This document shows, in pieces, positions 1 through 64,000 of a stretch of 64,000 bases of DNA. The notes beneath the pieces are model-generated. The model was not told the DNA's origin. It saw only the letters and a list, made by a program, of their open reading frames with translations, and searched no databases. Source of the stretch: Acetomicrobium sp. S15 = DSM 107314 (lineage in GTDB: Bacteria; Synergistota; Synergistia; Synergistales; Thermosynergistaceae). Every line of letters starts with the position of its first letter. The stretch's first letter is position 1. Location of the stretch: contig NZ_JADEVE010000336.1 of assembly GCF_016125955.1 (NCBI RefSeq), positions 124,001-188,000 on the forward strand. The letters are read 5' to 3'. The position numbers were made by a program, and so were the translations under genes.

Positions 1-257
1 TGTTGCCGCTATTACAGCGCCTTGTAGGCATTGGCTCGGAAGACGTAGTGCTTAAAATGCCGTGCGGGGAAGATGTGCATGGACAGGCCGGAGTAGAGGA
101 GTTCGTGCCTGCAAGAGTGCACGACGGCATAGCTACGCCCATGATGGCGAAATCAGGCTATGTCGGTGCCATGCGCCGTACCGATGGCCTTATAGTTTTG
201 CCGCCCGATCGCGAGACGGCGCGAAAGGGCGAGGAGGTAGAGTTTATTCCATGGTGA
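1..257 (+). CDS. moeA: Molybdopterin molybdenumtransferase MoeA, C-terminal end only (5' end outside window)
   Basis: The reading frame is open from the window edge (first full codon at 3) to TGA at 255-257. The visible 84 residues read as the C-terminal beta domain of MoeA, the enzyme that inserts molybdate (or tungstate) into adenylylated molybdopterin. The stretch running from VPARV through MMAKSGYVGAMRRTDGLIVLP to a closing EVEFIPW is typical of that domain. The next gene is a second MoeA, so this looks like the tandem moeA pair often seen in anaerobes. The last codons overlap the next start (ATG at 251). Only the C-terminal domain is visible, so the catalytic part cannot be judged. Confidence 0.8.
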   Translation, partial: LPLLQRLVGIGSEDVVLKMPCGEDVHGQAGVEEFVPARVHDGIATPMMAKSGYVGAMRRTDGLIVLPPDRETARKGEEVEFIPW

Positions 258-2173
258 AGGCAAAGTATGAACATCTTTCGATAGCTGAGGCATGGGAGCT
301 GCTCTATATGGTGTTCAATGAGATGATAGAAGAGCCGTCGATAGAGGTTCCTCCCGAAGAGGGGCTTTGGCATGTATTGGCCGACGATGTGCAAGCCGAG
401 CGCAACATCCCTCATCACCCGGTCTCTGCGGTCGATGGTTACGCCCTCAAGTCCGACGCTACGAGCAACGCGTCCCCTGCCACGCCGGCTATCCTCAAGC
501 CCCATGAGTATTCATGGATCAACACCGGCGGCGCATTGCCCTTAGGGGCAGATGCCGTAGCAATGGTAGAAGATACCTCCCTCAAGGAGGATGGCGACCT
601 TTACGTCTATCGCGCCCTTACATTGGGATCGAACGTTCGCCCAGTGGGCGAGGATGTGACTAGGGGCGATGTGATAGCTTACGAAAAAGACCAGGTGACG
701 CCATCTCTGTGTGCGCTTTTCGTAGCCTGCGGCGTCAGACGCATAAAGATAAGAAGGCGACCGAAGAGCGTATATATCCCAACAGGGGACGAGATCGTAT
801 CGCCAGAGAATCTCACACAAGATCAAGAGTTGCCTCCGGGCAAAGTGATAGATAGCAACTCCGCTCTATTGCGCAGTCTCTTCGATGGGTGGGGTATGTC
901 GCTCGATGTTCACTCGCTTTTGCCCGACGATAAGGGACTCATAAGGGAAGCCATAAGGAAAGCTGCGGGACAGTATGATTTGATCCTTGTGGGAGCGGGG
1001 TCCGCCAAAGGCGAGAAGGATTACACCGCTCCGGCCATAGCTGAAGAGGGAAAGTTATTGCTTCACTGGTTACGCATGAGACCCGGCCGCCCCGTGATCA
1101 TAGGTGAGGTCAACGGCAAACCTGTAGTGGGCCTTCCGGGCTTTTCTATGTCGACGATGGCGGCGGCATGGACCATAGTATATCCGATCCTATCCCTGCT
1201 CTCTGGAATGGACATCTCGAGGGAGGAAATTTTGAGACGCGCCATAAGCGCTGTGGAGGCGGTCAACGTAAACCTGCTCTTGCCGCATTCATCGCCCCAA
1301 GGCGTGGAGGAATGGCTCAGACTGAAGGGCGTTCAAATCGGCGAAATGCGCTATGTCTGGCCACTCAAGTCCGGCGCAAGCTCCATTTCCTCAATGGCCG
1401 GAGCAGATGCCTTTGCGCTGTTGCCGGCTGAAGCGACCGAGTATCTGAAGGGCGAGCCTGTGTTGGCCTATTTTGTGCTTTCCGTGCCTTGGGAAAGTCG
1501 AGCCTTATTCCAAGGGTCGGACGATCCGGCATTTAGGCGCCTTGTGCGATACGTTCGCCATGAAGGAGCCGACCTTGCAATCAGAAACGTCGGAAGCCTC
1601 GGCGGTATCGCGGCTCTGTCAAGAGGAGAAGCTCACATGGCTGCCTGCCATCTTTTAGATCCGGCGACCGGGCGTTATAACGATAGCTATATCGATGCGT
1701 TAAAGCCGCACGATCGGAAGTGGATCAGAAAAGTCGTGTTTTTGCGATCGCAAGGATTTATTTTAAAGGAAGGCAATCCGAAAGGTATAAAGGGCGTAGA
1801 AGACCTCGCCAGAAAAGACGTCCGCATAATAAACCGCCAGCCCGGAGCGGGAACGAGGGTTTTGCTGGACTATTTACTGCGCGAGTCCGGCATTTCGCCT
1901 TCACAGGTTCAGGGGTATAATGTCCAGACAAACACCCACATAGACGCTGCAGCGAGAGTAGCATGGGGGCTTGCGGATGTCGCAGTCGGCGTCAAAGCTG
2001 CTGCCGATGCGTGGGGGCTCGATTTCATCCCGATAACTTGGGAGCCGTACGAGCTTGTAATCCCCGAGGAGCACATTGGACATCCCGGCGTACAGGCCCT
2101 CTTGGATGCCATAGAAAATCCTATGTGGCGGAAGGAAGTGGAAGAGCTGGGAGGATATAGATGGCCAGAATAA
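251..2173 (+). CDS. moeA: MoeA fused to a periplasmic-binding-protein-like (PBP/LysR substrate) domain
   Basis: 640 residues from ATG 251, which overlaps the stop of the preceding moeA by 7 bases; GAGGAGG at 231-237 serves as ribosome site. Residues 1 to about 420 form a complete MoeA (molybdate insertion into molybdopterin), with AVDGYALKS near the N-terminus, the TGDE motif and the VGLPG segment of the MogA-like domain. From about residue 425 a second domain follows, containing NRQPGAGTR, DYLLRESG and GLADVAVGVKAAA. This is the PBP-like domain (PF12727 type) found fused to MoeA or to ModE-like proteins, thought to bind molybdate/tungstate or a small ligand. Cytoplasmic, since there is no signal peptide. 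The frame also extends upstream to 62, but that part overlaps the previous gene and was discarded. Confidence 0.88.
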   Translation: MVKAKYEHLSIAEAWELLYMVFNEMIEEPSIEVPPEEGLWHVLADDVQAERNIPHHPVSAVDGYALKSDATSNASPATPAILKPHEYSWINTGGALPLGADAVAMVEDTSLKEDGDLYVYRALTLGSNVRPVGEDVTRGDVIAYEKDQVTPSLCALFVACGVRRIKIRRRPKSVYIPTGDEIVSPENLTQDQELPPGKVIDSNSALLRSLFDGWGMSLDVHSLLPDDKGLIREAIRKAAGQYDLILVGAGSAKGEKDYTAPAIAEEGKLLLHWLRMRPGRPVIIGEVNGKPVVGLPGFSMSTMAAAWTIVYPILSLLSGMDISREEILRRAISAVEAVNVNLLLPHSSPQGVEEWLRLKGVQIGEMRYVWPLKSGASSISSMAGADAFALLPAEATEYLKGEPVLAYFVLSVPWESRALFQGSDDPAFRRLVRYVRHEGADLAIRNVGSLGGIAALSRGEAHMAACHLLDPATGRYNDSYIDALKPHDRKWIRKVVFLRSQGFILKEGNPKGIKGVEDLARKDVRIINRQPGAGTRVLLDYLLRESGISPSQVQGYNVQTNTHIDAAARVAWGLADVAVGVKAAADAWGLDFIPITWEPYELVIPEEHIGHPGVQALLDAIENPMWRKEVEELGGYRWPE

Positions 2174-3141
2174 TAGACCGGTACGGCAGACGCCTCACTT
2201 ACGTGCGGATATCGGTGACGGACAGGTGCAACTTTCGCTGCCGTTACTGCATGCCGCCGTCCGGCATCCGTTGGGTTCCCCACGAGGCGATATTATCATA
2301 TGAGGAAATCTTAGGCCTCTGCGGCGTGCTCGAGGAGTTAGGGATTGAAAAGATCCGCTTCACCGGCGGAGAACCGTTAGTTAGGAAGGGCTTTGTGGAT
2401 TTTTTATACAGATTGAGGGAAAGACACCCACAGCTCCAAGTGGCTGTCACGACAAACGGTTCTCTCCTGAAAAAATGGGCTCACAGGCTTGCTGATTTAA
2501 GCTTGACGGCCCTAAATATCTCTTTGGATACCATATCCAAAGATAAATTTTTCTACATCACAAGGGGCGGGAATCTGGAAGAGGTCATATCCGGAATAGA
2601 CGCCTTCAGGTCGCACTCCGATGCCCCGATAAAGGTCAACGCCGTCCTGATCAAAGATTTTAACGACAATGAAGAAGATATCTCTGCCATAATAACGTTC
2701 GCAAGCAGTCGAAAAGCCATTCCTCGCTTCATTGAGTTCATGCCGCTCGATGGCGATGTATGGAGCTGCGGCCGCTTCATAAGCGCCGACAACATGATCG
2801 AAGTTTTGCGTGCCATGGGTTATACGCGCCTTTTTGACGAAGAGGGGCAAAATTCCGGTCCTGCCATGTACCTGCAAAACCCCTTTACCGGCCAACGGGT
2901 TGGCATCATAGCTGCTGTTTCTCGCCATTTTTGCAGCCGCTGCAACAGGTTGCGCGTTACTGCAATGGGCGAGATGCGCTCTTGTCTGTTCGCTGATAGC
3001 GGCGTGAACTTGAAGGAGCCGCTTTCCTCCGGTGACTTTGAAGAAGTGCGCAATAGGATAATGGAGTGCGTCGCAGCTAAACCGCAGTCTTGGATGGGGC
3101 TTAAAACTTCTTCGCAGCACATGTCACAGATCGGAGGATGA
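2161..3141 (+). CDS. moaA: GTP 3',8-cyclase MoaA (radical SAM)
   Basis: First step of molybdenum-cofactor synthesis: converts GTP to 3',8-cyclo-7,8-dihydroGTP. The 326-residue length is normal. The radical SAM cluster motif is C23-x3-C27-x2-C30 and the second iron-sulfur cluster ligands are C258, C261 and C275. The SAM-binding FTGGEP is at about residues 67-72, and the conserved C-terminal GG is present. ATG 2161 overlaps the moeA fusion by 13 bases, so it is translationally coupled. All key cysteines are intact, so it should be active. Confidence 0.97.
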   Translation: MARIIDRYGRRLTYVRISVTDRCNFRCRYCMPPSGIRWVPHEAILSYEEILGLCGVLEELGIEKIRFTGGEPLVRKGFVDFLYRLRERHPQLQVAVTTNGSLLKKWAHRLADLSLTALNISLDTISKDKFFYITRGGNLEEVISGIDAFRSHSDAPIKVNAVLIKDFNDNEEDISAIITFASSRKAIPRFIEFMPLDGDVWSCGRFISADNMIEVLRAMGYTRLFDEEGQNSGPAMYLQNPFTGQRVGIIAAVSRHFCSRCNRLRVTAMGEMRSCLFADSGVNLKEPLSSGDFEEVRNRIMECVAAKPQSWMGLKTSSQHMSQIGG

Positions 3142-3146
3142 GTCAG

Positions 3147-3632
3147 ATGCAAAGCCAAGGTCACCTGGATTCGGAAGGGCATCCAGTAATGGTGGATGTC
3201 GGCAAAAAGGAAGAAAGCTTCAGAACGGCAGAGGCCGAAGGGTGGGTGCATCTGCCGCCTTCGATATACGAGGCCGTAGACCGCGGGCGTGTGAAAAAGG
3301 GAGATGTCTTAAAAATAGCCGAGCTCGCCGGCATCATGGCATGCAAACGTACTCCGGACCTAATCCCTTTATGTCATAACATCCGCCTCGACAGCGCCTC
3401 TGTCCGCTGTGTCTTAGAAGGTGAGCGCAAGGCGGTTTATATCCGTTGCTCGGCGTCGGCGAGAGAGGTCACAGGCGTGGAGATGGAAGCGCTTTTGGGC
3501 GTGACCGTGGCGGCCTTGACAGTGTACGACATGTGCAAGGGCATAGATAAGGGTATGCGCATAGATGGCATAAGGTTGCTCCGCAAAAGCGGCGGCAAAA
3601 GCGGCGATTATCGTGCGGAGGAGACAGCCTGA
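3147..3632 (+). CDS. moaC: Cyclic pyranopterin monophosphate synthase MoaC
   Basis: Second enzyme of Moco synthesis, acting on the MoaA product to give cPMP. 161 residues from ATG 3147. An ATG at 3138 overlaps the moaA stop, but the GGAGG at 3133-3137 lies directly against it and 9 bases before 3147, so 3147 is preferred. Visible family motifs are MVDVGKK near the start, the LCHNI segment with its conserved His, and GVEMEALLGVTVAALTVYDMCK followed by the DKGMRI catalytic loop. Sits between moaA and a mog-like gene in one operon. No moaD or moaE is in this window. Confidence 0.96.
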   Translation: MQSQGHLDSEGHPVMVDVGKKEESFRTAEAEGWVHLPPSIYEAVDRGRVKKGDVLKIAELAGIMACKRTPDLIPLCHNIRLDSASVRCVLEGERKAVYIRCSASAREVTGVEMEALLGVTVAALTVYDMCKGIDKGMRIDGIRLLRKSGGKSGDYRAEETA

Positions 3633-4462
3633 TGCGCCTGCTTCGACTCTTTCACGGTGACAATCGTCAAGATGCATTCATGTGCTACCTCCACAGAGGC
3701 AAAGAAGGAGAAACGTTGGTCGACGGCAAGAGCAAGGTTGTCTACGCTGGGCTTCCTACCCCCTCTTTACCGGAGGACGAAGCCTTATTCATGATCGTGT
3801 CGCGCGACGATGGCGTAGATGTCGGACATTACCTTTCGTTCGGCGATGGAGCGCCGCTCCTATCGGTCACGCAGGTCGATGAAAGAGAAGAAGGAACTTT
3901 TATAGCGCTCGATGTGGTCGCGGATGGCTTTGTGGCTCTATCGAACCGCTGCCACTGGTGGTTTCCGATAACGGCGGGAGTTTTGACCGTAAGCGATAAA
4001 GGCAGCCGCGGTGAACGGATCGATACAGCGGGTCCGGCGTTGACCAAGCTGCTTCCAAGGATAGGGGCAAGGACAATAGCGCGCGCGATAGTTCCTGACG
4101 AGATAGAAGAGATCACCAACGTGCTCAGGGAGTGGAGCAGCGGGTCAAAGGTGGATCTTATCCTGGTAACCGGCGGAACGGGTCTATCTCCTCGCGACGT
4201 TACGCCGGAGGCTTTGATGAGCGTTGGCGACAGAGTCGTGCCCGGTCTTGGCGAATACATGCGCTGGGCCACGTCGCTTTCCACTCCGAGGTCAATCCTG
4301 AGTCGCGGCATCGCTGTCACTAAGGGTAAAAGCCTCATCATTGCGCTCCCGGGGAGCGAAAGAGGCGCCACAGAGTGTTTTAGAGCTTTGATGCCCACCC
4401 TTCGCCATGCTGTGGAAATGCTTTCCGGAAGGGGAGGAGAGTGTGCCCACAGCCATCATTGA
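3632..4462 (+). CDS. MogA/MoaB-type molybdopterin adenylyltransferase with an unrecognised N-terminal extension
   Basis: 276 residues; ATG 3632 overlaps the moaC stop by one base. Residues about 112-265 are a MogA/MoaB domain, which adenylylates molybdopterin before metal insertion: AGVLTVSDKGSRGERIDTAGP, the TGGTGLSPRDVTPEA nucleotide-binding loop, and ALPGSERGA. The first ~110 residues do not match a fold I recognise. They are compact, beta-rich in appearance and lack the MOSC signature, although MOSC-Mog fusions occur in related anaerobes. Placement at the end of the moe-moa operon supports the Moco role. Whether it should be called MogA or MoaB is uncertain. The C-terminus ends in a His-rich tail. 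Confidence 0.85.
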   Translation: MRLLRLFHGDNRQDAFMCYLHRGKEGETLVDGKSKVVYAGLPTPSLPEDEALFMIVSRDDGVDVGHYLSFGDGAPLLSVTQVDEREEGTFIALDVVADGFVALSNRCHWWFPITAGVLTVSDKGSRGERIDTAGPALTKLLPRIGARTIARAIVPDEIEEITNVLREWSSGSKVDLILVTGGTGLSPRDVTPEALMSVGDRVVPGLGEYMRWATSLSTPRSILSRGIAVTKGKSLIIALPGSERGATECFRALMPTLRHAVEMLSGRGGECAHSHH

Positions 4463-4501
4463 GGATGGGTTTATGTTATTAGTATGGCAGAGAAGGCTAC
4501 A

Positions 4502-5380
4502 ATGAGTGACATAAAACGCTGTGTAATTATTACCGGAATGTCTGGTAGCGGCAAGAGCACCGCCCTGCGCATATTGGAAGATATGGGGTTTTTCCCCATC
4601 GACAATATTCCGCCCGCTGCTCTCCCTCAAGTCCTCGATCTGCTTCGCTCTCATGACTCAGCCACCCTTCACGGCGTGGTTGCGGTGACAGATGCCCGCG
4701 GAGGGGCGCTTCTTGAAGGTTTCGAAGATGTCGTGACCCGACTTCGCTCGTACATTCCCATGATTAAGGTCATATTCCTCGACGCCTCTGATGATTCGTT
4801 GGTAAGGAGATATGAACAGACGCGCCGCCGACACCCCATGGGGGCGGAACTCGCCTTGAGCGAAGCGATCGCCAAGGAAAGAAAGACCTTGGCGCTGATA
4901 AGGGAAATTGCCGATATGGTTGTCGATACTACGGAGCTTTCGATTCAGGATCTTCGCAACATGCTCCTTGCGGCCTTGGCTATGGATCAGGCTCAACCTA
5001 CCGTCATCATAAGCTCTTTCGGCTATAAATACGGCATCCCATCGGACAGTGATTTCGTATTTGACGTTCGCTTCTTGGAAAACCCGTTTTATGTGCCTCA
5101 ATTGCGCCATCTGTCCGGCAAAGACGAGGCCGTCCAGGATTATCTGTTGAAAGCTCCTGGTACTATAGACTTCATGAAACGATGCATAGATCTGATAACG
5201 TTTTCACTCCCTCTCTACAGGTATACCGGCAAGATACAGGTTCATATCGCCTTCGGTTGCACCGGCGGCAGACATCGTTCAGTAGCCATAGCGGAGTGGT
5301 TGGCAAAACACTTTTTGGAGAGAGGCGAAAAATGCTTTGTAAATCACAGGGATATAGAGAAGGAAGCAGGGCGGACGTGA
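4502..5380 (+). CDS. rapZ: RapZ/YvcJ-family nucleotide-binding protein (RNase adapter)
   Basis: Homologue of RapZ (E. coli) / YvcJ (B. subtilis), a P-loop protein. In enterobacteria it senses glucosamine-6-phosphate and guides RNase E to sRNA; its role elsewhere is unclear. The Walker A GMSGSGKS is at residues 12-19 and the C-terminal domain carries GCTGGRHRSVAIAE, the conserved ligand-binding region. From ATG 4502 it is 292 residues, with AGAAGG 5 bases upstream; an in-frame ATG at 4484 would add 6 residues. First gene of a rapZ-yvcK-whiA cluster conserved in Firmicutes-like bacteria. It starts 39 bases after the Moco operon, so it may be co-transcribed. Confidence 0.93.
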   Translation: MSDIKRCVIITGMSGSGKSTALRILEDMGFFPIDNIPPAALPQVLDLLRSHDSATLHGVVAVTDARGGALLEGFEDVVTRLRSYIPMIKVIFLDASDDSLVRRYEQTRRRHPMGAELALSEAIAKERKTLALIREIADMVVDTTELSIQDLRNMLLAALAMDQAQPTVIISSFGYKYGIPSDSDFVFDVRFLENPFYVPQLRHLSGKDEAVQDYLLKAPGTIDFMKRCIDLITFSLPLYRYTGKIQVHIAFGCTGGRHRSVAIAEWLAKHFLERGEKCFVNHRDIEKEAGRT

Positions 5381-5387
5381 AGTCTTC

Positions 5388-6512
5388 ATGAGCTGGTGGC
5401 TCACTTTCCTCTGTGGGGTGCTCGTCGGGGCTGGGATTTATGGAGCCCTGTTGAACCGGAGGCGTTTGAAAAAAAGGAAGGTCTTCACTGGCCGTTTTCG
5501 GCGGCGAAAAGGCGACAGTTTTTACAAGGCGGTGAACCATCGTCTATCGTTAGGCCCGCACTTCGTAGCTCTCGGGGGTGGAACGGGGCTTTCCACGTTG
5601 CTTCGTGGTCTGAAGGGGTATTCCCGCAACATCACTGCCGTGGTCACAGTTACGGACGAAGGGGGAAGCTCGGGAAGATTGCGCCAGGAGTGGGGCGTTT
5701 TGCCGCCCGGCGATGTGCGCAATTGCCTTGTAGCCTTGGCCGAGAACGACAGTGCCCTCAACAACATATTGAGTTTTCGCTTCGACCATGGTGAGCTCAA
5801 AGGACATAGTTTAGGTAATTTGATCCTTCTGGCCGCTACGGAACTGGCTGGCGATTTTCGTCTCGCGGTCGAAGAGATGAACCACCTCTTAGCTATCAGG
5901 GGGCGCGTACTGCCAGTGACTACAGAGGCCGTCGTGCTCGCAGGACGCACGAGAGACGGGAAGGTTGTGCGGGGAGAGCTTGCCGTATCTTCGAACGGCA
6001 GCCAACTTGTGGAAATATGGCTTGAGCCGAGGGATGCGCATCCCTTGCCCGAAGTCATAAGCGCCATCTACGGCGCAGATCTCGTAGTTTTGGGACCTGG
6101 CAGTTTATTTACGAGCGTTATACCCAACATCTTACTTGACGATGTCAGTACAGCTATAAGGAAGAGCGACGCTCCGAAGGTCTACGTCGCCAATCTCATG
6201 ACCCAACCAAACGAGACCGATGGCATGAACCTCTACGATCACACATCGTGGATTGCGAAAGTATTGAAGGCGTTTCCCGATTACGTCATAGCGAATAAAG
6301 CGCCCATACCGGAGGACACATTTAGCATGTATGTGGCATCTGGTTCATATCCGCTAATGTTGGATGACAACCAGAGAAGGGCATTGAACGAAGCTGGGTG
6401 CGAAATAATAGAGGCTCCTCTCATGAAAAAATTGGATAATGGCATGCTGCGCCATGACAGCCACAGATTAGCTGAGATCCTGGTGCGCCTGGCAAAGGAG
6501 GACAGAGACTAA
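5388..6512 (+). CDS. yvcK: YvcK-family gluconeogenesis/morphogenesis factor (CofD-like)
   Basis: 374 residues. A single hydrophobic segment at about residues 4-23 probably anchors it to the inner membrane; many YvcK proteins lack this. The CofD/UPF0052 domain follows, with FVALGGGTGLSTLLRGL, VTVTDEGGSSGRLR, PGDVRNCLVALA and LGPGSLFTSVIPN. In B. subtilis YvcK binds UDP-sugars and is needed for cell shape on gluconeogenic carbon sources. It lies 7 bases after rapZ and 3 bases before whiA, the classical gene order. The RBS is weak, so translational coupling to rapZ is likely. Confidence 0.92.
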   Translation: MSWWLTFLCGVLVGAGIYGALLNRRRLKKRKVFTGRFRRRKGDSFYKAVNHRLSLGPHFVALGGGTGLSTLLRGLKGYSRNITAVVTVTDEGGSSGRLRQEWGVLPPGDVRNCLVALAENDSALNNILSFRFDHGELKGHSLGNLILLAATELAGDFRLAVEEMNHLLAIRGRVLPVTTEAVVLAGRTRDGKVVRGELAVSSNGSQLVEIWLEPRDAHPLPEVISAIYGADLVVLGPGSLFTSVIPNILLDDVSTAIRKSDAPKVYVANLMTQPNETDGMNLYDHTSWIAKVLKAFPDYVIANKAPIPEDTFSMYVASGSYPLMLDDNQRRALNEAGCEIIEAPLMKKLDNGMLRHDSHRLAEILVRLAKEDRD

Positions 6513-6515
6513 TAG

Positions 6516-7391
6516 ATGGAGAAACTCGTTGCCCTTGTCAGGGATGAATGGCTGCTCTTGAGCGTAGACGACAATGGGGAAGCGGAAGGCGAGATTTTAG
6601 GGTTGATTCAGGGGATGAAAGAACTGAGGCAGGAAGACCTGTTAACCTCCGGTAGGTTATGGGTCTTTGAGAGACTGCGCCGCATTTGGCCGCTCGCTTC
6701 TTGGGCCGGGACGTGGGATTTTGCCTCACTTTTGGTTATTCCGCCCGACAAAAAAGGGAGAATATCTCTATCGTTGCCTCAAGATCTCTTGCGTCTCATG
6801 ACTGACCGCTTTGACAGGCGAAACTCGTGGAGCTGGCTCAGGGGGTTGTGGGGCAGTTGTGGTTCCTTATACCTGCCCAGCAGCGGTTATTACTGCACCT
6901 TTCGTCTTTGCCAGCATAGCGGGATCGCTTTTAGAGTGGAGGAGCTGCTCTCTCAAATAATGGCAAAACCTGCGGAACGAAGGAAGGAAGGCTGCGTAGA
7001 GATTTCCATCCGCAGTCAAGTAGCCATTACAGTGCTGCTTCAACAGATGAAACTTAAGCGCTCTTCGCTATTGCTCCAAGAGAGGGCGCGCATGAGAGCC
7101 TTTCGAGATAGAGCGAATAAGGTGGTAAATTGTGATGCCTTTAACATTCAAAAGAGCCTTAAGGCAGCTGAAGAGCAACTAATCATAGCTCAACGACTTA
7201 TGGAGTCGAAGGCATTCCATACGCTCTCCAGGCCGCTCAAAGAGTTGATAGTGGTGCGTCTACAGAATCCGAGCGCCACACTGGAGGAGTTAGGGAGAGC
7301 GCTCTCGAAGCCGGTTACCAAGAGTACTGTGGAGTATAGATGGAAAAAGCTGAAGTTCCTCGCTGAAGTTGCAACTGTTACTAAGGATTGA
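6516..7391 (+). CDS. whiA: WhiA-family DNA-binding protein
   Basis: 291 residues. The N-terminal half matches the degenerate LAGLIDADG-endonuclease-like fold of WhiA (LRGLWGSCGSLY near residue 108). Then come RANKVVNCDAFNIQKSLKAA, the family hallmark, and a C-terminal helix-turn-helix (PLKELIVVRL...TLEELGRALSKPVTKSTVEYRWKKL). WhiA controls sporulation septation in Streptomyces and affects chromosome segregation and division in B. subtilis. The N-terminal part is more divergent than usual. The GGAGG lies 14 bases before the ATG. It ends the rapZ-yvcK-whiA group, followed by a 119-base gap with a promoter for gap. Confidence 0.88.
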   Translation: MEKLVALVRDEWLLLSVDDNGEAEGEILGLIQGMKELRQEDLLTSGRLWVFERLRRIWPLASWAGTWDFASLLVIPPDKKGRISLSLPQDLLRLMTDRFDRRNSWSWLRGLWGSCGSLYLPSSGYYCTFRLCQHSGIAFRVEELLSQIMAKPAERRKEGCVEISIRSQVAITVLLQQMKLKRSSLLLQERARMRAFRDRANKVVNCDAFNIQKSLKAAEEQLIIAQRLMESKAFHTLSRPLKELIVVRLQNPSATLEELGRALSKPVTKSTVEYRWKKLKFLAEVATVTKD

Positions 7392-7436
7392 GTAACTCCG
7401 CGTTATATCAGAAGGCAGAACTAAAGGACGCTGAAT

Positions 7437-7463
7437 TTGCATATGTGGTAAAGTTGATATAAT
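7437..7463 (+). promoter_or_regulatory. Candidate sigma-70-type promoter for gap-pgk-tpiA
   Basis: TTGCAT at 7437-7442 and TATAAT at 7458-7463 are separated by 15 bases (16 if read as TTTGCA from 7436). They lie about 50 bases upstream of the gap ATG. The -10 is consensus and the -35 partial. No other convincing promoter lies in the gap between whiA and gap. Confidence 0.5.
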
Positions 7464-7510
7464 TATTCTATAGGGTGCGATCTTTTCGCAAAACATTTTT
7501 GAGGAGGTAG

Positions 7511-8530
<1,020 letters not shown>

Positions 8531-8549
8531 GGCGCATGTGGAGGAAGAG

Positions 8550-9737
8550 ATGAAGCTCAAAAGAGTTAAGCCAGATCAAGCAAAAGGCAAGAGGGTCTTG
8601 GCGCGGGTCGACTTTAACGTGCCTATAAAGGGCGGTCGCATCAGCGATGACGGCCGCATAGTTTCCCATTTGGAGATGATAGATGCGCTCTCTGGTGCCG
8701 GAGGCCGCCTGACGCTCGTGTCTCACCTCGGTCGCCCTAAAGGTAAAACGCCGGAGCTCTCCCTCAAGCCAGTAGCGACGAGATTGGAGGAGCTGATCGA
8801 AAAACCAGTGACCTTCGTTCATGATTGCATAGGCGATGAAGTAAACGCCGCTATCTCCTCCCTAAAAGACGGAGATATCCTCCTTCTGGAGAACGTGCGC
8901 TTTTATCCCCAAGAAGAGAAGAATGACCCGCAATTTGCCAAGGCCTTGGCCCTTCCTCATCAGATGTTCGTAATGGATGCCTTCAGCGCGGCTCACAGGG
9001 CTCACGCTTCGACGCGCGGCGTCGCCGAATATTTACCGTCTTTTGCAGGTTCTCTCATGTGTCGCGAAGTGGAGATTTTGAGCGTGGTGCGAGACGACCC
9101 AAAACACCCCTTCGCCTTGATATTGGGAGGCGCCAAGGTATCGGACAAGATAGGCGTGATAGAGAACATGTTGAGCAAGGTAGATGTGCTCATAATCGGT
9201 GGGGGCATGGCTTTTACTTTCCTGGCGGCGCAGGGCCTCAGCATCGGCAGGTCTTTATGCGAACACGACAAGATCGATTTCGCCAAGGAGATGCTGAAGA
9301 GCGCTAAAGATAAAGGAGTAAAGCTATTTTTGCCCGTAGATGTGGCAGTGGCCAACGAGGCGAACGAAAGCGCCGAGCGTCGGATAGTCCCAATCGATCA
9401 AATCCCCGAAGACCAGATGGGGCTCGACATAGGTCCAGAAACCATAAAACTATTCTGCCAGGCTTTGACGGGGATAAAAACAGTGCTGTGGAACGGGCCT
9501 ATGGGCGTATTCGAGCTCCCTCCCTTTAAAAACGGTACCGAGGCCATTGCCAAGAAGCTCTCCGAATTGACGGCCGAGGGGGCACTTACTGTGGTAGGTG
9601 GGGGAGATACAGCTGCGGCAATCAAGGCTGCAGGTTGCGAAAGGGCCGTATCTCACGTTTCAACCGGAGGAGGGGCTACCTTGGAATTCATGGAGGGCAA
9701 GCTCCTTCCAGGCATAGAGCCTCTATTGGAAAAGTAG
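8550..9737 (+). CDS. pgk: Phosphoglycerate kinase
   Basis: Transfers phosphate from 1,3-bisphosphoglycerate to ADP. 395 residues from ATG 8550, chosen because GGAGG at 8540-8544 is 5 bases upstream; a GTG at 8538 in the same frame overlaps that site. N-terminal substrate-binding RVDFNVP and SHLGRPKG, mid-protein GGAKVSDKIGVIENM, nucleotide loop WNGPMGVFE and C-terminal GGGDTAAA are all present. It starts 19 bases after gap and ends 17 bases before tpiA, so all three are one operon. Confidence 0.97.
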   Translation: MKLKRVKPDQAKGKRVLARVDFNVPIKGGRISDDGRIVSHLEMIDALSGAGGRLTLVSHLGRPKGKTPELSLKPVATRLEELIEKPVTFVHDCIGDEVNAAISSLKDGDILLLENVRFYPQEEKNDPQFAKALALPHQMFVMDAFSAAHRAHASTRGVAEYLPSFAGSLMCREVEILSVVRDDPKHPFALILGGAKVSDKIGVIENMLSKVDVLIIGGGMAFTFLAAQGLSIGRSLCEHDKIDFAKEMLKSAKDKGVKLFLPVDVAVANEANESAERRIVPIDQIPEDQMGLDIGPETIKLFCQALTGIKTVLWNGPMGVFELPPFKNGTEAIAKKLSELTAEGALTVVGGGDTAAAIKAAGCERAVSHVSTGGGATLEFMEGKLLPGIEPLLEK

Positions 9738-9754
9738 AAAGGTGTGTAATCTCA

Positions 9755-10546
9755 ATGGAGCGATGCGTTTTGTTGGCCGGAAATTGGAAGATGCACAAAG
9801 GCCCGAAAGAGACCCGTTCTTTTCTCGAGGATTTGGATAAAGTCTTAGAGCTGGAAAATGGAATAACTGAAGCGATCGTCTCCAAAAAGATTGAATTGGC
9901 TCTTTTCCCGCCATTTATAAGCATTCCTACACTTTGTGATTTTAATCACAAAGTGATAAAGTGGGGAGGGCAGAACGCGCATTGGGAGGAAAAAGGAGCC
10001 TTCACGGGCGAAATCTCGATTCCCATGCTCCTTGAACTCGGTTGTAGCTATGTCATACTTGGCCACAGCGAACGGCGTCACATATTCGGCGAAACCGACG
10101 AGATGGTAAGTAAAAAGGTAACCGCAGCGCTCGACCATGGGCTTTCTCCTGTATTGTGCGTGGGAGAAACGCTGGACGAAAGAAACGGCGGAAACGCCTT
10201 TTCGGTAATAAGGAGACAACTTCTTTCTGCGCTGGAGGGCGTCGATTCGACAAAGGCAGCACAAATTGTCGTAGCATATGAACCTGTATGGGCCATCGGC
10301 ACGGGTCGCACAGCGAGCGACACCGATGCCCAAGAGGCTTGTAGTTTTATAAGAAGCCTATTTGCCGAACGCTACGGGCAAGATGTTGCATCAGGCGTAC
10401 GCATTCTTTACGGAGGTAGCGTAAATCCCAAAAACGCCGCAGGCCTTCTGGGGCAACCGGACATCGATGGTGCTCTCATAGGAGGAGCGTCGCTTTCCGT
10501 TGAGAGCTATATCGAGATTGTCAAAGAAGCCCTATCGGTCCTGTAG
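9755..10546 (+). CDS. tpiA: Triosephosphate isomerase
   Basis: Interconverts dihydroxyacetone phosphate and glyceraldehyde-3-phosphate. 263 residues from ATG 9755, with AAAGG upstream. The same frame is open back to 9635, but the family starts at the AGNWKM region, so the upstream part is pgk sequence in another frame. Lys12 in NWKM, the catalytic His104 in LGHSERR and Glu176 in AYEPVWAIGTG are present. Residues 59-67 are encoded by a perfect 26-bp palindrome (see 9930-9955), in a surface-variable segment. Last gene of the gap operon, followed by a terminator at 10671-10695. Confidence 0.97.
   Translation: MERCVLLAGNWKMHKGPKETRSFLEDLDKVLELENGITEAIVSKKIELALFPPFISIPTLCDFNHKVIKWGGQNAHWEEKGAFTGEISIPMLLELGCSYVILGHSERRHIFGETDEMVSKKVTAALDHGLSPVLCVGETLDERNGGNAFSVIRRQLLSALEGVDSTKAAQIVVAYEPVWAIGTGRTASDTDAQEACSFIRSLFAERYGQDVASGVRILYGGSVNPKNAAGLLGQPDIDGALIGGASLSVESYIEIVKEALSVL
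9930..9955. repeat. Perfect 26-bp palindrome inside tpiA with a CRP/FNR/Rex-type core
   Basis: Two perfect 12-bp arms (9930-9941 and 9944-9955) flank a 2-base centre. The core reads TGTGA-N6-TCACA, and extended by one base it is TTGTGA-N6-TCACAA, the general shape of CRP/FNR and Rex operators. No U-run follows, so it is not a terminator. It lies about 175 bases inside tpiA. An operator role is inference; the symmetry is seen directly. Confidence 0.6.
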
Positions 10547-10670
10547 GCAAGCTTATGTAACATAAGATACATTATAGGACACAATAAATATCGGTCAGTA
10601 GCCCTTAGCCTTTACTGGCATCTATATCTTGCAGGCAATTAACCGCGCCTCTGACAGAGAGTTTAAAATC

Positions 10671-10695
10671 TTGGGCAGGCATAAAGCCTGCCCAA
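10671..10695. terminator. Bidirectional terminator between tpiA and rsfS
   Basis: A 10-bp perfect stem TTGGGCAGGC / GCCTGCCCAA with a 5-base loop (ATAAA). On the + strand it is followed by a T-rich stretch, and on the minus strand by GATTTT. It sits between convergent transcripts: the gap operon (+) and the rsfS end (-). The rest of 10547-10743 holds no gene that I can see. Confidence 0.75.
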
Positions 10696-10743
10696 ATAAT
10701 TCATTTTGAGGATTCGGTTCTGAGCAGACGCAAGACCTGACTC

Positions 10744-11106
10744 TTACATTTCGTCGACCTGCCACATGGGCGCATCTCCCCAGATGCGCTCCAGCGCGTA
10801 AAAATTTCTTCCTTCGCGGCTGAATATATGGACTATTATGGAACCGCCGTCTATTAAGCGCCACCTCGTGCTATCGTTGCCCTCGATATAGCATTGTATG
10901 CAGTGTTCATTAAGTGCTTTGACGGCCGTTTCAGCGAGGGCGTCCATGTGGACGTTGGAGCTCGCTGTTACGAGCACAAATACGTCGCTTATAACGGAAA
11001 CCTCGCTCACATCGATGGCTATCATATTTTCGCCTTGTTTCTCTTCTAAGGCTTCGACGAGCCATTCGCATGAAGCTATCTTGTCATTGAGCTTGCTCTT
11101 TACCAA
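10744..11106 (-). CDS. rsfS: Ribosome silencing factor RsfS (Iojap family)
   Basis: 120 residues. RsfS binds ribosomal protein L14 on the large subunit and blocks subunit joining during starvation. Family features seen are IDVSEVSVISDVFVLVTASSNVHMDALA in the middle and WRLIDGGSIIVHIFSREGRNFYALERIWGDAP near the end. The start is a TTG (11104-11106), with GGAGGG (11117-11122) 10 bases upstream; the nearer ATG is immediately followed by a stop. Downstream of the obg-nadD-LCP genes, as in many bacteria where nadD and rsfS are neighbours, here with the LCP gene between them. Confidence 0.93.
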   Translation of the reverse strand: MVKSKLNDKIASCEWLVEALEEKQGENMIAIDVSEVSVISDVFVLVTASSNVHMDALAETAVKALNEHCIQCYIEGNDSTRWRLIDGGSIIVHIFSREGRNFYALERIWGDAPMWQVDEM

Positions 11107-11205
11107 AGGTTTACATCCCTCCTATAATAACTGAATATTTGCGTGTTAAACAACTATATTTACAATTGACAGGTTGAACCTTCTTTGTTCTTCTTTTTTA
11201 TGGAT

Positions 11206-12495
11206 TTACGGAGCAATTTTTAAGTTCCTAAGCCTCGACAGGAGTTTTTCGTAGTCGTGACCGACTATGATCGTGACATGGGCAGCGGCTTCAGAAGGGC
11301 GCACCAGGTTTTTGGGTATTCCAAGCAATTCTGCCAATATTTGGGCCTCCTCTTTAGATTCAGCGCCTTTGGATGGATATATGATGTTGCTATAACGATA
11401 ATCGAAATGCCTTGCGTTTCCCCTGTAGGCAACTTCTATACCTAATCTGTGCAATTCCTGTGCGATCTTAGCGCTCAATCCTTTGCTTCCATCGCCGTTG
11501 AGCACCGCGATAGGTCCCTTTATGCTTTCTACTTTTTCCTTGGACAAGACTTGGTTTCCTTCGGGTGTTGAGGTTGACGCATTCGCCGTGCCTCTTGTGC
11601 CTTCTTGATTGATGAAAGACACCTTCGCTTCGCTGGGTATTTCACCAGAAAGAAACGCCGAAATTTGGCTTATGTCTCCGAGCCAATAACTTACACCAGA
11701 GATGAGCGCGGGTTTTCCGGGCAGCGTTGATATATCTATATTATCTAGCGATAGGTCTTTGAAGTAAAGGCCAACCTGTAGCGCTTGGGATGGGGATAGA
11801 TCCGTCTTTACCATGGAAGCCATCTCCTTGGTCAATTCCCCTAAGCGCGGCAAGATTTGAGGGTCCGTCATGCGCTTTAACAGTGCGGTTATAAATTTAT
11901 GCTGCCTTTGTATGCGGCCCAAGTCGCCCATGGCATCGTGGCGAAAACGAACGTATTTGAGCGCCATGTCGCCGTTCATCAAATGGCGACCTGGCGGTAT
12001 GTCAATGTAGAGTCCTCCGGCCCTATCGACATATCTCATGCGGGTTTCTACCTCTATTTCTACGCCACCTAAAAGATCTACGAGCTTCGGAAAGGAGTCA
12101 TAACCTACTACTACGTAGTAATGAATCGGCAGCCCCAGATAATTAACCAATGTCCTTTTAAGCAGATCAATGCCGCCGTAAGAATAAGCGTGCCCAAGTT
12201 TATTCCAACCTCTGCCGGGAATATCGATACGCGTGTCTCTGGGCAATGAAAGGAGTTTAACCTTCTTGCCTTCTATGTCGAGCATCGCTATTGCTATGCT
12301 ATCGGCCCTGTGCGAGTCACCTGTATCGTCCTCACCCACTACTAATATGTTAATCCTTCCTGTTGCCTCATCATACCTTACACTCTTTCTGATGCTTTCC
12401 GCTTTCGGGTGGACGATATCTTTTAGTCTCCAATTGGCTCCGATTATAGCTGCAGCCAATACTATGCCAATAAAGAGTAAGCGCTGCCATCTCAT
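11206..12495 (-). CDS. LytR-CpsA-Psr (LCP) family protein with C-terminal LytR_C domain
   Basis: 429 residues. A single N-terminal membrane anchor (about residues 5-22) is followed by an LCP domain with NILVVGEDD, ADSIAIAMLD, LLSLPRDTRIDIPGRGWNKLGHAY and KYVRFRHDAMGDLGRIQRQHKF, carrying the conserved Arg and Asp residues. A LytR_C-type domain closes the protein (IAVLNGDGSKGLSAKIAQELHRLG onwards). LCP enzymes attach polymers from undecaprenyl carriers to peptidoglycan in Gram-positives; the role in a Gram-negative-type envelope is less clear. It starts 6 bases after nadD. Confidence 0.88.
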   Translation of the reverse strand: MRWQRLLFIGIVLAAAIIGANWRLKDIVHPKAESIRKSVRYDEATGRINILVVGEDDTGDSHRADSIAIAMLDIEGKKVKLLSLPRDTRIDIPGRGWNKLGHAYSYGGIDLLKRTLVNYLGLPIHYYVVVGYDSFPKLVDLLGGVEIEVETRMRYVDRAGGLYIDIPPGRHLMNGDMALKYVRFRHDAMGDLGRIQRQHKFITALLKRMTDPQILPRLGELTKEMASMVKTDLSPSQALQVGLYFKDLSLDNIDISTLPGKPALISGVSYWLGDISQISAFLSGEIPSEAKVSFINQEGTRGTANASTSTPEGNQVLSKEKVESIKGPIAVLNGDGSKGLSAKIAQELHRLGIEVAYRGNARHFDYRYSNIIYPSKGAESKEEAQILAELLGIPKNLVRPSEAAAHVTIIVGHDYEKLLSRLRNLKIAP

Positions 12496-12501
12496 CGGGC
12501 G

Positions 12502-13143
12502 TCACCTTCCATCTCTGATATAAAGGCTCTTCTTATAAATGTAATGCTCCACATTCCATGGCACTAAGTAGCGAATGCTTGAACCTTCGGCGACGCGGCG
12601 ACGAATTGCTGTACTAGAAATGGCCAGCATGGGTATTTCAAGAAGGACTACGGTCCTTTTAATAGCTTCTGGAAGTTCGTCCAGTCGTTCTATGCTATAG
12701 CCTGGACGTGTAACGGCTACTATGGAGGCTTCTTTTATTATGCTGTAGGGGTCTTTCCATGATGGCAGTTCGAGTACCGCATCTAACCCAGTTATGAAGT
12801 AAAACTGCACGCTTCCTGGGGGATACCAATGGTGCATCTCTCTGAGCGTGTCTATGGTATGGCTTGGCCCTTCTCTATCAATTTCTATGCGCGATATTTT
12901 AAAATGAGGGTTGTCTATGGTGGCCATGAGCGTCATGATATAACGATCTTCTGGAAATGATACTTGGCGACGAGATTTATGGGGAGGGTTTCCAGTCGGG
13001 ACGAAGACCACCTCTGAAAGGTTGAGGACGCAGTACGCCTCTTCCGCTGCTATCAGGTGGCCGAAATGGATAGGGTCAAACGTCCCCCCCATGATGCCTA
13101 TTCTTTTCTTCCTCAATAAGAAGCTTTTTTCAGCAGTCTCCAT
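12502..13143 (-). CDS. nadD: Nicotinate-nucleotide adenylyltransferase
   Basis: Adenylylates nicotinate mononucleotide to deamido-NAD; NadE, encoded at 29654-30382, then makes NAD. The nucleotidyltransferase motif GGTFDPIHFGH is near residue 20 and the second motif ISSTAIRRR near the C-terminus. I chose ATG 13143, which follows the obg stop after a single base (stop-restart coupling) and gives 213 residues; the frame is open to 13176 inside obg, and no clear RBS separates the options. Part of obg-nadD-LCP-rsfS. Confidence 0.93.
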   Translation of the reverse strand: METAEKSFLLRKKRIGIMGGTFDPIHFGHLIAAEEAYCVLNLSEVVFVPTGNPPHKSRRQVSFPEDRYIMTLMATIDNPHFKISRIEIDREGPSHTIDTLREMHHWYPPGSVQFYFITGLDAVLELPSWKDPYSIIKEASIVAVTRPGYSIERLDELPEAIKRTVVLLEIPMLAISSTAIRRRVAEGSSIRYLVPWNVEHYIYKKSLYIRDGR

Positions 13144-13144
13144 G

Positions 13145-14482
<1,338 letters not shown>

Positions 14483-14493
14483 TCATAAGAACA

Positions 14494-14523
14494 AAAGGGC
14501 CTTTTATCGCAAGGAGGCCCTTT
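14494..14523 (-). terminator. Hairpin between rpmA and obg (terminator or attenuator)
   Basis: On the minus strand, AAAGGGCCT (14523-14515) pairs with AGGCCCTTT (14502-14494) around a 12-base loop and is followed by TTGTTCTT. It would end most ribosomal-protein transcripts and leave a lower read-through into obg. The obg ATG lies 32 bases further on. Confidence 0.65.
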
Positions 14524-14556
14524 GTCTTCTTTCGGCAAATTAAAAAACCGTTCATG

Positions 14557-14841
14557 TTAGTTATTGGCAGGTTCTACGCTTGCGTATGATCTGCCGCCTT
14601 TGTTCTCGAACTTAACAAAACCCGAAGACAGAGCGAAGAGCGTATCGTCCTTACCTCTTCCGACGTTTCGTCCAGGATGTATCTTTGTGCCTCTCTGCCT
14701 AACAATTATAGTTCCTGCCTTGATCATTTGACCATCATAGCGCTTTACACCAAGGCGTTTGCTATTGGAATCTCGGCCGTTTTGGCTGCTGCCTTGCCCT
14801 TTTTTGTGAGCAAAAAGCTGTAAGTTAAACTTTCTGATCAT
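14557..14841 (-). CDS. rpmA: 50S ribosomal protein L27 with cleavable N-terminal extension
   Basis: 94 residues. Instead of starting at AHKKG, the protein begins [17 protein letters not shown]. The short leader ending in LQLFA is the Firmicutes-type extension removed by the protease Prp before L27 can act at the peptidyl-transferase centre. The gene for Prp is directly upstream (14841-15170), overlapping by one base. The rest is standard L27 ([18 protein letters not shown]-like region, then [15 protein letters not shown]). Confidence 0.96.
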
Positions 14842-15170
14842 TATCTTTCTTCCACCTCCACTACCTTTACATACCTGGGATATGAGGCTTCTACTGCTTT
14901 AAGACTATAAAATATAGTGTTGACAATACTTTTGACCCTTTTATCGTGAGCAAGTGGCCACTCTATAGAGAAATATGCCGGCTCGTCTTCTTTTTTGCAC
15001 TGCACGCCGTTCAGGGTCAATACATCTATTAGTCCAACAGCCAAGGCTTGAAGCAATGTCGACACAGCAGCGCAGACAATATCTTTGTTTCTGGGGGCAT
15101 ATCCGCTATGGCCTGAGGCTCTCATAGATGTAGCCTCTCCATCCCTCTTTACTACTTCTACAGTGATCAC
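14841..15170 (-). CDS. prp: Ribosomal-processing cysteine protease Prp
   Basis: 109 residues, YsxB/Prp family. The catalytic pair is visible as His21 in SGHSGYA and Cys33 in DIVCAAVS, spaced as in the Staphylococcus enzyme (His22/Cys34). Prp removes the N-terminal leader of L27. The gene sits between rplU and rpmA and overlaps both by a few bases, so enzyme and substrate are made together. The L27 leader in the next gene matches the expected substrate. Confidence 0.95.
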
Positions 15171-15484
15171 CTAACTTTGATTTCTCCTATTTGAAGATCT
15201 GTAAATGGCTGGCGATGGCCCCTAAGCCTTCTGTAGTTCTTTTTGCGTTTGAATTTGAAGACCAAAACCTTTTCTTCCTTTCCGTGCTCCAAGACCTTCG
15301 CCTCAACTGTCGCTCCATCTATAAATGGGCGACCTGTCTTAACCTCTTCGTCAGTTGAAACCAAAAGCACCTTATCAAGAACTACATTGGTCCCTGGGTC
15401 TTCCTTCATCTTCTCTACGCGAATGACGTCGCCCGTAGAAATGCGGTATTGTTTACCACCTATATCAACCACTGCGTAAGACAC
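15167..15484 (-). CDS. rplU: 50S ribosomal protein L21
   Basis: 105 residues with YAVVDIGGKQYRISTGDVIRVEK at the start and FKFKRKKNYRRLRGHRQPFT towards the end, both typical of L21. The start is GTG (15482-15484), with GGAGG at 15493-15497, 8 bases away. First gene of rplU-prp-rpmA. A consensus promoter lies at 15573-15601 and a strongly paired leader at 15505-15549, so the operon is probably controlled in its 5' untranslated region. Confidence 0.97.
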   Translation of the reverse strand: MSYAVVDIGGKQYRISTGDVIRVEKMKEDPGTNVVLDKVLLVSTDEEVKTGRPFIDGATVEAKVLEHGKEEKVLVFKFKRKKNYRRLRGHRQPFTDLQIGEIKVR

Positions 15485-15504
15485 CCTTTATTCCTCCCTC
15501 TCGC

Positions 15505-15549
15505 TGAGATTCGGGTAGGCTTGGCAAAGCCTTTTAAAGACCCGTCTCA
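15505..15549 (-). promoter_or_regulatory. Structured 5' leader of rplU (candidate ribosomal-protein leader)
   Basis: In the minus-strand transcript three helices are stacked: TGAGA/TCTCA (15549-15545 with 15509-15505), CGGGT? read as CGGGT/ACCCG (15544-15540 with 15516-15512), and AGGCTT/AAGCCT (15532-15527 with 15522-15517) closed by a TGCC tetraloop. The element ends about 8 bases before the rplU RBS. L21 leaders with an autoregulatory role are known in Firmicutes; whether this belongs to that family is inference. Confidence 0.6.
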
Positions 15550-15565
15550 AGCGGAAATGCCGTAG

Positions 15566-15724
15566 CTATTGCATTTTACGCGAGATTCGACCACAAGTCA
15601 ACGCATCCATGCTGTTCTCAGCTGCGCGCTTTTCTTCTTCCTTCACTTCTTCCAAATGCTCTAAGGCCGATACTCCGTTGCTCTGTGAGCTTTGGTCTGG
15701 GTGCTTTATATAGTTACTCGGCAT
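15566..15724 (-). CDS. Possible 52-residue small protein upstream of rplU
   Basis: ATG at 15722-15724 opens a 52-codon frame ending at TAG 15566-15568. The predicted protein is hydrophilic, with a Glu/Lys-rich centre (EHLEEVKEEEKRAAE) that could form a helix, and ends in RISRKMQ. No family is recognised. The ribosome site is poor, an in-frame stop lies a few codons upstream of the ATG, and the frame overlaps the rplU promoter (15573-15601), so it may be a chance frame. Its composition is reasonable for a coding sequence, which is why it is listed. Confidence 0.25.
   Translation of the reverse strand: MPSNYIKHPDQSSQSNGVSALEHLEEVKEEEKRAAENSMDALTCGRISRKMQ
15573..15601 (-). promoter_or_regulatory. 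Promoter of rplU-prp-rpmA
   Basis: Minus strand: TTGACT (15601-15596), 17-base spacer, TAAAAT (15578-15573). Near-consensus with ideal spacing. Transcription would start near 15566, giving a leader of about 80 bases that contains the paired element at 15505-15549. Confidence 0.75.
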
Positions 15725-15832
15725 GAAGCACCAACTTCATGTGATCTTCACAATATTCTTGCGTAACCCGTTGGTCTAGCCTACATTTTTGCCGAGCTCT
15801 TGATATTTATCCTTTTATGCGATCAGTGGGCT

Positions 15833-15876
15833 AAAAAATCCGCTGCCGTCCGGGTTGTATCATCTCAGACGGCAGC
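15833..15876 (-). terminator. Terminator of tRNA-Val
   Basis: Minus strand: GCTGCCGTC (15876-15868) pairs perfectly with GACGGCAGC (15850-15842), followed by GGATTTTTT. Begins about 12 bases after the encoded CCA of the tRNA. Confidence 0.85.
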
Positions 15877-15887
15877 AAAATAAAACT

Positions 15888-15962
15888 TGGTGGGTGGTGC
15901 AGGAATTGAACCTGCGACCTCTTCCGCGTCAAGGAAGCGTTCTTCCCCTGAACTAACCACCC
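15888..15962 (-). tRNA. tRNA-Val (anticodon GAC)
   Basis: A full cloverleaf of 75 bases including an encoded 3' CCA. The acceptor stem GGGTGGT pairs with ACCACCC, the D stem GTTC with GAAC, and the anticodon stem CTTCC with GGAAG around the loop TTGACGC, giving anticodon GAC. The T arm is GCAGG-TTCAATT-CCTGC. It stands alone with its own promoter (15977-16004) and terminator (15833-15876). Confidence 0.96.
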
Positions 15963-15976
15963 CTTCGGCAAGGATA

Positions 15977-16004
15977 AGTCTACCATCCTGCGCCGGATTG
16001 TCAA
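15977..16004 (-). promoter_or_regulatory. Promoter of tRNA-Val
   Basis: Minus strand: TTGACA (16004-15999), 16-base spacer, TAGACT (15982-15977), ending 14 bases before the tRNA 5' end. A perfect -35 and a good -10. Confidence 0.8.
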
Positions 16005-16030
16005 GCTACCCCGCTTCATTTAAAGAAGTT

Positions 16031-16924
16031 TTAATCGAGGAGCTCCTCGGGGTTGCGAATTAACATGAGGCTTATTTCGTCGCGCCCAACGCCGCATTTT
16101 AGCATGAGGTCGACGAAGCAGGCAAGCCCTATAGGTGGTGACGGGTTTGAGGCTTGGCCGAAATCGGTGGCCATGATACATCTTGAGGCTCCGACGCTTT
16201 TTATCGTCTCGGCCATATATTCAGGGGTTATAGAATCCCAGGTCGGGAGCAGTGAAAGCATTGTCTTTTCCATATATACTCCCAACTTTGCCAGTCTAAC
16301 TTGTTCCTCTATGGACAACTTGCTCGTCTCAAAATCTGGATGGGTGAAGACAATCTTTTTGACGCCTCTTTTGACCGCCTCCTCACAGAGGGCGATAGCC
16401 TCTCGGTTACCAAGGTGCCCTGTGGCAAGGCACGCGCCGTTAGAAGCTACCAAATCTATAATTTCATAGATTGCCTCGAGCAATTTACCACTCTCATTCA
16501 GGATGGATATGCCGCGCTTCGGTTCTTTCAAAGGGCGCTCCATCTTTTGAGTTTTATATGTTCCGCCTCCGTAGAAGTTAAAATGGTTTTCAGCATGAAT
16601 TGTGGGCATCCAGACTACGGCGGCGCCTAAGTTCAATGCCGAATCCACAGCATAGGGATTTAATCCCCCCACAAAATAATTCAGTGTTAGTGATCCATAG
16701 AGTCTGGTATTTTTGCCAGAATGTTTATTGGCAATGGTCGTCCTGGAGGCCGTGCAACCGGCGTGAGATTTTATTACGCCTCCTCTTATGCCATAGCTTT
16801 GAAGTTCAGCAGAGAGCTCGAAGTCATCCATAAGTCTGGGGAAAAGGCTTGGAGCAGAATGAATGTGCATGTCAAAAGCTCCTCTTATGAGTTCGAGTGA
16901 CTCTTGAGAAGAATACAACTCCAC
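16031..16924 (-). CDS. DUF6282-type metal-dependent hydrolase-like protein
   Basis: 297 residues from GTG 16924; the GGAGG at 16933-16937 lies 8 bases upstream, while an earlier in-frame GTG at 16931 overlaps it. The protein resembles the DUF6282 group of amidohydrolase/TIM-barrel-like proteins. Metal-ligand-like motifs appear in order along the chain: DMHIHSAPS near residue 18, KSHAG, ATGHLG, FTHPDF and ATDFGQ. Substrate unknown. It follows a TTT transporter operon in the same direction, behind a terminator (16953-16986), so it may be partly expressed with it and act on the imported compound. I infer a hydrolase or decarboxylase role only from motifs. Confidence 0.72.
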   Translation of the reverse strand: MELYSSQESLELIRGAFDMHIHSAPSLFPRLMDDFELSAELQSYGIRGGVIKSHAGCTASRTTIANKHSGKNTRLYGSLTLNYFVGGLNPYAVDSALNLGAAVVWMPTIHAENHFNFYGGGTYKTQKMERPLKEPKRGISILNESGKLLEAIYEIIDLVASNGACLATGHLGNREAIALCEEAVKRGVKKIVFTHPDFETSKLSIEEQVRLAKLGVYMEKTMLSLLPTWDSITPEYMAETIKSVGASRCIMATDFGQASNPSPPIGLACFVDLMLKCGVGRDEISLMLIRNPEELLD

Positions 16925-16952
16925 ATCAATCACCTCCTTACAATACCTAAGA

Positions 16953-16986
16953 ATAAAAAGGCTGCAGCGATGAACGAGCTGCAGCC
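16953..16986 (-). terminator. Terminator after tctC
   Basis: Minus strand: GGCTGCAGC (16986-16978) pairs perfectly with GCTGCAGCC (16968-16960) and is followed by TTTTTA. It lies 30 bases after the tctC stop and 28 bases before the DUF6282 gene. Confidence 0.8.
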
Positions 16987-17016
16987 TAAATCTGTGACTT
17001 TGTTAAAGCAGAGACA

Positions 17017-17985
17017 TTACTTCTTCTCGCCCCATGGATTGACTTTATATAGGTCGGTAAAGCGTTTGATTAGAGCCTTCATGTATTCGTCATATTCATC
17101 GAGTATCTTAACATCCATAGGTTGAACGGCCTTGCGCATATCCTCGATGAACTCGGGATCTTGGGAAATCTTTCTGAAGGCATCTCCGAGCTTTTGAGCG
17201 ATCTCGTCGGGAAGGCCCTTTGGCGCTACGATGCCGCGGCTCGAGTCGCTGACCACATCGTACCCCTGCTCTCTAAGCGTAGGCACATCTGGCAGATCCG
17301 GATATCGTTTCTCCGCCATTACGCCTAAAGCCCTGATCTTGCCGGCTAATACCTGTTCTGCAACGTTGCCTACGTTGAAGCCTCCCACATCCACATGCCC
17401 TCCCAGGACGGCCGCGGTAATTTCGGCATCGCTCTTATATGGAACAGGCCTCACCTTAACGCCGGTTGCCACTTCAAACATATTCGCTGCTATGTGATCG
17501 TCTGATCCTATGCCTGACGTCGCCCAGGTAGTCTTGCCTGGATTGGCTTTGGCGTATTTGATTAAATCGTCGAGCGTTTTGAACCTGTCATCGTCAGCTC
17601 TGACTCCTATAAGACCAGGATCGACGACGAAGTTAGCCAAATACTTAAAGTCCTCCATTGTATATTGGGTCTGTCTCATTAATATGTTGGAGAGAGCGTG
17701 GGGAATGTTTATAGTGCAGAGCGTATAGCCGTCAGGCGCTGCTTTTTTGAGAGCCACAAGTGAAATCTCTGTATTAGCCCCCGGCATGTTATTGATGACC
17801 ATGGGTTGCCCCAGGTACTTATCGGAATATTTGGCTACTATTCTGGCCAACACGTCAGTAGCACCGCCAGGACCAAACCCTACTATCACGGTTATAGGCT
17901 GAGAGGGATACCCCTGCGCGCCCACCGGCAAGGTCATTAAACCCACCATCATTAAAGCTAAAACTAACCCCGCTAACCGCTTCAT
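17017..17985 (-). CDS. Tripartite tricarboxylate transporter substrate-binding protein (TctC family)
   Basis: 322 residues. The N-terminal signal peptide (Lys-Arg then a hydrophobic core, ending near VGAQG, residue 25) exports it to the periplasm. The mature start YPSQPITVIVGFGPGGATDVLARI is the classic TctC/Bug opening with the ligand-binding P-loop-like turn. Bug proteins bind carboxylates such as citrate, tartrate, glutamate or nicotinate; the ligand here is unknown. AAGGAGGGG precedes the ATG. A -10 box and direct repeats upstream (18017-18040) suggest an extra promoter of its own. Confidence 0.93.
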   Translation of the reverse strand: MKRLAGLVLALMMVGLMTLPVGAQGYPSQPITVIVGFGPGGATDVLARIVAKYSDKYLGQPMVINNMPGANTEISLVALKKAAPDGYTLCTINIPHALSNILMRQTQYTMEDFKYLANFVVDPGLIGVRADDDRFKTLDDLIKYAKANPGKTTWATSGIGSDDHIAANMFEVATGVKVRPVPYKSDAEITAAVLGGHVDVGGFNVGNVAEQVLAGKIRALGVMAEKRYPDLPDVPTLREQGYDVVSDSSRGIVAPKGLPDEIAQKLGDAFRKISQDPEFIEDMRKAVQPMDVKILDEYDEYMKALIKRFTDLYKVNPWGEKK

Positions 17986-18016
17986 CCCTAAAACCCCTCC
18001 TTGATCATTGTATTTT

Positions 18017-18040
18017 TTATAACCTCGTAAATTATAACCT
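18017..18040 (-). promoter_or_regulatory. -10 box and direct repeats upstream of tctC
   Basis: Minus strand: a consensus TATAAT (18036-18031) lies 46 bases before the tctC start. The sequence AGGTTATAA occurs twice (18040-18032 and 18025-18017), 15 bases apart. No good -35 is seen. This may be a separate tctC promoter bound by a regulator; the activity is inferred. Confidence 0.4.
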
Positions 18041-18067
18041 GTAAAGTAAGTAAAAACCCAACAACTA

Positions 18068-18082
18068 CATGATCAGATCATG
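18068..18082. repeat. 15-bp perfect palindrome at the tctA stop
   Basis: CATGATC-A-GATCATG, arms of 7 bp with a 1-base centre, overlapping the tctA stop and lying about 32 bases upstream of the tctC -10 box. It could be an operator; it lacks the loop needed for an RNA hairpin of normal shape. Confidence 0.4.
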
Positions 18083-19595
18083 CATCAGCTTCGAACTCTT
18101 CCGTCTTTTTCCCTTTTTTAATGAAGGTAGCTATACCAACCCCCAACACCAAGAGGAACATGACGATCAAAACTAAGTTGAGGATTCCCGAGAACATATA
18201 TCCAACATCTCCGCCGCTTATTAACATGGCCCTGCGCCAATTTTCCTCAGCCATAGGGCCTAATATAAGGGCCAAGACTGCCGGGCCAGCGGGTATCGCC
18301 AACTTTCTCATTATATACCCTATGAACCCGAAGAAGAGCATTAGCCCCACATCGAACATGCTATTTTTTATGGCGTAAGTGCCCACCACGCTCAGAGCGA
18401 TCACCATAGGACCTACGATGCTGTAAGGGACTTTTGCTACCTTAGCAAATAAGTAGGAGCCGAAGTAGCCCAAAATCAACATAACCACATTAATCAAAAT
18501 CATTCCCAGCATGAAAGTGTACACTACATCGGGATGTTGAACGAAGAGTCGAGGCCCAGGCTGCAAGCCATGAATGAGAAGCCCGCCCAGCATAATGGCG
18601 GTTACCGAGTCGCCGGGGATGCCAAGGGTCAGCAGGGGCACCAAAGCACCACCTGTAACGCCGTTGTTAGCCGCCTCAGACCCAGCAACCCCCTCACTCC
18701 ATCCCGTTCCAAATTTCTCCGGGTGTTTCGAGAATCTCTTAGCTTGCTCATATCCTAAGAATGTAGCGACATTTCCACCTGTCCCTGGGATGGTACCTAT
18801 GAACGTCCCGAGTATTCCGGACCGTATGTACGTGGGCCAACACACATGGGCTATCTCATGCCAAAGCTCTCGAAACTTGCAAGAAACGCCACGCTCTACG
18901 ATCTCAGGTATCCTATTTACGGTCTCAGATTCGATCATCTCGAGCGCCTGTGGTATAGAAAAGAGGCCTATGAGTAAGACTATCACGTTAACCCCGTCCA
19001 ATAAGTTCGGTACGCCGAAGGTGAAACGGGGCACCCCCGTGAGCGGGTCAAGCCCGATTGACCCCACAAAGAGACCAAAAACAGCAGCGAGAAATCCTTT
19101 AACAATGTTGGCGCTGGATAGAGAGACGATGACAGAAAGCCCCAGGAGGGCAAGCCAGAAATATTCGCTCGCCCCAAACATGAGAGCTATACGCGCCAGA
19201 GGCGGGGCCAGGAAAAGTAGGACAAATGCACTGATTATACCTCCAGTAAATGAAGCGGTAGTGGAGATTTTCAATGCTTTGTCCGCTTCTCCCCTCTGTG
19301 TCATGGGAAAGCCATCCAAGAGAGTGGCTGCAGAGCTCGGTGTGCCTGGAACGTTCAGCAATATGGCAGAGATGGACCCGCCGTATATGGCTCCGCAATA
19401 TATACTGCCCAAAAGGACCAGGCCGTAGGCTGGAGGCATACCGAAGGTAAGCGGGATAAGCAAGGCTACGCCCATAGAAGCCGTCAATCCCGGCATAGCG
19501 CCTACAGCTATGCCGAGGCCAGTACCGAGGAACATCAGTAACAACGACTTTATGCTAAAAACTACAGGGATGGCTTGAAATATAGCGTCATACAT
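18078..19595 (-). CDS. Tripartite tricarboxylate transporter large permease (TctA family)
   Basis: 505 residues, about 11-12 hydrophobic segments. Family motifs seen are [24 protein letters not shown] near the N-terminus, [33 protein letters not shown], and the second repeat [21 protein letters not shown]...[34 protein letters not shown]. Forms the Na+- or H+-driven transport core with TctB. AAAGGGGAT precedes ATG 19595. Order in transcription is MBL hydrolase, tctB, tctA, tctC. Confidence 0.95.
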
Positions 19596-19617
19596 CAGTT
19601 GATCCCCTTTCTATTTA

Positions 19618-20040
19618 TTAAAACAACGTAAGGCGAGGAAGAGGAACCCTAAGAAAGAGCCCGAATACACAATATAGCACCACCACAAAACCTACTGGAA
19701 CAGTCGCAAGGACTATAAGATTCCTCTCTTTCAAGAAATACATAGACACGAACACATATAGCAGGGTTGCAAAATAATATCCGATAACCTTGATGAGCAT
19801 ATAATAAGCAATGGTGAAAATGATCATCCCATAGAGCTGCCGATAGACAATATTTTCTGACTTTGTCTTAACCCTAGGCTTAGTGATTAAAAGGACTACA
19901 CTAAGGACTATAGTCGTTAAAAGTATTGTTAAAGGATAAGTAGCTGCCTCTGCCGGATAACTCTTTGCTTCCACAAGACCAAAGACAGAAAGCATAATTA
20001 CAACGATAGCGGTAATGCGATTTTTCTTTGCCATGTCCAC
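19618..20040 (-). CDS. Tripartite tricarboxylate transporter small membrane subunit (TctB family)
   Basis: 140 residues with four hydrophobic segments, as usual for TctB, and little other conservation. The start is GTG 20040 with AAGGAG 9 bases upstream; ATG 20034 is an alternative. Identity rests mainly on topology, size and position directly before tctA. Confidence 0.85.
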   Translation of the reverse strand: MDMAKKNRITAIVVIMLSVFGLVEAKSYPAEAATYPLTILLTTIVLSVVLLITKPRVKTKSENIVYRQLYGMIIFTIAYYMLIKVIGYYFATLLYVFVSMYFLKERNLIVLATVPVGFVVVLYCVFGLFLRVPLPRLTLF

Positions 20041-20078
20041 AGTCGATCACTCCTTCTGTCTGTTTCCTGCATTTTATT

Positions 20079-20828
20079 TTAATAGTGATCCTGTTGACCT
20101 ATTGCTATAGGTTCTTCAACAGTCAGATTAAAATACCTGTTCGCACCTCCCTTCATGCCCTCCGGTAACATGACGGTGATAGATGGACTCTCTTCTACTG
20201 TTACCCTACCTCCATCTACCCTGAGCCATCCGTCGTGGCCAGGCAGCACACGATGAGCCAATTTCCTTATTTTAGCTATACTATGCTCGCTCGCTGCTGG
20301 GTCGAGCGTCATGTCCACGTGCCCTGTTGCGAGTTCAATCCTATTTTTAACTACATCGCCGGCGAGAACCCATTTCCCCCCTTCGATCTCTAAAACAAGA
20401 GAAATACCTCCTGGTGTATGACCCGGGGTGGAAATCACTTTTAAGCCCTGAGCAATATCTGTCCCGTCTTTCACGAGGCATAAATTACGTCCCTTTAAAA
20501 AATCAACTATGCCATGGGGAATCAGAAGGTCGTCTCCCTTTATTGCATAATCCCATTCGTCCTCACTGACGAAAAAGGCGGCGTTGGGAAAGAGATATGC
20601 GTTCTCACAATGATCGTAGTGCAGATGGCTGAGGACGACTTTGTTGACATCGCAAGGCCTCACGGAGCACTTCTCCAAGGCATCTAATAGGTTCAATCGA
20701 ACGCCCATGGCACCTGTATCAAAAACTATCCTCTCTCTTTCCGTCGTGATAAGGGCTACGTTACTAAAGCCCAAAAAACCTACATCGGCTTTGCCCGGGA
20801 ACCCTCTACACAGCACTTCTACCTTCAT
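20079..20828 (-). CDS. Metallo-beta-lactamase-fold hydrolase (AHL-lactonase-like)
   Basis: 249 residues from ATG 20828; the frame extends to a GTG at 20852, and the ribosome site does not decide between them. The metal site is complete: SHLHYDH (HxHxDH), the His of STPGHTPGG, the Asp of LAGDVV and a late His in LPGHDG. The sequence resembles the N-acyl-homoserine lactonase-type branch of the MBL fold, which also includes esterases and lactonases of other substrates. It is the first gene of the tct operon, suggesting that it hydrolyses the transported compound or its lactone. Cytoplasmic, no signal peptide. Confidence 0.82.
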   Translation of the reverse strand: MKVEVLCRGFPGKADVGFLGFSNVALITTERERIVFDTGAMGVRLNLLDALEKCSVRPCDVNKVVLSHLHYDHCENAYLFPNAAFFVSEDEWDYAIKGDDLLIPHGIVDFLKGRNLCLVKDGTDIAQGLKVISTPGHTPGGISLVLEIEGGKWVLAGDVVKNRIELATGHVDMTLDPAASEHSIAKIRKLAHRVLPGHDGWLRVDGGRVTVEESPSITVMLPEGMKGGANRYFNLTVEEPIAIGQQDHY

Positions 20829-20901
20829 TGCCCTTGTAAGCACCCCTTTCACAGCTATTTACAATTACCCGCATAGTGTATTCTTTCGTTCATTTTAGGC
20901 A

Positions 20902-20910
20902 AGTATATCA
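20902..20910 (-). promoter_or_regulatory. Extended -10 promoter candidate for the tct operon
   Basis: Minus strand TGATATACT (20910-20902) fits the extended -10 form TGnTATAAT with one mismatch, about 75 bases before the MBL-hydrolase start. No consensus -35, as often seen with extended -10 promoters. Confidence 0.4.
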
Positions 20911-20933
20911 TAGGGCGAGAGCTTTCTGAGATT

Positions 20934-20966
20934 TACAAAATTGCAAGAATTTTATAAAATTTTGTA
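20934..20966. promoter_or_regulatory. AT-rich inverted repeat upstream of the tct operon (operator candidate)
   Basis: TACAAAATT (20934-20942) and AATTTTGTA (20958-20966) are perfect 9-bp arms around 15 bases. The repeat lies 24-64 bases upstream of the extended -10 box, where an activator or repressor of the operon could bind. No regulator gene is adjacent. Confidence 0.4.
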
Positions 20967-21193
20967 CACATCGTCTAACACACTTTCCGCTGAAGAGCAG
21001 TTGATGACCCTTAACCATCTAAGGTTGATAGGCCGCTTTAGTCTACTTTCGGAGCTGATTTTACGCTTCAGCTATGACCGCAAAACGAATCGTCTCTCCT
21101 ACAATCGGCATAGCCTCTTGTATCAGTTTGCTACACAGCGCTCTTTGATGATCTCGATTGGTTCTTTAAATATGGTGGCAAAAATTCGCCTAT

Positions 21194-22201
21194 TCATTTT
21201 AAGACTATGCCGGTTCTATTGCCGCATTTTAGACACGTACCTGATGTATCGAGTGCGGTTTTAACGACCTCATATCCGTGCCGTAAGATCAACTCCTCTC
21301 CGCACCCCGGGCAGCGCGTTACGGCCGGCTCGGTTACGTTTCCAAGGTAAACATAGTGAAGTTTTTCTGAGGCTATCGATTGAAATTTACGCAGCAACTC
21401 TATAGGAGTAGGCAGCTCATGCCAACGATATTGAGGGAAGTAGCGAGATATATGAAGCGGTATATCCGGCGAAAGCAACGCGATCCAATCCACCAGCTCG
21501 CCAAAATGTTCCTCGCAGTCATTGAAACCCGTTACGACCAAATGCGTAATCTCAACGTGCACGCCGCCTTCAAAGAGTGCCACGATGGTCCCCTTTACAC
21601 ACTCGAGGTCGCCGCCCAACTTCCTGTAGCCTTCCTTTGTAAAGGTCTTGAGATCCACGTTGGCAGCATCCACGTAAGGCAGAAGTGCATTCAGCGGTTC
21701 TGGAAGGACCAGCCCGTTCGTCACCAGGACAACGGCTATCTTTTCTTGCTTCAGCAATTTGCTACTGGCGATGACAAATTCATACCACACAAACGGCTCG
21801 TTATAAGTGAATGCGACGGCATTACTCTTGTATTTTTTCGCCAGACCGGCCAATTCTTCAGGCGTTATAGAAATAAGTCCTAAGCTTTCGTCCCCTCGGG
21901 AGAGATGCCAATTCTGACAGAAAGGACAGGTCATATTGCACCCTACCGTGCCCAAGGAGAGAATCTGCGTGCCTGGGCGCCAGTGGTAAAGGGGTTTCTT
22001 TTCCACAGGATCGAGGGCGGGGGCGGTAGCAAGTCCCCAGTTTAGCGTCGCCATCTCACCGGAAGACACATGTTTCCTGACGCCGCACACCCCACGTGCG
22101 CCTCGTGGCAGTAAACAGCGGTGGGGACATAGATCGCAGCGAACGGCCTCGCCTTCTCTGTGCCAGTATAGAGCTGGGTGATCGGCTTCGCCGCATGTCA
22201 T
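21194..22201 (-). CDS. amrS: AmmeMemoRadiSam system radical SAM enzyme (AmrS)
   Basis: 335 residues. The radical SAM triad is in GCNMTCPFCQN (CxxxCxxC, about residues 89-96). An N-terminal Cys-rich segment (CDLCPHRC...GVCGV) and a C-terminal four-Cys ribbon (CPGCGEE...CLKCGNR) flank the barrel, like PflA-related activases. AmrS proteins occur with Memo and AMMECR1 homologues, and here the fused Memo/AMMECR1 gene is 6 bases upstream. Reaction and substrate are unknown. A GGAGG in the end of the upstream gene serves as ribosome site. Confidence 0.93.
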   Translation of the reverse strand: MTCGEADHPALYWHREGEAVRCDLCPHRCLLPRGARGVCGVRKHVSSGEMATLNWGLATAPALDPVEKKPLYHWRPGTQILSLGTVGCNMTCPFCQNWHLSRGDESLGLISITPEELAGLAKKYKSNAVAFTYNEPFVWYEFVIASSKLLKQEKIAVVLVTNGLVLPEPLNALLPYVDAANVDLKTFTKEGYRKLGGDLECVKGTIVALFEGGVHVEITHLVVTGFNDCEEHFGELVDWIALLSPDIPLHISRYFPQYRWHELPTPIELLRKFQSIASEKLHYVYLGNVTEPAVTRCPGCGEELILRHGYEVVKTALDTSGTCLKCGNRTGIVLK

Positions 22202-22207
22202 CTTTTG

Positions 22208-23557
22208 TCAGGCCTCCTCATACCGTTCCACGGTGAACCGATATACTGTGGCCCCTTCTAATGAACGGATGCCGGCTTTTTGAGCAGCGATGGAAAGCTG
22301 TTCTTGGGGTGTGTCCACTCCCTCTAAATCTGGAAGCAGTACCCCTCTCGCATGCCCCTTGGCGACTATCACGCCGTAGCGCTTAGGGTCCAATTCCTCA
22401 ATAGAAGAAATCGTCTCGGGCTCAGAGAGGACGTCCACAGATATTACTAGCCCTTCCAGCTCCTCTTGTCTTACCGGAGGAAATCGCGGGTCTTCGGTGG
22501 CAGCCGCAACGGCATTGTGCATGATCTCTCGAAGCAAATTTTCGTAGGCTGGAACTATTGTCCCTATACATCCCCTCAGGTTTTTATCGCGCGTTTTTAA
22601 GCTGACGAAGGCTGCTCGCCCTTGACTCTCCAACTGGCGCGTCGCGCTTTCGCCTAAGGTTTTGGATACCTCTTCTCTTGAAGGCAATCGCCCTTGCGAT
22701 AGATACCGCTCGAGCGTAAGTCGCGCCAGCCTCACGTGCGGTGACAAATCATCCCTTGTCTTTTTTTCTGCTGTCGCTGGTTGCCAAAGGGCCACGCCGT
22801 AACCCACGCCGAAGGGGCCTTCATAGGAGATGACATCGATAGGTTCGCCTCGTGCGGCTCCGAGGAGGATCAGGGCGGACCGCAGACCGCACTCGCCCGC
22901 CTCCTCTATTTCAAGAGGGGATAACTTCCATATGGGCTCGGGAGAGGATCTTTGCAACGACTCGATAACGGTCCGATCGAAAATGGCAGCCCTCGGGTTG
23001 TAACCAGCCGGAGCCCCCGGTATGAGCCTGTGGGAGAGGTCGCCGCTGCACAATAATCCCCAGTTTGCTCCATCATCAAAGTCACGCAGTAGTTCCCCCA
23101 AGCGGTAGGATTCTTTGTAAGTCAATCCTATCGGATTTGCCAAAATGGCGAACGGAACTTTACCCCAAGACTTAGCCAAGAAATAGAGCGGGACGACAGT
23201 TGCATGATCCAATATAAGGCGGTCTCCGTCATGGAGGTGCACCGGCACTTTATGCGAACGCAAATATGACTCGAGAGCTTGAGCCGTCGCTCTGTCTCCT
23301 TCCGTTTGAATGCGCACCTGTGGCGCCCCGAATTGAGATAGATCTCCTACGAGACGGTCCGCAGTCAACATTAATAAACCTTCCCTGTAAATCTGGTGAG
23401 GAGTAAAAATGAGCAGTCGTTCAGGCCTAAGCCCGCTAAGTTTCTCTGCGAGCTTCAGCATGCCGTCAACGGTCGATTGAGCCTCCCTCTCATTTCCGCG
23501 CCCTACCTCGGGCACTATGATGGGAGGATGAGGCGTAAAAGCACCCCACAGCCACAT
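22208..23557 (-). CDS. AmmeMemoRadiSam fusion: Memo-like/class III dioxygenase-fold domain plus AMMECR1 domain (AmrB-AmrA)
   Basis: 449 residues from ATG 23557; GGAGG is 8 bases upstream, and a more upstream GTG (23566) overlaps that site. Residues 1 to about 265 resemble the LigB/Memo fold, with early PHPPIIVPEV and ILDHATVVPLYFL carrying metal-ligand-like His and Asp residues. Residues about 275-449 are an AMMECR1 domain with the signature LRGCIGT near residue 335. Human MEMO1 and AMMECR1 are separate proteins of unsettled function, and the bacterial set is usually three genes. Here two are fused and sit directly before the radical SAM gene. Confidence 0.92.
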   Translation of the reverse strand: MWLWGAFTPHPPIIVPEVGRGNEREAQSTVDGMLKLAEKLSGLRPERLLIFTPHQIYREGLLMLTADRLVGDLSQFGAPQVRIQTEGDRATAQALESYLRSHKVPVHLHDGDRLILDHATVVPLYFLAKSWGKVPFAILANPIGLTYKESYRLGELLRDFDDGANWGLLCSGDLSHRLIPGAPAGYNPRAAIFDRTVIESLQRSSPEPIWKLSPLEIEEAGECGLRSALILLGAARGEPIDVISYEGPFGVGYGVALWQPATAEKKTRDDLSPHVRLARLTLERYLSQGRLPSREEVSKTLGESATRQLESQGRAAFVSLKTRDKNLRGCIGTIVPAYENLLREIMHNAVAAATEDPRFPPVRQEELEGLVISVDVLSEPETISSIEELDPKRYGVIVAKGHARGVLLPDLEGVDTPQEQLSIAAQKAGIRSLEGATVYRFTVERYEEA

Positions 23558-23584
23558 AGGGATCACCTCCGATTAAATTATATT

Positions 23585-24031
23585 TCAAAGGCGCGATTTG
23601 CGCAGAGCAAGGGCGAGAGGTATCCCCAAGCCGAAGCATGTGATCGCCTCCCCTGTTGAAACGTACAGCACAGTCGGAATGAAGGGCAAAGACAACAAGT
23701 AAGATAGATACCCTCCTACAACTAAGCCATTGATAATAACGGGAGGCAACGCCGCAAGTGCCAAGCTGGGCATTCTCCTCGTGAGGAGCGCAGAGAGGAG
23801 TGTAGCACCGCTGCCGAAAACGACATCGATGATTCCGAAGCCGCCAAAGAAGTTGGATATCGCGCACCCTACGAAGAGGCCAGGGATTGCTTCTGCCCAC
23901 AAAACTGGCAGCAATGTGAGCGCTTCTGCTACTCTTACCTGCACTGGCCCAAACGAAATGGGAGAGAAAGCGAGCACCAGCGCCACATATAATCCGGCGA
24001 TTGACGCTGAAAGGGCGATCTTCTTAGACAT
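23585..24031 (-). CDS. queT: QueT-family queuosine-precursor transporter (ECF S component)
   Basis: 148 residues, about five hydrophobic segments, with the family opening AGLYVALVLAFSPISFGPVQVRVAEALTLLPVL. QueT is the substrate-binding S subunit of an energy-coupling-factor transporter for queuine or preQ1-type precursors. It lies 10 bases after queA, the enzyme that uses preQ1-tRNA, which supports the assignment. The ECF energising module is not in this window. GAGGT precedes the ATG. Confidence 0.93.
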   Translation of the reverse strand: MSKKIALSASIAGLYVALVLAFSPISFGPVQVRVAEALTLLPVLWAEAIPGLFVGCAISNFFGGFGIIDVVFGSGATLLSALLTRRMPSLALAALPPVIINGLVVGGYLSYLLSLPFIPTVLYVSTGEAITCFGLGIPLALALRKSRL

Positions 24032-24041
24032 TTCATCTACC

Positions 24042-25085
24042 TCACAGAATTAGCATCGCGTCGCCAAACGAGAAGAAGCGGTATTGCTCCTTAATTGCAA
24101 TTTGATATGCTTTTATTATATTCTCATAGCCTGCAAAAGCTGCCACGAGCATCAGAAGGGTGCTCTTCGGCAGGTGAAAGTTTGTTATGAGTGCATCGAC
24201 GACACGAAATTGAAATCCAGGATATATGAAAAGGCTTGCGATGCCCGGACCGTACTTCACAGAACCGTTTTCGAGGGCTGCAGACTCGAGACATCGCACC
24301 ACTGTCGTGCCTACGGCAACCACTCGCCTGCCTTTGCTTTTGGTTTTGGCGATCTGCTCGGCCACTTGGGAAGGAACCACGTAACGTTCAGAGTGCATCG
24401 TATGTTCTTTGATGTCGGTCACATTTACCGGACGAAATGTGCCAAGTCCAACGTGCAGCGTTATCCACGCCAAAATGACCCCTTTTTGGCTTAGCGACGC
24501 CATTAGGGCCTCCGTAAAGTGGAGGCCAGCCGTCGGGGCTGCTACCGAACCGTCGTTTTTGGCGAACACTGTCTGGTAACGCTCAAATGGCAGGTCTTTT
24601 TTGCGGATATAAGGTGGGAGCGGAACCTCTCCGAATTCTTCAAGAAGGGCCCTTACGTCGATTTCGTCCGGAAAAGAAACGACTCTTATGCCCTCTGGCA
24701 GATCTGATTCTACAACTACACGAATACCACAGTCCAGAAAAATCAGCTGACCCGCCCTTAACCTTCGCCCGGGCCTCACGAGGGCTTTCCATTTTTTAGA
24801 TTCCTCGTCGAGCGGAGCGAGCAAAAAAATCTCTACTTCTCCCCCTGATCCCTTCTTTCCGCGAAGGCGGGCTGGAATGACGCGCGTATCGTTCGCTACT
24901 AAAAGATCTCCAGGGCTCAAATATTCCACAATGTCTCGGAAGCGGCGATGTTCAATTGTGCCCTCATCGCGATGCAATACCATGAGGCGTGAGGCATCCC
25001 TAGGCTCTATAGGAGATTGGGCTATGAGCTCCTCAGGGAGGAAGTAATCGTACGATTCCGTTTTATACAGATCGAGAATTGCCAT
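24042..25085 (-). CDS. queA: S-adenosylmethionine:tRNA ribosyltransferase-isomerase
   Basis: Converts preQ1 in tRNA to epoxyqueuosine. 347 residues from ATG 25085. A TTG at 25103 in the same frame overlaps the SpoIID-gene stop (TTGA) and could be the coupled start; neither has a well-spaced RBS. Signatures seen are YDYFLPEELIAQSP, VANDTRVIPARL, PTAGLHFTEAL and NFHLPKSTLLMLVAAF. Downstream of the ruv/SpoIID genes and directly before queT. Confidence 0.95.
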   Translation of the reverse strand: MAILDLYKTESYDYFLPEELIAQSPIEPRDASRLMVLHRDEGTIEHRRFRDIVEYLSPGDLLVANDTRVIPARLRGKKGSGGEVEIFLLAPLDEESKKWKALVRPGRRLRAGQLIFLDCGIRVVVESDLPEGIRVVSFPDEIDVRALLEEFGEVPLPPYIRKKDLPFERYQTVFAKNDGSVAAPTAGLHFTEALMASLSQKGVILAWITLHVGLGTFRPVNVTDIKEHTMHSERYVVPSQVAEQIAKTKSKGRRVVAVGTTVVRCLESAALENGSVKYGPGIASLFIYPGFQFRVVDALITNFHLPKSTLLMLVAAFAGYENIIKAYQIAIKEQYRFFSFGDAMLIL

Positions 25086-25099
25086 TCCTTCGTGCCGCT

Positions 25100-26497
25100 T
25101 CAATAGAGCTTCGAAATCTCGGTATTAGGGTAATAATGGTTTAAAATCTGCCTCGCGCTCCACCCTTGCTCTGCCATCGCCTTTGCTCCCCACTGAGACA
25201 TGCCTACGCCATGCCCCCATCCCCTGCCGTAAAAGCGCACAATTCCCTCAGCAGTGCGCATTGGCGCAGGAGCAACCGTAGGGGCAGGAATGGAGGGAAG
25301 AATGGGGCTTTTTCTCTTGGAGAGCGCCTTTTGCACATAATGTTGGCGCTTCTCCGGGTGCATGAGCATATCAATAAGCTCATCGGGGGTGAAGCATCCC
25401 TGTTTGGTCAGAGCGATTAGCGTGTTCTCGCCCACATTTGAGGAGGCGTTCGGTGGAGTCGTGGACGGTGATGTCGGATTTGTGGCCACCGCTTTAGGTT
25501 GGATGCCGTCGACGGAGAACGCGGTACTCCTCAACTCATTTGGCCCAATCGCCATGCGAAAGGCATGCCCGCTTACTTTTTGAGTGCCCATAGAACCGTT
25601 GAGTATTACGCTGTTCACGCGGCCGCCCGGGCTTGTGTTTTCAAACTGCAGATCCAAAAGCGCCCCCACGTCAAAACCTGCCCTGCGAAGCCTGTTTTCT
25701 ATCTCTTTCAGGGAAAGCGAAAGGCTCCATTGGCTATAAGGAGATTGGTAAGAGAATGGCTCAGCGATTGGTCTTAGATAGGGATAAGACCCTCCCCATA
25801 CGTCTTTTACATCGGCAGTATAGCCGCCGCTGTCGGCATGATAAAACACGAGTGCGAGATTACCTTGATATGTGATAACCATACCACTCGTCGCTTTTAT
25901 GGCTTGATCTAGCTTGGGATCCTCAGCGTTGACCCCTCTATAGACCTGACAGTGAGGCAAAGCACACAGATCAAAACCTTCGCTTTTATGGCGCCCGCGG
26001 TGTTTTATGGCATACGTTCTGGCCACTATAGCTTGGGCCTTCAACGCTTCCATGGGCCAGGCTGGGTTGACTTCCATCTTGAGGACACCCTTAAGGTAAT
26101 CTTCTACCGGCAAAACGTTGACTACGGCGAGGCCACCTGCACTTGGAACCAACCTTAAAAGGCCTCTGTAGGGCCTGCCTTTCCATGAAAGGTAGCGTGA
26201 GCTTGTAAACGTTACCGGTAAATTAGCCTTGGTCTTTCCCATAATCAAAGTGCGAAGGCCGCTTTCTGCGCGAAAGTCAACGCTTTTCCCGAGGTTAACC
26301 CTTCTGCCGGAGGCATCAATGGCAGTTATGGCGCCAGACGAGCTTATGGTGCCCGCCGTGATGCCTGATTCTAAGCCTATAGATATGTCTACCTGCGCCC
26401 CTTGGGCCGTAACGGTGCAGGTCGACAAAATAAAGACCATCAAAGCCGTGCATGCTAACTCTTTAGCGATAAATAAATTTAGCTTTCTGGATGTCAC
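25100..26497 (-). CDS. SpoIID/LytB-domain protein (probable lytic transglycosylase or amidase enhancer)
   Basis: 465 residues. The N-terminal signal peptide ends near residue 34 (VTAQGAQ). The SpoIID domain spans about residues 110-330, with VEDYLKGVLKMEV, the catalytic-region AIVARTYAIKHRG and HADSGGYTADVKDVWGG. A Pro/Ser/Thr linker (about 345-425) separates it from the closing FYGRGWGHGVGMSQWGAKAMAEQG, the second conserved block. SpoIID cuts glycan strands in sporulation; in non-sporulating Gram-negatives such proteins are cell-wall remodelling factors. Start is GTG 26497, overlapping the DUF2905 stop (GTGA). The linker insertion between the two conserved blocks is unusual. Confidence 0.88.
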   Translation of the reverse strand: MTSRKLNLFIAKELACTALMVFILSTCTVTAQGAQVDISIGLESGITAGTISSSGAITAIDASGRRVNLGKSVDFRAESGLRTLIMGKTKANLPVTFTSSRYLSWKGRPYRGLLRLVPSAGGLAVVNVLPVEDYLKGVLKMEVNPAWPMEALKAQAIVARTYAIKHRGRHKSEGFDLCALPHCQVYRGVNAEDPKLDQAIKATSGMVITYQGNLALVFYHADSGGYTADVKDVWGGSYPYLRPIAEPFSYQSPYSQWSLSLSLKEIENRLRRAGFDVGALLDLQFENTSPGGRVNSVILNGSMGTQKVSGHAFRMAIGPNELRSTAFSVDGIQPKAVATNPTSPSTTPPNASSNVGENTLIALTKQGCFTPDELIDMLMHPEKRQHYVQKALSKRKSPILPSIPAPTVAPAPMRTAEGIVRFYGRGWGHGVGMSQWGAKAMAEQGWSARQILNHYYPNTEISKLY

Positions 26498-26718
26498 TTA
26501 AACCACCTCGCAAAAAGATTGAGTAGCACGGTTAAGATCAAACTCACCACTATCATCGTAGTGATAGGGGCAAATATGACGACGTTTTTCTTATGGATTG
26601 TGATATCTCCGGGAAGCTTACCGAAAGGCAACGGCACCTTTCCTAAGACGAGCAATATAACCCCTATTGCCGCAATGCTGCACCCTAAGAATATAAGGAA
26701 TTTGGCAAAATCGCCCAC
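26494..26718 (-). CDS. DUF2905 small membrane protein
   Basis: 74 residues with two hydrophobic helices and the family motif GKVPLPFGKLPGDI between them. Function unknown. I chose GTG 26718, 8 bases after GAGGAG (the last codons of ruvB); a GTG at 26727 overlaps that site. DUF2905 genes often sit by ruvB, queA or spoIID, as here. Confidence 0.85.
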   Translation of the reverse strand: MGDFAKFLIFLGCSIAAIGVILLVLGKVPLPFGKLPGDITIHKKNVVIFAPITTMIVVSLILTVLLNLFARWFK

Positions 26719-26723
26719 GCAGA

Positions 26724-27764
26724 TCACTCCTCAGGTATTAACTTTACCTGCCGATAGTTGGTCCAGGGACAAGGTCGTCCCAAGTATGCAAAAGCCTTTT
26801 GGGTTGCCCTTCTCCCTCTCGGTGTGCGTTCGATATATCCTTTTTGTATAAGGTATGGCTCATAGATGTCTTCAATTGTCTGCGCTTCCTCGTTTAGGGC
26901 AGCTGCGAGTGTGGAAAGTCCAGCAGGGCCGCCGTCGAAGAGCTCCACTAAGGCGCGCAAAAAGCGCCTGTCTCTTTCGTCTAACCCCTCTTCGTCCACG
27001 CCCATCATGCTCAGCGCCAATCTGGCCAATTCCTCGTCTATATAATCATGTCCTCGCACTTGAGCGATATCGCGCACTCTCTTCAAAAGCCTCAAGGCTA
27101 CCCTTGGCGTGCCGCGAGCGCGCCGTCCTACTTCATAAGCACCCCCCTCTTCAATCTTCACCCCTAAGATAACTGCACCACGCCGGACGATCGAGGCCAA
27201 TTCCTCCGGCGCGTAAAAAGAAAGCTGCTCCACGATGCCGAAACGCCCTCTCAGAGGAGATGTAAGAAGGCCCAATCGTGTAGTTGCCCCCACGAGGGTA
27301 AAAGGGGGGAGCTTGAGCCGCAGGTTGCGAGCCATCGTACCCTTGCCTACTACGATATTTATAGAAAAGTCTTCCATGGCTGGATAGAGTATCTCTTCGA
27401 CCTGCGGGGGGAGGCGGTGAATCTCATCTATGAAAAGGACGTCATGGGGCCTGAGATTCGAGAGGATTGCAGCCAAGTCCCCGGCTCTCTCTAAGGCCGG
27501 GCCGGATGTCATCCTAAGCTCTCCTTTCATTTCCCTGGCGATTATACTGGCTAAAGTGGTCTTCCCAAGGCCAGGTGGACCATATAGGAGGACATGATCA
27601 AGGGGCTCGTCGCGCTCAACTGCAGCGCGGACGTATATGCAAAGTTTCTTCACTATCTCTGTTTGCCCCACGAATTCCTCCAGAGAGCGAGGGCGAAGGG
27701 ATGGTATTTCTTCGTCCTCTTCAATTGGAGAAAGGCTAATCAGGCGTTTCTTGTCCGGTTCCAT
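26724..27764 (-). CDS. ruvB: Holliday junction branch migration ATPase RuvB
   Basis: 346 residues. Drives branch migration as a hexameric ring with Ruv[13 protein letters not shown] near residue 25, Walker [13 protein letters not shown] near 60, Walker B FIDEIHRL near 112, sensor region [18 protein letters not shown] and the C-terminal winged helix ([13 protein letters not shown]) are complete. It overlaps the end of ruvA by 29 bases. Gene order ruvC-ruvA-ruvB. Confidence 0.97.
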
Positions 27765-28371
27765 TCGACACCACCAGTTGACTGTCTTGCAATTCTCTTA
27801 AAGCAGCCTGTAAAAGCCGAGCTTCGTCAGATATTGCCTCTTTGCCCTTGGTGCGCTCAAGCGCAAAAAAGACCTCCCTGTCGCTGAATCCCAAGACCTT
27901 GAGTGCCTCGATAACGCTCTTTTCGATCGCGTTTTCGCCTTCCGTAAGCGGCTCGGAAAGAGCAGAAGAAAACCCCCCTAATCCCCCTTTTAACTCGAAA
28001 CATATGCGCTCCGCCATGCGTTTGCCTACACCAGGCGCTGCGATGAGTTCGTCGGTCGCGCCCGAGGATATCGCTCGGATCAGCCTCTGAGGGGGAAGGG
28101 AACACAACATCGAGAGCGCTAATCTATTGCCGACGCCTTTAACCCGCCTCAAAGCGAAGAAGAGATCCCTTTCTAATTCATCGCAAAAGCCATAGAGGGA
28201 TAAACCTCCATCGCTCACGTGCAAAAACACGGGGATTTTAATGAGATCTCCCACTTTGTGCCCCTTTAAGGCCGACCTGGTACAGGTTATCTCAAATCCC
28301 ATGCCGCTCACATCGAGCGTCAAGCAATCCGAACCAATCGATGCTATCTCTCCACGAAGAAACCTCAACAT
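27736..28371 (-). CDS. ruvA: Holliday junction DNA-binding protein RuvA
   Basis: 211 residues. Begins with MLRFLRGEI and an OB-fold, then helix-hairpin-helix units ([29 protein letters not shown]) and a C-terminal domain III that binds RuvB ([18 protein letters not shown]). RuvA holds the four-way junction for RuvB and RuvC. Starts 17 bases after ruvC; GAGG precedes the ATG. Confidence 0.96.
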
Positions 28372-28388
28372 GTCTTTTCAACCTCGCC

Positions 28389-28859
28389 TTATGACATAGC
28401 CCCGACCATGACCAAAGCTGTAACAGCACAGGCCAAGGCATCGGCAACATCATCAGGGGTAGGGACTGTATCAAGCCCCAACATGGCGGCGACCATCCTT
28501 TGGACCTGGTCTTTTGGCGCCCTCCCATAGCCGCATATGGCATTTTTGACCTCCGCAGGCTTCGGCTCGACTAGCGGAAGGTTCTCTTGAGCCGCCAACA
28601 ATAAGACCACCCCTCTCGCTTGCCATACGAGCTCGGCCGTGGTCGTATTTCTGCCGAAAAAGAGCCTTTCTACGGCGACCAATTGTGGCGAGAAACTCTC
28701 TACCTGTTCCTTCAGTTCTTCATATATTTGTTGAAGCCTATGAGCGGTTGATGAAGACGAATCCGTTTCTATGCAACCACTCGTCATCAATCCACAACGC
28801 GAGCCGTCACATTCTATCACGCCGAATCCCAGGCGACCTATGCCCGGATCGATCCCCAT
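28389..28859 (-). CDS. ruvC: Crossover junction endodeoxyribonuclease RuvC
   Basis: Resolves Holliday junctions. 156 residues from ATG 28859, which places the catalytic GIDPG (Asp4) at the N-terminus as in the family; the frame is open to 28949 but that part overlaps yebC. Other catalytic acids are seen in VAVERLFF (Glu) and DDVADALACA (Asp residues). The RBS is weak, with translation probably coupled to yebC, whose stop lies 16 bases upstream. Confidence 0.94.
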   Translation of the reverse strand: MGIDPGIGRLGFGVIECDGSRCGLMTSGCIETDSSSSTAHRLQQIYEELKEQVESFSPQLVAVERLFFGRNTTTAELVWQARGVVLLLAAQENLPLVEPKPAEVKNAICGYGRAPKDQVQRMVAAMLGLDTVPTPDDVADALACAVTALVMVGAMS

Positions 28860-28875
28860 GCAGCGACACGGGTTC

Positions 28876-29631
28876 TCAAACGCCGGAGACTTCTTCCAGG
28901 ATCTCATCTGGGATATCGAAATTGGCATAGACATTTTGCACGTCGTCATGATCCTCCAAAAGGTTTAAAAGCCTCACGACTTTATGTGCGTCGTCTTTGT
29001 CTGAGATGGAGACCGTGGATTTGGGCACCATTCCAACCTCGGCCCCACTTACGGCAAACCCATGCCCCTCAAGGGCACCTTTAACTTTGCTGAATACGGC
29101 GGGGTCGCAATATACGACGAACTCCCCGTCTTCATTCTTCACGTCATCTGCTCCTGCCTCGAGCGCTGCAGACAAAAGCTCGTCTTCGTCGAGCCCTTCG
29201 CCGGTTATACGGATCATCCCACGGCGTTCGAATATCCAGGACACACACCCTGCCTCGCCAAGGGAGCCCCCGTTTCTGCTGAAGAGCGTGCGCATTTCAG
29301 AGGCGGTCTTGTTGCGATTGTCCGTCAACGCCTCCACTAAAATGGCTACTCCACAAGGGCCGTAACCTTCGTAGAAGACCTCCTCATACTGAACTCCTTC
29401 CAACTCGCCGGTGCCGCGCTTGATGGCGCGTTCTATATTATCCATCGGCACGTTAGCCTCTCTCGCCCTTTCAATGGCGGTCTTGAGGCGAATGTTCATA
29501 GACGGGTCTCCGCCGCCCTCTCTTGCCGCCACGATTATAGCCCGGACGAGCTTCTGAAAGAGCTTGCCCCTTTTTGCATCTTGAGTTGCTTTGCGATACT
29601 TGATATTAGCCCACTTGGAATGACCTGACAT
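28876..29631 (-). CDS. yebC: YebC/PmpR-family protein (TACO1 group)
   Basis: 251 residues with the family opening [29 protein letters not shown] and [16 protein letters not shown]. Long described as a transcription regulator; more recent work links some members to translation of difficult proline stretches. Usual partner of ruvC. GAGGTG precedes ATG 29631. Confidence 0.94.
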
Positions 29632-29653
29632 CTCTCGTCACCTCTTAATAAGC

Positions 29654-30382
29654 TTAACCGATCTGACAAATTGGGGGCGGAAGGCGCTTGTGCTCCGTCC
29701 TCCTACGAGCTCCCTCGACGAATTTAGCTACCCTTTCATCCCCTTCTCCCAATGCTAGATAGCGATCTAAAGCGTCATAAGTGAAACCCATTTCACCTTC
29801 GTCAGTTTGCCCCTCCCACAGCCCTGCCGAGGGGGCTTTGTTCACGATTTCTTCCGGTACTCCCAAAAGCTTGGCGACGTTTCTGACCTCTCCTTTGAGC
29901 AGATCTCCCAGAGGAAGCAGATCGACTCCGCCATCGCCATATTTGGTAAAATAACCAACTGTTATCTCGACTTTGTTCCCGGTGCCGCACACCAAGTATC
30001 CATGTTGTTGGCCGAGCAGATAAAGGGTCGTCATGCGCAACCTCGGCTTTATGTTGGCCCTCGCCACGGGAATTATATTCATATCGGATGGAAGCGCGGA
30101 TAGCAGACCTTTAAAGGCAGGCCCTAAATCTACCGTTATGCATGGCAGCTTAAAAGTGCGGGCGAGCAATTCGGCATGTTCCACATCGCTATGCAAGCTT
30201 TCGCACGGCATGATCACGGAAAGCATATTACCCCCAAAGACCCGCTTCAATAAAACCGCCACTACTGCGCTGTCCACGCCACCGCTTATACCTACGACGC
30301 CGCCTTTAGCCCCGGCAGCGACGATCTGCTCTTTGAGCCAGCTTTCGATTCTCTCGACTATAACCTCGGGGTCACGATACAA
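29654..30382 (-). CDS. nadE: NAD+ synthetase (short, ammonia-type)
   Basis: 242 residues. Amidates deamido-NAD to NAD. The ATP-pyrophosphatase loop SGGVDS is at 33-38, and GTGNKVEITVGYFTKYGDGGVDLLPLGDL and PSAGLWEGQTDE mark the NadE active site. The start is TTG (30380-30382) with GAGGAGG 9 bases upstream. There is no glutaminase domain in this protein, but a separate nitrilase-like gene precedes it by 69 bases (30452-31102), which may be a relic or partner of such a domain. NadD is at 12502-13143. Confidence 0.95.
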   Translation of the reverse strand: MYRDPEVIVERIESWLKEQIVAAGAKGGVVGISGGVDSAVVAVLLKRVFGGNMLSVIMPCESLHSDVEHAELLARTFKLPCITVDLGPAFKGLLSALPSDMNIIPVARANIKPRLRMTTLYLLGQQHGYLVCGTGNKVEITVGYFTKYGDGGVDLLPLGDLLKGEVRNVAKLLGVPEEIVNKAPSAGLWEGQTDEGEMGFTYDALDRYLALGEGDERVAKFVEGARRRTEHKRLPPPICQIG

Positions 30383-30451
30383 AAGATGACGCCTCCTCGT
30401 TCGGGCAATGGTTGAGCAACCCAGTTAATTTCAATATTTTAACACAACCGC

Positions 30452-31102
30452 TCACGAGCGTCCGACGGCATAAGAGGGTTTGTGCATTCGCCTCGCCATA
30501 AGATGGTCAAGCTTTGCCAAAGAGATCGTACGGGCATCCGTCTCGCAGATCGCTTCGCCGCCAGGCGAGAAAGCCCAAAAGGAATCTCCATAAGAGGCCA
30601 AGAGGAAGGCGGCATTTTCCAAAGCCCTCACTCGCACCAAGGCTTCGAAGGCCTCTGGGCCTATGGAAGGCCTTTTGCCGATGGCGAATAACACTCTTGC
30701 GCCGCCGCGAGCTGCAATGCTGACGTTTTCAGGCGAAAGCAACTCCTCGCAAGTAATGCATCCTATGAGGAGTCCCCTATACGAGAAAAAGGAGGCGATC
30801 TTGTTTGGCCTTTCGCAAAGTGCCTCTAAGCCTCCGCCGTCGTTTATCACATAGAGATGATTAAACACCTTGGTACCGCTGGCCTTAGCGATGGGACCTA
30901 AGATCGCCCACTTCGCCTTATCCTTAGCCCAACGCTTCGACGTTTCTATAAGATCAACATCTTTTGCTTCAAGGGAAACGGCAAAGGGTAATATGACTAT
31001 GTCGGCGGCAGGAGCCATATCGAGAGACGCTTCGAGGCTTTTCACATTCCAGGGCGCATCTGATCCCGCCAAACTCACCAAAAGCTCTTTTATTCCCCTC
31101 AT
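30452..31102 (-). CDS. Nitrilase-superfamily-like protein lacking the catalytic glutamate
   Basis: 216 residues, shorter than typical nitrilases (about 260-280). Seen: IGCITCEELLSPE with Cys118 at the nucleophile position (family form: ICYDLRFPE), ARGGARVLFAI after it, and VRALENAAFLLAS matching the usual RAxENxxF helix. A Lys near residue 101 may match the catalytic Lys. The segment that normally ends in PE reads ILPF, with Phe40 in place of the catalytic Glu. So hydrolysis is doubtful. It directly precedes nadE, and full-length NAD synthetases carry a nitrilase-type glutaminase at that end. GGAGG stands 5 bases before ATG 31102. Confidence 0.72.
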   Translation of the reverse strand: MRGIKELLVSLAGSDAPWNVKSLEASLDMAPAADIVILPFAVSLEAKDVDLIETSKRWAKDKAKWAILGPIAKASGTKVFNHLYVINDGGGLEALCERPNKIASFFSYRGLLIGCITCEELLSPENVSIAARGGARVLFAIGKRPSIGPEAFEALVRVRALENAAFLLASYGDSFWAFSPGGEAICETDARTISLAKLDHLMARRMHKPSYAVGRS

Positions 31103-31113
31103 TGTTTCCTCCT

Positions 31114-31143
31114 TGAGGTAAAATGCCTTTTGAGTTCATAATT
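31114..31143 (+). promoter_or_regulatory. Candidate promoter of nikR
   Basis: TTGAGG (31114-31119), 18-base spacer, CATAAT (31138-31143), 26 bases before the nikR ATG. It starts beside the ribosome site of the divergent nitrilase-like gene. No clear NikR operator palindrome was found. Confidence 0.4.
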
Positions 31144-31169
31144 TATAGATAGTAGGAGGAGGTCTTATC

Positions 31170-31577
31170 ATGGAAGACTTGGTCCGCTTCAGCGTTTCGG
31201 TCCCAGAGCAGCTGCTTGAGGAGTTCGATCGCTGGCTTTCGAGGTTGGGCATGCACAATCGCTCCGAGGCGGTGCGCCAGATCATACGAAGCTATATCGC
31301 CCAATCTCAGTGGGAAGAAAGGAGCGGTGAAGTATTCGGCACTGTCACGATAATATACGACCACCACCGTAACGATGCCGTTAGCTCTCTTACCGAACTT
31401 CAACACCACTTCAGTCGCGTCATAATCTGCACGACGCATGTGCACATAGACCCCAGGCGTTGCCTCGAGGTGATAGTCCTGCGCGGAGAGGTTGAAGAGA
31501 TGAGACGGTTCATCACAAGCCTCTCTTCTCTCAAAGGCATAGAAGAGACGCATCCAGTAATAACTTCGCCGCTATAG
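31170..31577 (+). CDS. nikR: Nickel-responsive transcriptional regulator NikR
   Basis: 135 residues. The N-terminal ribbon-helix-helix (RFSVSVPEQLLEEFDRWL...NRSEAVRQIIRSYI) binds DNA and the C-terminal ACT-like domain binds nickel. Nickel ligands seen are His79 or His80, His90, His92 and Cys98, spaced as in E. coli NikR (His76, His87, His89, Cys95). AGGAGG precedes the ATG. It is the only + strand gene after 10546 and has no nickel transporter or hydrogenase gene beside it, so its targets lie elsewhere or are the divergent nad genes. Confidence 0.95.
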   Translation: MEDLVRFSVSVPEQLLEEFDRWLSRLGMHNRSEAVRQIIRSYIAQSQWEERSGEVFGTVTIIYDHHRNDAVSSLTELQHHFSRVIICTTHVHIDPRRCLEVIVLRGEVEEMRRFITSLSSLKGIEETHPVITSPL

Positions 31578-31607
31578 AAGACGACGAACTGTCGCCGTTC
31601 ATATGCC

Positions 31608-31769
31608 TCAGGTCGAACCTGAAGAGAGGCAGCTGCCCCTGCGGAGCGATGAACCCTCAATTAAAGTCAGCACTTTGCCACGGCAGTGGGGACACTTGAT
31701 CGATTCACCTTCTGTTGCGAACTCCTTCCCACAATTTGCGCAGCGAAAACGTCTGATTTCCCTATCCAT
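31608..31769 (-). CDS. Small zinc-ribbon protein after argF
   Basis: 53 residues from ATG 31769 to TGA 31608-31610, starting 18 bases after the argF stop. Four cysteines form a zinc-ribbon, RCANCGKEF then KCPHCRGKV, with the pairs 16 residues apart. This is the FmdB/DNA-directed RNA polymerase-like ribbon seen in many tiny proteins. The tail is Ser-rich. AGG lies just before the start. Function unknown; probably co-transcribed with argF. Confidence 0.65.
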   Translation of the reverse strand: MDREIRRFRCANCGKEFATEGESIKCPHCRGKVLTLIEGSSLRRGSCLSSGST

Positions 31770-31787
31770 TTTACCTATTGCCCCACT

Positions 31788-32735
31788 TCATACATTGCCG
31801 ATAGTGGCCACCATCACGGCCTTTATAGTGTGTAGTCGATTCTCTGCCTCATCGAACACTTTGGACTGAGCCGATTCGAAGACCTCCTCGGTCACCTCGT
31901 TGCCCTTAACAGCTGGCAGGCAGTGAAGAAAGATCGACTCCCTCAAGCCGGTAGCGGACATGAGTTCCAAGTTTACCTGATATGGGCGCAAGAGGGCTAT
32001 TCTGTCCTTGAGTTTATCCTCCTCGCCCATGGAAGCCCACACGTCTGTATAGATGGCATGAGCTCCTTTGACTGCTTCTTTAGGATCTTCCATTATTTCA
32101 ACGGATCCGCCGCTTATTTCTGCATTGGCGCAACACTCAAGGACGAGTTCTTCGGGCGGGAAAAGGGAGCTGGGCGAAGCGATGACGTAGTTTATGCCCA
32201 CCTTTGATGCCCCTATCATCAGCGATTTAGCTACGTTGTTGCGCCCATCGCCCACATATGTGAGCTTGAGACCGCAGAGGCTGCCGAAGTTTTCCTTGAG
32301 CGTCAAGAGATCGGCCAAGGCCTGGGTCGGGTGGTATTCATCGGTGAGGCCGTTCCACACCGGTACTCCAGCATAGGCGGCGAGCTCTTCCAATGTGGCC
32401 TGTTTGAATCCTCTGAACTGGATGCCATCGAACATTCTTCCCAATACTCGAGCGGTATCTTTGACGTCTTCTTTATAGCCCAAATGGATGTCATCTTTGC
32501 CAAGATATTCAGCATGCCCTCCTTCCTCAAGACAGGCGACAGTAAACGCACACCTCGTCCGCGTAGAAGGCTTTTCAAATATGAGCGCTACGTTCTTTTC
32601 GGATAACAAATTACCCCTTACACCGGACCTTCTCTTAGATTTAAGGCTTTCGGATAGGTTGAGAATAAAGTGAATCTCGTCTGAGGAATAATCCCTCAGC
32701 GTCAACATATGTCTACCTTTCAGATTTTTTGCCAT
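31788..32735 (-). CDS. argF: Ornithine carbamoyltransferase
   Basis: Makes citrulline from ornithine and carbamoyl phosphate (or the reverse in arginine fermentation). 315 residues from ATG 32735, where GGAGGGG lies 6 bases upstream; an ATG at 32750 overlaps this. Carbamoyl phosphate site STRTR at residues 57-61, HPTQALADLLT in the middle, and the ornithine-site HCLPA near the C-terminus. It follows speB by 33 bases in an arginine/polyamine operon, so it could be anabolic or catabolic. Confidence 0.95.
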   Translation of the reverse strand: MAKNLKGRHMLTLRDYSSDEIHFILNLSESLKSKRRSGVRGNLLSEKNVALIFEKPSTRTRCAFTVACLEEGGHAEYLGKDDIHLGYKEDVKDTARVLGRMFDGIQFRGFKQATLEELAAYAGVPVWNGLTDEYHPTQALADLLTLKENFGSLCGLKLTYVGDGRNNVAKSLMIGASKVGINYVIASPSSLFPPEELVLECCANAEISGGSVEIMEDPKEAVKGAHAIYTDVWASMGEEDKLKDRIALLRPYQVNLELMSATGLRESIFLHCLPAVKGNEVTEEVFESAQSKVFDEAENRLHTIKAVMVATIGNV

Positions 32736-32768
32736 TTTGCTCCCCTCCATCGCTTTTAGCGCCTCTCA

Positions 32769-33608
32769 TCAACCCCATAGAATGAGCGCTTCCCTGATTA
32801 CTTTAGCGGCCAGTGCGGCGGTGATGCCGTTTATGTCTTGAGGCGGCGACACCTCCACCAGATCAATTCCTACTACATCTAAACCCTTCATCGCTTCAAG
32901 CGCCCTGAGGAGTTCATCCGGAGTTATGCCCCCAGGTTCTGGCGTGCCCGTTCCCGGAGCGGCAGAAGGATCTACCACGTCTATGTCTATGGAAATGTAT
33001 ACTGGAACGCCGCTGAGTTCATCCAAGCAATCTTCAATTTTCGTCAGATTGAAGGGAAAAAGATGGGTGTGATTCATGCCCCAGTCGTATTCTTCGGCTG
33101 AGCACGAGCGGATCCCAAACTGATAAAGCCTCTTCGTCCCCTCGAGGCAACCTTCTGCTGCTCGTCTCATCACCGTGGCGTGACTGAAGCGGCTTCCCAT
33201 CCAACGATCTCTCAAGTCGGCATGGGCATCCAAGTGAACCACTCGTAGGTGAGGCCAGGCGCAAGACGCCGCCTTTATGGCACCGTAAGATACCAGATGA
33301 TCGCCTCCGAGCAACAGGACCCTCTTTTTTAGCTCGATGAACTTGCGGCTTGTGGTCTCTATAATGCCCATGGCTCGGTCCGCATCTCCTGGCGGTAAAG
33401 CAAGATCACCCACGTCGTAGAAAGGGACGTCGGCGACATCTTTGAGATGATAAAGGCTAAACGACTCGAGATGTAGCGACTCCGCCCTTATTGCTCCAGG
33501 TCCAAGCCGACTCCCGCCTACGCGCGAAGCCGTGGCATCCATGGGCGCGCCTGCGATAACCCACCGTGCCCGAGATAAGTTGTGGTCGCTTCCTATGTAG
33601 CGTGGCAT
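32769..33608 (-). CDS. speB: Agmatinase-family ureohydrolase (SpeB)
   Basis: 279 residues. The binuclear manganese site is complete: GGDH, DAHAD and SIDIDVVDP, followed by GTGTPEPGG. It should release urea from agmatine, giving putrescine, or from N1-aminopropylagmatine, giving spermidine, as in Thermus. The gene order decarboxylase-aminopropyltransferase-ureohydrolase makes the second route plausible. It overlaps the end of speE by 16 bases. AAAGGA precedes the ATG. Confidence 0.92.
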   Translation of the reverse strand: MPRYIGSDHNLSRARWVIAGAPMDATASRVGGSRLGPGAIRAESLHLESFSLYHLKDVADVPFYDVGDLALPPGDADRAMGIIETTSRKFIELKKRVLLLGGDHLVSYGAIKAASCAWPHLRVVHLDAHADLRDRWMGSRFSHATVMRRAAEGCLEGTKRLYQFGIRSCSAEEYDWGMNHTHLFPFNLTKIEDCLDELSGVPVYISIDIDVVDPSAAPGTGTPEPGGITPDELLRALEAMKGLDVVGIDLVEVSPPQDINGITAALAAKVIREALILWG

Positions 33609-34483
33609 GCCTTTTCCTTTGTCTGCATCTTAGCATCTCTTCCAATTAAATCTTTCAAGAATTTCGGCAGGATAAAAGCAGAGTGGTGCAGATCCTTCGT
33701 ATAGTAACGCACATCAAGCGGTGCAGAACTCCTTGTCTCTCTGGGATCGTAAAGCTTCGAACCTATGGCATAGGTCCACAGTCCGGTGGGGTACGTAGGG
33801 ACAGCCCCCCAATACAGAAACGATATAGGGAAGACTTCGCGGAGGGCTAAAAACGTGGAGGAGACGATCTCTGGCTCGGCAAAAGGGGACTCGGTCTGAG
33901 CTACTATTATTCCATCGCTTTTGAGTGCGTTGGCGGCAGTGGCAAAAAAAGATTTCTCGTAGAGCCCGGCAGCAAAATCAACGGGATCAGTGCTGTCGAC
34001 GATGATGACGTTGAACTCATCTACGTGCTCTTTCACATAAACCAGGGCATCCATGGTCGCTATCTCAACCTTGGGATGGTCCAAGGCACAGCTTACCGAA
34101 GGGAAATACGCGCGCGACGTCTCTATGACGGCTTCGTCTATATCCACCAACGTTACCCGCTCCACCGAGTCGTGTTTGATGACCTCGCGCACAACGCCGC
34201 CATCCCCGCCGCCCACCACTAATACCCGCTTAGGGGTAGGATGAGCGCACATAGCCACATGGGTTATCATCTCATGATAGGTGAACTCGTCCCTCTCTGT
34301 GATTTGAATAGCTCCGTCCAGGGCCAAAAGTCTTCCGTATTCCGCCGTTTCTACCACCAGGATATGCTGATACTGGGTTTGCTTGTTGACCAATATCTCC
34401 TTTATGCGGAGGCCTAAGCGCATGTCTGGCTTTTGATACTCCGTATACCAAAGATCTGGGCTTCGTCTGTCCATCGGTTGCAT
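33593..34483 (-). CDS. speE: Polyamine aminopropyltransferase (spermidine synthase family)
   Basis: 296 residues from ATG 34483, 10 bases after GGAG at the end of the decarboxylase gene; an upstream ATG (34504) overlaps that gene. Begins with LWYTEYQ and contains LLALDGAIQITERDEFTYHEM, the nucleotide motif VVGGGDGGVVREV and DSTDPV. Transfers aminopropyl from decarboxylated SAM to putrescine or agmatine. No speD is in this window. The long C-terminus ends in a Lys-rich stretch. Confidence 0.94.
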   Translation of the reverse strand: MQPMDRRSPDLWYTEYQKPDMRLGLRIKEILVNKQTQYQHILVVETAEYGRLLALDGAIQITERDEFTYHEMITHVAMCAHPTPKRVLVVGGGDGGVVREVIKHDSVERVTLVDIDEAVIETSRAYFPSVSCALDHPKVEIATMDALVYVKEHVDEFNVIIVDSTDPVDFAAGLYEKSFFATAANALKSDGIIVAQTESPFAEPEIVSSTFLALREVFPISFLYWGAVPTYPTGLWTYAIGSKLYDPRETRSSAPLDVRYYTKDLHHSAFILPKFLKDLIGRDAKMQTKEKACHAT

Positions 34484-34487
34484 GTTA

Positions 34488-34964
34488 TCAACGCTCCCGC
34501 TCATAGAATAACGGACATGCCGCTATGACGGCTCCGCATTCGTTCACCACGTGCTCAATGGCCTTAACCTTGACTTCCTTTAAGGGATAACCGCGAAAGG
34601 CAAACGCCTCCCTTACCATCTCTTCGACCCTTAAAGAAGCCTCATCGGCTGAAGTGAAAGCGGAGAATTCCATAATCATACCGGACAGCGCCGGGTCTTC
34701 TGGGACGCCTACGCCGATAGCCGCTGCGATTCTCTCTCCTGGCACGTCGCTCGTGATGGAGCCGTATGCCACCGGCAAAAGAGAACCGGCGGGTATATCG
34801 AGGCGGCTTGCCAATGTGCAGCCAGGTGGCAAGACACTGCTTACTCTAAGCAGGTTCATATTACCTATACCTGCGTCCAGTAGCGCAACGTCGAAAGCGG
34901 TAAGCTTCTTTTTGCCTTCACCTTTGCCCACTACGAGCATATACAACGTTGGCAGTGGGAGCAT
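34488..34964 (-). CDS. pdaD: Pyruvoyl-dependent arginine decarboxylase
   Basis: 158 residues from ATG 34964 (GGAGG 12 bases upstream; a TTG at 34976 is also possible). The self-cleavage site is LLRVSSVLPPG with Ser42-Ser43, which produces the pyruvoyl group, as at Ser52-Ser53 of the Methanocaldococcus enzyme. Converts arginine to agmatine. This family is common in archaea and some anaerobic or thermophilic bacteria. First gene of the polyamine operon, behind a near-consensus promoter at 35017-35044. Confidence 0.93.
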   Translation of the reverse strand: MLPLPTLYMLVVGKGEGKKKLTAFDVALLDAGIGNMNLLRVSSVLPPGCTLASRLDIPAGSLLPVAYGSITSDVPGERIAAAIGVGVPEDPALSGMIMEFSAFTSADEASLRVEEMVREAFAFRGYPLKEVKVKAIEHVVNECGAVIAACPLFYERER

Positions 34965-35016
34965 TAAACACAACACCCTCCTCTGATTGCAAATTCAAAG
35001 ATCGTCGAGCGGGTTC

Positions 35017-35044
35017 ATTATAGCCTCTACAGATGCGCCGTCAA
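35017..35044 (-). promoter_or_regulatory. Promoter of the pdaD-speE-speB-argF operon
   Basis: Minus strand: TTGACG (35044-35039), 16-base spacer, TATAAT (35022-35017). Transcription would start near 35010, about 45 bases before pdaD. The rest of 34977-35189 holds no gene that I can see. Confidence 0.75.
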
Positions 35045-35189
35045 TAATCACTCGGCTCTGTTCTTTGTTTTTGCGGGCTTTAATGAGTAATCGATGAGCG
35101 GTCGCGCCTTATGCAGCTAAGCGACGAATGCACATCTCCCAGTGATGCGTGATCCGTTAGCTGTAATCCGTAAATATACCACTCTTCAC

Positions 35190-36257
35190 TCATAGCTCAT
35201 CACTCATGCCTCGTCTTCGCTTCCACTCTTCCACTATTTTGGGCAGCTCCTCGTCAATTTTGTCCAATGGAATATATGCCTCAACCCTGCCGGCCGAAAA
35301 GGCTATAATCCCGTGAGGGGAACCGGCAAACCCCAAATCTGCCTCTTGGGCCTCGCGCGGACCGTTCACCTCGCACCCCATGACTGCCACCTTCAATCCA
35401 TCCGGCAGTCCTTTGAGGTGTGGTCTTATCACGGACAGGAGGGATGTGACGTCTACGCGCCGCCTGCCGCACAACGGACAGGATATGATCTGTATTCCTT
35501 TATGGCGCAATTCTAAAGCGCCCAATATGGCATAGCCCACGCGCACCTCTTCGACTGATGGCCCGGTCAAGCTCACCCTAATCGTGTCCCCGATGCCCTG
35601 GCTCAATAGGAGAGAAAGGCCTACTGCGCCCTTGACGATCCCCTCCATTCCAGGTCCTGCCTCTGTAATGCCCACGTGAAAAGGAAGGTCGGGATAGGCC
35701 TGAGCCAGCAGCGCGTTGGCTCTGACCGTGATTGGGACTGATGTGGACTTCGCGGAGAGAATGATTCTATCAAAGCCCGAGCTCAAAAGCAGATCGGCTT
35801 GCTCCTTGACGGCCAAGAAGAGGGCCCTGGCTTTGTCTCCCTTTGCCTCCTCCATCTGTTTTCTGTTGACAGAGCCGCTGTTCGAACCTATCCTTATCGT
35901 GCTCCCTCGCTCTTTAGCTATCTCCACTACTGTTCTGATATATCGGCTATCCATGTTTCCAGGGTTTGTGCGTATCGCCGCACAACCTGCCTCTATAGCG
36001 GCAATAGCCAAGCGATGGTCAAAGTGAATATCGGCCATTACTGGGATCTGAGAGCGAGATACGCATTCGGCAAGGTTTTTCTTGAGGGAGACATCTGGAA
36101 AGGCAACCCTCACAAGTTCACATCCCGCGTCAACGAGCTCATTCATCTCTTTGAAAGTTGAATCGCCATCGCTCAACGGGGTCTTTAGCATGCTTTCCAC
36201 CCTTATAGGAGCTTTGCCTCCTATGGCAAGACTCCCTACGACGACACATCTTTTCAT
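35190..36257 (-). CDS. ispG: 4-hydroxy-3-methylbut-2-enyl-diphosphate synthase IspG
   Basis: 355 residues. Iron-sulfur enzyme of the methylerythritol phosphate isoprenoid pathway. TIM-barrel part with VRVAFPD, PVMADIHFDHRLA and AIRTNPGN, then the cluster Cys residues in SCPLCGRRR and GCEVNGPREA. Follows rseP by 13 bases in the usual uppS-cdsA-(dxr)-rseP-ispG cluster. The last codons lie in an imperfect tandem repeat (ATGAGTGATGAG then ATGAGTGAAGAG), which may have altered the C-terminus. Confidence 0.96.
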   Translation of the reverse strand: MKRCVVVGSLAIGGKAPIRVESMLKTPLSDGDSTFKEMNELVDAGCELVRVAFPDVSLKKNLAECVSRSQIPVMADIHFDHRLAIAAIEAGCAAIRTNPGNMDSRYIRTVVEIAKERGSTIRIGSNSGSVNRKQMEEAKGDKARALFLAVKEQADLLLSSGFDRIILSAKSTSVPITVRANALLAQAYPDLPFHVGITEAGPGMEGIVKGAVGLSLLLSQGIGDTIRVSLTGPSVEEVRVGYAILGALELRHKGIQIISCPLCGRRRVDVTSLLSVIRPHLKGLPDGLKVAVMGCEVNGPREAQEADLGFAGSPHGIIAFSAGRVEAYIPLDKIDEELPKIVEEWKRRRGMSDEL

Positions 36258-36270
36258 TTCTTTAGCACCC

Positions 36271-37311
36271 CTACTTGAGTAAGCGCATGACGTCTTGCCA
36301 TGTCACGAGCAATATTAAACCTATTAACACGGCAAAGCCTACCATGTGGATATAATTCTCCAGGCGTTCTGATACTTTCTTTCTGCTTGTCATTTCGATC
36401 AACACAAATAGCAACCTTCCTCCATCAAGGGCAGGAAAGGGCACTAAATTTAAAATGCCGAGATTTAGGTTAATCACGGCTAAAAACGAGATGAAGCTCC
36501 ACCACCCCTCTTTGACGGCCTCTCCAGCCATCGCAGCGATGCCCAATGGACCGGCTACCTCGACTTTCTGGCGCCCAGAAATCCAACCTATAATGGCCGT
36601 CACCATTTGTTTGCTCATCTGCCAGAGATAGGCGAATGCCCCGGCGAGTGCGCGATGAGGCGGGTATTTAATCATGGCAGGGCGTATACCAAGTAGAGGA
36701 ATGCCGTATTGTGGATCGAGGAGAAGTTCTACATCGCTAAATTGAATCTTTTCTCCGCCCCTCTGAACCACCAAGTCGACCTTTCCGTCTTCTTTCGCCT
36801 TTTCCCGAAGAGCTTGAGACATCTCCACCCATGTTTTAACTTCTACTTCACTGACTTGGATTACTGTGTCTCCAGGCCGCAGGCCGATTTCCTCGGCAGG
36901 AAAGCCAACCATAACCTCGCCAACTGTCGGGTGGCTCAGGTCTAAGACCCCGTGAGCCCAGAGAAAAAGAGAAGACAAGAGGAGTGCCAGCAGCACATTG
37001 AGAAGCGGCCCGCTGGCCAATAAAAGGGCGCGAGCTCCAGCGCTCTTTTGGTAGAAACTGCGCTGCGGATCGTCTATCTCGCACTCCTGCGTTTCTCCCA
37101 TGCCTGCCAAGCGGACAAACCCACCTATAGGGAAGATCCTGAACGACCATATGGTCTCTCCTTTGCGATGCCTATATAAGGCAGGGCCCATTCCGAAGGC
37201 AAATTCATGAACCTGGACTCCACACTTCCTGGCTGCCAAGAAATGGCCCATCTCGTGCAGAATTACGCTTATGCCTATTACTATTAGAAATGCCAAAATT
37301 GACATCAACAC
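36271..37311 (-). CDS. rseP: RIP metalloprotease RseP/RasP (site-2 protease)
   Basis: 346 residues, four hydrophobic segments. The zinc motif HEMGH is at residues 19-23 in the first, and the second motif NLVPFPALDGGRLL near residue 290. A PDZ domain (GFPAEEIGLRPGDTVIQV) lies between. It cuts membrane anchors such as anti-sigma factors and signal peptides. The start GTG 37311 is 10 bases after GAGGTG; ATG 37305 is an alternative. Between cdsA and ispG, where dxr would normally precede it. Confidence 0.94.
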   Translation of the reverse strand: MLMSILAFLIVIGISVILHEMGHFLAARKCGVQVHEFAFGMGPALYRHRKGETIWSFRIFPIGGFVRLAGMGETQECEIDDPQRSFYQKSAGARALLLASGPLLNVLLALLLSSLFLWAHGVLDLSHPTVGEVMVGFPAEEIGLRPGDTVIQVSEVEVKTWVEMSQALREKAKEDGKVDLVVQRGGEKIQFSDVELLLDPQYGIPLLGIRPAMIKYPPHRALAGAFAYLWQMSKQMVTAIIGWISGRQKVEVAGPLGIAAMAGEAVKEGWWSFISFLAVINLNLGILNLVPFPALDGGRLLFVLIEMTSRKKVSERLENYIHMVGFAVLIGLILLVTWQDVMRLLK

Positions 37312-37378
37312 GCTGAAAACTCACCTCTTATTTTACAAGCTATCAAACTATATTGCAGAACTGGCGGTTGATTTACAA

Positions 37379-38194
37379 TCAAAGCAAAAGTTCAAACAGC
37401 AAGTAAAAAAGCGTGCCGCTTAAGATTATGCTGTCGAAACGGTCGAGCAATCCTCCGTGACCAGGTATGAGATGACCGCTGTCTTTGACCCCTGTCTCCC
37501 TTTTGAGGAGAGACTCACTCAAATCGCCCAACTGGCCTGCTATTCCCACTAAGGTTCCCATAAGCACCAAAGGAAACGGAGGCAAGGCCAAAGCGTAAGC
37601 GATAAAAGTGGCGCAGAGAATGCTCCCGAGCAAGCCGCTGAAGAAACCTTCCCATGTCTTTTTGGGACTCACGGCTGGCGAAAGAGGTGCCCTTCCCCAT
37701 TTTTTGCCGGCGAAAAAGGCCGCCACATCGCAGCTCCATGTGCACGCAAATAGCGTGAGCAGCAAGATCAAACCGAGCGGATTAAACCTCAGCTGGATGA
37801 TGAAAGACCAGGGAAGGACCACATAAAGGAGACCGCTTGTTGTTCCGCCCACATTGCGCAAAGCCGTGCTGTGGCCTTTTAGCTCTCGACGGATTATCTC
37901 GCATATAAAGACGGCAAACGTAGAAACAACCAAGACCACCAGATATATCTCTGCCCGAGTGCTGCACCATGTAGCGCTGAGGATCGTTATTGCAGCTCCA
38001 AACCCGATGCCTTTAGATACATGAAAATGAATAGAGAGCATACCATAATACTCTCGCAGGGATAAGAGCGCAATCGCTGAACACAGGAGCTGCCAATAGA
38101 TTCCCCCAATGTAAATGCCGCTTAAAAAAGCGACAGCCAACACTAAGCCGCTTGCCGTGCGCTTTAAAAGTTCGTCGTCTAATTTATACCGCAC
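37379..38194 (-). CDS. cdsA: Phosphatidate cytidylyltransferase
   Basis: Makes CDP-diacylglycerol for phospholipids. 271 residues from GTG 38194, with GAGAGG 7 bases upstream; the frame runs to an ATG at 38218 inside uppS. About eight hydrophobic segments. Signatures SPKKTWEGFFSGLLGS and the C-terminal family motif KRETGVKDSGHLIPGHGGLLDRFDS are intact. Overlaps uppS by 11 bases. Confidence 0.94.
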   Translation of the reverse strand: MRYKLDDELLKRTASGLVLAVAFLSGIYIGGIYWQLLCSAIALLSLREYYGMLSIHFHVSKGIGFGAAITILSATWCSTRAEIYLVVLVVSTFAVFICEIIRRELKGHSTALRNVGGTTSGLLYVVLPWSFIIQLRFNPLGLILLLTLFACTWSCDVAAFFAGKKWGRAPLSPAVSPKKTWEGFFSGLLGSILCATFIAYALALPPFPLVLMGTLVGIAGQLGDLSESLLKRETGVKDSGHLIPGHGGLLDRFDSIILSGTLFYLLFELLL

Positions 38195-38894
38195 CGAAAC
38201 GCCTCTCCCTTTTAGCATAGTCTTCTAAAGCCGAATCCAACTCTTCTTTCCCAAAATCGGGCCAAAGAGTAGATGTAAAGTATAATTCCGAATAAGAGCT
38301 TTGCCAAAGCCAGAAGTTGCTGAGGCGATGTTCGCCGCTCGTCCTGATGATCAAGTCCGGATCTGGCAGATCTGGCAAGTAAAGATGACTGCGTATTGCT
38401 TCTTCGGTCACTGCACCTTCTCTTCCATCCTCTTCGACGATGCTATTTATGGCATCAAGGAGCTCTTGTCTGCCTCCGTAATTGAAGCACACGACAAGGT
38501 CGAGCCTGCCTCCGCCGGCAGTTGCATTCTCCGCTTCCCTGACGATTTTGCGGATGTCCTCGGAGAGCTCCCATATGCGCCCGGCAAATCGCAGCCGCAC
38601 GCCTTCGTTGCATAATTCTTTGGTCTTTTTCCTTACATAATAGCGAAACAGGTTCATCAGGCCTTTTACTTCCGGGAGAGGCCTTCGCCAGTTCTCTGTT
38701 GAAAATGCATAGAGAGAAAGATGGGGTATCCCGATGTCTGCAGCTGCGCGCACAGTCCTCTCGATTGCCTTTACGCCTGCGTAATGCCCCATTATGCGCG
38801 GCAGGCCGCGCTTGAGGGCCCATCTCCCGTTTCCGTCCATAATTATGGCAACGTGAGACGGGAGCCCGCCTATGACATCAGCCTCTTTCGGCAT
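38184..38894 (-). CDS. uppS: Isoprenyl transferase (undecaprenyl diphosphate synthase)
   Basis: 236 residues. Builds the C55 lipid carrier for peptidoglycan and surface polymers. Contains IIMDGNGRWA (catalytic Asp near residue 20), LYAFSTENWRRP and the C-terminal LPDLPDPDLIIRTSGEHRLSNFWLWQSSYSELYF. Overlaps the UDG gene at its start and cdsA at its end. Its product feeds WecA-like and MurA-dependent wall synthesis encoded nearby. Confidence 0.96.
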   Translation of the reverse strand: MPKEADVIGGLPSHVAIIMDGNGRWALKRGLPRIMGHYAGVKAIERTVRAAADIGIPHLSLYAFSTENWRRPLPEVKGLMNLFRYYVRKKTKELCNEGVRLRFAGRIWELSEDIRKIVREAENATAGGGRLDLVVCFNYGGRQELLDAINSIVEEDGREGAVTEEAIRSHLYLPDLPDPDLIIRTSGEHRLSNFWLWQSSYSELYFTSTLWPDFGKEELDSALEDYAKRERRFGAV

Positions 38895-39537
38895 CGCCTT
38901 CGGGAGATCTCGTTCTCATCCTCTCCCATTCCTCCTTAACTTTTTGTATGTCGAGCCATGTCAAGTGCTTCGGACTGCCGGTCTTGTTTGAGGGATTTCT
39001 CAGTAGATAGCTGGGGTGAAACATTGGTACAACTTTTATACCCTTCCACTCAAACCAACGTCCCCTTAAATTTGTTATCCCTTCTGTGGTCTTTAATAGC
39101 CATCTGGCAGGAGTACTGCCGAGACAGACTATTATCTTCGGCTGTATGAGAGATATCTGCGACTGAAGGTATGGATCACAGCGCATCATCTCTTCAACAG
39201 CAGGGACGCGATTGTTGGGCGGACGACACTTGACCACATTAGTTATGAAGATGCTTTCCCGCGCGATGCCAGCAGCCTCTAAAATCCTGTTGAGCAATTG
39301 TCCTGCCTTACCTACAAAAGGTTTACCTTGTGCATCTTCATCTGCACCCGGTGCTTCTCCTATGAACATCAAATCGGTGTCGATGGGCCCATCGCCAAAG
39401 ACGCTCTGCGTCCTGGAGTTGCATAAAGGGCACTTTTGACATTCCTTGACTGCTTCGGTCAAGGTTTCCCACGCTTGAAGCCTCTTGACCTTTCTCTCTT
39501 CGATGCTTGGGGCGTATATTAAATCCTCATGCCTCAT
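38878..39537 (-). CDS. Uracil-DNA glycosylase, family 4-type (iron-sulfur)
   Basis: 219 residues from ATG 39537, which is 8 bases after GAGG; the frame extends to 39567 inside the next gene upstream. Removes uracil from DNA. N-terminal CQKCPLC and later Cys residues (KCRPP, VCLG) can bind a 4Fe-4S cluster. Active-site blocks are GEAPGADEDAQGKPFVGKAGQ and MFHPSYLLRNP. Typical of thermophiles and anaerobes. Overlaps the P-loop/Asp23 gene by 11 bases. Confidence 0.93.
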   Translation of the reverse strand: MRHEDLIYAPSIEERKVKRLQAWETLTEAVKECQKCPLCNSRTQSVFGDGPIDTDLMFIGEAPGADEDAQGKPFVGKAGQLLNRILEAAGIARESIFITNVVKCRPPNNRVPAVEEMMRCDPYLQSQISLIQPKIIVCLGSTPARWLLKTTEGITNLRGRWFEWKGIKVVPMFHPSYLLRNPSNKTGSPKHLTWLDIQKVKEEWERMRTRSPEGDAERG

Positions 39538-40375
39538 TTTTATCGCCTCGCTGAATAAGTACGTCAACTCGTTTTATTTCTAAGCCAGTAAAATACCCTA
39601 CCGCCGAGGCAATACGTCGCCTTAGTTGTTCTCCAACTACCAAAAATGACGAAGGTCCTTTGTCCAACACCACGCCAATGCTCAAGGCCACACCATTCTC
39701 CTCGGGTTTGGCCTTCACCTCTTCTACTTTTTTCACCTGGGCGGTACGTTTTGCAAAATAAACAGCCAATTGCTCAACCACACTAGGATCTATCTGAAGT
39801 TGACCGTAAAAGCTGAAGGGAGGATTGACGATCGTCCTCTCTTCCTCCAAATTATCAGGTGAACCGAGTAAAGCCTTGATGTGATTTACGAGCTTGCCGG
39901 CGAAGTTCTTGCGCACATGAGCGTGAGAAATGGGTATCACATGCCTTTTCGCTCGCAACCGCTCCTCTCTCGCTTGGTTGATTTCCTCGGGCGTGGCGAC
40001 GTCTTCTATGCGGATGAACTCTTTTGGCTCTGGAAGCGTCAAGTTTTTGGCGATAGTGCGCGCCATCCCTTCAGATGTGGCTACGATAAGCACTGAGTCT
40101 GGCTTGGTTCGTTTTAGGAAATCCCTTACTTCCCTGCGATGGTCCGGAAATTCAAAAAGGGCCCGTCGGATGGCGCTCACCAAGTTGCGCTCGGCCTTTG
40201 CGCTTTTGCCGCATAACATTTGCCCCTTTTTCACGACAAGGCCATCGTCTATTATCAGATCAACGCCTCGCTTGTAAGCCACATATTGAGCCCTCTGACT
40301 CTTGCCAGTGCCGGCTGGGCCGATGAACGCTATGACATAAACGCCTGTGAGTGCAGAATCTTTACTGTCCCTCAA
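39527..40375 (-). CDS. P-loop ATPase-like protein with C-terminal Asp23/Gls24-like domain
   Basis: 282 residues. Residues 12-26 carry a Walker A (FIGPAGTGKS), followed by an ATPase-like region of about 150 residues with LIIDDGLVVKKG and VLIVATSEGMARTIAKNL. Residues about 185-278 resemble an Asp23/Gls24 domain (GVALSIGVVLDKGPSSFLVVGEQLRRRIASAVGYFTGLEIKRVDVLIQRG). The start is a TTG (40373-40375) with AAAAGGTG 10 bases before, inside the end of hisC. Function unknown; the domains hint at an envelope-linked or nucleotide-sensing role. Confidence 0.7.
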   Translation of the reverse strand: MRDSKDSALTGVYVIAFIGPAGTGKSQRAQYVAYKRGVDLIIDDGLVVKKGQMLCGKSAKAERNLVSAIRRALFEFPDHRREVRDFLKRTKPDSVLIVATSEGMARTIAKNLTLPEPKEFIRIEDVATPEEINQAREERLRAKRHVIPISHAHVRKNFAGKLVNHIKALLGSPDNLEEERTIVNPPFSFYGQLQIDPSVVEQLAVYFAKRTAQVKKVEEVKAKPEENGVALSIGVVLDKGPSSFLVVGEQLRRRIASAVGYFTGLEIKRVDVLIQRGDKNEA

Positions 40376-41477
40376 CGCGTTTCAGCACCTTTTCGAGCGC
40401 GACGACGAATTGCTCGTTTTCCTCAGGTAGGCCAACGCTGACACGAAGGGAGCCGGGAAGCCCCAGATCTTTGCCTGGTCGTACGATTATCCCTTCTTTC
40501 AGCAATTCATCATAGATATCATTCGAAGCGGGATGAAGGATCAAGAGGAAGTTGGCAGTCGTGTTTATGACGTGCAAGCCTATATTAGAGAGGGCGCCGA
40601 AGAGTTTTCCTCGTTCCTCTATAACTTTTTCTCTCACTTCTTCAATATATTTATCTTCTGTTAAAGCCGCTAATGCTGCGCGCTGAGCTATAGTGTTCAC
40701 CTCAAATACGCTTCTCACCTTAGCATACGAATCTACCACAGGTGTGGGTGCGATAGCGAAGGCTACGCGCAGCGCGGCCAAACCATAGGCTTTGGAAAAC
40801 GTCCTTACGATGACCACTTTGCCTATTTCTCTGAATAATTCAAGGCCTGCCAGATAGGACGGATCATCGACGAAGTCGGCATAAGCCTCATCCACTATCA
40901 GCAGGACCCGCTGCGATTCCAGATATGCGGCCAGATTCAATAGGTCATGGCGAGGTATGAAATTCCCGGTTGGGTTGTTCGGATTGCATAACACCATGGC
41001 TTTTGTCTTACCTGTGCAAGCGGCCTTAAGGGCTTCTATCGGGAAAGCAAAGCTATCTTCGAAGGGAACTTTGACGCAACGCCCTCCGGCCGCGAGGGCG
41101 GCCACTCCGTAAAGAGGATAAGTGGGAAATGGAAACACCACTTCTTCTCCATCCTCGAGGATTGCTTGAAAGAGGGTGTAAAGGATCCCCTCCGTGCCAC
41201 CCCCTACGATCACTTCGGCAGGCGAGACGCCCCATTTTTTAGCAATTGCCCTCCTCAAGCGGTAGGCTTCCGGGTCAGGATAACGATTGATCTCCTTTAT
41301 GGCGCTATTCGCAGCTTTTGCCACTGAATCGGGCAAAGGCCATGGATTCTCATTGGAGCAAAGCTTTATCACTTCTTTAAGCCCCAGTTCCCGTTTTAAT
41401 TCCTCGATAGGTTTTCCAGGTTTATATGGTTCGAGATCCCTTAGGGCTTTTCTGGTCAACTCTTTTAACCAAGGCAT
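40362..41477 (-). CDS. hisC: Histidinol-phosphate aminotransferase (HisC-type PLP enzyme)
   Basis: 371 residues, fold type I aminotransferase. Substrate-anchor region NENPWPLP near the start, GGGTEGILYTLFQ, LCNPNNPTGNF, VDEAYADF, and the PLP lysine in TFSKAYGLAALR are all seen. It may also act on aromatic amino acids, as HisC of some bacteria does, and no other his gene is adjacent. GAGGAGG precedes the ATG. Lies between murA and the P-loop/Asp23 gene. Confidence 0.9.
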   Translation of the reverse strand: MPWLKELTRKALRDLEPYKPGKPIEELKRELGLKEVIKLCSNENPWPLPDSVAKAANSAIKEINRYPDPEAYRLRRAIAKKWGVSPAEVIVGGGTEGILYTLFQAILEDGEEVVFPFPTYPLYGVAALAAGGRCVKVPFEDSFAFPIEALKAACTGKTKAMVLCNPNNPTGNFIPRHDLLNLAAYLESQRVLLIVDEAYADFVDDPSYLAGLELFREIGKVVIVRTFSKAYGLAALRVAFAIAPTPVVDSYAKVRSVFEVNTIAQRAALAALTEDKYIEEVREKVIEERGKLFGALSNIGLHVINTTANFLLILHPASNDIYDELLKEGIIVRPGKDLGLPGSLRVSVGLPEENEQFVVALEKVLKRVEGQ

Positions 41478-41511
41478 AGGCGTCTTCCTCCTCGAGCTCT
41501 CGTCAAAAACG

Positions 41512-42792
41512 TCACCATTTGACCTCTTCCTCAGCCATCTCGGTGAGGTTCAAAGAGGCCCCTAAAGAGGCGATCTTCTCTTCTATTTGCTCGTAGCCCC
41601 TCCAGATATGTTGAAGCGCGTGCACCCTCGTCTCGCCTTTGGCGGCCAGGCCGGCCAATATCAGAGCGGCACCCGCTCTCAAGTCCGTAGCCTTGACATC
41701 GCAACCCATAAGTTCGGGGCACCCCTTTACTATCGCCATATTGCCCTGGACCTCTATGGCTGCGCCCATTCGTTTGAGGTCGCCCACGTGGAGAAACCTC
41801 GCTTCAAAGATTTCCTCGCGTATTACACTGGTCCCCGAAGCCAGAGAGAGCAAGGCCATCATTTGGGGTTGCAGGTCTGTGGGAAAGCCTGGATACGGGA
41901 GCGTCTTTACATTGATGCTATGAAGCTTGTTCTTAACATATGCCTTCACTTCCCCTTCATTCCTCGCAACTGTGGCGCCGGCCTCTTCGAGCTTGGCCAA
42001 CAGGGCATCTAAATGTTCTAAGATGACGCCCTTCACTGTCACCTCGCCGCCCGTGATGACCCCGGCGAGGAGGTAGGTCGAAGCCTCTATGCGATCAGGA
42101 ATTATCTCAACTTCAGCATCGTGTAGCGCATCTACGCCCCGAATGCGTATTATGCCCGTGCCTTCACCGCTTATATCGGCTCCCATCTCCCTCAAGGCTT
42201 GGGCCAAGTTGGCAATTTCCGGCTCTCGAGCGGCGTTTTCTATGAGCGTTTCCCCTTTCGCAAATACGGCTGCCATCAGTACGTTCTCCGTGGCTCCCAC
42301 GGAAGGAAAGTCAAGATATATTCTCGTGCCTCGAAGTTCACGGGCTTCAGCTGTAACCGCTCCGTGAGCCACTTCAATGGACGCGCCCATTTTTGAAAGT
42401 CCCTTCAAGTGCAGGTCTATGGGGCGGCTGCCTATAGCACATCCTCCAGGCAAGGGAAGGACAGCCTTCCCGCACCTGGAAAGCAACGGCCCCAACACCA
42501 AAGACGAGGCCCGCATCTTACGCACCAAAGACGGAGGCGTTTCCCAAGATATCTCCTCTGGAACATCTATCGACATCTCATGGTTATCGAAATCCACACA
42601 AACACCGAGATACTTTAACAGGTCTGCCATAGTAGCGATGTCGAGCAAATTCGGTACCCGCTTCAGTCTGAGTTTTCCGCCTTTGAGCAAAAGAGCTGCT
42701 GCCATAATCGGCAGTGTGGCGTTCTTGGAACCTTGGGCTACAACAGCGCCCCTCAAGGGATGACCGCCTCGGATGCAAAGAACCTGGCTCAC
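41512..42792 (-). CDS. murA: UDP-N-acetylglucosamine 1-carboxyvinyltransferase
   Basis: First committed step of peptidoglycan synthesis, adding enolpyruvate to UDP-GlcNAc; target of fosfomycin. 426 residues. The catalytic Cys118 is in LPGGCAIGSRPIDLHL, so it should be fosfomycin-sensitive. Start GTG 42792 abuts the wecB stop, with GGAGG 6 bases upstream. Other motifs: GSKNATLPI, PSVGATENVLMAA and PYPGFPTDLQPQ. Confidence 0.96.
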   Translation of the reverse strand: MSQVLCIRGGHPLRGAVVAQGSKNATLPIMAAALLLKGGKLRLKRVPNLLDIATMADLLKYLGVCVDFDNHEMSIDVPEEISWETPPSLVRKMRASSLVLGPLLSRCGKAVLPLPGGCAIGSRPIDLHLKGLSKMGASIEVAHGAVTAEARELRGTRIYLDFPSVGATENVLMAAVFAKGETLIENAAREPEIANLAQALREMGADISGEGTGIIRIRGVDALHDAEVEIIPDRIEASTYLLAGVITGGEVTVKGVILEHLDALLAKLEEAGATVARNEGEVKAYVKNKLHSINVKTLPYPGFPTDLQPQMMALLSLASGTSVIREEIFEARFLHVGDLKRMGAAIEVQGNMAIVKGCPELMGCDVKATDLRAGAALILAGLAAKGETRVHALQHIWRGYEQIEEKIASLGASLNLTEMAEEEVKW

Positions 42793-43944
42793 TTAATCCC
42801 TCCTCCCAAAAGCATCACGAAGATATCCTTTTTGTACGGCTTCTTTTATGGCAGTTGCGATCCTTTTTGCGGCATCTCCCGTGCCAAAGGGATAGCCAGA
42901 GCGTTCTATGAGTTCTTCATACGCTTCGTTTGAGCGCAGTAGACGCAAACTCTCTGTCACAATCTTTTCGGTATCGTGCCCCACCAAGATGGCTGTGCCG
43001 CTGTTTAAAGCTTCAGGGCGCTCTGTAACTTCGCGGAGAACAAGGACCGGCTTTTTAATGGCTGTGGCCTCCTCTTGGATGCCTCCACTGTCGCTCAAGA
43101 TCAGCGTACTGCGCTTCATGGCCCATATAAAGTCCGGGTAATCTAAAGGCTCACATAAGATAACTTTCGACATCCCGTAAAGCTCCTTTGCCATGATCTC
43201 CCTTACAGCGGGATTTTTGTGAACCGGAATCACCGCCCACAACCCGTCTTCTTCCGCAAGGATTTGTCTCAACGCCCGGCATATCGCATAAAGCGGTTCC
43301 CCCCACGATTCGCGCCTGTGAGCGGTAAGGAGCAAGATTCGATCTGTCTCCGGTATTTGCTTAAGTTCAGGGAGATTCGGACTCTTCACTTTTTCGATGC
43401 CCCAAAGGAGGGCATCTATTACCGTGTTGCCCGTGACCCATATTTTGGAAGCATCATAGCCTTCGGCCAAGAGATTATTTTTAGCCCACTCGGTGGGTGC
43501 GAACAAAAGGGTGGATATGCGATCGACGAGGAGGCGATTGGCTTCCTCTGGAAATGGGAGGTACAGATTTCCGCTCCTGAGGCCAGCTTCCACATGACCC
43601 ACAGGTATACGGCGGTAGAATGCGGCCAAGGCAGAAGCGAAAGTGGTGCTCGTATCGCCGTGGACCAAAACCAGATCAGGTCTTACTTTGTCAAGCGCTT
43701 CCCCGACCCCTGATAATACCGATGCCGTGATGTAATCCAGGCTTTGCCTGTCTCTCATGATGGCCAAATCTGCATCAGGGAGTATCTGGAAAAAACTCAA
43801 CGATTGGCGAAGCATCTCGGCATGCTGACCTGTCGCAAGGACATACGGATGCATTCCGCATTCTTTGCGAAGTTCCATGATCACCGGAGCCATCTTTATC
43901 GCCTCCGGCCTTGTGCCCACAACACAACAGGTCAGAAGATCCAT
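42793..43944 (-). CDS. wecB: UDP-N-acetylglucosamine 2-epimerase (non-hydrolysing)
   Basis: 383 residues. Interconverts UDP-GlcNAc and UDP-ManNAc for surface polymers. CVVGTRPEAIKMAPVI opens the protein; GDTSTTFASALAAFY, HVEAGLRSGN, LTAHRRESWG and LSDSGGIQEEA follow, including the conserved active-site His and Arg. Directly before murA and after a WecA-like gene, so these form a surface-glycan group. Confidence 0.95.
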   Translation of the reverse strand: MDLLTCCVVGTRPEAIKMAPVIMELRKECGMHPYVLATGQHAEMLRQSLSFFQILPDADLAIMRDRQSLDYITASVLSGVGEALDKVRPDLVLVHGDTSTTFASALAAFYRRIPVGHVEAGLRSGNLYLPFPEEANRLLVDRISTLLFAPTEWAKNNLLAEGYDASKIWVTGNTVIDALLWGIEKVKSPNLPELKQIPETDRILLLTAHRRESWGEPLYAICRALRQILAEEDGLWAVIPVHKNPAVREIMAKELYGMSKVILCEPLDYPDFIWAMKRSTLILSDSGGIQEEATAIKKPVLVLREVTERPEALNSGTAILVGHDTEKIVTESLRLLRSNEAYEELIERSGYPFGTGDAAKRIATAIKEAVQKGYLRDAFGRRD

Positions 43945-43966
43945 AAAAACCCTCCATCGACCGGCA

Positions 43967-44860
43967 TCATCCGGCTATATGATTGAGCAAAACAAAACCG
44001 CAGGCTATACAAAAGACATGAAGGCCCACCAACGTCGCTACCGCAGCACCACACGAGAGTCCGCTGTCTATCAGTCTGTGATGGATATGACCCCTGTCTG
44101 GAGAAAAGGGAGATCTGTGCTCAGCGAGCCTGCGGACAATAGAAGCCAACGTGTCTATCAACGGAATACCGCCGAGGATGGCGACAACCGCGAGGACCGC
44201 CAAGGCAGAAGAGACCCCCCTCGACGCCACGTAATTGGAGATCAGCGAGGCATACAAAAAACCTAACAATGTGCTGCCCCCATCGCCTAAGAAGGTGCGC
44301 GCTTCGGGGAAATTCCACCAGAGCGCCCCTAAGGCCATGCCCAGGAGAGGCACCCATGCCCATTGATCTGTCCATATAAGCGCCAAAACGGCAGATGCGG
44401 CGAAGATCGAAAGTAAAAGACCGTTCAACCCGTCTATAAGGTTAAAGGCGCTGGTCATGCCGGTCACCCAAAAAACCAAGATTGCCCTTTCCAAGAGCGC
44501 AATGGGTGCTGGGATAGCATAAACCACTATGCAAGCCGAGGTCAAATGCACGATGAGCCGCAAAAAAGGGGGAAGGGAACGCATGTCATCGATATATCCG
44601 ACGATGAAGATGAAAGATGAACCGAAGGCAAGGCTAGCGCTAAACGAAGAAGCTTCCGGTTGTAGAAGGATAGACAGAAGCACGCCCAGCCATAAGGCTA
44701 CACCGCCACCTCTCGGCACCTCCCCTTCGTGAATTTTCCTTGCGCTGCCCGAAGGGTCGACGATGCGATAACGCCGAGATAGCTGTACAGAAAGCCCCGT
44801 GGCTCCGAAGCCCCACATTATGGCGAACAGGCCAAATATCAGGGTTTTCCAGGAAGACAT
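43967..44860 (-). CDS. WecA/MraY-family phospho-N-acetylhexosamine-1-phosphate transferase
   Basis: 297 residues with about nine hydrophobic segments. Transfers a sugar-1-phosphate to undecaprenyl phosphate. Motifs RKIHEGEVPRGGG, FNLIDGLNGL, FLGDGGSTLLGF and the late DRGHIHHRL (the HxHH motif that separates WecA/TagO from MraY) support WecA or TagO type rather than MraY. Lies before wecB, the expected partner. It starts 17 bases after the RpiB-Upp gene; GAGGT precedes the ATG. Confidence 0.9.
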   Translation of the reverse strand: MSSWKTLIFGLFAIMWGFGATGLSVQLSRRYRIVDPSGSARKIHEGEVPRGGGVALWLGVLLSILLQPEASSFSASLAFGSSFIFIVGYIDDMRSLPPFLRLIVHLTSACIVVYAIPAPIALLERAILVFWVTGMTSAFNLIDGLNGLLLSIFAASAVLALIWTDQWAWVPLLGMALGALWWNFPEARTFLGDGGSTLLGFLYASLISNYVASRGVSSALAVLAVVAILGGIPLIDTLASIVRRLAEHRSPFSPDRGHIHHRLIDSGLSCGAAVATLVGLHVFCIACGFVLLNHIAG

Positions 44861-44877
44861 ACCAAATTTACCTCATC

Positions 44878-45978
44878 TTACCTCGTCCCGAAAAGACGAT
44901 CGCCGGCATCGCCTAGGCCAGGGATGATATAGCCATGTCCGTCCAGATGATCATCGATCGCAGCCGTAAAAATATTCACGTCGGGATGAGAATTCCTAAC
45001 CACATTTAGGCCCTCAGGCGCCGATATTAGACATATCAGAGAGATTCTCTTGCCACCGCGGTCTTTCACGGCGCTTATGGCCGCAGCCGCAGAGCCGCCG
45101 GTGGCCAGCATGGGGTCGACGATCATCACATCGCGCTCTTCTATGTCTTTGGGCAACTTGCAGTAATATTCTACCGGTTCCAACGTTTCTGGATCTCGAT
45201 AAAGACCGATATGTCCTACTTTGGCATTTGGTATGAGGCGCAAAATGCCATCGCTCATGACAAGGCCGGCCCTGAGAACCGGTACAACAGCTAACTTTTT
45301 GCCGGCTATCGTTTTGCCTCGCGCCGTCCCCAAGGGCGTTTCGACCTCTGTATCCTCAACTTGTAGACTCCTGGTGGCTTCATATACCATGAGACCAGCT
45401 ATCTCCTGCACGAGTTCTCGGAATTCCTTGACGCTGGTAGTCTTATCCCTCAAAGTAGTGAGCTTGTGCTGCACCAAGGGATGATCTATAACGATCACTC
45501 TACCTTCTTCGGTTAATGAGTCCTGACTAGACATGTGAAGACGCTCGTAGCGTTCGATAGCCTCGATTCGCCTCTCGTGACGCCCACCCTCGAAAGCGGT
45601 TTCAAGCCAGACAGAGACGATCTCCCTTGCTTGATCTTCTGTCAAAATACGACCGCCCATCGTGAGGATGTTGGCATCATTATGAGCACGGCTCATGCGG
45701 GCGACATACAGATCATTGCATACAGCGGCTCGCGCGCCGTGTACTTTGTTCGCCGCAATGGACATGCCTATGCCGGTCCCGCAGACCAATATGCCTCGCT
45801 CACTGCGCCCAGAAACTACGCTATGGGCTACAGCGAAGGCAACTTCAGGATAATCTGTCGGCCTGTCGCTTGAATTTGTCCCGAAATCGGAAACTTCGTG
45901 CCCCTCTTTTTTGAGGTAGTCCTTTGTCGCCTCTTTTATCGTATAGCCTGCATGATCAGAACCTAAGGCAATCTTCAT
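44878..45978 (-). CDS. Ribose-5-phosphate isomerase B fused to uracil phosphoribosyltransferase
   Basis: 366 residues in one uninterrupted frame. Residues 1-147 are Rpi[40 protein letters not shown] (active-site Cys) and [15 protein letters not shown]. Residues about 155-366 are Upp: [33 protein letters not shown], the PRPP-binding [15 protein letters not shown] and a C-terminal [18 protein letters not shown]. No ribosome site precedes Met148, so the two parts are made as one protein. RpiB interconverts ribulose- and ribose-5-phosphate; Upp joins uracil and PRPP to UMP. The two are linked through ribose-5-phosphate. Overlaps meaB by 4 bases. Confidence 0.93.
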
Positions 45979-46943
45979 GCCCCTTCGACCTCCCGCGAAT
46001 TTTCAGCCGCCCCCAGTATACCCTCGAGAAGTTTGCCAGCTTCTGTATAGGGATCGGAGCGCCGCGAAGCCAATGCTTCAATTAAATCGTTTGAACTGCG
46101 CTCTTTCCACTGTTTTTCTACGACCCTGGCAATGTCACGTCTCAATATTTCCTCAACCTCATGTCGAATACGCGAGGAGCGCCTTTTTTTGCCTTCCTCG
46201 CTTTTTTGGAGGTAGAGCCGGTGCTCTTCGACTGCCCGTATTATATCGTCAATTCCCTGTCCGGACTCGGCTATAGCTTTTAAGACCGGGGGCCTCCATG
46301 GACGCTCGCCGGCTATATCCAGCATGAGGTTGACCTCGGCGACTATCTTATCGGCGCCTTCTCTATCGGCTTTGTTAACTACAAAGATATCAGCTATTTC
46401 CATTATTCCAGCCTTCATAATCTGCACATCATCGCCCATACCAGGCACGAGTAACAATATGACGGTATCGGCTATCCTCACTATGTCAATCTCCGTTTGC
46501 CCAACACCAGCTGTCTCGATGATGACGATGTCCTTGCCGCAGGCATCGAGAATGAGGGCCGCTTCATAAGCAGCCCTGCTCAGGCCGCCCAACGAACCGC
46601 GCGTCCCCATGCTACGGATAAAGACCGATGGATCCAGGGCATGCTGTTGCATCCGCAAACGATCGCCCAAGATCGCCCCACCGCTGAACGGACTAGATGG
46701 GTCTACGGCTATTATCCCTACGGATTTGCCGAGTTCTTTATATCTTGATATGATTTTATCAACAAGGGTACTCTTGCCGGCGCCTGGGGCTCCAGTCACA
46801 CCTATCAGATGCGCCTTTCCGGTATGGGCATAGATGGCCTTCATGATCTCATGAGCGAAGGTCGACTCGCTCTCCACGAGGCTGATTAAACGTGCTATGG
46901 CGCGCGGATCCCCTTTCAACGCTTTCTTAATTGTGTTTTCCAT
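45975..46943 (-). CDS. meaB: MeaB/ArgK-family GTPase (methylmalonyl-CoA mutase-associated)
   Basis: 322 residues. P-loop GAPGAGKS near residue 53, switch region [28 protein letters not shown]? seen as [13 protein letters not shown], and [10 protein letters not shown]. MeaB chaperones cobalamin loading of methylmalonyl-CoA mutase. The mutase is not in this window. GGGGAG precedes ATG 46943. First in a run with the RpiB-Upp fusion and surface-glycan genes. Confidence 0.93.
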
Positions 46944-46968
46944 ATTTCAATCTCCCCTGCTTGTTTTA

Positions 46969-48846
46969 TTATGGAGTAGCTGCAAGATCGCTCTGAAGCA
47001 AATTGGGCCAAAGCGGAAACCAATCGCGGAATGGACGGGCTTCCCAGTTGCCATAGAGGGCAAGCATTGCTTCTCCGATCTGTCCTGAAGGGACGGCGTC
47101 GGACGAGAGGCGGATCGAAAGCGCCCATCTCTTAGGCGGCAACAGTCCGCCGATATAGGGACTTGCGTTCCATATCACATCCCCGCCGGTGAACTTACAG
47201 ATTTGAACCCATTCAGCGCTGGGTATTTCCCTCGCTAATAACGATGCTCGGACCCCGTTAAAGAGACAGAAAGAGAGGAATCGTTCCTTTAGTTCCGCAG
47301 ATATATTTTTGAGTTCCACTGAAGACTCGAGGATCATATCGGTAGGCCATCCACCCACTGTCTCGTAGATACGTTGCAATAAAGCATCAAAATCAGCATC
47401 CCATGGCAGGACAAGAACAGATTGTCCTGACGACGCACTGCCCAACAATAAGACAACAGGGGTTTCATTTTGGCTCGAGCTATCCTTTACCGGGAGGATT
47501 TGACCGTTCCAAGCCGCGAAGAAGTGGGGGTTGCTAAGGTTTTGAAGCGCCTCTTTAAGAGCAAGATGTCCTCTGAGCTTGAGTATGATCTCACCTGCGT
47601 CTTCAGACAGACTTGGTTGACAAACGGAAAAGATGAGACTCCTCCCTTCCTCGGGCATTGGAAAAACCTCCCAAACCGAGGAAAGCCGCACATCAAAGAT
47701 GAGAAGAGCTCCTTTCGATTCGACGACAGACCACGCGTCGGTCAGCGGATCGGCCAGGGAAATCTTAACTTCGGCAACGTCTTTCCGCAGCACGATTTCC
47801 CTCAAAGAACCGTCCTCCCCCAAAACCGAAAGCGAAGAACGGTCGATCCACGCGACATCGCGCGGGAGCGGCACAGAAACGGTGGCGATTTCTTCCGCGT
47901 CCCTTCCATCTATGACAATGCATCGCTCATTAGCCCGATCTGCGATAGCGATAGCCTCGCCAAAGGCGACAACCGATACCGGCTCCATGCGGCCGCTTTT
48001 TGCTTTCCAGCGCTTGGTTATTTCCATTTTAGGTATGGAAACCCAAAGCAGCTCTCCTCGCTCACAATCTCCTATCACAATCTCGCTCGATGAAAGCATG
48101 CTTCCGTCACCTACGATCCCCCCGACATTCCCGAGGGAAGAAAGCCCTAAGAGCTTAGAAGGCCAATCGATAGTTCCCTCCATTATTTCTCCACGCCTAT
48201 TTATGAGGTAAAAGTGGGTTTCATCAACAGGCAAGACGGTTTGAGGAGCATCCACCTCGACAGAGATCAGCGCTGGAAGTGTCTCCCTCATGGCCCAGAG
48301 GCGCCCTCCGACGGCATCGCAAATATATATCACGCCGAAGCCGTATTTGACCTTGCTGAGACCACTTAGAGACATGTTAGCGGACAAGGGCAAGCGAAAA
48401 CGCGTTTTGAACGGAAGTCTCCTGCCAACTAAAAGATGAAATTCTTTTGAACCGCCGATTGATTCCTCGATCAATCTGCGCTCATGCTGTAATGTCGTAG
48501 CAAAGCGCTCGCCCATCTCGTCACCGTGCCTGACTTCGAGATAATTTTCGACCGCATCCTCCGCGGCATCCAATGCTCCAAGCCGCCGCAGTGCCATTCC
48601 TCTGAGCAAATATGTATCGACCAGATATATATTGAAATTCAGAGCCTCGCTGAGTGCCTCTATAGCTTGAAAGTAATCGCCCTTGGCATATGCCCTATAT
48701 GCCCGCAAGAACTCCCTCTCGGCATCTAAGCTGTTAACCTTGGGAGGTTCAAATCCCATCGCTTTAAAAGTGCCCCCGGGAGCACGAGCTGCCACTAATA
48801 AGATGACGACCCCCAAAAGCACGATTAGACGTCTCAAACTCACCAT
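46969..48846 (-). CDS. Exported TPR and propeller-like protein of unknown function
   Basis: 625 residues from ATG 48846; GTG 48843 or TTG 48837 are also possible, the last with GGAG 9 bases upstream. The N-terminus has a positively charged start and a hydrophobic core (about residues 4-20), a signal peptide or anchor. Two TPR-like units (about 43-110: AYRAYAKGDYFQAIEALSEAL, YLLRGMALRRLGALDAAEDAV) are followed by a long beta-strand-rich part (about 140-430) like a propeller, and a mixed C-terminal third with PVVLLLGS and LPWDADFD. No enzymatic motif is seen. It follows two small membrane proteins in the same direction, and may be lineage-specific. Confidence 0.6.
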   Translation of the reverse strand: MVSLRRLIVLLGVVILLVAARAPGGTFKAMGFEPPKVNSLDAEREFLRAYRAYAKGDYFQAIEALSEALNFNIYLVDTYLLRGMALRRLGALDAAEDAVENYLEVRHGDEMGERFATTLQHERRLIEESIGGSKEFHLLVGRRLPFKTRFRLPLSANMSLSGLSKVKYGFGVIYICDAVGGRLWAMRETLPALISVEVDAPQTVLPVDETHFYLINRRGEIMEGTIDWPSKLLGLSSLGNVGGIVGDGSMLSSSEIVIGDCERGELLWVSIPKMEITKRWKAKSGRMEPVSVVAFGEAIAIADRANERCIVIDGRDAEEIATVSVPLPRDVAWIDRSSLSVLGEDGSLREIVLRKDVAEVKISLADPLTDAWSVVESKGALLIFDVRLSSVWEVFPMPEEGRSLIFSVCQPSLSEDAGEIILKLRGHLALKEALQNLSNPHFFAAWNGQILPVKDSSSQNETPVVLLLGSASSGQSVLVLPWDADFDALLQRIYETVGGWPTDMILESSVELKNISAELKERFLSFCLFNGVRASLLAREIPSAEWVQICKFTGGDVIWNASPYIGGLLPPKRWALSIRLSSDAVPSGQIGEAMLALYGNWEARPFRDWFPLWPNLLQSDLAATP

Positions 48847-48923
48847 CTCCAAAGGTCGTAAATTGTTTTATCTTTCGGCCTTATTCCGCTTGGGCCGGCG
48901 ATTTCCTAACGCAAATAGAGGCG

Positions 48924-49136
48924 TCATTGGCTTATTATGTCTATGCCGAACAGAGCGCAGAACGCAAATACCGCGGCTCCAGTCAGAAGAAATCCGAGGA
49001 GCATCCTCAAATAAGCGACCCACATAGTTCCACCTGGCCATTTGCCGGCGCTTATATTGTTCACCGCCTTGGCCACAACTAAAGCTGCAAGGAAAAAAAC
49101 TATGGATAGAAGCCCCTCAATATTTGCTGCAGGCAT
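48924..49136 (-). CDS. Small two-helix membrane protein, unknown function
   Basis: 70 residues, with two hydrophobic helices (about 10-27 and 43-66) around a short basic loop (NNISAGKWPGGT). No family recognised. GGAGG precedes ATG 49136 with good spacing, so it is probably real. Lies between a 62-residue single-span protein and the TPR/propeller gene. Confidence 0.6.
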   Translation of the reverse strand: MPAANIEGLLSIVFFLAALVVAKAVNNISAGKWPGGTMWVAYLRMLLGFLLTGAAVFAFCALFGIDIISQ

Positions 49137-49152
49137 CGCTCATCCTCCGAGT

Positions 49153-49341
49153 TTAATCCTCAAACCAATGCACAGAGCGCGTGTGCTTTTCGTAAATCAG
49201 TCTGAGCAAGGCATTCTCCATATATACCCTATGGGGATGCACATACATGCTCGCGAAGAAAACCAAAGAGAGCGCCACAACGGACACTATAACGATAACT
49301 AAGATCTGTCTGCTTAACGAAGATTTTCGGCGACCCGACAT
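49153..49341 (-). CDS. Small single-span membrane protein, unknown function
   Basis: 62 residues: a basic N-terminus (GRRKSSLSR), one hydrophobic helix (about residues 13-32) and a charged outer tail (HPHRVYMENALLRLIYEKHTRS). No family recognised. A GGGGTGA lies before ATG 49341. The tail resembles a linker to another envelope protein. The terminator-like hairpin at 49372-49391 stands 30 bases upstream, so it needs read-through or a promoter inside this short gap. Confidence 0.5.
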   Translation of the reverse strand: MSGRRKSSLSRQILVIVIVSVVALSLVFFASMYVHPHRVYMENALLRLIYEKHTRSVHWFED

Positions 49342-49371
49342 CGGCCGTCACCCCACTTTCAGACAGACAAA

Positions 49372-49391
49372 GGGAGGGATCTCTCCCTCCC
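49372..49391 (-). terminator. Terminator-like hairpin after the Gfo/Idh gene
   Basis: Minus strand GGGAGGGA-GAGA-TCCCTCCC, a perfect 8-bp stem with a 4-base loop, followed by TTTGTCTG. It is 84 bases after the oxidoreductase stop. The T-run is short, so termination may be partial. Confidence 0.55.
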
Positions 49392-49475
49392 CACTATAGC
49401 ACATTTTTAGCCTTCGCTATCCAGTTAGCTGCTGTTGGGTTCTATGCAGGTTTCTTATATCTCGCATTTTACATC

Positions 49476-50456
49476 TTACGTTGATGCGATAGCTTCTATC
49501 GAGCCACTCTGACCCCCTTGGTGGATTTGCCTCAAAATCGCGATAGCCACCTCCAAAGCTCTTTTTCCGTCCGCTATTCCAACCAACGGCTGTCTTCCCT
49601 CTTTGACGCACATAACAAAGTGTTGCAATTCGAGCCTCAAAGGCTCATATTTCGGGAAAACGGGATGCTCGACGATCTCAACAAGACCGCGTCCGTTTTG
49701 TCTTACACAGCGATATATGGTGACATCTTGCGTCTCGTAATTCAGCGTTATGTAACGGGTAGGCTCCATAATCTCAAGGGTCCTAAGGCGCCTTTCTGCC
49801 ACCCTGCTAACCAGTATATGGGCCATAGCTCCGTTTGCGAAGGCCATCTGAGCCGAGGCCACATCCTCAAAGTCAGATTTTATAGAACGGCCCAAAGCAG
49901 AGATGCTCGAAATCTCAGAGTGGACGAGAGAGAGGATTATGTCGATATCGTGAATCATCAGGTCCATGACCACGCCCACATCCGTAGCTCGAGGCGTAAA
50001 CGGGCCCATGCGGCGAGATTGGATGAAATGAGGAGGGTTTAGGATTTTTTTGACGTATTGCACGGCACCGTTGAAGCGCTCGACGTGTCCCACCTGAAGG
50101 ACGCATCTCTTCTCCGCGGCCAGGCGGAGCAATTCCTCAGCCTCTTCAACAGTGGTTGTAACGGGCTTCTCTATTAAAACGTTGGTCCCTAACTTTATAG
50201 CCTTGCAAGCTATCTCGTAGTGCAGGCTAGTCGGAACAACTATGCTCACCGCATCCGGTTTCGTTACCTCAAAAAAGTGATCTATATCCGTGAAATACGG
50301 TACGCCCATGTCCTCGCTGACTGCAGCAGCACGCTCTTCATTGATATCCACTATACCTACAAGTTCAGCCTCGGATAGTTCAGCACATATCCTGGCATGA
50401 TGATAACCCAAATGCCCCACGCCTATCACGCCAACGCGAACTGGCTCCATTTTCAT
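49476..50456 (-). CDS. Gfo/Idh/MocA-family oxidoreductase
   Basis: 326 residues. The Rossmann fold opens RVGVIGVGHLGYHHARI, with IEKPVTTTVEEAEEL (the EKP motif near residue 98) and VGHVERFNGAVQYVKK in the catalytic domain. The last segment resembles UDP-N-acetylglucosamine 3-dehydrogenase (GnnA) involved in lipid A variants, but this is a weak inference and the substrate could be another sugar. Two possible ATG starts (50456, 50450) lie behind GAGGAG. It follows pgeF by 89 bases, with a possible promoter between. Confidence 0.85.
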   Translation of the reverse strand: MKMEPVRVGVIGVGHLGYHHARICAELSEAELVGIVDINEERAAAVSEDMGVPYFTDIDHFFEVTKPDAVSIVVPTSLHYEIACKAIKLGTNVLIEKPVTTTVEEAEELLRLAAEKRCVLQVGHVERFNGAVQYVKKILNPPHFIQSRRMGPFTPRATDVGVVMDLMIHDIDIILSLVHSEISSISALGRSIKSDFEDVASAQMAFANGAMAHILVSRVAERRLRTLEIMEPTRYITLNYETQDVTIYRCVRQNGRGLVEIVEHPVFPKYEPLRLELQHFVMCVKEGRQPLVGIADGKRALEVAIAILRQIHQGGQSGSIEAIAST

Positions 50457-50509
50457 TTCACTCCTCGCCTCACAACTTCATCGATCTTTCGAAAAACGCT
50501 TTTCTTTTT

Positions 50510-50537
50510 ATTATATTCTCACGTTTATCGCGCAAAA
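50510..50537 (-). promoter_or_regulatory. Weak promoter candidate before the Gfo/Idh gene
   Basis: Minus strand: consensus TATAAT (50515-50510) with TTTTGC (50537-50532) as a poor -35 at 16 bases. It would give an about 50-base leader. Confidence 0.35.
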
Positions 50538-50545
50538 GCTGGCCT

Positions 50546-51295
50546 TTAGGCGAAAAAGGCGAGCAAGATCATGCGCCTTCCCGCATCACCTTTGCGATAC
50601 GAATAGAAGACATCGCTATTGCAAGATGTGCAATCTCTCAGGATGAAGATTTGGTTTTCCACGAGGCCGCATTGCCACATCTCGGCCTTTATTGCGCTGG
50701 CGATGTCGAAATTGACGCTCTTTCCGCTCGAGCGGCTAATAGCCCTTGAAGGAAAGCTTTTGAATGCCCTTTTGGTCCAAAGATCGCCTGTGGCGCTGCG
50801 CGCATAGCAGCATGGCCCAATGCCCGGCCCGAGCCAAGCCCAAATGTCCTTGCCATCTGCGCTCCATTCTTTGCGGGCCCAGCTCAATGCCTTAGTGACG
50901 AAATGAGAAACAGCACCATTAAAACCGCAGTGAAGGAGCAAAAATCTCGGCTCTGGCGTTGGAGTTCCGAGTATAACAGGCCAACAATCGGCAAACTGAA
51001 GCGCTACGGCTACGTTTGCGCTCCGCGAGATTGCGACACCATCTGCCTCACGGCGCTCAGGAAGGGAGCAAGACGGATCCGCCAAAAGAATGTTAGTGCC
51101 ATGAACCTGACGGGGCATAACTAACGGCAACTCCGGCGACAAGAGCTCTTTTACGCTTTCGCTCACGTCGATCTGCTCCATGAGCGCTCCTTTGAGATAG
51201 AGCGTTGCAGAAAACCCGCAAAAAACTGGCGGGAAAAGATAGCGCAATATTGGTTGGTCACCTTGGCGATCAAGCTGAAAGCCTTCCATTTCCAT
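50546..51295 (-). CDS. pgeF: Peptidoglycan editing factor PgeF (laccase-domain, YfiH family)
   Basis: 249 residues. Family motifs are MPRQVHGT, FADCWPVIL, LLHCGFNGAV and GPGIGPCCY, holding the zinc-binding His-Cys-His set. In E. coli it clears mis-incorporated residues from peptidoglycan precursors; some homologues act on purine nucleosides. GAGGG lies 6 bases before ATG 51295, in the end of folC. The C-terminus is DCTSCNSDVFYSYRKG-like, as usual. Confidence 0.92.
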   Translation of the reverse strand: MEMEGFQLDRQGDQPILRYLFPPVFCGFSATLYLKGALMEQIDVSESVKELLSPELPLVMPRQVHGTNILLADPSCSLPERREADGVAISRSANVAVALQFADCWPVILGTPTPEPRFLLLHCGFNGAVSHFVTKALSWARKEWSADGKDIWAWLGPGIGPCCYARSATGDLWTKRAFKSFPSRAISRSSGKSVNFDIASAIKAEMWQCGLVENQIFILRDCTSCNSDVFYSYRKGDAGRRMILLAFFA

Positions 51296-52652
51296 GGTGC
51301 ACCCTCTCGAGATATGATTTGAGCCATCCTACGAAGTAAAGGCTCCCACAGCATAAAACCGGCAATCCGAAGCGCCTCGCGCGGTGGTATGCTTCCTCTG
51401 CGTCATCATAAGCTTCAATTTGGGAGTTTCTACGAAAGACCCCTTTTGCCATCCTGAGCAACTCTTCTGGCTTAGCGCTGCGTTCAAGTGATGGAACCGC
51501 TGTGAGCACCAAGCTTTTCGGATTGAGCTCCGATAACATGGCAAGCAGCGTGCGGTAATCTTTGTCTCTCATAACCGCGAACAGAATGACAAATTGAGCC
51601 TTTTCGGTGAAGAGTACTTTCAAGCTTTTTACCAAAGATGCCATGCCATGGGGGTTATGGGCGCCGTCCAAGAGCAAAGGAGGGTTTTCGTTAACCCATT
51701 CCAAGCGGCCAGGCCATTTCACATTGTGCAAGCCCTCTCTTATGCTCTTTTCCGTTACGTTGGCAAACTGGTCCTTGAGCTCCCACGCCGACGATGCAGC
51801 GAGCGCGGTGTTTTTTACTTGATGCAGACCCAAAAGATGGGTCGCGAGGCCCGTAAGTTTAACATCGGATCCCACGAGATCGTATTCGTTGCCGTTGTAG
51901 GAAGAGCGCACGTTCTCCACTCTCCAATCCTCAGACAACATGTGCCCAGACACATTTAACTTCTTGCATAAGACCTTGAAGAGCGGTACGAGCCCTTCGG
52001 GCTCGCCGGAAAAGAAAGCCTTGCCGTGTGGGCGAAGGACCGCAAATTTCTCCTCGCCTATCTTAAATATGGTGTCCCCTAAGAAAGACTCGTGATCCAT
52101 AGCTATCGAAGTGATCACGCTCATCGCGACGGGATTGATCAGGTTTGTGGCATCTAATCGCCCGCCCAACCCTGCCTCAACGATGGCTATATCAGGCATC
52201 TCTTCGGCTGTTATCGAAAGCGAAAGAGCGGTGATAAGTTCAAATAATGTTGGAGGGTCGCTTCTGAGCTTTTCGTCTTGCTTCAACGCAGCATCGAGGC
52301 GGTTGAAATGATCGCTCCACTTCTCCTCGGCCACCAGCCGCTCGTTTATCCTCAATCTTTCTCCCATGTGGATCAGATGAGGGCTCGTATAGAGAGCGGT
52401 TTTGTATCCTGAGGCAGAAAATATAGCGCTAAGCGAGGCTGCGGTTGACCCCTTGCCGTTTGTCCCCACAACATGAATAGCAGGGATTCCGAGATGTGGA
52501 TTTCCCAGCGATGCCAACAGCCGACTGATGCGCTTTAGCCCCGGCCTGACTCCAGGACTTGAAAGGCTTATTAAGCGAGATTCAAGATAGTTAAAAAAAT
52601 CAGCACTTTTTTTACTTATGATTTCAAGCTCGCCAGGTTTCTCTCTATCCAT
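51270..52652 (-). CDS. folC: Folylpolyglutamate/dihydrofolate synthase
   Basis: 460 residues. Adds glutamate to dihydropteroate and to folates. GTNGKGSTAA P-loop near residue 64, LYTSPHLIHMGERLRIN, AGLGGRLDATN and the C-terminal HNPHGM are in place. It overlaps valS by 37 bases and pgeF by 26 bases. The N-terminus has an extra segment before the conserved core. Start has no strong RBS, so translational coupling with valS is likely. Confidence 0.95.
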   Translation of the reverse strand: MDREKPGELEIISKKSADFFNYLESRLISLSSPGVRPGLKRISRLLASLGNPHLGIPAIHVVGTNGKGSTAASLSAIFSASGYKTALYTSPHLIHMGERLRINERLVAEEKWSDHFNRLDAALKQDEKLRSDPPTLFELITALSLSITAEEMPDIAIVEAGLGGRLDATNLINPVAMSVITSIAMDHESFLGDTIFKIGEEKFAVLRPHGKAFFSGEPEGLVPLFKVLCKKLNVSGHMLSEDWRVENVRSSYNGNEYDLVGSDVKLTGLATHLLGLHQVKNTALAASSAWELKDQFANVTEKSIREGLHNVKWPGRLEWVNENPPLLLDGAHNPHGMASLVKSLKVLFTEKAQFVILFAVMRDKDYRTLLAMLSELNPKSLVLTAVPSLERSAKPEELLRMAKGVFRRNSQIEAYDDAEEAYHRARRFGLPVLCCGSLYFVGWLKSYLERVHHGNGRLSA

Positions 52653-55273
52653 TCTTTTTGAGAAGCGGCTTCATGTAGGCGCGCCTTCTCTTTTTCCACC
52701 ACCTCTTCGGGGGCTTTGGAGAGGAAGCTTTCATCGGCAAGTTTTCTTTCGGAACGCTCCATCTCCTTGCAAGTCTCTGCAAGGAGCTTCTCTAAGCGCC
52801 CGATCTCTGCATCCACGTCTATCATTTCTCCGACCTCGAGGTATATGTTCCCCTGAGGGAGGACGGCAGTGAGCGACCTGTGTGGTTTTTCCTCTACGAA
52901 GCGGATCTCTTCCACCGAGGCAAGCAGAGAAATGAGGTCTGCGTTTTCTTCTACGACGCATCTGGCTTCGGGTACGAAAGAAAAGCATGCCCTCGGCGCT
53001 TTTTTCTGAGGGGTGAGCCTCGATTGGGCTCGGAGATTACGAATTGCGCGGATTGATTCTTGAAGCAGGGCTATATCCTCTGCTGCCTTGGGATCATCGA
53101 GAACAGGCATGTCCTGTGGCCATGGAACCGTCTCTATAGATTGACCTTCAAAGGCAAAGGCATGCCACAGCTCTTCCGTCACGAATGGAACAAAAGGATG
53201 CAAGAGGAGGAGAAGGCGTCTAAAGACGCAAAGCAAGGTCTCCAACGAGGCAGTTCGCCTTTCCTCTCCTTCGTCTCCTCGGAGGGCGGGCTTTGCCATC
53301 TCCAGATACCAGTCGCACAGCTCACCCCAAGTGAAATCGTATAGGAGACGACTCGCCTCGCCGAAGAAATATCCCTCCAGGAAATTCGTAACTTCCTTAA
53401 TTGTCTGGTTGATCTTAGACAATATCCACCTGTCGTGCAAACGAAGGGCAGAGGAAGCAAGAGCGGAAGAAACCCCATCCCCCTCGTAATCGCCGAGGTT
53501 TATCAAAGCCAGACGGCAAGCGTTCCACAACTTATTAAGGAAGAAACGGTACGTCTCTATCCTCTGAGCGCTCAAGAATATGTCCCGCCCTTGTACTGTG
53601 AGAGAGCAAAGGGTGAAGCGCAGAGCGTCAGCGCCATATTCTGCTATCACATCTAATGGGTCGATGACGTTTCCCTTCGACTTGCTCATCTTCTGCCCCT
53701 CTTCGTCGCGCACAAGGGCATGTACGTAAACCTGACGAAACGGGACGTCGTCCATAAATTCGAGGCCCATCATGATCATTCTGGCCACCCAGAAGAATAT
53801 GATGTCAAACCCGGTGACCAACAAACTTGTGGGATAAAAATAACGGAGTTCAGCGGTATCGTCCGGCCATCCAAGGGTGGAAAAGGGCCACAAGGCGCTG
53901 CTGAACCATGTATCCAAAACATCTTCGTCCTGCTTTATATTGGCGCTTCCGCACTTATCACACGATGACGGATCTTCCATCGAGACGGTCATGTGACCGC
54001 AATCACCACACGTCCAGGCGGGTATCCTGTGCCCCCACCACAACTGTCTCGATATACACCAGTCGCGGACGTTATCGAGCCATTGATAATATGTGTTGAC
54101 CCACTGTTCTGGGATCCACTCGATTTGTCCTTCCTTTACGACTTTCATGGCCGGTTCAGCGAGTGGCTTTATGCGAACAAACCACTGCTCGGATAAGAAG
54201 GGTTCAATCGCGGTATGACAGCGGTAACAGTGCCCAACGGAATGTTCGTAATCTTCCACCTTCACCAACAATCCGGCATCCTCGAGCTCTTTAATGGCCC
54301 TTTGTCTCGCTTCGTAGCGGTCGAGTCCGGTATAAGACCCCGCCGAGCCGTTCATCACACCTCGTGAATCAATGACGGATATCGGCTCTAAACCATGCCT
54401 GAGGCCAACCTCGAAATCGTTTGGGTCGTGTGCGGGAGTTATCTTGACGCATCCCGTGCCGAAATCCGGATCGACCATATCGTCTTCTATGATCGGTACA
54501 ATCCTCCCCGTGAGGGGCACCCGCACATGACGCCCGATCATCGCCCTGTAGCGCTCATCTTTCGGATGCACTGCCACGGCCACATCGCCGAGGATCGTCT
54601 CCGGACGCGTCGTCGCAACTATCACTGCTCCATCATTGTCCAAGAACGGATAGGAGACAAAGTAAAGTTTGCCAAGTTCTGGCTTGTATTCCACTTCAAG
54701 GTCGGAAAGGGCGGTCTGACAGCGGGGGCACCAATTTATGATATATTTGCCTTTATAGATTAAACCTTTTTCGTAAAGCCTTACAAAGACTGCCCTCACG
54801 GCTTTAGAGAGGCCTTCATCCATTGTAAATCGCTCTCTGCGCCAGTCGCAGGAGGCGCCGAGTCGTTTGAGCTGTGATATTATGCGGGAGCCGTAACGCT
54901 CCTTCCATTCCCACACCATCTTTATGAATGCTTCGCGCCCGACCTCCTGGCGAGAGAGACCCTCTTTGGCCAGCGAGCGCTCAACAACGTTTTGTGTTGC
55001 TATGCCAGCATGATCCGTGCCCGGCAACCAGAGGACGTTGTATCCACACATTCGCTTGTAACGGCATACGACATCCTGCAATGTATTGTTCAGTGCATGC
55101 CCCATATGGAGCGAACCCGTAACGTTCGGCGGAGGGATTACGATGCAAAAAGGTTTTCTTGAAAGATCTACATCGGCGTAGAATAGCCCCAATTCCAACC
55201 AGCGCTGGTACCACTTATCCTCGATAGGATTAGGGTCATAGCTTTTGTGCAGCGCAATCCGCTTAGCATTCAT
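52616..55273 (-). CDS. valS: Valyl-tRNA synthetase
   Basis: 885 residues. Charges tRNA-Val, one of which is encoded at 15888-15962. Class I signatures: HMGH in VTGSLHMGHAL (the HIGH motif), KMSKS in GQKMSKSKGN, the CP1 editing domain and a zinc-ribbon-like insert (CGDCGHM...CDKCGSA). The last ~70 residues are a Glu/Lys-rich coiled coil. AGGGGGA precedes ATG 55273, 12 bases after lon. Confidence 0.97.
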   Translation of the reverse strand: MNAKRIALHKSYDPNPIEDKWYQRWLELGLFYADVDLSRKPFCIVIPPPNVTGSLHMGHALNNTLQDVVCRYKRMCGYNVLWLPGTDHAGIATQNVVERSLAKEGLSRQEVGREAFIKMVWEWKERYGSRIISQLKRLGASCDWRRERFTMDEGLSKAVRAVFVRLYEKGLIYKGKYIINWCPRCQTALSDLEVEYKPELGKLYFVSYPFLDNDGAVIVATTRPETILGDVAVAVHPKDERYRAMIGRHVRVPLTGRIVPIIEDDMVDPDFGTGCVKITPAHDPNDFEVGLRHGLEPISVIDSRGVMNGSAGSYTGLDRYEARQRAIKELEDAGLLVKVEDYEHSVGHCYRCHTAIEPFLSEQWFVRIKPLAEPAMKVVKEGQIEWIPEQWVNTYYQWLDNVRDWCISRQLWWGHRIPAWTCGDCGHMTVSMEDPSSCDKCGSANIKQDEDVLDTWFSSALWPFSTLGWPDDTAELRYFYPTSLLVTGFDIIFFWVARMIMMGLEFMDDVPFRQVYVHALVRDEEGQKMSKSKGNVIDPLDVIAEYGADALRFTLCSLTVQGRDIFLSAQRIETYRFFLNKLWNACRLALINLGDYEGDGVSSALASSALRLHDRWILSKINQTIKEVTNFLEGYFFGEASRLLYDFTWGELCDWYLEMAKPALRGDEGEERRTASLETLLCVFRRLLLLLHPFVPFVTEELWHAFAFEGQSIETVPWPQDMPVLDDPKAAEDIALLQESIRAIRNLRAQSRLTPQKKAPRACFSFVPEARCVVEENADLISLLASVEEIRFVEEKPHRSLTAVLPQGNIYLEVGEMIDVDAEIGRLEKLLAETCKEMERSERKLADESFLSKAPEEVVEKEKARLHEAASQKEWIERNLASLKS

Positions 55274-55285
55274 GGATGATCCCCC

Positions 55286-57637
55286 TCACTTTGCTATGAT
55301 GGCCTTCTTAAAGACCGAAGAAATGTGATCGACAAAAGTTATATTCATACCCTTCTTCGTCCAGCTCGGCAACTCTTCGACTTCATTCTCGTTGTCGGCC
55401 GGCAGAATTACGTTGCGTATGCCTTGTCTCCTGGCAGCCAAGATCTTTTCCCTTATGCCGCCGACCGGCAATACATTGCCACGGAGGGTAATCTCGCCTG
55501 ACATAGCTACATCGGAACGTATTTTGAGACCAGATACGGCAGAGTAAATGGCAGTGGCTATGGCCACGCCGGCGGAGGGGCCATCTTTAGGGATTGCCCC
55601 TTCGGGAACGTGGACATGGATATCTGTCTCTTCCCATTTCACGCTATCCAGCGCAAGGGTTTCGGCGTTAGCCTTAATATAACCGATGGCAGTCTGGGCA
55701 GACTCCTGCATTATTTCGCCCAGGTTTCCGGTTAGCGTAATATGCCCTTTCCCTCTCATCTTGACCGCTTCCAACACCAATACATCGCCGCCGGCCTCTG
55801 TCCAAGCAAGTCCTATGGCAGCGCCCATCTGTGGCTCCCTGGGCAGCCGCGGATCATGCTTGCGCGGAGCTCCTAAATAAGACGACAGAAGCCTTGCGTC
55901 TATCCGCGTACTTTTGTATGTTTCGATACCGCCTTTAGCCTTTTCTATGTCTTCGACGTAGCGGCGAGCGATACGGCGGGCAACTTTAGAGAGCTGGCGC
56001 TCCAAGTTGCGCACGCCGGCCTCATAGGTATACTCTACTATGACCTTGCGGAGCGCAGCGTCGGAGATACTTATGTCGAGCTTTGCGAGACCGTGTTCCT
56101 CGAGCAGCCTGGGCCAGAGATGGCGCCTCGCAATGTGGATTTTTTCCTCCTCCACATATCCAGGGATTTGGATGACCTCCATCCTGTCGAGGAGTGGCCT
56201 CGGTATTGTATGAGTTACGTTAGCAGTGGTTATGAACATCACGCGACTCAGATCAAACGGAACCTCCAAGAAGTGGTCCGTGAACTGAAAGTTCTGTTCA
56301 GGGTCAAGGACCTCCAGTAATGCCGATGCGGGGTCGCCTCGGAAGTCCATGCCTATTTTGTCCACTTCGTCCAATAGCATAACGGGGTTGCGCGCTCCTG
56401 CTTGCCTGATCTTTTGTATGATGCGACCTGGCATCGCGCCCACATATGTCCGCCTGTGACCGCGAATCTCGGCTTCGTCCTTCATCCCGCCCAAGGACAT
56501 CTGGGCAAACTTGCGGTTTAAGGCACGAGCGATAGAGCGGGCAAGGGATGTCTTTCCCACGCCCGGGGGCCCAACGAAGCATATGACTTGCCCCCGCATC
56601 TTATTCCCACCCAACTTCTGAACGGCCAAGTACTCTAAAATGCGATCTTTCACGTCTTCTAAGCCGTAGTGGTCTGCATCGAGTGTTTCCCTTGCTACTG
56701 CGATATCGAGGTGTTCTCTGGAAGAGCGATGCCACGGCAGTTCGATCAGCCAATCAAGATAAGTTCGCACTACAGTGGCCTCAGCTGACATGGAAGGCAT
56801 TTTCATGAGGCGATTGAGCTCGTGTAGGGCCTTCTTTTCTATTTCTTTTGGCATCTTGCTCTTCAGGATCTTCTGTTTGAGCTCCTCCGTTTCCGATGCG
56901 CCCTCGCCCTGGCCCAGCTCCTCTTGAATGACTTTGAGTTGCTCTCTTAGGTAGTATTCTCGCTGGCTATGTTCCATCTCCTGGCGCACGCGCTCGTTTA
57001 TGCTGTGCTCCAGCTCGAGAATCTCCACTTCGGAAATGAGAATCTTTAACAGCGCCTCAAGTCTGTCCCTCGGGTCTGTCGTCTCTAATAGCCGTTGTTT
57101 TTCATCTATCTTTACGAGCAAATGCGATGCCACCAGATCGGCGAATGCCCCGGCGTCTTCGACGTCGGCCACCGACATGAGCGTACCGGCCGGCAATTTG
57201 GGATTGAGCGCAGCATATTTCTCGAATTGCTCCATTACATTCCGCCTCAGGGCTTCTATGTGTGGCCCCTCGATCCTTTCCGGCAACAGGACCTCCACCC
57301 ATGCTTCCATCAATTCCCTGCCTATTGCAAATTCAAGTACTTTGGCGCGCTCAAGCCCCTCCACCAACACCTTCGTCGTACCGTCAGGCAGGCGGACTGC
57401 CTGCAACACAGTACAACAAACACCCATGCTGTACAGATCCTCAGCGGTGGGTTCGTCGATATGCATATCCCTCTGAGTAACGATGAAAAGCTTTTTATCC
57501 TGAAGCGTTGCCACTTCAATAGCTTTTAGAGAGCGAGGACGTCCGACAAAAAGGGACACGATCGCCCCCGGGAAAATCACCACATCTCTTACGGGAAGGA
57601 TGGGGAGGCGAAGAGATGTCGGGGTCAAAACTGCCAT
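55286..57637 (-). CDS. lon: ATP-dependent protease Lon (endopeptidase La)
   Basis: 783 residues. LON N-terminal domain, AAA+ domain with [11 protein letters not shown] and LLDEVDKIG, and the protease domain with the catalytic dyad Ser688 (DGPSAG) and Lys731, 43 residues apart as in E. coli. The ribosome site GAGGAGG lies in the last codons of clpX. Degrades misfolded and regulatory proteins. Part of the tig-clpP...clpX-lon group. Confidence 0.98.
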
Positions 57638-57640
57638 CGT

Positions 57641-58915
57641 CTATGCTACCTCCTCGCCATCCCTTCGCTCTATCTTGGGCATGCCCCTGCCTTCTATAAA
57701 TTCTTCGGTGAGGATTACCTTCGTTACATCGCTGCGAGACGGAAATTCATACATGAGATCCACCATTATAGATTCCATGATGGAGCGCAACCCCCTGGCA
57801 CCTGTCTTCCAGGCATTAGCTTTGTGAGCTACTGCCCAGAGCGCTTTGTCGGTCACCTCAAGCTCGATTCCTTCCATGGCGAAGAGCTTTTGGTATTGCC
57901 GCATTAGGGCGTCTTTCGGTTCAATGAGTATCTTGACCAGGGCTTCCTCATCGAGGCCGCTCAGTGGAGCAATGACTGGCAGCCGTCCGATGAACTCCGG
58001 TATGAAGCCATAACGAACCAAGTCGCGAGGCTGAACCTCTTTGAGGATCTCGTAAGAATCTCCGCGCCTTGAGGCTATTATTTCTCCCTCAAACCCTATT
58101 ACCTTCCTATTGATCCTTCTGGCAACTATGTCTTCCAGGCCATCAAAAGCTCCACCGCATATAAAGAGGATGTTTGTCGTATTGATCTGGATAAACTCTT
58201 GGTATGGATGCTTCCTGCCCCCCTTGGGTGGAACATTTGCCACAGTTCCCTCCATCAGGCGCAAAAGAGCCTGCTGAACGCCTTCTCCGGAGACGTCTCT
58301 GGTTATAGACGGGGACTCAGACTTGCGAGAAATCTTGTCAACTTCGTCCAGATAGACTATGCCTCTTTCCGCTGCTTTTACATCGTAATCCGCAGCCTGC
58401 AACAAGCGCACGAGAATGTTTTCCACATCTTCGCCCACATACCCTGCCTCGGTCAACGTCGTGGCGTCGGCCATCGCGAACGGGACGTTTAACATCTTCG
58501 CCAGGCTCTGAGCGAGAAGAGTCTTACCGCATCCCGTGGGACCAACGAGGAGAATGTTGCTCTTCTGAAGCTCTACGTCCTCGCCCGAATTGCAGTAAAT
58601 TCGCTTATAGTGATTGTAAACAGCCACAGAAAGGATCTTTTTAGCGAGCTCTTGCCCGACGACATACTTGTCCAAAAATTCCTTGATCTCCACAGGTTTG
58701 GGAATCTCTGCGATCTCTTTTAGACCCTCACGGACATTTTTGCTTGAAGCATCCTCTTCGCTCAAGATGACATTGCACAGGTGTACGCACTCATCACATA
58801 TAGACACACCAGGGCCGGCGATAATCTTTTGCACCTCATTCTGTCTCTTTCCGCAAAAGGAGCAGCGCAGGCCTTTGCGAGGGCTGCTCCCCTCTCCATT
58901 TTCAAAACCGAACAT
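57641..58915 (-). CDS. clpX: ATP-dependent Clp protease ATP-binding subunit ClpX
   Basis: 424 residues from ATG 58915, where AAAGGGGG lies 8 bases upstream; an ATG at 58954 is in frame but has no RBS. N-terminal zinc-binding domain with Cys18, Cys21, Cys40 and Cys43. AAA+ motifs are [19 protein letters not shown] and the RKV/sensor [10 protein letters not shown]. Unfolds substrates for ClpP. Unlike in most genomes, clpP is not next to it: a TRAP transporter (59056-61846) stands between. Confidence 0.97.
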
Positions 58916-58995
58916 CTTCAAAACCCCCTTTGCGGGCGATCGCTCAATCGTCAAAAGCAGTTCATGCTTTATGTTTATATTACCTCAAGAACGAC

Positions 58996-59016
58996 AAAAA
59001 TGACACCTCGCGATGT
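58996..59016 (-). terminator. Weak hairpin downstream of dctM
   Basis: Minus strand ACATC-GCGA-GGTGT (59016-59003), a 5-bp stem with a GNRA tetraloop followed by CATTTTT. Too short to be certain, but it lies 40 bases after the dctM stop and before clpX. Confidence 0.3.
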
Positions 59017-59055
59017 AAAGTATTGCAGCTATTGTGATCGCGTTTTCGGTGGATA

Positions 59056-60339
59056 TTATTTATGGAGCAAATTGACGAGACCCATCGATACCCATGGAAC
59101 ATAAGTGAATAAAAGGACACATCCGGTCATGGCTAATAATATATAAAGCAAATTCTTCGAGATGGATTCGATAGGCTCTCCAGAGATGGCCGAGGCAACG
59201 AAGAGGTTTATCCCATAAGGCGGTGTGACGAACCCCACGGCGAGGTTCACCGTCATAAACAAGCCAAAGTGGACTGGGTCAATTCCAAGTCGAGTAACTA
59301 CAGGGAGGAGGATGGGAGTCAATATTATCACGGAGGCGATATTGTCCACAAAACAACCCACGATTAGGAGGAACATATTTATGACTATCAATGTAACCGC
59401 AGGTTTTTCTGAAATGGCAGAAAGCCAGGCTGCCACAGTAGCCGGTATCTGAGCCATTGCAAGATACGTAGCGAAGGCTATGGAGAGACCTATCATAAAT
59501 TGAGTGGCCCCATTTACGAGGGACGAATCGAGAAGACATTCGTAAATCTTTTTTGCATTTAATTCTCTATAGACGAACTTGCCGACGAAGAGCGAATAAA
59601 CGACCGCCACTACGGCGGCTTCGGTAGGAGTAAATATCCCTCCATATATTCCCCCAAGCACTACAATTGGAATGACCAGCGCCCAAGCCGCTTCCTTAAG
59701 CGCCTTACATACAGCGCCGAAAGAAAAGCTGCTGGTGGATCTATTATAGCCCCGCCTACGAGATTCGATGAAACAAACCCCCATCAGAGAGAGCCCTAAG
59801 ATAAGGCCTGGAATTGCCCCGGCGATGAACATGTCACCGATCGATACCTGGGCAGCTACGCCGTATATTACAAAGGGGATGCTCGGGGGTATGATGACGC
59901 CTATCGTTCCAGCCGCAGCAGAGATTGCAGTGGCGAATCCCGCATCATATCCCTTCTCTTTCATGGCCGGAATCATAAAGGAGCCGATAGCGGAGACCGT
60001 AGCCGGCCCCGAGCCCGAAATTGCGGCGAAAAACATACAGGCTAATACCGTAACCATGGCCAAGCCTCCGGTTATGAAGCCGACCAGGCTCTCTGCCAGA
60101 TTTACGAGGCGTTTCGATATACCACCTTGCAACATCAGAGCACCGGCCAGGATGAAAAACGGAATAGCGAGGAGGGGGAAGGAATCCAAACCCGTGACAG
60201 ATTTCTGGGCTATCAAAACCATGGGAATGTTGGTGGTAAGGCCCAAACAGATGGCAGTGACGAGCCCTATGGTAACGCCTATGGGAATGCCCAGCGACAT
60301 AAACAAGATCAGCAAACCGAATAGAAGAATCGCTTCCAT
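59056..60339 (-). CDS. TRAP transporter large permease (DctM/SiaM family)
   Basis: 427 residues, about 12 hydrophobic segments. Opens with GLLILFMSLGIPIGVTIGL and holds the typical PPSIPFVIYGV and FVTPPYGINLFVAS blocks. Forms the Na+-coupled transport core with the DctQ subunit. It starts one base after the dctQ stop. The substrate cannot be told from the sequence; TRAP systems carry C4-dicarboxylates, sialic acid, keto acids and others. Confidence 0.95.
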   Translation of the reverse strand: MEAILLFGLLILFMSLGIPIGVTIGLVTAICLGLTTNIPMVLIAQKSVTGLDSFPLLAIPFFILAGALMLQGGISKRLVNLAESLVGFITGGLAMVTVLACMFFAAISGSGPATVSAIGSFMIPAMKEKGYDAGFATAISAAAGTIGVIIPPSIPFVIYGVAAQVSIGDMFIAGAIPGLILGLSLMGVCFIESRRRGYNRSTSSFSFGAVCKALKEAAWALVIPIVVLGGIYGGIFTPTEAAVVAVVYSLFVGKFVYRELNAKKIYECLLDSSLVNGATQFMIGLSIAFATYLAMAQIPATVAAWLSAISEKPAVTLIVINMFLLIVGCFVDNIASVIILTPILLPVVTRLGIDPVHFGLFMTVNLAVGFVTPPYGINLFVASAISGEPIESISKNLLYILLAMTGCVLLFTYVPWVSMGLVNLLHK

Positions 60340-60340
60340 G

Positions 60341-60823
60341 TTACGAAGATTTTCCTTCCTTACGTTGATTCAATAACCTCAATAGTTCCTCGAGAAGGTG
60401 AAAAGTCATCAAGGTACACCCGACCAAGACCGAAGCGTAGGCCCAACCCATAGGAATCCTCATGGCTGCAGATCTTTGACCGCTATTGAACAAAAACAAC
60501 GTAAGGCGTGCGCCGTAATAAGCCAGAAATGCACCAAACCCGAACCAGACCAGCGCTATAAATATCTCGAATGCGAGCCGTCTCTTGCCAGTAAAGCGAC
60601 TGACCAACACCTCCACGCGCAGATGGCTACCTCTGCTGGCAGCATAGCTCGCACCGATCCAGCATTGCCATAAGAATATATATCGGGCCAACTCTTCACT
60701 CCAGGAGAGCGAATTTTGAAAAACATAGCGCATCACTACTTGGAGGAATACCAAGGCCACATTTACGGCCATGCTGCCGACGAGAAAATATTCCTCTGCA
60801 CGAACTAACCAATTATGCCACAT
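60341..60823 (-). CDS. TRAP transporter small permease (DctQ family)
   Basis: 160 residues, four hydrophobic segments. The family segment QVVMRYVFQNSLSWSEELARYIFLWQCWIGASYAASRGSHLRVE is intact. Starts 13 bases after dctP and is followed directly by dctM. Confidence 0.93.
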   Translation of the reverse strand: MWHNWLVRAEEYFLVGSMAVNVALVFLQVVMRYVFQNSLSWSEELARYIFLWQCWIGASYAASRGSHLRVEVLVSRFTGKRRLAFEIFIALVWFGFGAFLAYYGARLTLFLFNSGQRSAAMRIPMGWAYASVLVGCTLMTFHLLEELLRLLNQRKEGKSS

Positions 60824-60835
60824 GCTTAACCTAAA

Positions 60836-61846
60836 TTATCTGGCGCTCCTTTCGGCGAGCTCGATGATGTCTGATCCAATTTCGCCTTTGAATTGATCAT
60901 AAACGGCACGAGCAGCTTCGACGAGCGGCTGTTTGCTCTCTGGTGTTAGCTCATTTATGATCATGCCTTTGTTTTTAAGCTCAGCAAGAAACTTGTTCTC
61001 TTCCTGAGGCATAACCTCGCGATGTTTCATCACAAAACGACGAGCTCCCTCTTTAACCAACTCCTCAAGATCGTCTGGAAGATTTTCAATGAAGGAGCGA
61101 TTCGCCAAGATGTGAACGACCGAGAAGACGTGACCCGTGAGCGAACAATACTTTTGGACCTCATAGAACCTGGAGTCGTATATGAGGACGATAGGGTTTT
61201 CTTGTCCGTCCACGGTTCCCTGCTGCAATGCGGTATAAAGTTCACCGAAGCTCATCGGCGTAGGGTTGGCTCCGACCTTCTTGAAAAAGGCCACATGGAT
61301 AGGGGTCTCCATGGTGCGAATCTTAAGACCCTTCAAGTCGTCTATGTTTTGGATCGGACGGCGATTGTTGGTGATGTGCCTGAAGCCGTTTTCGAAGTAG
61401 CCCAAATTCATCATTCCCTTGGACAGCAATCGCCTATCGAGTTCCTCGCCAAGTTGGCCATCTAAAGCTTTGAAGGCAGCTTCGCGGGTTGTAAAGAGGT
61501 AGGGCATCTCGACCACATGAAAACTCCCTTCAAAGCTGGCCGTAATGGAGGTAACCGGTAGGGCCATTTGGAGTATGCCAAGCTGCACTCCCTCTGACAT
61601 CTCTCGATCTCCCCCGAGCTGGGCGTTCGGATAAAGTTCGACCTTGATCCTACCATTTGAGCCCTTTCCCACATATTCCTGGAATACCTCCCGCATCAAG
61701 ACGCAGTCGGGGTGGCTGTCCGGTTGTATAGTGCCCACCTTGATGACATAATCTGCGCCCAAAGCCTGACTGCTTGCAATGACGAGGATAATGAAAAGGA
61801 GAATACCCACTCTTGACGATATCGCTATTGACCGCCTCTTTGCCAT
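60836..61846 (-). CDS. TRAP transporter solute-binding protein (DctP family)
   Basis: 336 residues. The signal peptide (residues 1 to about 30, ending SSQALGA) sends it to the periplasm. DctP features are IKVGTIQPDSHPDCVLMREVFQEYV, ELYPNAQLGGDREMSEGVQLG, the IRTMETPIHVAFFKKVGANPTPMSFGELYTALQQGTVDGQENP block, and the conserved Arg that anchors ligand carboxylate (near residue 175). Ligand unknown. AAGGGGGA precedes ATG 61846. First gene of the unit, so strongest expressed. Confidence 0.94.
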   Translation of the reverse strand: MAKRRSIAISSRVGILLFIILVIASSQALGADYVIKVGTIQPDSHPDCVLMREVFQEYVGKGSNGRIKVELYPNAQLGGDREMSEGVQLGILQMALPVTSITASFEGSFHVVEMPYLFTTREAAFKALDGQLGEELDRRLLSKGMMNLGYFENGFRHITNNRRPIQNIDDLKGLKIRTMETPIHVAFFKKVGANPTPMSFGELYTALQQGTVDGQENPIVLIYDSRFYEVQKYCSLTGHVFSVVHILANRSFIENLPDDLEELVKEGARRFVMKHREVMPQEENKFLAELKNKGMIINELTPESKQPLVEAARAVYDQFKGEIGSDIIELAERSAR

Positions 61847-62122
61847 ATCTTCTTTCCCCCTTTATAGAGTCCAGAGTCTGCTGAAAACCTACATCATAGC
61901 TACACTATTAACAATATAACTTACAAAACACATAGGAGCCATCTTGATTCTTCTTTACTATTTAGACAAGCTAAGGATAATTGGAAGCAAATTGAGCGAC
62001 TTTTTCAGTGGTCTCAGATCAATCTAAGCTTATAATATCATGCTTGCACTTTGTTCTACAAGAATAAAATGACAAAAGGAGGCCCTTCCATATATGTAAA
62101 GGTGCCGTTTACGCTTAAATCG
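61847..62122. other. Intergenic region between dctP and the clpP terminator
   Basis: About 275 A+T-rich bases. No gene is seen. Minus-strand TTGTAG-18-TATTAT (near 62030-62060) and TTGCTT-18-TCTAAA (near 61960-61990) are weak promoter candidates for dctPQM; neither is convincing. No tRNA or clear operator was found. Confidence 0.45.
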
Positions 62123-62155
62123 AAAAGGCTGGGCACAACGGCGCCTCAGCCTTTT
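62123..62155 (-). terminator. Terminator after clpP
   Basis: Minus strand: the arm 62155-62143 pairs with 62134-62123 over 12 base pairs, AAAAGGCTG-GGC type, with one bulged A and an 8-base loop, followed by TTTTCGATTT. It closes tig-clpP before the TRAP genes. Confidence 0.8.
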
Positions 62156-62171
62156 CATAGAGAAATAGCCC

Positions 62172-62753
62172 TTACGATCTCTTCGCTATCACCTTGTCCA
62201 CTATGCCATACTGTTGGGCTTCCTCAGCGGACATAAAGAAATCGCGATCTGTGTCCTTTGCCACAACCTCTATAGGCTGGTTCGTGTGCTTGGCGAGTAT
62301 CTCGTTGAGCCTATCCCGTATGCGCATGATCTCCCGCGCATGTATTTGGATATCTACAGCTTGTCCCTGCGCTCCACCTATGGGTTGATGTATCATGATC
62401 CGAGCATCTGGCAGGGCGATGCGCTTGCCAGGTGCTCCAGCTGCCAAGAGTACTGCGGCCATACTGGCTGCTTGCCCAACGCATATAGTCGAAACAGGAC
62501 ACTTGATATATTGCATTGTATCGTAGATGGCTAACCCGGCAGTTACCAGGCCCCCAGGGCTGTTGATGTAAAGAAAGATATCCTTGTCGGGGTCTTCGCT
62601 TTCGAGGAACAAAAGTTGTGCTATCACAAGGTTCGAAAGGTGGTCGTCTATCGGTTCGCCCACAAAGATTATTCTGTCCTTCAGGAGGCGACTATAGATG
62701 TCATATGCCCTTTCACCTCGCCCGGTTTGCTCTATAACCATTGGGATCAACAT
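62172..62753 (-). CDS. clpP: ATP-dependent Clp protease proteolytic subunit ClpP
   Basis: 193 residues from ATG 62753, which gives the family start [23 protein letters not shown]; a GTG at 62765 is in frame but lies against the AAGGAAG site. The catalytic triad Ser97, His122 and Asp171 is intact, and SPGG is at 65-68. Assembles as a 14-mer with ClpX. Followed by a strong terminator (62123-62155), so it ends the tig-clpP unit; clpX is 3 kb away. Confidence 0.97.
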
Positions 62754-62785
62754 GGTTTCGTTCACCTTCCTTAAATTGACCGATA

Positions 62786-64000
62786 TTAACCGTTGTCTTC
62801 CTCAGAGAGCACGTTGTTTTCTGGGGAAGAGGCAGAAGCGGAGTCCTCCCTTGCTTCTTTTACGGTAACTTGAGACATCAAATAATCCACCGCTTTCTCT
62901 AAGCGGATATTATCGATAACGTTTCTGAACAATTCTCTGTCCCGCTCTATGCGAGCACGCAGCCGCTCGATTTTTTCTCCCTGCGATGAGGCAACCCTAG
63001 TTATCCATTCATCGATATCGCCCGAAGTGACCTCCACGCCGGCAAGTTTAGCCAAAGCATCTAAGACAAACGCCTGTTTCAATGCTCTTTGTGCCCTTTC
63101 CCTTATCAAGCGTTCGTATTCTTCTGCCGTTAAATTTTGCTCAGCTAAGTATGCTTCCAGCGACATGCCGCGTTTTTGCTGTATAGCCTCCGCGTCTCTT
63201 CTTTTAAGTGCTTCGGCTTCGCGATCTATCATAGAGGTCGGGATGTCAACATCTGAAAGCTCTATCAGCTTCTCTAAGGCTTTATTGCGAGCATCCAGTC
63301 GACTTCTGTTCTCCAGTTGTCTTGCTATTTTGGCCTTCAGCGCTTCTCTAAGATCTTCTATATTTTTTTCTTCTCCACCGGTCACCTGAGCTATGAACTC
63401 CTCGCTCAGCTCCGGAAGGATGGGCTCGATAATTTTTTTAATCTCGAAATTGCAGCGAACAGACTTGCCGGCGACGGTAGCGTCTGAATGCCCTTCTTCT
63501 ACGACCAGTTCTGCAATGACGTGCGACCCTACCTCCTTGGAAAGCAGAGCCTCCTTTATCTGCGGATGCAAATTGGGATGGGCCAGGTTTAGACTAACAT
63601 CTTCCGCTTTCTCTAAAACGCGCTCGCCTTCCTCGTCTTGAATTGTTGTAATATAATCAACTACCACTGTGTCGCCATCGCGCGAGGGGCGCCCTTCTAC
63701 GGGAAGGAGTTGGATGTGAAGCCTGCGCAGTTCCTCTATGGCCTCATCCACCATTTCATCCGTCACCTGAGGCAAGTTAATTTCCACCTCGATATCTTTC
63801 AGATCTGGTAGGACGGCCTCCGGACGCAGTTCAAGGGTAAATTCAAGATTTAGAGGCTCGCCTTCTTTTATTTCTTTCACGTTAACTGTCGGCTCTGTCG
63901 CGAGTTCTATCTCATAGTCCTCGACTATTTGGCTCAATGCTCTCGGCACAATCCTATCCAGCGCATCTTTATATATGGCATCTTTACCGAGATAGAGTTC
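62786..64000 (-). CDS. tig: Trigger factor, C-terminal part (5' end outside window)
   Basis: The frame is open to the window edge, so the N-terminal ~30-40 residues of the ribosome-binding domain are missing. Visible order: the end of the ribosome-binding domain ([19 protein letters not shown]), a PPIase-like middle domain with [11 protein letters not shown] and [20 protein letters not shown], and the long helical C-terminal arms. The C-terminus is Ser/Glu-rich. Folding chaperone at the ribosome exit. Its stop lies 20 bases before the clpP GTG. Confidence 0.95.

Follow-up and report, generated by a model that had tools for sequence, protein, structure and literature searches.

Introduction

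The AmmeMemoRadiSam system brings together an AMMECR1 protein, a Memo protein and the radical SAM enzyme AmrS, and is represented by the family models TIGR04335 and TIGR04337. The genomic context of Memo, AMMECR1 and radical SAM genes was reportedly described by Burroughs et al. in 2019, who are said to have suggested that it is linked to the modification of nucleotide bases or isoprenoids. AMMECR1 proteins also occur in people, and eukaryotes retain both MEMO1 and AMMECR1 without a known AmrS; a radical step is therefore not obligatory for proteins of these two folds. Passages of other papers name the PCAD-Memo superfamily with reference to Burroughs et al. 2019 (PMC7694686, PMC8431788), mention AmmeMemoRadiSam in a table row (PMC12724379, PMC7701253), place an archaeal AMMECR1 family among the top-priority uncharacterized proteins (PMC6393860) and note that MEMO1 homologues are known from archaea to people (PMC7694686). 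One passage gives the iron ligands of MEMO1 as H49, H81 and C244, the Cys replacing the Glu of LigB, DesB and aminophenol dioxygenase, and reports that MEMO1 displayed no dioxygenase activity with the substrates tried (PMC11081632). Among the best-matching literature, judged by titles and the beginnings of abstracts, no established reaction was found for AmmeMemoRadiSam, MEMO1 or AMMECR1, in agreement with an earlier reading of the DNA described here (the original prediction).

Here we analyse a locus in a 64,000-nucleotide stretch of DNA (the window) from Acetomicrobium sp. S15 = DSM 107314, a member of the phylum Synergistota. It encodes a LigB-AMMECR1 fusion protein and an adjoining AmrS, and is a two-gene version, of a known kind, of the AmmeMemoRadiSam system. 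The AMMECR1 and radical SAM parts and their gene neighbourhood are the same as in the described system, whereas a LigB-type domain, joined to AMMECR1 in one protein, takes the place of the Memo part; this architecture presumably forms a class of its own in conserved-domain databases.

Organization of the gene pair

The fusion protein is encoded on the minus strand at 22208..23566 and contains PF02900 and PF01871 in a single open reading frame. It has 452 residues when read from the GTG at 23566 and 449 residues from the in-frame ATG at 23557; the latter is codon 4 of the frame, was the start taken in the original prediction and agrees with the lengths of relatives. The first domain, which is LigB or class III extradiol-dioxygenase-like, covers residues 9-258 (22793..23542, minus strand; PF02900, hmmscan E 1.7e-32). 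It is followed by an interdomain linker of residues 259-277 (22736..22792, minus strand), of which residues 267-270 have a pLDDT below 50 and around which the split forms of the protein divide, and by the AMMECR1 domain at residues 278-448 (22223..22735, minus strand; PF01871, hmmscan E 4.4e-45). The gene for AmrS, the AmmeMemoRadiSam system radical SAM enzyme (335 aa; 21194..22201, minus strand), lies downstream on the same strand after an intergenic gap of 6 nt.

This arrangement, a Memo/LigB-like and an AMMECR1 domain in one protein with the radical SAM gene directly after it, is that of the original prediction, which had also named the system correctly: the AMMECR1 part of the fusion scores 127.7 bits against the TIGR04335 cut-off of 99, and AmrS scores 288.5 bits against the TIGR04337 cut-off of 220. 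The 6-nt gap suggests that the fusion gene and amrS are probably co-transcribed, and the claim that all parts share one transcript is borne out at that strength. A scan of promoters and terminators returned sites no more numerous than in shuffled sequence.

Distribution and co-inheritance

Both genes were found in 80 of 120 genomes of the window's phylum, the fusion only in 1, AmrS only in 3 and neither in 36, with AmrS counted at E <=1e-30. The fusion query matches 81 of the 120 genomes; strong AmrS matches at this threshold occur in 83, compared with 95 at a looser threshold of 0.001 and 61 above the curated cut-off. The one fusion-only genome (G119) holds a 43-residue remnant with three stops. 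In the AmrS-only genomes (G089, G096 and G111) the AmrS matches all reach a contig end, which in G096 and G111 is the end facing the expected position of the fusion. Presence and absence go in step, and the two genes are retained or lost together; co-inheritance was one of two points on which the original prediction had staked itself.

The loci compared were the window and 79 fetched loci (L042-L120; L121 gave no match). These 80 loci omit the system genomes G034, G050 and G084 of the 81 matching genomes, include G089 and G111, which have AmrS only, and count G107 twice (L057 and L106). The AMMECR1-bearing frame and AmrS lie at most 200 nt apart in 72 of the 80 loci and overlap by exactly 4 nt in 28 of the 73 loci with both genes, so their adjacency is not due to chance. 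Five loci without AmrS have it elsewhere in the genome, and because the parts are unlinked in these five genomes AmrS may have a role of its own apart from the fusion.

Among 199 genomes of the phylum to which Clostridium sp. Cult1 belongs, the fusion query matches 152; the 30 best of those loci (L123-L152) are all fused, with AmrS as the next gene in 28 of them. The compact two-gene form singled out by the original prediction does exist and is nothing special: the fused form is common in the window's phylum and in clostridia, and this copy is an ordinary one.

The 80 loci comprise 48 fused, 26 split, 5 partial and 1 uncertain form. On an AmrS tree of 74 rows, of which 69 were labelled and 5 unlabelled and from which row L082, with runs of N, was left out, the fused or split state changes 8 times, and at least 6 of these changes are forced by well-supported (starred) branches. 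Within one genus, one member is fused and four are split. Several of the split forms were found in draft genomes, and some of these could reflect sequencing errors; the split state agrees in four genomes of one genus (G016, G019, G085 and G088). Since the two states have interchanged at least 6 times, the LigB and AMMECR1 domains probably act as one complex, whether joined or parted.

The LigB-type domain

The first domain passes the class III extradiol dioxygenase family model with 113.1 bits for PF02900 against a cut-off of 26.3. PF01875, the Pfam Memo model, matches neither the fusion protein nor anything else in the 2.44-Mb genome; for this reason the domain was classed as LigB-type and an assignment to the Memo family proper was rejected. 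An AlphaFold model of the fusion has a mean pLDDT of 90.3. The closest solved fold of its LigB domain is TK2203 of Thermococcus kodakarensis (5hee; Z 31.0 over 250 residues), a stand-alone protein of 262 residues without AMMECR1, at 22% identity. The domain also matches 2-aminophenol 1,6-dioxygenase (APD) with a Z of about 27 (27.3) and iron-bound MEMO1 with a Z of 19.0 (7kq8), and a Foldseek search matched MEMO1 (7l5c) with E 1.4e-9; VIA-align matches to nucleoside phosphorylases and pyrrolidone carboxyl peptidases, with a Z of about 5 to 6, were disregarded.

Human MEMO1 has the same fold but is a separate protein with 13% identity to the window's domain, and MEMO1 is not among the matches listed by sequence searches against solved structures. 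A profile-profile comparison against ten Memo proteins from the window's phylum gave a probability of 96.3 and E 1.5e-9, and in four relatives (G005, G009, G018 and G080) the LigB domain exceeds the PF01875 cut-off. The common fold, together with a site of two near-invariant His residues, H13 and H57, places the domain in the Memo/LigB (PCAD-Memo) superfamily. The proposed homology to human MEMO1 and AMMECR1 is supported; of the label Memo/LigB-like, LigB-type with a MEMO1-like fold stands and membership in Pfam Memo does not.

Residue conservation was counted over 115 LigB domains, 119 AMMECR1 domains and 111 AmrS proteins; L122 was omitted from these counts because it is from the same genome as L001. 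H13 (23528..23530, minus strand) is His in 114 of 115 LigB domains, with one gap, and H57 (23396..23398, minus strand) in all 115. Both are predicted metal ligands, and their conservation bears out the second point on which the original prediction depended, the retention of metal-binding residues in orthologues. H179 of the SGDLSH motif (23030..23032, minus strand), a predicted active-site His, is kept in 115/115, as are D120 and D176, and E249 is kept in 114/115. The loop and strand start GVGY at 253-256 (22799..22810, minus strand) is invariant, each position being the same in 115/115.

The candidates for a third metal ligand are the neighbouring residues E225 and C226 (22889..22894, minus strand). 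Position 225 is E in 107 domains, Q in 6 and H in 2; in sequence alignment it stands opposite Glu251 of APD (numbering counted from the printed alignment), and could thus correspond to the Glu ligand of class III extradiol dioxygenases, but is Q or H in 8/115. Position 226 is C in 113 domains and D in 2, and stands opposite an Asp of TK2203, which has Pro in the place of E225. We lean towards C226 as the third ligand, because it is better conserved, is replaced only by Asp and aligns with the TK2203 Asp. In the profile alignment to Memo the end of the domain is aligned unreliably, and the third ligand is not placeable from it. With human MEMO1 the window's domain would share a metal site of two His and possibly a Cys. 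With APD and the other class III extradiol dioxygenases (PF02900) it shares the fold and the two His ligands; those enzymes cleave rings in an O2-dependent reaction and use a Glu ligand, whereas the setting of the window's domain is probably anaerobic.

The AMMECR1 domain

The AMMECR1 domain has the fold of PH0010 (1vaj), an archaeal AMMECR1 protein, with a Z of 22.2 over 170 residues and 38% identity; PH0010 stands alone, whereas the domain of the window is fused to LigB. Its RGCIG motif at residues 331-335 (22562..22576, minus strand) holds the invariant C333, which is C in 118 of 119 domains, with one gap.

AmrS and the glycyl-radical activases

The model of AmrS (mean pLDDT 80.3) has pyruvate formate-lyase (PFL) activating enzyme (3c8f) as its nearest fold, with E 4.6e-12. 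The CxxxCxxC motif (C88, C92 and C95; 21917..21940, minus strand), which we take to be the site of the SAM-binding [4Fe-4S] cluster, is present in 110 of 111 AmrS proteins, the other having an X. The D183-x-K185 motif (21647..21655, minus strand) is kept in 111/111. These features are shared with PFL-activating enzyme (3c8f, 3cb8), in which D129 and K131 align with the latter motif, and form an activase-type core. AmrS differs in having an additional N-terminal motif, C22-x2-C25-x3-C29-x9-C39 (22085..22138, minus strand; 107/111, the rest being three gaps and one X), in a TYxEP motif with T, Y, E and P each at 111/111, and in lacking an obligatory glycyl-radical partner. H250 is kept in 109/111, with two gaps. 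A C-terminal, zinc-ribbon-like tail with four Cys (C297, C300, C323 and C326; 21224..21313, minus strand) closes the protein; such a pattern is found in 66/111 AmrS, and the 45/111 without it include a few sequences cut by contig ends.

Glycyl-radical-activase chemistry had been read from the Cys-rich flanks of AmrS. That claim is unsupported: the C-terminal flank is optional, and to our knowledge the N-terminal four-Cys motif, though invariant, is no hallmark of glycyl-radical activases. The resemblance to activases is in the radical SAM core, not in the Cys-rich flanks. From this core it could still be argued that AmrS activates glycyl-radical enzymes, with the fusion serving that activation, and both the closest solved fold and the invariant D-x-K would fit. 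The scores of AmrS, however, fall far under the activase equivalog cut-offs, at 46.6 against 231.75 for PFLA, 46.8 against 250.2 for YjjW and 39.9 against 131.15 for NrdG2.

A search for a glycyl-radical partner with PF01228 and PF13597 over the 120 genomes bears on the same question. PF01228 is found in 60/80 system genomes and 13/40 others, a positive association that may merely reflect lineage. It is missing from 20/80 system genomes, namely that of the window, which does encode one NrdD, and 19 more. Nine of the 80 system genomes contain neither PF01228 nor NrdD, and six of the nine are rated 96-100% complete. A glycyl-radical partner, as sought by the original prediction, is therefore not required, and we judge a role of the system in activating glycyl-radical enzymes to be improbable.

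Gene neighbourhood

Upstream of the fusion, and in a presumed operon with it, lies queA (24042..25103, minus strand; PF02547, E 1.7e-137); the order in the window is queA, queT, fusion, the three being separated by 10 and 18 nt. A queA gene on the same strand, no more than two genes upstream, recurs in 37/80 loci, usually in a ruvCAB-spoIID-queA run. From this position and the tight run in the window, the system might be thought to serve queuosine or another tRNA step. The other 43/80 loci, some of which end at a contig border, lack queA at this position; it also went unnoticed beside the clostridial loci, whose flanks are mostly short, and none was found in two system genomes. Moreover, 31 of the 36 system-free genomes keep queA, a distribution on which the queuosine link, very improbable, was rejected.

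The other flank would suggest a part in histidine degradation, since many relatives have hut genes after AmrS: a gene for an aromatic amino acid lyase stands directly after AmrS in 25 of the 37 loci with linked queA, and also in L116, which is cut upstream, and genes for formiminotransferase, cyclodeaminase, amidohydrolase or urocanase come next in many of the lyase-bearing loci. The remaining 12 of the 37, including the window, have no lyase directly after AmrS (L098 is cut there, and L112 has hut genes further on), and the lyase cluster occurs in no other locus of the 80. The hut genes are merely local neighbours, missing after AmrS in the window, and a function in histidine degradation, scarcely credible, was set aside.

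No constant third partner gene was found among the neighbour clusters of the 80 phylum loci and 42 other loci; in 31 of these 42 (L122-L152) the flanks are at most about 1.5 kb long and reveal immediate neighbours only. The same held for eight stretches surrounding parts that are unlinked or lie at a contig end: none showed a constant gene beyond the three modules.

Proposed function

Our preferred, still tentative reading, to which we give a probability of roughly 0.45, is of a self-contained anaerobic system of two proteins, in which the radical chemistry of AmrS and the LigB-AMMECR1 metal protein work as one unit. It is supported by the observed domains, motifs and fold matches, by co-inheritance and by the interchange of fused and split forms. 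We infer that the host is anaerobic. AmrS would reductively cleave SAM to a 5'-deoxyadenosyl radical, which would take a hydrogen atom from a substrate encoded away from the locus. The LigB-AMMECR1 protein would act together with AmrS, probably in a complex. Its LigB half would hold a non-haem metal, most likely Fe(II), on H13, H57 and either C226, at the Cys/Asp position, or E225, and would bind or convert the substrate or product without O2, at a step whose place in the order is conjectural. The AMMECR1 half, with its invariant RGCIG and DPRF motifs, may provide a second binding or catalytic surface.

The invariant loops invite another explanation, in which the fusion itself is the substrate of AmrS, modified at GVGY 253-256 in the LigB domain or at RGCIG 331-335 in the AMMECR1 domain. 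The near-complete conservation of both loops and the co-inheritance of fusion and AmrS would be expected if this were so, and activase-type enzymes target protein backbones. Invariance is equally explained by an active site, however; the Memo proteins of the window's phylum mostly have Ser near G255 when compared by eye, at an alignment end that is unreliable; and eukaryotic MEMO1 and AMMECR1 function without AmrS. We consider this explanation unlikely. A bolder version, more doubtful still, is that AmrS installs a radical or radical-derived modification on GVGY or RGCIG and so switches a dormant LigB-like metal site to a working anaerobic enzyme. If such self-activation were true, the MEMO1 and AMMECR1 proteins found in aerobic cells would descend from ancestors whose radical step has since been lost or replaced.

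Conclusions

The self-contained two-protein system remains our preferred reading. Because the two genes are co-inherited, no constant third gene accompanies them and glycyl-radical enzymes are dispensable, they are probably the whole system. The interest lies in what this widespread system, related to human MEMO1 and AMMECR1, does, rather than in this particular copy, and a deletion of the two genes combined with reconstitution in vitro would probably cover the system in its entirety.

Gene neighbourhood

The queT transporter gene of the window (23585-24031, minus strand; PF06177) is positioned with queA upstream and the gene for the LigB-AMMECR1 fusion downstream, and in the gene-cluster comparison its cluster (183) contained zero members from the other 79 loci. 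On the 3' side of the gene for AmrS, the radical SAM partner, the region at 16031-20852 (minus strand) encodes an MBL-fold protein (PF00753) and further genes, where many relatives carry histidine-degradation genes in the same place. These further genes look like those of a tripartite tricarboxylate transporter, together with one for an amidohydrolase-like protein; the three scanned genes of this transporter- and amidohydrolase-like set gave no NCBIfam match above cut-off. Beyond the survey of the window's phylum, one gene cluster adjoins or is close to the fusion in 11 of 42 loci (L123-L152, L001-L011), and its representative looks like a CwlD-type amidase.

Sequence variants and related proteins

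In the residue alignment, the Cys of the LigB metal site was constant except in L008 and L009, loci from one Dehalococcoidia MAG and one actinobacterial MAG, where it is replaced by Asp. Two stand-alone Memo-family proteins (PF01875; L157 and L163) from the same phylum as the window have hydrophobic, signal-peptide-like N-termini, and export would suit such starts.

Apparent duplication and loss

Contig C78 (L057; 66,420 bases) of genome G107 carries the system genes twice, in mirror image (14167-16370, minus strand, and 50051-52254, plus strand), and these copies are probably a palindromic assembly artefact. Genome G119 retains a stop-ridden fusion remnant of 43 residues on contig C190 (L121), and the AmrS search of the genomes returned no strong match in it; this remnant without a strong AmrS is a trace of joint loss.
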